A stretch of DNA of 21,134 bases from a virus. A model generated the notes under the pieces. That model was not told the DNA's origin. It searched no databases and saw nothing but the letters and a program-made list of their open reading frames with translations. Positions 1-21,134 of the stretch are shown one piece after another; within the stretch, counting starts at the first letter, position 1, and each line of letters begins with the position of its first letter. The stretch lies in the IMG/VR virus record IMGVR_UViG_3300042691_043920, positions 1 through 21,134 of that record. One strand, given 5' to 3'. The position numbers were made by a program, and so were the translations under genes.

Positions 1-661
1 GCCACAATATTGCTTTATTTTCATACTTAAGAGTATATATATTACTTAATCTTATAATTCTTAATAAATTTGCTAAATCTTTTTTATTATTGTTAAATAG
101 AAAAACTTCTTTCTGGCTATATTTAGGATCAAAATAGGATGTTGGAATTTTATATTTCTTTGGAGATAGTATATCACAATCTATATTATCTCCTGTGTGT
201 AAAGTAATTCTATATCCATCATCTTCTATTTTTTTCCATATTGTTCCGCTACGTTTTCCATTAGGACTCACATATATTGCTTCGTAACCATTGATATAAT
301 TAATAGATAATAATTCACGAATAAAATTTTCTGGAAGATACATATCTGAAACTAATATGTATTTGTTTTGCAGTAAGACTATATTTGTAGTTATTGGGAA
401 AGAATTCTTTTTCTCTGTTGACCATTCTAAATTTTTAAGATCTTCAACTTGGGACTCGAACATCATGCTTAATGATTTAAATTGATTCCATATTCCATCC
501 CATGTTCCATCTGATTTACTTTCTGATAATTTACGAATATGTTTATAGTTAGGATAATCAGCTTCTATTGATACCTGATCAAATATTGTATCTGGTGATC
601 CTTTTAGTCTACCTATCAGAGTGTCAAATATGTCGAATGAGTTAATGAGTTTTTTCATCAT
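1..661 (-). CDS. HAD-family hydrolase, COG5610-like N-terminal domain (partial, 3' end off window)
   Basis: I translated this frame by hand: about 220 codons from a tandem ATG-ATG (661 or 658) to the window edge, with no stop. The haloacid dehalogenase signatures are in order: motif I SFDIFDTL at residues 8-15 (nucleophile and acid Asp10 and Asp13), motif II LVSDMYLP at 103-110, a Lys/Gly segment GKRSGTIW near 135-142, and the acidic motif HTGDN with a following CD at about 155-163. This arrangement matches the N-terminal half of COG5610-type HAD proteins, which sit in surface-polysaccharide clusters and probably act as phosphatases or phosphotransferases on sugar intermediates; the substrate is unknown. 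The start overlaps the stop of the preceding gene (642) by about 17-20 nt, so the two are translationally linked. The C-terminus lies outside the window. No strong Shine-Dalgarno site precedes it. Confidence 0.8.
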   Translation of the reverse strand, partial: MMKKLINSFDIFDTLIGRLKGSPDTIFDQVSIEADYPNYKHIRKLSESKSDGTWDGIWNQFKSLSMMFESQVEDLKNLEWSTEKKNSFPITTNIVLLQNKYILVSDMYLPENFIRELLSINYINGYEAIYVSPNGKRSGTIWKKIEDDGYRITLHTGDNIDCDILSPKKYKIPTSYFDPKYSQKEVFLFNNNKKDLANLLRIIRLSNIYTLKYENKAILW

Positions 662-1535
662 GTCTGTACTGTTCTCTTATCGCGGATAGGGTTTCTTTAT
701 CATATTTGAAATGAGTATGAATCCAATTTATATTTGCTATTACATCTCCATGAACATAATATTTGTCCATCCATTCGTTAAATGATTGTGTCCATTTATA
801 ATTTTTTATCTGGTCGATATTACTATCAAGATTATTCACAAAAACTTCGAAACATCTATGTAGTGAAACCATTATACTGGGATCGTATTCATAAGTAAAA
901 GCTATTGGATTACCATTATGATAATCAAAATACGTTCCAATCAAATCAATATTTAGTTTTTCTATAGCGTCATCAAAATAGTTTTTTTTGCGTATTATAA
1001 TTTTTTTATCATAGTTGTGAAGATAAGTATTGGAGTATTGCATTTTATCTTGTGCGTTCCAGTTCACCAGTAGATACCAAGGCTCTAGATTAAAATTAGA
1101 CACTAGTGTTTTGAATGACTGTCCGGTTCCTTGGAAATCTATAACCATAGAGTCGTGGGTCAAAACTCTTTTACAGTATTCTATATACTCGTTGGGTGGA
1201 AATAAATACAATGCTCTTGAAGAATAGAATGTATCAGAAGGAACTTCGGGATATAATTTATTGAATAGCGGTTTTAAAAATACACAATCTCGTGTAGAAA
1301 ACAATACTGTTTTAATTTTTTTATCAATATATTGATCGTAAATATAATTTGATAGCACTATTAAAAATGGTATATTTTTTTCTGTAAATTCTATCCACAA
1401 ATAATATTGAATGGTGTTTTTATCATATATATTTTTTTCTTTGATACTATTGGATAGTTTCGACAATATTGAAAATCCGCAAATTTCTAATTGGGATAAA
1501 ATATCAGTTGATGAATATCTAATTTTTTTAACCAT
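642..1535 (-). CDS. COG5610 C-terminal-half-like protein, possible glycan-modifying enzyme
   Basis: About 297 residues from the ATG at 1535. An upstream TTG at 1562 extends the frame but would overlap the preceding gene much further, so the ATG (8 nt overlap) is preferred. Visible blocks are TVLFSTRDCVFLKPL, then FYSSRALYLFPPNEY, then VIDFQGTGQS. The RDC, SSR and D-x-x-GTG-S order resembles the region that follows the HAD domain in long COG5610 proteins (RDG, SR, D-x-G-x-GS there). The next gene encodes a HAD domain of the same family type, so what is usually one polypeptide may here be two, in reversed gene order. It lies at the end of a run with two glycosyltransferases, which supports a role in building a surface glycan. 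The exact activity is not recognisable. Confidence 0.6.
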   Translation of the reverse strand: MVKKIRYSSTDILSQLEICGFSILSKLSNSIKEKNIYDKNTIQYYLWIEFTEKNIPFLIVLSNYIYDQYIDKKIKTVLFSTRDCVFLKPLFNKLYPEVPSDTFYSSRALYLFPPNEYIEYCKRVLTHDSMVIDFQGTGQSFKTLVSNFNLEPWYLLVNWNAQDKMQYSNTYLHNYDKKIIIRKKNYFDDAIEKLNIDLIGTYFDYHNGNPIAFTYEYDPSIMVSLHRCFEVFVNNLDSNIDQIKNYKWTQSFNEWMDKYYVHGDVIANINWIHTHFKYDKETLSAIREQYRHDEKTH

Positions 1536-2304
1536 TATAGAACACTCGATTATTTTTAACAATAGAGAATATTATCTTTTTAAGGTTGTAATCATAATAA
1601 AATCCTGGCCAATCTTTTGGTAAAACACCATCCATTATTAGTCTTTTACTCAGACAGGTTATTATAGCCTGATCGTGGGTATGCCATCTAAGTGGCGATT
1701 TCTCTGGCAAAGTAGGTAAAAGTAAATCGTCAATTAAACAGAGCCTCTCCCATTCTTTTATTATTTCGATAGCCTGCGGAGTTTTTTTACAATATACTAT
1801 ATTGGCATGCAATAACATGTCTTCTTTATAATTTCTCCAATCTTCACCAATAATATTTTGCATAGTATGTGGTTTGATGTGTTGTTTCATTTTTAATCTG
1901 TTGTGATCTTCTGCTATCAAAAAGTCACAATCTATCATGGAGAATAGTTTTTCTGCTATGTTTCTTAGATTTCTAAAATCCGATATTCTATCATCATATC
2001 GTGATAAATTACAATCGCCATATATAACTATATCATTGTCTTTAACATCGTCATCATTAAGTCTTTTCAAGATTATATGGGGTTTCCATCTCCAAAAACC
2101 ATGAAAACAACCTCGTGAATGTTCTTTTCTTTTAAGTTTAGGATATTGTCTAATGTAGATCTCGTCCAACATATCCTGATTAAAAGCTTTATACGAATCA
2201 ACACAATTATAAATAATACTTTTTAAAAGTTCTTCTTGATTTGATAAATCTAATGCTGGTTCTTTATTTGTGTAAAAAGTTATGAAATGAATTTTGTTTA
2301 GCAT
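1528..2304 (-). CDS. Putative glycosyltransferase with GFWRWKP motif
   Basis: 258 residues starting at ATG 2304. The region around residues 69-110 has GFWRWKPHIIL followed by a hydrophobic strand ending IVIYGDCN. This matches a widespread polysaccharide-cluster family of GT-A-like proteins, usually written G-Y-W-x-WKP-x-I-IL ... DG-D-x-x-x-Y-x-D-x-G. The acidic residues after the strand probably stand in for the DxD metal site. A later WHTHDQAIITCL segment resembles the conserved C-terminal His/Asp region used to position donor or acceptor. There is no signal peptide or membrane segment, so it is probably cytoplasmic. It overlaps the upstream GT8-like gene by 41 nt and its last codons overlap the next start, so it is part of one tight operon. 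Donor and acceptor are unknown. Confidence 0.68.
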   Translation of the reverse strand: MLNKIHFITFYTNKEPALDLSNQEELLKSIIYNCVDSYKAFNQDMLDEIYIRQYPKLKRKEHSRGCFHGFWRWKPHIILKRLNDDDVKDNDIVIYGDCNLSRYDDRISDFRNLRNIAEKLFSMIDCDFLIAEDHNRLKMKQHIKPHTMQNIIGEDWRNYKEDMLLHANIVYCKKTPQAIEIIKEWERLCLIDDLLLPTLPEKSPLRWHTHDQAIITCLSKRLIMDGVLPKDWPGFYYDYNLKKIIFSIVKNNRVFYNG

Positions 2305-3100
2305 TATATATTTTATTTATAAATTGTTCATAATATGAAAATAGCATAGGATCATAGTTTTTATACTCTGTATAATTATGCAAATTTATTCCGCTAAAAT
2401 GACAAAAGATAGGATCAAAATTATTATTAATTTTCCAATTATCATTAGAATATGATCTAATTAAAGTATTTCTATTCCATAGAGCCAAATTGCATCCAGC
2501 ATGATCGCATATATCTATTACACTATTGAAATTAAGAGCTAAAATATCTAAATATTTTTGATCATCAAATAAGCCTAAATATTTATTTTTTTCACATTTC
2601 CATAAGTTCATCAAATGCCACCAATATAATGCTTGAGCAGCGTTTTGATTCGCCCCTATAAAACCAGCATTAAAAAACCCATCAGTAAAATTACATATAA
2701 ATTGATAGTTGTTTTTACTATTAAAATTAGGAACAATGGGTCTGTGATGTTTTGTTAAAAGTATACCCTTGTTAATATCATTGATTAGAAAAGTACAGTT
2801 ATTGACAAAATATATATCATTATCAATGTAGATACATTTATCATAATTTAGATCCAGTAAAAAGTATAAAATAATAGAGGGTTTCAACGACCATCTAAGA
2901 ATATTCTGGTCTATATGATCATATCTTGTGAAGATATCGTTTATATAAAAACTTTGTTTTTTTAAAGACTTTATATTTTCTAGTGATAGATTATATACGT
3001 CTATATTATAGGAACAATTTTTTATAAAAGATTCTAGCGAAACAACGGCTTGATTTAAGTAATCGTTAGAAGATATACTAAATATAGCGGTCTTGGTCAT
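2264..3100 (-). CDS. GT8-like glycosyltransferase (DND metal site)
   Basis: 278 residues. The N-terminus TKTAIFSISSNDYLNQA is the typical first beta strand and loop of GT-A nucleotide-sugar transferases. The segment CIYIDNDIYF (residues 89-98) supplies the DxD-type metal-binding motif as D93-N-D95. FNAGFIGAN follows as the acceptor-side strand, and IFCHFSGINLH near the C-terminus matches the H-x-x-G block of GT8-like enzymes. It should transfer a sugar from a nucleotide-sugar donor; the specific sugar cannot be read from sequence. The start ATG shares one base with the TAA of the macro-domain gene (TAATG), indicating translational coupling. It is cytoplasmic, with no signal peptide. Confidence 0.75.
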   Translation of the reverse strand: MTKTAIFSISSNDYLNQAVVSLESFIKNCSYNIDVYNLSLENIKSLKKQSFYINDIFTRYDHIDQNILRWSLKPSIILYFLLDLNYDKCIYIDNDIYFVNNCTFLINDINKGILLTKHHRPIVPNFNSKNNYQFICNFTDGFFNAGFIGANQNAAQALYWWHLMNLWKCEKNKYLGLFDDQKYLDILALNFNSVIDICDHAGCNLALWNRNTLIRSYSNDNWKINNNFDPIFCHFSGINLHNYTEYKNYDPMLFSYYEQFINKIYNAKQNSFHNFLHK

Positions 3101-3648
3101 TAATTTTTTCTATTAGCGCTAGCACTATAAACAAATACTGGATAGGTATTCCAAATATCCGTAATCAAATCTTGTATAAATAGCCAGTTGCCTCCGGCTA
3201 ATCCACTGCCAAATTTTGGTGCAAGAACCTGAACCCTTGATTCTGCCTGATCCATTTGTGAGATATATGAAGAAACAGAACTCATGCATTTAGCAAGAGC
3301 TAAATAATTTAATGGTCTTTTATTATTCTTTGAGACCACTCCATTTTGCGCTATCATATTAGCAAAAATTAATTGGTGAGAAAACTTTTTATCTTTGTAA
3401 ACCGAAACAAATTGTGTTTGTCCCAAAATAGCTTTATTTCCTAGTAAATGGAAATTTTCTTTAACTATGGGATAGTGTGATGCTACAGCAGCGGCAAAAC
3501 CAGCACCAAACAAGTTAATATTATTACACACATGAGGGATAATAACAGAACATCCGTTATTTCCTGCTAATACAAGATTTTTAGCATCCTCAAAGATATC
3601 CCCGTTAATATGATGACAACCGTAGTTATTCTTGGGTAAAGTTTTCAT
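3100..3648 (-). CDS. Macro-domain protein (ADP-ribose binding or processing)
   Basis: About 182 residues from ATG 3648. I chose this start because a strong GAGAGGATAAG ribosome site lies just upstream and the ATG falls 2 nt past the previous stop; a GTG at 3693 would overlap that gene. Macro-fold signatures are present: HHINGDIFED near the N-terminus, then HVCNN with the glycine-rich loop LFGAGFAAAVA, and LAPKFGSGLAGGNW as the second phosphate loop before the final helix. The pattern is closest to the Poa1p-type ADP-ribose-1''-phosphatase branch, in which macro domains bind or hydrolyse ADP-ribose derivatives. In a phage it could recycle ADP-ribose-1''-phosphate from tRNA repair or reverse ADP-ribosylation by host defence. 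Neither role is shown by the sequence. Confidence 0.82.
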   Translation of the reverse strand: MKTLPKNNYGCHHINGDIFEDAKNLVLAGNNGCSVIIPHVCNNINLFGAGFAAAVASHYPIVKENFHLLGNKAILGQTQFVSVYKDKKFSHQLIFANMIAQNGVVSKNNKRPLNYLALAKCMSSVSSYISQMDQAESRVQVLAPKFGSGLAGGNWLFIQDLITDIWNTYPVFVYSASANRKN

Positions 3649-3650
3649 AC

Positions 3651-3902
3651 TTATCCTCTCTTTGATATTTTTTGCCATTTGTTCTGAGGACACTCTTGAT
3701 CAGCCCATGCTAGTTTATTCAAAAATATTCTTCTGTTGTTTATATTACATCCGCACACTAAGCATTGAGACATTCTCTTTTCATACATATCGCAAGAACT
3801 ACAGATAGCAAATCTTTCGTTGATTTGTTCTTGTGTGCTTTTGGGCATACCTATAGATATATGCCACAATAAAGACTTAAGAAATGTTATTAGACGAATC
3901 AT
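3651..3902 (-). CDS. Small Cys-rich zinc-binding-type protein
   Basis: 83 residues. Cysteines at 34, 37, 47, 50, 52 and 71 form C-x2-C-x9-C-x2-C-x-C and a later CP, followed by a conserved-looking NKW. This is the layout of a small family common in phages and bacteria (DUF6171-like, from memory) that looks like a compact zinc ribbon; its function is unknown to me. The N-terminal LLWHISIGMPKSTQEQ segment is also typical of that family, which supports the ATG at 3902 even though it overlaps the preceding gene by 26 nt. There is no membrane segment. It may bind nucleic acid or protein. Confidence 0.7.
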   Translation of the reverse strand: MIRLITFLKSLLWHISIGMPKSTQEQINERFAICSSCDMYEKRMSQCLVCGCNINNRRIFLNKLAWADQECPQNKWQKISKRG

Positions 3903-4122
3903 GTTTTTTGCTTTCTTTTACTGGTACAATATTATTGTTGTTGTCCAATGAATAGACCGGATTAATACTTACTATAGTAGAAGCTCCGAACCATTTGGGC
4001 AAACCAGTTTTTAGGCAAAAACACAATCTATCTCCACTGCTTTTAAAGTCGCATGTTAGCAAATAAACTTTATCTTCGCTAACAAAAACATCGCCGGATT
4101 CTAATTCTTCTATATATTCCAT
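3877..4122 (-). CDS. Hypothetical small protein (81 aa)
   Basis: I do not recognise this protein. It begins MEYIEELESGDVF and reads like a small beta-rich domain: GDVFVSEDKVYLLTCDF, then GDRLCFCLKTG, with a FGASTIVSINPVY strand. The C-terminal 20 residues are polar and probably disordered. It has no signal peptide or membrane segment. The ATG at 4122 lies 8 nt after the stop of the 61-residue gene, and its 3' end overlaps the zinc-ribbon gene. It is the second gene behind the strong promoter at 4345-4373. Its position and codon pattern look like a real gene. Confidence 0.6.
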   Translation of the reverse strand: MEYIEELESGDVFVSEDKVYLLTCDFKSSGDRLCFCLKTGLPKWFGASTIVSINPVYSLDNNNNIVPVKESKKHDSSNNIS

Positions 4123-4130
4123 TATATTTT

Positions 4131-4316
4131 TTATTCGTTATCTGGGTTTTCCCAGTCTTCCCAAAGTTCATCACCGCGAATATCTTCCATTCTTCTTTTC
4201 ATTTCCTTTTTGGATTTTGAAACGAATCTTTGCTCTTCAGAATATTCGTTTTTCTTATCTGGTTTAGATAGAAACTTTTGTCGTCTTTGATCTTTTCTAT
4301 TGTCTGGATTATTCAT
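4131..4316 (-). CDS. Hypothetical small highly charged protein (61 aa)
   Basis: 61 residues, almost all charged or polar: an N-terminal Lys/Arg-rich half (DNRKDQRRQKFLSKPDKK) and an acidic C-terminus (GDELWEDWENPDNE). It has no hydrophobic core and is likely disordered or a nucleic-acid or protein-binding peptide. It is the first gene behind a perfect consensus promoter, with a leader of only about 20 nt and a weak AGAG ribosome site. First-gene position behind a strong host-type promoter is typical of early phage proteins; that is inference. I do not recognise a family. Confidence 0.55.
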   Translation of the reverse strand: MNNPDNRKDQRRQKFLSKPDKKNEYSEEQRFVSKSKKEMKRRMEDIRGDELWEDWENPDNE

Positions 4317-4344
4317 GATTGCTCTAAGTTCACTTTACAGGAAT

Positions 4345-4373
4345 ATTATAAAACGTAATACGGCCTATGTCAA
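4345..4373 (-). promoter_or_regulatory. Perfect sigma-70 consensus promoter
   Basis: On the minus strand the -35 box TTGACA (4373-4368) and the -10 box TATAAT (4350-4345) are both exact consensus with a 17-bp spacer. The predicted transcription start is near 4338, about 20 nt before the ATG at 4316. It lies between the stop of the trypsin-like gene (4381) and the 61-residue gene, and would drive the run from 4316 towards the left edge. Confidence 0.85.
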
Positions 4374-4380
4374 GAAGTTG

Positions 4381-5118
4381 CTATTTATTTTTTTGTATCC
4401 ACTCTATAAAATGACTAACTCTAGTATGGCACGATTCGTCTCCATAGCTAGAATCAGCCTTGTTGTCAGTTGCCAAAACACAAGAGTTTATACCAGCCAA
4501 TGCATCACCTATAAATAGACCACCTCCACTATCGCCGCTAGCTATAATAAACTCAAGAGACGTTCTATTCGGTTCGCTATGTTTTGAAGCTGTGCATACT
4601 AGTAAATCAGCATATGCTGTGTCTATTACGTTTGATCCTGCTCGTTTCTTGTCATCGGAAATTATCGCACCATTATTAAATGTTCCCGTCAATCCGTATC
4701 CAGACATACAACAAACTTTATTTACTTCATCTTTATCTTTATACAAAGTAGGGTAGAAACTAAGATTAAACGCTTCAAGTGAATACCCTATTGCTATGTC
4801 AGCAAAGCCAACTTTTTTTCTATCAAATTCTTTTGGGTAAACAAACTTATAAATAGCATAGTCTTTATTATTGATATTTAATATGCAAAATTTATTATTT
4901 TCTATAATATGAGCAGCAGTTAATATTCTATGATCGTCTATGGCTACTGCGGATGCGCTATACACATTTCCATTTGTTAAAACGCCCTTAAGCTTACCAA
5001 CACAATGAAAATCCTGGGCATATTTTATATACTGATTATCGTCTACCAGAGGATCTATTGTCCCTCCATAGCAATAGGAGAAATTAATTACGCTTATCAG
5101 TAATACTAATCTTAACAT
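4381..5118 (-). CDS. Secreted trypsin-like (S1) serine protease
   Basis: 245 residues. The N-terminus MLRLVLLISVINFSYC is a short signal peptide with no convincing lipobox, so export and cleavage by signal peptidase I is expected. The catalytic triad is complete: His70 in LTAAH, Asp107 in ADIAIG, and Ser197 in SGDSGGG. Several cysteines (39, 78, 136, 137, 175, 213, 230) could form the disulfides usual in this fold, consistent with action outside the cytoplasm. The length is normal for a bare S1 domain with no long propeptide. It starts 5 nt after the stop of the subtilisin gene, so the two proteases are probably co-transcribed. Trypsin-like secreted proteases are unusual cargo in a phage-like region. 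The target is unknown. Confidence 0.85.
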   Translation of the reverse strand: MLRLVLLISVINFSYCYGGTIDPLVDDNQYIKYAQDFHCVGKLKGVLTNGNVYSASAVAIDDHRILTAAHIIENNKFCILNINNKDYAIYKFVYPKEFDRKKVGFADIAIGYSLEAFNLSFYPTLYKDKDEVNKVCCMSGYGLTGTFNNGAIISDDKKRAGSNVIDTAYADLLVCTASKHSEPNRTSLEFIIASGDSGGGLFIGDALAGINSCVLATDNKADSSYGDESCHTRVSHFIEWIQKNK

Positions 5119-5123
5119 CTTAA

Positions 5124-6047
5124 TCAGATAGGATGAATAATTCCGTACCCTTCGTATTTTTTCTGATTTGCATATCTTGTATCGGTTAAGTGCAAAGCAT
5201 TATTTTTGAAAAGATTAATATAATCTTCGTAAGTTTTCAGGCTATGAGACATACCATTTTTTTTATACAAACTTAATGCTAAACAAGCACAACCTACCGC
5301 AAACGGATTACTCATGCTTGTTCCACTCATTATAGCATACTGATTCCCTGGTACGCAACTTAAAATTTCATGACCCGGAGCGAGAAAATCTAATGTTTCT
5401 CCGCTACAAGTAAAATTAGTTCGTTTTAGATCCCTGTCAACTGCTCCTATCGCTATAGTGTTGTCGCATTTAGCAGGATACATTATGTCTACATCTTCGC
5501 CATTGTTTCCTGCGGCGCAAAATATTATAGAGCCTTTGGAATAAGCATACGCTACTGCTTCTTCTAAATCTCTTGTGGTGTTAGGTGATCCCAAACTCAT
5601 TGTTATAAAATCTACACCTTGATCGGCACTCCAGATAATACCATTAACTATAGAAGAGATGTTTCCTGAACCTCTCCTATCTAAAGCTTTTACCGGAATA
5701 ATTTTAGCTTTAGGAGCAACTCCAGCTATTCCAGTATCATTATTACATGCTGCTATAGTACCCGCAACATGACTACCGTGACCATTATCATCCATTGGAG
5801 GAGAATTAATATCTACAAAATTTTTACCTTCTAATAAATTTGCTTGTAAATCTACATGATTAAGATCACAGCCAGTATCTATAACAGCAACAACAGTATT
5901 TTCACCCTGAGACTTTCTCCACTTATCGGGAATATTAAACTTTTTAAGTTCCCAACCATATATTTGTGCGGTGTCCGGAGTTAATCCAAAAACATCCTCA
6001 CGAACATGGGGAAGAAGACCTACTTTATTTTTTCTAGTACGACTCAT
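5124..6047 (-). CDS. Subtilisin-like (S8) serine protease, no signal peptide
   Basis: 307 residues. The catalytic residues are clear: Asp57 in VAVIDTGCD, His90 in NGHGSHVAG, and Ser244 in SGTSMSNP, with Asn181 in AAGNNG as the oxyanion residue. The N-terminus has no signal peptide and only a very short leader before the catalytic domain, resembling intracellular subtilisins rather than secreted pre-pro enzymes. The ATG at 6047 has no obvious Shine-Dalgarno site. It is the first gene of the leftward run and sits 5 nt upstream of the trypsin-like gene. Possible roles are maturation of a virion protein, activation of the neighbouring protease, or attack on host proteins; none is shown by the sequence. 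Confidence 0.9.
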   Translation of the reverse strand: MSRTRKNKVGLLPHVREDVFGLTPDTAQIYGWELKKFNIPDKWRKSQGENTVVAVIDTGCDLNHVDLQANLLEGKNFVDINSPPMDDNGHGSHVAGTIAACNNDTGIAGVAPKAKIIPVKALDRRGSGNISSIVNGIIWSADQGVDFITMSLGSPNTTRDLEEAVAYAYSKGSIIFCAAGNNGEDVDIMYPAKCDNTIAIGAVDRDLKRTNFTCSGETLDFLAPGHEILSCVPGNQYAIMSGTSMSNPFAVGCACLALSLYKKNGMSHSLKTYEDYINLFKNNALHLTDTRYANQKKYEGYGIIHPI

Positions 6048-6182
6048 TATTGCAACATAATATGTTATAGATATAGTATATCAGTTAATATATACACTAA
6101 TTAAAAAAAATATTTGTGATAGTTGACTCGGAGAACTATTATGTAAGGTGGCCGTGGCTTTTGTACACAAACTCTAATTTTT
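6048..6182. promoter_or_regulatory. Divergent intergenic control region
   Basis: About 135 bp between the diverging subtilisin and fused glycosyltransferase genes; it must hold start signals for both directions. It is very AT-rich and contains a 13-nt inverted repeat (AACATA-A-TATGTT, 6054-6066) directly upstream of the subtilisin ATG, which could be an operator or overlap a promoter. A TTGACT at about 6123 has no well-spaced -10. The plus-strand gene start at 6183 has no Shine-Dalgarno site. No confident promoter can be called. Confidence 0.4.
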
Positions 6183-7841
6183 ATGATTAATACTACTATA
6201 GTTACAGGGATTTGGGATCTCAATAGATCCTCTTTATCAGAAGGATGGTCAAGAAATTTTGATCACTATATAAATAATTTTAGCCGATTATTACAAAGCC
6301 TCGGAGAAGAGGTTCCTTTAATAGTTTTTATAGATGAAAAAAATGAAGACCTTGTTTGGAAATATAGATCAAAAGAAAATACTAAAGTATACCATCACCC
6401 GTCATCAAACTTTGGCGGCAATTTTTTTCCATTTGCTGAACAAGTAGAAAAAATAAGAAATAATCCAGAATGGTATAATCAAACTGGATGGCTAAAAGAT
6501 AGCACTCAAGCTAAATTAGAATTATATAATCCAATGGTTATGAGCAAAATGTTCTTGCTTCATAATGCTAAAATTTATAATCCTTTTAGCACCGAATATC
6601 TCTTCTGGCTCGACGGAGGAATAACAAACACTATACATCCTGGATATTTTAGTCATGATAAAGTTCTAGATAAATTAGAGCATATAACTAAAAAATTCTT
6701 ATTCGTATGTTTTCCATATGAGACAACATCAGAAATTCATGGATTCTCTATCAAGGAAATGAATAGTATAGCCGGAGAAACTGTGAACAGGGTTGCTAGA
6801 GGAGGTGTGTTTGGTGGTCACATAGATTATATTTCTGGCGCTAATGATCTTTATTATTCTCTCCTGAGAGACTCTCTTAATAGAGGGCTTATGGGTACAG
6901 AAGAGAGTATATTTACGCTCATGACCTATCTAGATCCTGATATTTATCATTACGAAACGATAGAAGGTAATGGTTTATTGGGAACATTTTTTGAAAAACT
7001 TAAAAATAATAATGTAAAAATACAAGAAAATAAAAAAGAGGAAAGACTAAAACCCTCCAATAACGATGTTTTACTATATATTAATGCCTTTAATTCTCCA
7101 GAACAATTATTGATGGTATTAGATAGTTTCAATAAATATGATAAAAATTTTATAGATAAAACACAAAAAATATTGATCAACAACTCAACAAAAGAATCTC
7201 TGTTTCCAGAATATGACAGAATATGTAGTGAGTACGGATTTAAGGAACAGATAAAAAAGGGAAACCTTGGCATTTGTAGAGCAAGACAATTTAGTGCGGA
7301 GCATTTTGCTGACAGCGGATCAAAATATATGATGTTTTTTGAGGATGATATGTTGCTCGATCTTAGCGAGACAAAATGTAAATTTGGATTCAACAAAAAT
7401 GTACATAATTTATTTGAGACTATTATTAAGATAATGAATAATGAAGAATATGATTTTCTTAAATTAAGTTTTAGTGAATTTTATGGAAATAATGGAGAGC
7501 AGTGGAGTTGGCATAACGTTACATCAGAAAATAGAATAAAGTATTTTGGTAAAATTAAAAAGAGACCTCATACTATTTTTCATAATATTAAAACTTGTAA
7601 TGGAACACCATACGCCGATGGAGAAATATACTATTCTAATTGGCCACAAATTGTAGATCAAGAGGGAAATAAAAAATTATTCTTGGACACTAAGTGGGAA
7701 AATCCCTTTGAGCAAACTTGGATGAGTCATATATATAATTTGACAATCGACAAAAAAGTAAGACCAGGTATTTTATTAGCAAGTCCAATAACTCACAATA
7801 GAACACACTTTTATCCTGCCGAAGACAGAAGGGAAAATTAA
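6183..7841 (+). CDS. Two-domain glycosyltransferase: HtrL/YibB-like domain fused to GT-A domain
   Basis: 552 residues with two enzyme-like domains. Residues 1-275 match the HtrL/YibB (WlaTC) family: TTIVTGIWDL at the start, KLELYNPMVMSKMFLL at 111-126, and FSTEYLFWLDGGITN at 135-149 with Asp144 as probable metal or donor site. A charged linker (about 275-293) follows. Residues 294-552 begin a new strand, DVLLYINAFNSPEQLL, and carry GNLGICRARQF and YMMFFEDDML (382-391), where E387-D388-D389 resembles the DxD site of GT-A enzymes. The fusion suggests two sequential sugar additions or one processive enzyme. It is first in the plus-strand glycosylation run and has no signal peptide. Known YibB-type proteins occur in surface-polysaccharide clusters, but their donors are poorly defined. 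Confidence 0.75.
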   Translation: MINTTIVTGIWDLNRSSLSEGWSRNFDHYINNFSRLLQSLGEEVPLIVFIDEKNEDLVWKYRSKENTKVYHHPSSNFGGNFFPFAEQVEKIRNNPEWYNQTGWLKDSTQAKLELYNPMVMSKMFLLHNAKIYNPFSTEYLFWLDGGITNTIHPGYFSHDKVLDKLEHITKKFLFVCFPYETTSEIHGFSIKEMNSIAGETVNRVARGGVFGGHIDYISGANDLYYSLLRDSLNRGLMGTEESIFTLMTYLDPDIYHYETIEGNGLLGTFFEKLKNNNVKIQENKKEERLKPSNNDVLLYINAFNSPEQLLMVLDSFNKYDKNFIDKTQKILINNSTKESLFPEYDRICSEYGFKEQIKKGNLGICRARQFSAEHFADSGSKYMMFFEDDMLLDLSETKCKFGFNKNVHNLFETIIKIMNNEEYDFLKLSFSEFYGNNGEQWSWHNVTSENRIKYFGKIKKRPHTIFHNIKTCNGTPYADGEIYYSNWPQIVDQEGNKKLFLDTKWENPFEQTWMSHIYNLTIDKKVRPGILLASPITHNRTHFYPAEDRREN

Positions 7842-7852
7842 GGTATAATAAC

Positions 7853-9136
7853 ATGAAAAAGAAATCTAGTGATAAAAAAGTTGAAAATACTATATTTGTT
7901 CAAATAGCCTCTTATAGAGATCCACAGCTACTCAATACCTTAAGAGACATGATTGATAAAGCTAAACACCCCGAAAATTTAAGGGTTGGTATAGCTTGGC
8001 AACACAGCGCAGACGATACATGGGATACCATAGATGAATTTAAAGAAGATGCTAGATTCAGAATTATAGATATTAACTATAAAGAGAGCAAGGGAGTTTG
8101 TTGGGCTAGAAATTCTGTTCAGCAACTATATAATGGGGAAAAATATACTCTACAATTAGATAGTCATCATAGGTTTGAGAAGGATTGGGATGAAACTTTA
8201 ATTAATATGCTAACCGATTTACAAAAAGAAGGATATCAAAAACCTCTAATAACCGCATATATACCAAGTTTTGATCCTGACAACGATCCTGCTGGTAGAG
8301 TAACAAAACCATGGAAAATGAATTTTGATAGATTTATTCCAGAGGGTGCTGTATTTTTTCTTCCTGCTACTTTTGACGAATGGGATGATCCAACAAAACC
8401 GCTCCCGGCTAGATTTTATAGTGCTCATTTCGCATTCACTCTTGGTGAATTCTCTCTAGAGGTACAACATGATCCAGAGTACTATTTTCACGGTGAAGAA
8501 ATTAGTATAGCCGCAAGGGCTTATACGCATGGATATGATTTATTTCATCCTCATGTTGTGGTTTGCTGGCATGAATATACAAGAAAAGGAAGAACAAAAC
8601 AGTGGGATGATGATAAGGTTTGGGGAGAAAGGAATAGAAAGAGCCATGAAAAAAATAGAAAATTATTCGAAATGGATGGAATGACAAGAGATGTTGATTT
8701 TGGAAAGTATGGATTTGGAACCGTAAGAACATTAAGAGATTATGAGAAATATAGTGGTTTAAGTTTTGGTAAAAGAGCAATTCAACAAAGAGTTAAGGAT
8801 CGTAAGCCACCACCAGATCCGGAAACATCTCAACTAAGCGATAAAGAGTTTGATGAAAAATTACTGTGCATATTTAAGCACTGCATAGATATTGGTTATC
8901 ATCAGGTTCCAGAAAAAGATTATGATTTTTGGGTTGTTGCTTTCCATGATGAATCTGATCAAACCATGTTCAGACAGGATGCCGATATTAATGAAATTAA
9001 TAGGCTAATGAACGACCCAGATAAATACTGTAAAGTTTGGAGAGAGTTTCAAACACAGAAAAAACCAAAATATTGGGTTGTTTGGCCTCATAGTGTATCA
9101 AAAGGTTGGTGTGAGAGGATAACAGGAACCTTATAG
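7853..9136 (+). CDS. GlcNAc-transferase family (GT60/Skp1 GnT1-like) glycosyltransferase
   Basis: 427 residues. The N-terminal block IFVQIASYRDPQLLNTLRDM (residues 14-33) is the hallmark of the Pfam GlcNAc glycosyltransferase family, whose eukaryotic member Skp1 GnT1 adds GlcNAc to hydroxyproline. Further family blocks are KGVCWARN (80-87), TLQLDSHHRF (99-108, with the metal-binding DSH), and YFHGEEIS (211-218), followed by CWHEY. Residues after about 300 form an extra C-terminal domain with many aromatics that I do not recognise. It is preceded by an AAGG ribosome site and starts 11 nt after the fused glycosyltransferase. Bacterial and viral homologues exist, but the acceptor here is unknown; the neighbouring Pro/Thr-rich protein is a candidate. 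Confidence 0.85.
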   Translation: MKKKSSDKKVENTIFVQIASYRDPQLLNTLRDMIDKAKHPENLRVGIAWQHSADDTWDTIDEFKEDARFRIIDINYKESKGVCWARNSVQQLYNGEKYTLQLDSHHRFEKDWDETLINMLTDLQKEGYQKPLITAYIPSFDPDNDPAGRVTKPWKMNFDRFIPEGAVFFLPATFDEWDDPTKPLPARFYSAHFAFTLGEFSLEVQHDPEYYFHGEEISIAARAYTHGYDLFHPHVVVCWHEYTRKGRTKQWDDDKVWGERNRKSHEKNRKLFEMDGMTRDVDFGKYGFGTVRTLRDYEKYSGLSFGKRAIQQRVKDRKPPPDPETSQLSDKEFDEKLLCIFKHCIDIGYHQVPEKDYDFWVVAFHDESDQTMFRQDADINEINRLMNDPDKYCKVWREFQTQKKPKYWVVWPHSVSKGWCERITGTL

Positions 9137-9181
9137 TAATGAATAATATTTTATTTATTAATATAGTCACAATAAACTATC

Positions 9182-9865
9182 ATGATAAGTAATTTTGATT
9201 TTATAAAAAGATGGGATGAATTTCATTGTTATACTCATGTTGAGCCACAAATTAATTATATTAGTAATGAAATAAAAAATTATTATAAAGATTATCCTAC
9301 AGTCTATATCGATATAGGAGCTAATGTTGGAAAAGTATATGATATATTAATACGTAATAAAATTTTAAATATATCTAGAGCTTATCTATTCGAGCCATGC
9401 GAAATGCTTTATAGATATTTAATAGATAAATATTATAGCAATAATAGTGTTCGTATTTATAATTATATTATATCAGATACTATATCCATGGTAAATTTTG
9501 ATGATAGTATTATCAGAAATGATATATATCATAATAATAGTTATATTAATTTTGGATTATCTCGAATAGTAAATGAATCATCTTCACAAATGCGCATAAC
9601 TCATAAAATATCTGATTTTATTATAGAAAATATTATAAATAATGAACGTATGTATATAAAAATTGATACTGAGAATATGGATACTCCTATTATAGAAGAT
9701 TTACTATCCATAGTATCGAATTTTATACATAAACCCATGATAGAATTTGAGATTAATTGTAAAAATCACAATAGAACACAAGCTATTGTTGAAAGATATA
9801 TAAATGAATTGGGGTATACATGTGATAAAAGAAATACATCGGAGTGGTATTTAATACCAATCTAA
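9182..9865 (+). CDS. FkbM-family SAM-dependent methyltransferase
   Basis: 227 residues. SAM-binding motif I is VYIDIGANVGKVYD at residues 41-54, motif II carries the acidic residue in AYLFEPCEML (67-76), and the FkbM-type motif IKIDTENMDTPIIEDL lies in the C-terminal half, ahead of a conserved acidic strand (MIEFEIN). FkbM enzymes O-methylate sugars and other small molecules and are frequent in capsule and LPS clusters. There is no signal peptide. The start ATG has no Shine-Dalgarno site. This gene is exceptionally AT-rich: the 60 bases from 9421 contain only 10 G or C. It is likely to methylate a sugar placed by the neighbouring glycosyltransferases. Confidence 0.82.
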   Translation: MISNFDFIKRWDEFHCYTHVEPQINYISNEIKNYYKDYPTVYIDIGANVGKVYDILIRNKILNISRAYLFEPCEMLYRYLIDKYYSNNSVRIYNYIISDTISMVNFDDSIIRNDIYHNNSYINFGLSRIVNESSSQMRITHKISDFIIENIINNERMYIKIDTENMDTPIIEDLLSIVSNFIHKPMIEFEINCKNHNRTQAIVERYINELGYTCDKRNTSEWYLIPI

Positions 9866-9878
9866 AAATATTTAAATT

Positions 9879-10883
9879 ATGAAAACAAAAATTATAACAC
9901 ACCGTTTTCAAAATGAGAAGTGGGGCAGAGCGCACTTACCATTTTTCAAAAAGCTAGATAAGTATTTGTCTAATTTTTTTGAGATACAAAGCATCAATTA
10001 TAATATTGATGGAGATACGATGTCTGGTAATATATCTTTAATAAAAGATACAGGTACTCAGTTTGGCAAAAATCCGCCAATTTCAGATGTTGATTGTGTT
10101 ATAGAGAATGCCGAAACTGGAGAATTAAAACTTATATCCTTTACAGAATACTTTAATAGTTATTGTGCTCATATAACAAAATCACCAAATTGTTCAAAAG
10201 TATTACTAGCTCATTTTAATTGGCAAAATATATACTATTGGTTAAAAAGAGATCATGCTATTAATTGTTTGAAAAAAGTTAGCCCTTGGATATTTCTACC
10301 TTTTGCAGAATTTGATGTTGACTTTTATAGAAACAAAAGAAATCAATTAGACAATTTTGAAGACAAAATGTTTTGGTTAGGTAGCGGTGTTGACGCTTAT
10401 CGTAAAATGATAAGAATAATAGATAATAAAGGCCTGATGCAACCAATAGGGTGTAAGGGTCACGAGTCTTATCTGGAAGCTTTGATTAATAGCAAAATAG
10501 GTTTGTCCTACTATCTTGATCTTGACAAATACAACACACCTTTTGATCATACGGGAGAGTTCTGTTATAGAGATATTGAATATACATTACTTGGATTACC
10601 ATACATAAGAATAGAATTTAAGGATACAACATACGACCCTTTACTGCCTAATGTTCATTATATATCCATACCAAGAGAACATGCTTATGTAGCTTATGCT
10701 ATTAAAGGTGACGAGGGGGTGGCTGATCTTTATATAAACAGATACAGAGAAGTAATTGATGATAAAGAATTTTTAAACTATATATCAACTAATCAACTTA
10801 ATTGGGCTAATAATAATTTAATGAACAATAGAAAAGAAGAAATAACATTTGACCTATTAAACTTAAAAGAATGGATGGAATAA
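9879..10883 (+). CDS. Probable glycosyltransferase (GT-B-like), unassigned family
   Basis: 334 residues. The N-terminal strand TKIITHRFQNEKWGRAHLPFFKKL and the later segment KMFWLGSGVDAYRKMIRII resemble the two Rossmann-like halves of a GT-B glycosyltransferase. The region LEALINSKIGLSYYLDLDKYN followed by DIEYTLLGLPYIRIEF resembles the donor-binding block in which an acidic residue contacts the nucleotide sugar and a small-residue loop follows. No family name can be assigned with confidence. It has no signal peptide or membrane segments. It lies 13 nt after the FkbM gene and its stop is 1 nt before the next ATG, so it belongs to the same operon. An alternative is a non-catalytic GT-B-fold protein. 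Confidence 0.55.
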   Translation: MKTKIITHRFQNEKWGRAHLPFFKKLDKYLSNFFEIQSINYNIDGDTMSGNISLIKDTGTQFGKNPPISDVDCVIENAETGELKLISFTEYFNSYCAHITKSPNCSKVLLAHFNWQNIYYWLKRDHAINCLKKVSPWIFLPFAEFDVDFYRNKRNQLDNFEDKMFWLGSGVDAYRKMIRIIDNKGLMQPIGCKGHESYLEALINSKIGLSYYLDLDKYNTPFDHTGEFCYRDIEYTLLGLPYIRIEFKDTTYDPLLPNVHYISIPREHAYVAYAIKGDEGVADLYINRYREVIDDKEFLNYISTNQLNWANNNLMNNRKEEITFDLLNLKEWME

Positions 10884-10884
10884 T

Positions 10885-11481
10885 ATGATTACGGGCAGAA
10901 CAGAGTACAAAGGCTATACCGCTCAACAGCATGATAATTTTTATGGGGTATTTCATAAATTTATTAGTGATATTAGACCATCTCAAATTTTAGAAATAGG
11001 TACCGCTGGTGGCGGATTTATATTAGCAATAAGGGATATTCTTAATGAAATTGGTTTAAATAATGTCCCAATTAAGTCTTTTGACGTTGTTGATACGCCG
11101 TTTTATAACTCTTTACGTTCTCATGATATAGAAATTAATATAGAAAATTTATTTGATCATTCTTACACTAACTTAATTAAGCCAGAAAAAATTGTTCCTT
11201 ATATACAAAGAGATGGAACGACTATTGTTTTTTGTGATGGTGGGCACAAAATTGGAGAATTTAATGCTATAGCTCCTCATATTAAAAGTGGAGATTTTAT
11301 ACTGGCCCATGATTATGCTGAAAATTATCAGGTATACAAAGAGAAGATAGAAGGTAAAATATGGGGATGGCTAGAAATAGCCGATCCAGATATAAGACAA
11401 GCTTGCATAGATAACAATATATCCATCTATGAAAAAGATACTTTTGAGAATATAGTTTGGACGTGTAGGCGTAAAATTTAG
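10885..11481 (+). CDS. Class I SAM-dependent methyltransferase (CmcI / Methyltransf_24-like)
   Basis: 198 residues. SAM motif I is ILEIGTAGGGFILAIRD (residues 35-51), the acidic second-strand residue lies in IKSFDVVDTP, and a metal-site-like IVFCDGGHKIGEF is followed by IKSGDFILAHDY. This order (D-GGH then G-D-x-x-x-x-HD) is typical of small methyltransferases related to CmcI and sugar or rhamnosyl O-methyltransferases. It has a GGATGG ribosome site and starts 1 nt after the previous stop. With FkbM it is the second methyltransferase in this run, suggesting a glycan methylated at more than one position. Confidence 0.75.
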   Translation: MITGRTEYKGYTAQQHDNFYGVFHKFISDIRPSQILEIGTAGGGFILAIRDILNEIGLNNVPIKSFDVVDTPFYNSLRSHDIEINIENLFDHSYTNLIKPEKIVPYIQRDGTTIVFCDGGHKIGEFNAIAPHIKSGDFILAHDYAENYQVYKEKIEGKIWGWLEIADPDIRQACIDNNISIYEKDTFENIVWTCRRKI

Positions 11482-11564
11482 TAAGAAAATTTATAAAAAT
11501 AATTTCTATGGTGTATAGACACTTGTGTCAAGTAGTAAACTTCTAATTCGTGGAAAATATAATT
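11482..11564 (+). promoter_or_regulatory. Intergenic leader of the structural-type genes
   Basis: 83 bp between the methyltransferase stop and the ATG at 11565. It contains an AT-rich block and a small inverted repeat, GACAC-TT-GTGTC at 11518-11529. Its 3' part shares a short AAACT...CTAATT string with the leader of the gene at 6183. No consensus promoter or U-tract terminator is visible. This is where a phage late promoter would be expected. Confidence 0.3.
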
Positions 11565-12749
11565 ATGAGCACACGCACAGGTTTAAAATCAACAACAACA
11601 ATTACATCAAGAAGAGCAAATACATTTAGTAGTGTTTCTACTGTAACAGATATCGATCTAAAATCATCAACAGTCTATAAAACTGGAAACAGATACTATT
11701 CATATAAAAGAAACGCCTTGGCTGGCGCCGGATTCCCTTTAGGCAATGAAAATGTTGATCTATCAACAAAACAAAACTATAATTATTCTTTAATTTGTAA
11801 AGATGCCAAAACACAGCAAACTATCGATCCCAATATTTTAAATTTCACAGTTATATCTGTTAATGGTTCCTATAATTATACAACAAATAAAACAGCTGAA
11901 TCTTTTAATATGGTATTTGCTAATTTACCAAGTGACAAAACTATCAAGATGACTTTAAGAGTTACTGGTGATGGATATCTAGAATCATTTGCTCAAATAG
12001 TATCTGAGCCTAATGTTTCTGTTCATATTCAAGAAATAGGATTGGTAAATTTGAACAATGTGCCAGATGGTGTTGGTGTAGCATCAACATCTTTTAGTCA
12101 AAATGGAAATGGAACAACACAAGAGTACACTGTTACTATCCCGTCTTCTGGTACAAAATACGAGTCAGCAACTTTCTCTATTCCTAGCGGGACCAAGTTC
12201 TATGATAAAGATGGTAATCAGTTGAGTGGAACAATAAATGCTAAAATAGGTCATTTTAGTCCAACAAACGGATCATCTTTAGATCTATTTAATACAGGGT
12301 GGGAAGTTGGTAATATAATACTTGATGGTAAACCACTACAAGATAATCAAACTTTAACTTTCGTTACTGCTGGATTTTTTACTTTAGATATTACTGATAG
12401 TAATGGTAATATTGCTTACAGTATCGATAAAGATGGACTAGAAGATAGATCTTTAATTGTTGGTAAAACAACTATTAATCCCGAACTTATTAACCCCTTA
12501 ACAGATCTACCATATGTTGTTGGAGACACAATTCCATACTGGAGAGTTAATAAGGATGGTTTATGGGTTACAGAAAGTACAGCGGTTGTAAAAAGTGAAA
12601 ATGGTAATCTTATAATGGAGTTTACAACTTCTGGATTTTCACCTGGCAATTTAGATCAACATTTAATGTGTCCACCACCAGAGCAAATACCAGCAGGAAT
12701 AAGAGTGCCAGAACCAGACTATTTATTATCACAATATGTTCAAGCCTAA
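11565..12749 (+). CDS. Putative virion structural / decoration protein (Ser/Thr-rich, beta-type)
   Basis: About 394 residues from the ATG at 11565. An in-frame GTG at 11550 adds only MENII and is less likely. The protein starts MSTRTGLKSTTTITSRR and is rich in Thr, Ser, Asn and Gly, with many short alternating strands (for example SFNMVFANLPSDKTIKMTLRV and QTLTFVTAGFFTLDI) and almost no cysteine. This suggests Ig-like beta domains of the sort found in phage capsid or tail decoration proteins. There is no signal peptide or membrane segment. It is followed 28 nt later by the Pro/Thr-repeat protein and lies directly downstream of the sugar-modifying genes. I cannot name a family; the virion role is inferred from composition and context. 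Confidence 0.55.
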   Translation: MSTRTGLKSTTTITSRRANTFSSVSTVTDIDLKSSTVYKTGNRYYSYKRNALAGAGFPLGNENVDLSTKQNYNYSLICKDAKTQQTIDPNILNFTVISVNGSYNYTTNKTAESFNMVFANLPSDKTIKMTLRVTGDGYLESFAQIVSEPNVSVHIQEIGLVNLNNVPDGVGVASTSFSQNGNGTTQEYTVTIPSSGTKYESATFSIPSGTKFYDKDGNQLSGTINAKIGHFSPTNGSSLDLFNTGWEVGNIILDGKPLQDNQTLTFVTAGFFTLDITDSNGNIAYSIDKDGLEDRSLIVGKTTINPELINPLTDLPYVVGDTIPYWRVNKDGLWVTESTAVVKSENGNLIMEFTTSGFSPGNLDQHLMCPPPEQIPAGIRVPEPDYLLSQYVQA

Positions 12750-12777
12750 TACATAATAAAAATAGAGGAAATAAATA

Positions 12778-14487
12778 ATGATTAATCGAGAGCAAATTGA
12801 TATTTTAAAGCAACAATTAGCTGATAATGTTCCCATAATGGTGAATTATGCTAATCCTACCGGCGCCTCATATCTTGCTAAACAAGTAACAGCTAATAGA
12901 TTGTTAGATACCTATGGCGCTTTTGTTGTTATAGATATTATTGAAACATTAAATACCAGTTTTAGAAATGGTATAAATAATGCTAATATTTCGACTAATA
13001 ATGTTATTATACCCGGTGAGTCTGCTTTAAAACAATTACAAGCACTAGTACATGAAATAGCTACTGGTATAGGATATGTAAATTGTCCACCTGATATAGT
13101 ATTAACAGTTAAATCTTTCCTTTATAAAATAAAAACTGTTCCACCAGCACCATCTCCAACACCAACTGTTGGTATAGCATCGGTGTCGATGGAATGGTTA
13201 GCTCAAAATGCTGAGTGCAATGTTGAGGTTGAAGTTTTATCATGCGTAGAGAGTGTTAATGAATTACGACAGAAAGGTCTTCTTGAGCTTTGTAATTTAA
13301 AAGTACAGAATATGTCGAATTCTAAAGTTACGATCAGAGATTGTCAGAATATTATTATTCCGAATCCTCCTTGTCCGAGTCCTACTCCTAGTATCACACC
13401 TAGTATTAGTGTTACTCCTAGTATTACTCCAAGTATTAGTGTAACACCTAGCATAACACCTAGTATTAGTGTTACGCCCAGTATAACACCTAGTATTAGC
13501 GTAACTCCCAGTATAACACCTAGTATTAGCGTAACTCCGAGTATAACACCTAGTATTAGTGTTACTCCAAGTATCACGCCTAGTGAAACACCAACTCCAA
13601 CTCCGACAGTAACAACTAGTAGTACTCCAACTGTTACTCCAACAATAAGTCTTACTCCAAGCATTACGCCTACAATAAGTCTTACTCCAAGTATAACGCC
13701 TAGTGAAACACCCACACTAACCCCAACGGTAACATCTAGCAATACTCCGAGTATTACTCCAACTATTAGTGTTACTATAAGTGAAACACCAACACTAACA
13801 CCAACAGTTAGTGAAACTCCGACACTAACACCAACAGTTAGTGAGAGCGAAACTCCAACACCAACTCCAACACCGGATAGTGTGGGTGAAACACCAACAC
13901 CAACGCCAACAGTTAGTGAGAGCGAAACTCCAACGCCAACACCAACAGTTAGTGAGAGCGAAACTCCAACGCCAACACCAACAGTTAGTGAGAGCGAAAC
14001 TCCAACTCCAACGCCAACACCGGATAGTGGAGGTGTGAGTGAAACACCAACACCAACACCAACTCAAACACCGGATATTGTGGATGAAACTCCAACGCCA
14101 ACACCAACACCATCACAAGAAGCAGAAACTCCAACTCCAACTCCAACATCTTCACTGACTCCGACGCCATCGTGCTCTAATTCGGATGATATTGCTAGTG
14201 TGATGATGAGTAATGGTTTTAGTTTCTATACACTACAATTAGTAGAAGCGGGATCAGGATCAGGATCAGACAGAAATGATTACGCATATGTAAGTGGTAC
14301 GGATATTCAAAATGTCAACTGGGTTAATGATAGATGGGAATATAAAGTTTATCAAGGTAGTGAATTTGTGTTATATGCTTACAGACAAGAAGATCTTCCA
14401 CATCCTTTTACAGTGGGATCAGTCGCCTGGACTACTGCTGCGGGAGGAACAGGAGAATATACAGCAACCAAGATTTCTGGTTGCTAG
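12778..14487 (+). CDS. Pro/Thr-rich tandem-repeat stalk protein, putative virion fibre or decoration
   Basis: 569 residues behind an AGAGGA ribosome site. Residues 1-200 form a cysteine-containing folded region (MINREQIDILKQQLADN onward, ending DCQNIIIPNPPC). Residues 205-264 are six exact-period copies of the decapeptide SITPSISVTP. Residues about 265-460 are ETPTPTPT, SITPTISLTP and VSESETPTPTPT variants. The last ~105 residues, from CSNSDDIASVMM, form a compact aromatic domain ending in SGC. The layout is head, stiff extended stalk, tip, as in fibres or cell-binding proteins. The many Thr, Ser and Pro residues make it a natural O-glycosylation substrate, and sugar-transfer enzymes lie just upstream. 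No signal peptide or LPXTG anchor is present, which fits a virion protein better than a host surface protein. Confidence 0.65.
   Translation: MINREQIDILKQQLADNVPIMVNYANPTGASYLAKQVTANRLLDTYGAFVVIDIIETLNTSFRNGINNANISTNNVIIPGESALKQLQALVHEIATGIGYVNCPPDIVLTVKSFLYKIKTVPPAPSPTPTVGIASVSMEWLAQNAECNVEVEVLSCVESVNELRQKGLLELCNLKVQNMSNSKVTIRDCQNIIIPNPPCPSPTPSITPSISVTPSITPSISVTPSITPSISVTPSITPSISVTPSITPSISVTPSITPSISVTPSITPSETPTPTPTVTTSSTPTVTPTISLTPSITPTISLTPSITPSETPTLTPTVTSSNTPSITPTISVTISETPTLTPTVSETPTLTPTVSESETPTPTPTPDSVGETPTPTPTVSESETPTPTPTVSESETPTPTPTVSESETPTPTPTPDSGGVSETPTPTPTQTPDIVDETPTPTPTPSQEAETPTPTPTSSLTPTPSCSNSDDIASVMMSNGFSFYTLQLVEAGSGSGSDRNDYAYVSGTDIQNVNWVNDRWEYKVYQGSEFVLYAYRQEDLPHPFTVGSVAWTTAAGGTGEYTATKISGC
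13390..13569 (+). repeat. Six tandem 30-bp repeats encoding SITPSISVTP
   Basis: Six consecutive in-frame 30-nt units, each encoding SITPSISVTP, starting at codon 205 of the stalk gene. Units differ mostly at synonymous third positions (for example ACT, ACA and ACG for Thr), so the protein repeat is kept while the DNA has drifted. Confidence 0.9.
13801..14160 (+). repeat. Degenerate ETPTPTPT / SESETPTPTPTV coding repeats
   Basis: A run of imperfect repeats encoding ETPTPTPT and VSESETPTPTPT units, interrupted by short acidic spacers such as PDSVG, PDSGGVS and PDIVD. At least three copies of the SESETPTPTPTV unit (about 13,840-13,990) are nearly identical at DNA level, suggesting recent expansion or slippage. 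Confidence 0.8.
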
Positions 14488-14517
14488 ACACTATTGCACT
14501 ATTTAATAAATAAAATT

Positions 14518-14551
14518 GCTACTAGGGGCTTATGTCTCTAGTAGCTTTTTT
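14518..14551 (+). terminator. Rho-independent terminator (possibly bidirectional)
   Basis: A 12-bp stem, GCTACTAGGGGC (14518-14529) with GTCTCTAGTAGC (14534-14545), including two G-U pairs, closes a TTAT loop and is followed by six T residues on the plus strand. It lies 30 nt after the stalk-gene stop. The other side is also A-rich on this strand (T-rich on the minus strand), so it may also stop the converging actin-like gene. Confidence 0.92.
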
Positions 14552-14597
14552 ATTATAAGAGTTAGATAGATATTATTTAGTTTTATTACATTAGCTA

Positions 14598-15596
14598 TTA
14601 TAAAACTTTTGATGCTATCAAACAACCCTTGCTTACAGAGTGTAAGGGGTCTGAGGCGTGTCTGACTACTCTAATAGGTAGCGGAAATCCATTCTCTTTT
14701 AACTTAATGTGAAAAGTTTCAACATAACCTTTAGCCAGAGATGTTCCGCCTGATATTACTACATCCAAAGGTTCTTTAAATTTGGGTAAAGATTTATGAT
14801 TACTAAGAGCGCTAGACAAATGCTTAGTTGTATAATCAATTAATCTCTCATAATATGATGAAACCGCACTAAGGATAGGATTTTCATTAGGTTCACCAAT
14901 AACAAATTGACCACCTTCTTTTTCTGCTTGTACAACACTATCCTTTTCACCTGTTGCTACAGCACTCATTCTATCAACCCAGTCACCAGACTTGGTGGTG
15001 CTAAATACTACTGTTGGTTCACCATTTAACATAACGCACACGTTGGTCATACCGGCTCCGCAACTAACCGAGACACCGGTATAGTCATTGTTATCTAATT
15101 CGGCATACGCTAATGCTTCTGCTTCATTTATAGAACGAGCATCATAACCACATTCGGCTAATACTGTTTTAACAACATCTTCGTGATATCCAACATCAAA
15201 ATCCTCATCTTCTTGATCTACTGGTTGAGCAGGAACGCAGAATACTAATTTTTCGCCGGGTTCCGATGCTGTTCCGACTACTTCTTTCAGAATAAAGGCT
15301 AATACTCTTTTCGCATCTTTTTCTTTTGCAGACACTACTCCTCTATGCATTGGTCTTTTAGCATTATCATTGCGCTCTATAGCTTTTTCAATAGCGTCTT
15401 TACCCAATAAAATAAATGAACCATCACTATCTTTTATGAAAACTTTTCCAGCTAATCCTTTTTCAATCATTTTTGTAGCTACTGGAGTAGTTGGTTTGAT
15501 AATATAAAAAGCGTCTCTAAAATCTTTATAAGTTATACCGTCATTGTTTTCTTGAGATAAAACAATATAACTTGTACCAACATCTAAACCCTTCAT
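14598..15596 (-). CDS. Actin-like ATPase (ParM/MreB/Hsp70 superfamily)
   Basis: 332 residues. The actin-fold nucleotide motifs are in order: phosphate-1 GLDVGTSY (3-10), connect-like INEAEALAYAE (156-166), phosphate-2 VSCGAGMTNV (177-186), and the adenosine motif VVISGGTSLAKG (279-290), followed by a C-terminal SKGCLIAS helix. Phosphate-2 is unusual: the Asp that normally starts D-x-GGG-T is replaced by Ser/Cys, while the GDWVD segment (204-208) is retained. Known family roles are filament formation for DNA partition, positioning or cell shape. The start has an AAAGGG ribosome site and lies 1 nt after the stop of a small membrane protein gene, forming a two-gene operon. The gene looks less AT-rich than its neighbours. 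The specific subfamily is not assigned. Confidence 0.8.
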   Translation of the reverse strand: MKGLDVGTSYIVLSQENNDGITYKDFRDAFYIIKPTTPVATKMIEKGLAGKVFIKDSDGSFILLGKDAIEKAIERNDNAKRPMHRGVVSAKEKDAKRVLAFILKEVVGTASEPGEKLVFCVPAQPVDQEDEDFDVGYHEDVVKTVLAECGYDARSINEAEALAYAELDNNDYTGVSVSCGAGMTNVCVMLNGEPTVVFSTTKSGDWVDRMSAVATGEKDSVVQAEKEGGQFVIGEPNENPILSAVSSYYERLIDYTTKHLSSALSNHKSLPKFKEPLDVVISGGTSLAKGYVETFHIKLKENGFPLPIRVVRHASDPLHSVSKGCLIASKVL

Positions 15597-15597
15597 A

Positions 15598-15918
15598 TTA
15601 TAACCCTTTCATATTTTTAAGTTTGTCTATTGATGATGAAATATTATCTGATGATTGTTTGATTTCACCTAAATGATCGTATTTTTTTTCTAACCCATCA
15701 GTTTTTATGGAAACAACAACTTTTCTTTCATCTATGTCTATATTAGATGATTTCTGATTGTAGTCATGTTGTTTTTGCTTATTAAAGAATGACTTATTTA
15801 TTTGTTCATTAATTGGTGCGTTAGATTGTAATGTTATTAGTTTTCCCAAAATAAAACCAATACATAAACATATTAAATTAATAGAAATTATAAGTGATAT
15901 TAAAATAGTATTTGTCAT
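15598..15918 (-). CDS. Small single-pass membrane protein, partner candidate of the actin-like ATPase
   Basis: 106 residues from ATG 15918, chosen because AAGGAG lies 6-7 nt upstream; the open frame continues further 5' but without a better start. Residues about 4-27 (ILISLIISINLICLCIGFILG) form one membrane helix, and the rest is a hydrophilic cytoplasmic-type tail with charged, helix-prone stretches (DERKVVVSIK, then a SSDNISSSIDKLKNMKGL end). I recognise no family. It is followed at once by the actin-like gene, so it could tether filaments to the membrane or act as an adaptor in the way partition partners do. That role is inferred only from gene order. Confidence 0.65.
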   Translation of the reverse strand: MTNTILISLIISINLICLCIGFILGKLITLQSNAPINEQINKSFFNKQKQHDYNQKSSNIDIDERKVVVSIKTDGLEKKYDHLGEIKQSSDNISSSIDKLKNMKGL

Positions 15919-16030
15919 TATGCTCCTTAATAATTTATAAACTATAAGTAATAATACACTTTTGAATCTAAAAATTATGCATAGTGTATATTTAAGATAG
16001 GTAAGTTTAAAAAATTTTATCAATAGTATT
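15919..16030. promoter_or_regulatory. Divergent intergenic region between actin operon and GT25-sulfotransferase gene
   Basis: 112 bp, very AT-rich, between two diverging transcription units. It must contain start signals for both. Only weak promoter-like pieces are visible (for example TTGAAT followed by TATATT at 19-bp spacing on the plus strand). No Shine-Dalgarno site precedes the ATG at 16031, whereas the minus gene has AAGGAG. Confidence 0.35.
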
Positions 16031-17320
16031 ATGATCAAGTCATACGTTATTAGTTTAAAAAACAGGCCAGAGAGGCTTGAGTCTTTTTTAAATAGCCTCC
16101 CGTCTGACTGGCAATATGAGCGTCCGATTGTATACGACGCGATAAACGGCAAATTATCTGATCCTCCATCTTGGTGGAAAGAAGGAAAAGGTCCGTGGGG
16201 ATGTTATAAGAGTCATCTCAATATTATAGAAAATCATATTAATACAGAGTCTACTGATGATCTATTGCTATTAGAAGATGATGTAATGTTTTGTAATAAT
16301 TTTAATGATGAGTTAAAAAATTTCTTAGAAAAAGTACCACAGGATGCTGATCAAATTTATCTTGGTGGACAACATTTAGCTCCACCCATAGAAATCAATG
16401 ATCTTGTTGTTAGAGGATCTAACGTAAATAGAACACATGCATATATCATAACTCAAAAAGGTCTTAAAAAAATATATCAGTTTTTAAACGAGACTACAAC
16501 TTGGATAGCAAGAAATCATATAGATTATCATTATGGATCATATCATATAAATAATAAAATTATTGCATACTGTCCCCGTAAGTGGTTATGTGGTCAAAAG
16601 GGGGGATTTGTTTCTGATATCACCAACAAAGACGTAGAAGAAAGATGGTGGTCTCCCAACACTATTAATAGCTCGTTATTTGTTGTTGTATTAGGATTAC
16701 ACAGATCTGGATCGTCCTGTATATCCATGATGTTAAATAAACTCGGAGTCTATATGGGCGAGCCACTTATAGGCTATGAAAAGCGAGGCGGCGGAGAGGC
16801 TAAACCATTAGCACAAATATGTGAAGGAGCAGCACCATTTCCTTCTGCACAAATAAATATTGATCCAAAAATATTAGAACAAAAATTATACGATTGGATT
16901 AATGGACAAAGAATTAAAGCAGCGTATGGTAGGACGATATCTGGTGGTAAATATCCTCATCTTTGTGCTATGCAACAACCTTTAACTACTATCCTGGGTG
17001 ATAAACTAAGAGTCATTCATTGTGATAGACCATTGGAAGATTCTATTGATTCTTTAAAACGAAGAAGCAGAAGTAGCCAAGGTTGGTTAAATGCCTCTGA
17101 AGAACAGTGTGAGAATGTTCAAAAATGGTTATGGGAAGAAAAAAATAAATTCTTATCCAGCATGAGCAACGATCATGTATTACATATCAAATATTCTGAT
17201 CTTTTCGCTGACGCTCAAGGTGTCGTGACTAATATGATTAAGTTTCTTGGAATTAATCCATCACAAGAACAAATTGATAATGCTATTACTCATGTGGATA
17301 AAAATGAATTATCGTCCTAG
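16031..17320 (+). CDS. GT25 glycosyltransferase-sulfotransferase fusion
   Basis: 429 residues with two domains. Residues 1-200 match GT25 (LPS/collagen galactosyltransferase type): SYVISLKNRPERLESF (4-19), VYDAINGK (34-41), GPWGCYKSHL (54-63), and LLLEDDVMF (79-87) with the catalytic acidic site E82-D83-D84. Residues about 215-425 match a PAPS-dependent sulfotransferase: VVLGLHRSGSSCISMML (220-236) is the 5'-phosphosulfate loop, and HCDRPLEDSIDSLKRR (about 334-349) resembles the 3'-phosphate-binding segment. The combination suggests a sugar is added and then sulfated, or that two linked steps share a substrate. There is no signal peptide. The gene stands alone on its strand and its TAG overlaps the stop of the convergent RuvB gene in CTAG. 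Confidence 0.85.
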   Translation: MIKSYVISLKNRPERLESFLNSLPSDWQYERPIVYDAINGKLSDPPSWWKEGKGPWGCYKSHLNIIENHINTESTDDLLLLEDDVMFCNNFNDELKNFLEKVPQDADQIYLGGQHLAPPIEINDLVVRGSNVNRTHAYIITQKGLKKIYQFLNETTTWIARNHIDYHYGSYHINNKIIAYCPRKWLCGQKGGFVSDITNKDVEERWWSPNTINSSLFVVVLGLHRSGSSCISMMLNKLGVYMGEPLIGYEKRGGGEAKPLAQICEGAAPFPSAQINIDPKILEQKLYDWINGQRIKAAYGRTISGGKYPHLCAMQQPLTTILGDKLRVIHCDRPLEDSIDSLKRRSRSSQGWLNASEEQCENVQKWLWEEKNKFLSSMSNDHVLHIKYSDLFADAQGVVTNMIKFLGINPSQEQIDNAITHVDKNELSS

Positions 17321-18210
17321 ATTTTTAGAGATGATAGTATCCTTCCTTTTGATGTTCTAATAACAAGACCCTTTCTAATCATATACGGCTCTATACTATT
17401 CTCTATTGTTTCTATTGAAATCCCCGTCATAGAAGATATAGCCTTAAGACCCAATGGTGATCCTTTTGATTTTCTAAGAATATCTAGATACATTCTATCA
17501 TAAATATCCAAACCCATATTATCAATACCTTGTGCTTCAAAGATCACATCATAATTATCTTCTAAAGGATTACAGATCTTGTAATTTTTATACCATAGCA
17601 ATCTACTATTGAGAATTCTTGGAGTACCCTTACTTCGTTTAGCAATTTCTAAGAGACCTTGATCGTCTATGACTATTCCCATCTTAATCGAATTCGATCC
17701 GGCTAGTTTGGCTAACTCATTATCGCTATAAAAAGTAAGATGTTCTTTGATAGTGAATCTATCATAGAATGGCTGACTTAAACTACCACCACTAGTTGTT
17801 GCACCAACCAAAGTAAACGGAGGAATATCAATTTTTTCCGGTTCCTTATCAAGAATAATATTTAGAACAAAATCTTCCATTACCGGATACAAAAACTCTT
17901 CTACGATTTTTGGTAAACGATGAATCTCGTCTATAAATAGAACTGAGTTTCTTGAGATATTCATTAGGTACGGTAGAATATTTTTGACGCTTCGTATATT
18001 AGCCGCATTTGTTGTGTATAAGTTAACACCTAATTCGTGAGCAATAGCGTTTGCCACTGTTGTCTTACCAAGCCCCGGCGGGCCGTCTATTAAAACATGG
18101 GGTAGGGTGGCACTGGCGCTTTTACAACCGGCCACAGAGACTCGTAGCCTGCCTATAACGTCGCTCTGACCAGTTATCTCATCAAAGCAAACCGGACGAA
18201 TGTTACTCAT
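17317..18210 (-). CDS. ruvB: RuvB-like Holliday junction branch-migration ATPase
   Basis: 297 residues from ATG 18210, selected because GGAGG precedes it; an upstream TTG would add only four residues. AAA+ signatures in order are Walker A GPPGLGKTT (43-51), Walker B VLFIDEIH (90-97), sensor-1 LVGATT with the following SGGSLSQPFYDRF (Arg finger in DRF), and sensor-2 GTPRILNSRLL. The C-terminal winged helix (GSPLGLKAISSM ... IEPYMIRKGLVIRT) is the RuvB-specific DNA-binding domain. It is slightly shorter than cellular RuvB (about 335 residues). RuvB drives Holliday junction migration as a hexamer with RuvA; no full RuvA lies in this window. The start overlaps the previous gene (ATGAGTAA), which encodes a RuvA C-terminal-like domain. 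Confidence 0.9.
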   Translation of the reverse strand: MSNIRPVCFDEITGQSDVIGRLRVSVAGCKSASATLPHVLIDGPPGLGKTTVANAIAHELGVNLYTTNAANIRSVKNILPYLMNISRNSVLFIDEIHRLPKIVEEFLYPVMEDFVLNIILDKEPEKIDIPPFTLVGATTSGGSLSQPFYDRFTIKEHLTFYSDNELAKLAGSNSIKMGIVIDDQGLLEIAKRSKGTPRILNSRLLWYKNYKICNPLEDNYDVIFEAQGIDNMGLDIYDRMYLDILRKSKGSPLGLKAISSMTGISIETIENSIEPYMIRKGLVIRTSKGRILSSLKI

Positions 18211-18664
18211 TTGATCCTCCAAAAGATTTTAGTGCGTGTTTAATTAATTGACCACAATCATTAGACTGAAGAATAGAATAAGCCTTATTAACTAATTCTA
18301 TTGACTCAGATTCTGTAAATCCATAATCGACCAATATGCTAGTGCATTTATTTAGCGTTATCTGTTCTACTTGTTCCGGCGTTGACAATTCCTTATCTAA
18401 GTTAGTATCTGATTGATTTTGAACGACGGTTTGATTATCAATTGTATTTTTGACTTTTACAGGATCGTCTGCGTATTGTATTTTAAGTTTAACAATTCTT
18501 TTTGGTTTAAAAACTTTTGAACAATGACAGACTATTTTGAAATTTTTTGTTTTAGCCTCATTCAAAGATATCCAATGATCACAAGAACACTTAGGACACT
18601 TATATTTGAAATGAGCGTCAATCTCAATCGGTTTCTGGTTTTTCTTCTGTTTTATTTTTGTCAT
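18203..18664 (-). CDS. Zinc-ribbon protein with RuvA domain-III-like C-terminus
   Basis: 153 residues. The N-terminal part has a zinc ribbon, CPKC (23-26) and CHC (46-48), in a basic context. A polar linker follows (about 65-100). Residues 106-149 (starting NKCTSILVDYGFTESES and ending QLIKHALKSFGG) match the three-helix C-terminal domain of RuvA: a G-[YF] turn after the first helix, then an S/E-rich helix, then L-I-x-x-AL-x-x. In cellular RuvA this domain III binds RuvB and controls its ATPase. The gene overlaps ruvB by 8 nt, so the products are coupled. It has none of the tetramer-forming OB-fold and HhH parts of RuvA. It overlaps the preceding gene by 41 nt. The interaction with RuvB is inferred. 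Confidence 0.65.
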   Translation of the reverse strand: MTKIKQKKNQKPIEIDAHFKYKCPKCSCDHWISLNEAKTKNFKIVCHCSKVFKPKRIVKLKIQYADDPVKVKNTIDNQTVVQNQSDTNLDKELSTPEQVEQITLNKCTSILVDYGFTESESIELVNKAYSILQSNDCGQLIKHALKSFGGSNE

Positions 18665-19046
18665 CTTTTACCCAAAATACAAAGTCATTAGAGTCTTCAT
18701 CAAAAGATGTTTCAACAAGACCTTTGTTTACCAAACCATGTAATAAATTACCAACTAATCTGTGATTTAGAGCATCTATCAATTTAACATACAAAGACTC
18801 AGAAATCAAGTATCTTTCTTCCGAAGTTTTTTTATTGATTTGTCGTTTTAATATCTCTTTTGCGATAAGAAATGACTCTTGATAAGATAGTGACCTATCG
18901 AATTCTTCTCTATCTTCTTCATGAATAAAATCTAGTGCAGAATCAGCGTAGTCTATGTTAGCGCTGCCAAGAGAATTGAATACTAATGCTCTGGTAGAAT
19001 TTATAAAACTTGTTAAATCTTCTACAATATACCAGTCTTTTTTCAT
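18624..19046 (-). CDS. Hypothetical protein (140 aa), possible winged-helix
   Basis: 140 residues behind a TAGGA ribosome site. The N-terminus is acidic and helix-rich (DWYIVEDLTSFINSTRALVF, then DFIHEEDREEFDR). A Lys-rich middle segment leads to HRLVGNLLHGLVNKGLVETSF followed by DFVFWV. That end resembles the helix-and-wing of a small winged-helix domain in which a helix reading LVNKGLVE meets a beta hairpin. No family is recognised with confidence. It sits between the primase run and the zinc-ribbon/RuvB pair, so a replication or recombination accessory role is plausible. Confidence 0.55.
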   Translation of the reverse strand: MKKDWYIVEDLTSFINSTRALVFNSLGSANIDYADSALDFIHEEDREEFDRSLSYQESFLIAKEILKRQINKKTSEERYLISESLYVKLIDALNHRLVGNLLHGLVNKGLVETSFDEDSNDFVFWVKDDKNKTEEKPETD

Positions 19047-19059
19047 AAAATTCCTATAT

Positions 19060-19458
19060 CTAGTTTAGTATATCAAACATTCCCTTGTAATATGTAGGCT
19101 GGTTGACAAAATGTTTAGCGTGAGACTGTAGGTGTAGAACATATTCTGTATTAATTTTATTAATAGCGAAGTATTTGATTTTCCATATTGGAGAACCTTG
19201 ATAATTGGACCCCAAATACTGGAGACTATTGCCCCCAGTATTGGGATTCCAACTACTCACAGGAAACATTTTATTTGACATATCATTGGTATTAAAATCA
19301 TTTTTAAGCATATCCTGAATTATATTATCTACCCAATTTGAGATCGGGGTATTAGGACCAAAATCAAATTTATAATACCATTGATACGGATTCAATGATG
19401 GATGATCATAGTCATGCTCATCATCGTCTTCATAATTATCTTCGTAATCTTCGTGCAT
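19060..19458 (-). CDS. Hypothetical protein with acidic N-terminus (132 aa)
   Basis: 132 residues. The first ~20 are almost all Asp, Glu, Tyr and His (HEDYEDNYEDDDEHDYDHP). The rest is aromatic and beta-rich, with QWYYKFDFGPNTPISNW, then SPIWKIKYFAINK and QSHAKHFV. It starts 1 nt after the primase stop with an AGG ribosome site, so it is co-translated with the primase. I do not recognise a family. The acidic tail could act as a DNA mimic or protein-docking tail; that is only a guess. Confidence 0.55.
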   Translation of the reverse strand: MHEDYEDNYEDDDEHDYDHPSLNPYQWYYKFDFGPNTPISNWVDNIIQDMLKNDFNTNDMSNKMFPVSSWNPNTGGNSLQYLGSNYQGSPIWKIKYFAINKINTEYVLHLQSHAKHFVNQPTYYKGMFDILN

Positions 19459-19459
19459 T

Positions 19460-20599
19460 TTAACCTATGCAAAACTTGTCACTAATTTGATTAGCAAGGT
19501 CTTTTGCCGCACTACTTAGGAATCTGTTATTACTAAAGTATAGCGGTGTGCTGACTTGGTTAAGGAACTCGACCACGGTTTTTAAAAGTTTGGTCTGTGA
19601 CCCATCAAGGTTTATATCCTCGTCATGGATCGTATCCTGCGATGGTATATGACCAGTATAGACCGGCATCGGATCACCATAAGCAACACCGGAAGGAACA
19701 TCGTTGTCATCCAGATTATTTTTCAGATTATAAGTATTCCAATTGGTTTTATTATAATTCTTCCAAGCGTTAGGATTAGACTGTTGCATAGCATTGAGAA
19801 TATCAGTAGCGACATTTGCTGATACCGGAACGCCAGTAATATCAGACTGCTTATAAGCCTTGGCATATCCCTTGTACCATTCATCACTACATTTTTCAGG
19901 AATAATCTGTAGAGTTGCTGGTTGACCAGTAAGTGCCGCTTTAAGATCAGCAACATTTATTGGAGTGCCAGTGCTGCCGGGAAGGACGCTGGTAAAATAC
20001 GGAGCCTTGCCTTCCCAACATTTACGCCACCAAGTATACGGAACACGATAAATCTGGTTCGGTTTGATCGCTCTTGGATCACCATCAAAGTAATTTACCA
20101 GTTTCTTCTGCAAGCCGTTCCAGAATGTTTTATTTCCGCCAACAATCTTACGACTAGCATCATCAAAAATCCAGTAGCACTGATATCCATTACGAGTATC
20201 AATAACCCAACTAGGCTTTACTGGAAATTGATTGATCTTTTTTAGAAACTGCTTCTTCTTTGTCATTACAACACTAGGCTTAAAATACTTACCTTGATCA
20301 TCTCGCCCAGCATCCATATCGCAAAAACAGCAAGTAAATTGCTTAATCGCATACATTTTTCGACCACCGTTTACATAAAAGTAAACATCAGAATTATTGC
20401 TGATATTAGCGTCAAGTGCTTCCACCAAATTATCTGTATGATTCATGCTGCTAATTTTCTTGCGTGGGTTGCCATTATAGCAGTAGATATTTGTTTGTCT
20501 AAAAGAATTTAAAAAACGAAACCTAGCATCCAGCCATGTGCTGTCGTTAGGATCGCTGTTTTTTGCAAATGGGTTGAATCCAATATCATCACTAAACAT
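19460..20599 (-). CDS. RepB-like DNA primase (archaeo-eukaryotic primase superfamily)
   Basis: 379 residues from ATG 20599, preferred because AAGGA lies about 8 nt upstream; the ATG at 20617 has its AGGA too close. The catalytic layout of RepB-type primases is visible: FCDMDAG (92-98) with metal-binding D94 and D96, SWVIDTRNGYQCYW (130-143) with the conserved strand, and YFDGDPRAI (171-179) then YRVP (184-187) followed by a conserved WWRK. Phage proteins of this kind make primers for replication. A C-terminal region after about 220 has no recognised helicase motifs, so this is primase only. Its base composition is much less AT-rich than the glycosylation genes (30 of 60 bases G or C at 19921-19980). 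Confidence 0.82.
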   Translation of the reverse strand: MFSDDIGFNPFAKNSDPNDSTWLDARFRFLNSFRQTNIYCYNGNPRKKISSMNHTDNLVEALDANISNNSDVYFYVNGGRKMYAIKQFTCCFCDMDAGRDDQGKYFKPSVVMTKKKQFLKKINQFPVKPSWVIDTRNGYQCYWIFDDASRKIVGGNKTFWNGLQKKLVNYFDGDPRAIKPNQIYRVPYTWWRKCWEGKAPYFTSVLPGSTGTPINVADLKAALTGQPATLQIIPEKCSDEWYKGYAKAYKQSDITGVPVSANVATDILNAMQQSNPNAWKNYNKTNWNTYNLKNNLDDNDVPSGVAYGDPMPVYTGHIPSQDTIHDEDINLDGSQTKLLKTVVEFLNQVSTPLYFSNNRFLSSAAKDLANQISDKFCIG

Positions 20600-20671
20600 A
20601 ATACTTTCCTTCGTCATTCCTATAAACAGATACCGGGATAATAAACATTACTATCATAATCAGTATCAAAA

Positions 20672-20752
20672 TGGTTGGGAGGGAATCGAACCCTCTCACA
20701 TAGCGTATGTTTCAAACCAGAGGCTATGATCTTAGTCACCAGACTCCACCTA
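20672..20752 (-). tRNA. tRNA-like element with oversized anticodon loop
   Basis: On the minus strand a near-cloverleaf is readable. The T-arm is textbook: GAGGG-TTCGATT-CCCTC (20695-20679). The D-arm is GTCT-GGTGACTA-AGAT (20744-20729). The anticodon stem position holds CATAGC (20728-20723) with GCTATG (20704-20699), followed by a short variable loop. The loop between the last two stems is 18 nt instead of 7, so no anticodon can be assigned. The acceptor stem pairs only imperfectly (about 6 pairs with a bulge on each side). It could be a decayed tRNA, a tRNA with an unusual insertion, or a tRNA mimic. A 3' CCA may be partly encoded (ACCA at 20675-20672). Confidence 0.5.
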
Positions 20753-20760
20753 TTTTTTAA

Positions 20761-21134
20761 TCAACCAGGGTACGAGTTGTCGTAATCGTCCTCATCCTCG
20801 TAATCATCTTCGTCTTCGTCTTCGTCATCAAACTGATCCCAGTAATCATCATTGATATCATAGTCATCATCCTCATCATCATAACCAGCATACTCATCCT
20901 CTGAGAATGTTGCCGAATACAATGGCTTGAGAAGTTCTCCTTGGTATTCACCAACCACAAGATATTCGCATGTGCGAAGTTTCTCGCAGTTGCAGTCAGT
21001 TGGAACGCTCACAACGTCCTTTGGGTTAATTTTGACGATCACAATCTTGTCGCCATTCTCAAGGCTACCATAACCAGCAACATAATTCAATGCACCAGCA
21101 TGAAGTCCGTTTGAACAACCACGACCACGATCAT
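20761..21134 (-). CDS. rIIB-like phage protein, C-terminal part (partial, 5' end off window)
   Basis: The open frame continues upstream past the window edge without a stop. A TTG at 21090 is not a true start because the preceding codons read DRGRGCSNGLHAGAL. That block, followed by KINPKDVVSVPTDCNCEKLRTCEYLVV, is characteristic of the C-terminal domain of rIIB-like proteins of T4-type and other large phages. rIIB proteins help exclude or survive superinfection and lysis interference, but the biochemical role is not well defined. The last ~45 residues are a run of Asp, Glu and Tyr (for example DEDDDYDINDDYWDQFDDED), a long acidic tail not typical of T4 rIIB. It lies just upstream of the tRNA-like element. 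Confidence 0.75.
   Translation of the reverse strand, partial: DRGRGCSNGLHAGALNYVAGYGSLENGDKIVIVKINPKDVVSVPTDCNCEKLRTCEYLVVGEYQGELLKPLYSATFSEDEYAGYDDEDDDYDINDDYWDQFDDEDEDEDDYEDEDDYDNSYPG

Follow-up and report, generated by a model that had tools for sequence, protein, structure and literature searches.

RuvAB is a textbook motor, and RuvB is understood mainly in the company of RuvA as its loader. What, then, might a bacterial virus be doing with a ruvB gene whose upstream neighbor encodes a zinc ribbon joined to what looks like the last domain of RuvA? The question is raised by a 21,134-base virus record (IMGVR_UViG_3300042691_043920), which we analyzed over its whole length and refer to here as the window. 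In bacterial RuvA, a DNA-binding head and domain III are joined by a flexible 15-residue linker, and it is domain III that binds a protruding hairpin of RuvB, L135-L152 in E. coli (PMC2628435). The RuvB motor and the docking domain are known already, and what is new is the zinc-ribbon head and the combination. No description of a phage RuvB with a domain III adaptor was found in the literature searched, subscription papers and preprints lying outside that search.

Results

Organization of the gene string

A string of genes with overlaps or very short gaps runs along the minus strand of the window: a primase-like gene of 385 aa (19460..20617), a gene of 132 aa (19060..19458), a gene of 140 aa (18624..19046), the 153-aa adaptor gene (18203..18664), and finally ruvB itself (17317..18210, 297 aa). 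The RuvB-like open reading frame as listed spans 17317-18222(-), beginning at an upstream TTG at 18222; however, the start is best placed at the ATG at 18210 (MSNIRP...), because a GGAGG Shine-Dalgarno sequence lies at 18216-18220(-), within the 3' end of the adaptor gene, and the TTG overlaps that site. Since the adaptor stop codon occupies 18203-18205, the two genes overlap by 8 nt (ATGAGTAA), a figure already given in the initial annotation and exact once the ATG at 18210 is taken as the start. At its other end, the adaptor gene shares 41 nt with the 140-aa gene that precedes it.

The 385-aa protein at the head of the cluster resembles primases of the RepB/PrimPol type: RepB_primase was weakly matched by 11 of the 20 members of its family, at best with E 0.0069, and across the family the motif DTRNGYQCYW is invariant and DMDAGRD nearly so. 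The phages in which it holds this position also encode a DnaG-type primase. The conserved 132-aa gene is found upstream in relatives too. The 140-aa protein is likewise conserved, with R19, R96, N100, D116, N120, D121, F122, F124 and W125 invariant in its family alignment; searches with it gave no confident match, only weak winged-helix-like or MarR-like ones, and together with an AF2 model these suggest that it is possibly a winged-helix protein, which may be a further subunit.

A complete RuvB with a shortened docking hairpin

The 297-aa protein carries the full RuvB architecture in one chain, with RuvB_N covering the AAA+ P-loop domain (7e-48), AAA_lid_4 (the RuvB lid) and the C-terminal RuvB_C winged helix (4e-19) all above the Pfam cut-offs. 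Its 18 closest PDB sequences are without exception RuvB, the best at an E-value of about 4e-65, and the other AAA+ proteins behind them score no better than 1e-11. Against bacterial RuvB the identity amounts to 37-42% (E. coli), and the best cellular non-phage match reaches 45%. At least 111 IMG/VR contigs carry a relative, and identities are 64-78% for the best 80 of them.

Among 59 distinct viral RuvBs the catalytic residues are invariant (in E. coli numbers): K68 of Walker A, D113/E114 of Walker B, sensor 1, the arginine finger R174, E131/D132, and R221 of GTPR. The minor-groove DNA-contact motif reads RTxKGR or RTxRGR (RTx[K/R]GR), to be compared with R-T-P-R-G-R in the DNA-binding hairpin of RuvB, and both outer arginines are invariant in the same 59 sequences. 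What these catalytic and DNA-contact residues do in RuvB is described in PMC9477746 and PMC10071043, the latter also giving the role of the minor-groove hairpin arginines. Judged by its sequence, then, the ORF at 17317-18210(-) is a complete, genuine RuvB.

The presensor-1 beta-hairpin, on which RuvA docks (17824..17865, minus strand), is present but four residues shorter than in bacterial RuvB, as alignments to PDB RuvBs show. The equivalents of A145-I148, including the I148 position, are absent from 59/59 viral RuvBs, and I150 is invariant. Because the docking hairpin is shortened in every member, any interface with a domain III must differ in detail from the bacterial one.

The adaptor: zinc ribbon, linker and RuvA domain III

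Single-sequence searches with the 153-aa protein of the window found no match in the PDB, the viral scan or the phage records, so a family alignment was needed. The adaptor pattern scan was seeded from a narrow alignment (A3), and the broad alignment (A1) holds 45 members. In the AlphaFold2 model (mean pLDDT 84.5), the zinc ribbon and the three-helix domain lie mostly above 95, and the linker that joins them, which is acidic and flexible, is disordered.

The zinc ribbon comprises residues 11-64 (18473..18634, minus strand). Its ligands C23, C26, C46 and C48 are invariant among the 45 members, as are G115 and E120 further along the chain, and H30-W31 is conserved. Residues 1-65 form a basic head with a net charge of about +12.7 in the window, the family mean being +6.5; the spread among members, from -3 to +13, counts against the role that we propose for this head below. 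With the whole adaptor as query, the ribbon is weakly similar to Adventurous gliding motility protein X (7zok, E=0.04) in a profile search of the PDB and to the ZitP zinc finger (Z 3.2) in VIA-align. Neither the OB-fold domain I (RuvA_N) nor the HhH domain II was found in the adaptor by the Pfam scan, and the protein is therefore not a RuvA.

The C-terminal segment, residues 101-149 (18218..18364, minus strand), gave a different picture. Its three helices, residues 101-148, are modeled with a mean pLDDT above 90. When the adaptor-family profile was run against 177,635 PDB sequences (hmmsearch), the best match was RuvA 1ixs_A (E=4e-4), followed by 1ixr (E=1.6e-3), both of them from Thermus structures of RuvA domain III bound to RuvB; RuvA made up the majority of the top eight matches, and all aligned on the C-terminal segment. 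Likewise, RuvA_C was the Pfam family matched by most adaptor members (12/45), and the RuvA_C model, run over 15 viral contigs (1.8 Mb), gave two matches, at E-values of 1e-4 and 7e-4 and below the curated cut-off, which fall exactly at the ends of adaptor genes and nowhere else. Profile-profile alignment with hhalign placed the same C-terminal segment on an Armatimonadetes RuvA with E=4e-6 and, more weakly, on a planctomycetal RuvA with E=0.0015, while two unrelated proteins of the window, used as negative controls, stayed above 0.5. In structure searches with the adaptor model, the ten best Foldseek rows against the PDB were all RuvA, with the weak E-values (0.3-1.8) expected of a domain of only ~50 residues, and VIA-align returned RuvA domain III at ranks 1-13 (Z 6.0-7.7, 46-52 residues, 1.2-2.1 A).

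A UBA identity for this segment was considered and rejected: UBA domains rank below RuvA domain III in VIA-align with Z 4.8 or less, no UBA chain appeared in the adaptor profile search of the PDB, and no UBA family was among the 25 most-matched Pfam families.

In E. coli RuvA, the substitutions L167A/L170A abolish RuvB activity in vivo and leave junction binding unaffected (PMC2628435). The equivalent positions in the adaptor are L111, which is leucine in 91% of members and methionine in 9%, and Y114, which is tyrosine in 86%, leucine in 12% and phenylalanine in 2%, so that both are still hydrophobic. It is the conservation of these contact residues that speaks for a putative interface of the adaptor with RuvB; inter-protein coevolution with RuvB gave no clear signal with only 56 effective sequences. 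Set beside RuvA_C (Pfam PF07499, RuvA domain III), the last ~50 residues of the adaptor share its sequence and structure, the hydrophobic L167/L170 positions, and the conserved Gly-aromatic and Glu; they differ in a helix 2-3 region two residues longer, in being joined to a zinc ribbon, and in scoring under the Pfam gathering cut-off. By both the profile and the structural routes, the adaptor C-terminus is homologous to RuvA domain III. The initial annotation had described a CxxC...CxC zinc ribbon in this 153-aa protein and a three-helix C-terminus resembling RuvA domain III, and both descriptions are borne out, the one by four ligand cysteines invariant in 45 relatives and the other by profile and structural similarity.

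Distribution and gene coupling

The adaptor gene lies directly upstream of ruvB in 79 of 81 RuvB loci, 75 recognized by pattern and 4 variants by eye. In the other direction, an independent search for the adaptor found that a RuvB P-loop comes next at 78 of 79 further loci; at the remaining one the contig runs out. The two RuvB loci that have no adaptor upstream are in a related contig of 229 kb (G001, loci L080/L086) and in L079. In G001 the neighboring genes and RuvB (54805-55707) are kept, the adaptor is found nowhere in the contig, and the 140-aa gene stops a short way ahead of ruvB, which looks like a clean loss of the adaptor. Since both of these loci have the same RuvB, that protein may work without the adaptor.

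A scan of 84,980 cellular genomes yielded no confirmed adaptor, so a cellular origin or presence of the adaptor has no confirmed case. In the corresponding scan for RuvB, the gene string was found on two phage contigs (L201 and L203) binned into Bacteroidota metagenome bins, namely Flavobacteriales and Chitinophagia MAGs, and this binning hints weakly at Bacteroidota as hosts. As far as these surveys of sequence reach, the pair of RuvB and adaptor is virus-specific and conserved in a large group of uncultured bacterial viruses.

Replication and recombination genes of the related phages

A window of 21 kb is too short to judge whether RuvA is absent, so 14 longer related contigs were used as well, giving a set of 15 viral contigs (1.82 Mb, the longest 229 kb), all of which may be incomplete. 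RuvA_N had no match in the set, probably incomplete genomes, and neither did RuvC. The absence of a full RuvA that had been claimed for this system thus extends to 1.8 Mb of related contigs, probably incomplete genomes, in which no canonical ruvA was found. With that and the domain III similarity in hand, the overall reading of the initial annotation, a RuvB paired with a zinc-ribbon/domain III adaptor, is supported.

An endonuclease VII-type nuclease is encoded in 9 of the 15 contigs, although homing-type enzymes may be among them. The phages also encode a split PolIII-alpha polymerase, a DnaB-like helicase, a primase and a UvsX-like recombinase, together with a RecB-like exonuclease, a proofreading exonuclease and RIIA/RIIB. 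The presence of PolIII alpha, helicase, recombinase and exonuclease makes recombination-linked replication plausible. In G001, the PolIII alpha gene is in two ORFs, and the ORF of the UvsX-like recombinase (L089:397-2442) seems to be interrupted by an intein-like insert.

Other genes of the window and its relatives

Several further genes were noted along the way. The one at 14598-15596 encodes a Volactin-family actin-like protein (Pfam E 6e-60) and, conserved, keeps its place just after ruvB in many relatives; the copy in one relative shares 34-38% identity with proteins from metagenomic phages of 485-595 kb. Between it and ruvB, and convergent with the latter, a single ORF (16031-17320) combines a GT25-type glycosyltransferase with a sulfotransferase domain. 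At 4381-6047 lie two adjacent ORFs that are protease-like by motif, one trypsin-like (TAAH...GDSGGG) and one subtilisin-like (DTG...NGHGSHVAG...GTSM), and the same pair is also adjacent in G001. The small protein at 3100-3693 matches the PHROG phosphatase family phrog_335 (E 1e-17). Finally, a highly conserved protein in G001 (L094:7954-8961; 85-87% identity between contigs) has a single match among phage records, to the Bacillus phage G major head protein (22% identity), which hints at a distant capsid relationship.

Discussion

The reading that we consider probable is that the RuvB motor works without RuvA and is tethered to DNA or to a phage protein by a zinc-ribbon head, with domain III as the link. 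The phage RuvB would be a hexameric DNA-translocase motor, and a dedicated adaptor would dock on it as RuvA does, with its RuvA domain III binding the presensor-1 hairpin and the helix alpha-3 face of RuvB. From there the flexible acidic linker would lead to the basic zinc ribbon, which would take the place of the junction-binding domains I and II of RuvA and most likely tether or load RuvB onto phage recombination or replication intermediates. Such intermediates could be four-way DNA, forked DNA or DNA that a phage protein has coated, and there RuvB would pump duplex DNA. In most of these phages the candidate resolvase would be the T4 endonuclease VII-type nuclease and not RuvC. The parts of this proposal differ in strength. 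That the adaptor docks on the phage RuvB through domain III is very likely; that the zinc ribbon is a targeting head, bringing RuvB to DNA or to a DNA-bound phage protein, is likely, and we infer that in doing so it replaces the RuvA tetramer as the recruiting module; on whether Holliday-junction branch migration is the main output of RuvB and adaptor, the scales are about level.

The comparison with bacterial RuvAB shows how much has been kept. Shared with it are a RuvB motor whose catalytic and DNA-contact residues are intact, a partner built in the RuvA order of head, flexible linker and RuvB-docking domain III, and adjacent genes; different are the phage partner, which has a zinc ribbon instead of domains I and II (OB fold, HhH), the docking hairpin of phage RuvB, shorter by four residues, and the lack of any RuvC found in the phage contigs. 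Host RuvA could take part, and one may go further and suppose that host RuvA is the partner of phage RuvB at Holliday junctions, the zinc-ribbon protein modulating the hybrid complex. No phage RuvA was found in the 15 contigs, cross-species complementation of RuvA and RuvB is mentioned in PMC9477746, and such cooperation is especially possible in the two relatives that have no adaptor (G001/L080 and L079); but all viral RuvBs examined have a shortened RuvA-docking hairpin, and host RuvA would face competition from the second domain III of the neighboring gene, which leaves this arrangement unlikely. That same competition could be the point if the adaptor served to inhibit host RuvAB or to act as a decoy for it, with domain III occupying host RuvB and keeping host RuvA off it while phage RuvB acts alone. 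A lone domain III could indeed compete with RuvA, and the contact residues of the adaptor are still RuvA-like; yet a decoy would not need a conserved zinc ribbon, and the near-absolute gene coupling and the translational overlap point to phage RuvB as the partner of the adaptor, so that we hold a decoy to be very improbable.

A further possibility is that the pair is a replication accessory, for instance a clamp-loader-like or helicase/primase-loading AAA+ system that replaces T4 gp44/62. This was raised by the PHROG matches, the best match of viral RuvB there being a clamp-loader family, and a search with T4 gp44 (phrog_168) gave one match per contig in 15/15 contigs, always ruvB, with no separate clamp loader found; moreover, the cluster is headed by a RepB-type primase-like gene. 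What T4 gp44/gp62 and other phage RFC-like AAA+ ATPases share with the viral RuvB is, however, the AAA+ fold, whereas the latter matches RuvB (E 4e-65) much better than it does clamp loaders and has the RuvB lid, the RuvB_C winged helix and the DNA-binding arginines, the winged helix and minor-groove arginines being absent from clamp loaders. A bacterial-type beta clamp (PF00712) was found in 0/15 contigs, PCNA/gp45-type clamps being outside that search, and a phage polymerase of the PolIII-alpha type could use the clamp and loader of its host. With no bacterial-type beta clamp found and the RuvB features intact, the clamp-loader reading loses weight, and we regard a replication accessory of this kind as quite unlikely.

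Returning to the tethered, RuvA-less motor, a bolder form of it can be put forward tentatively, as possible but a little short of an even prospect: a RuvA-independent, virus-specific RuvB machine, with domain III mounted on a zinc ribbon and an interface re-evolved around the shortened hairpin, would be aimed elsewhere than at the naked Holliday junction, for example at the phage replication fork or at a protein-coated recombination intermediate.

Phage-encoded parts of the cellular Holliday-junction system are also seen in the recombination sets of jumbo phages, which have RuvC without RuvB (PMC7824862); here we find the converse, RuvB and an adaptor without RuvC. That domain III has been kept while the junction-binding tetramer was discarded suggests a docking module that is transferable, and the system allows a direct test of what RuvA contributes to the motor, be it DNA specificity, ATPase stimulation or a mere tether. 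In short, the system suggests a textbook DNA-recombination machine re-plumbed by viruses.
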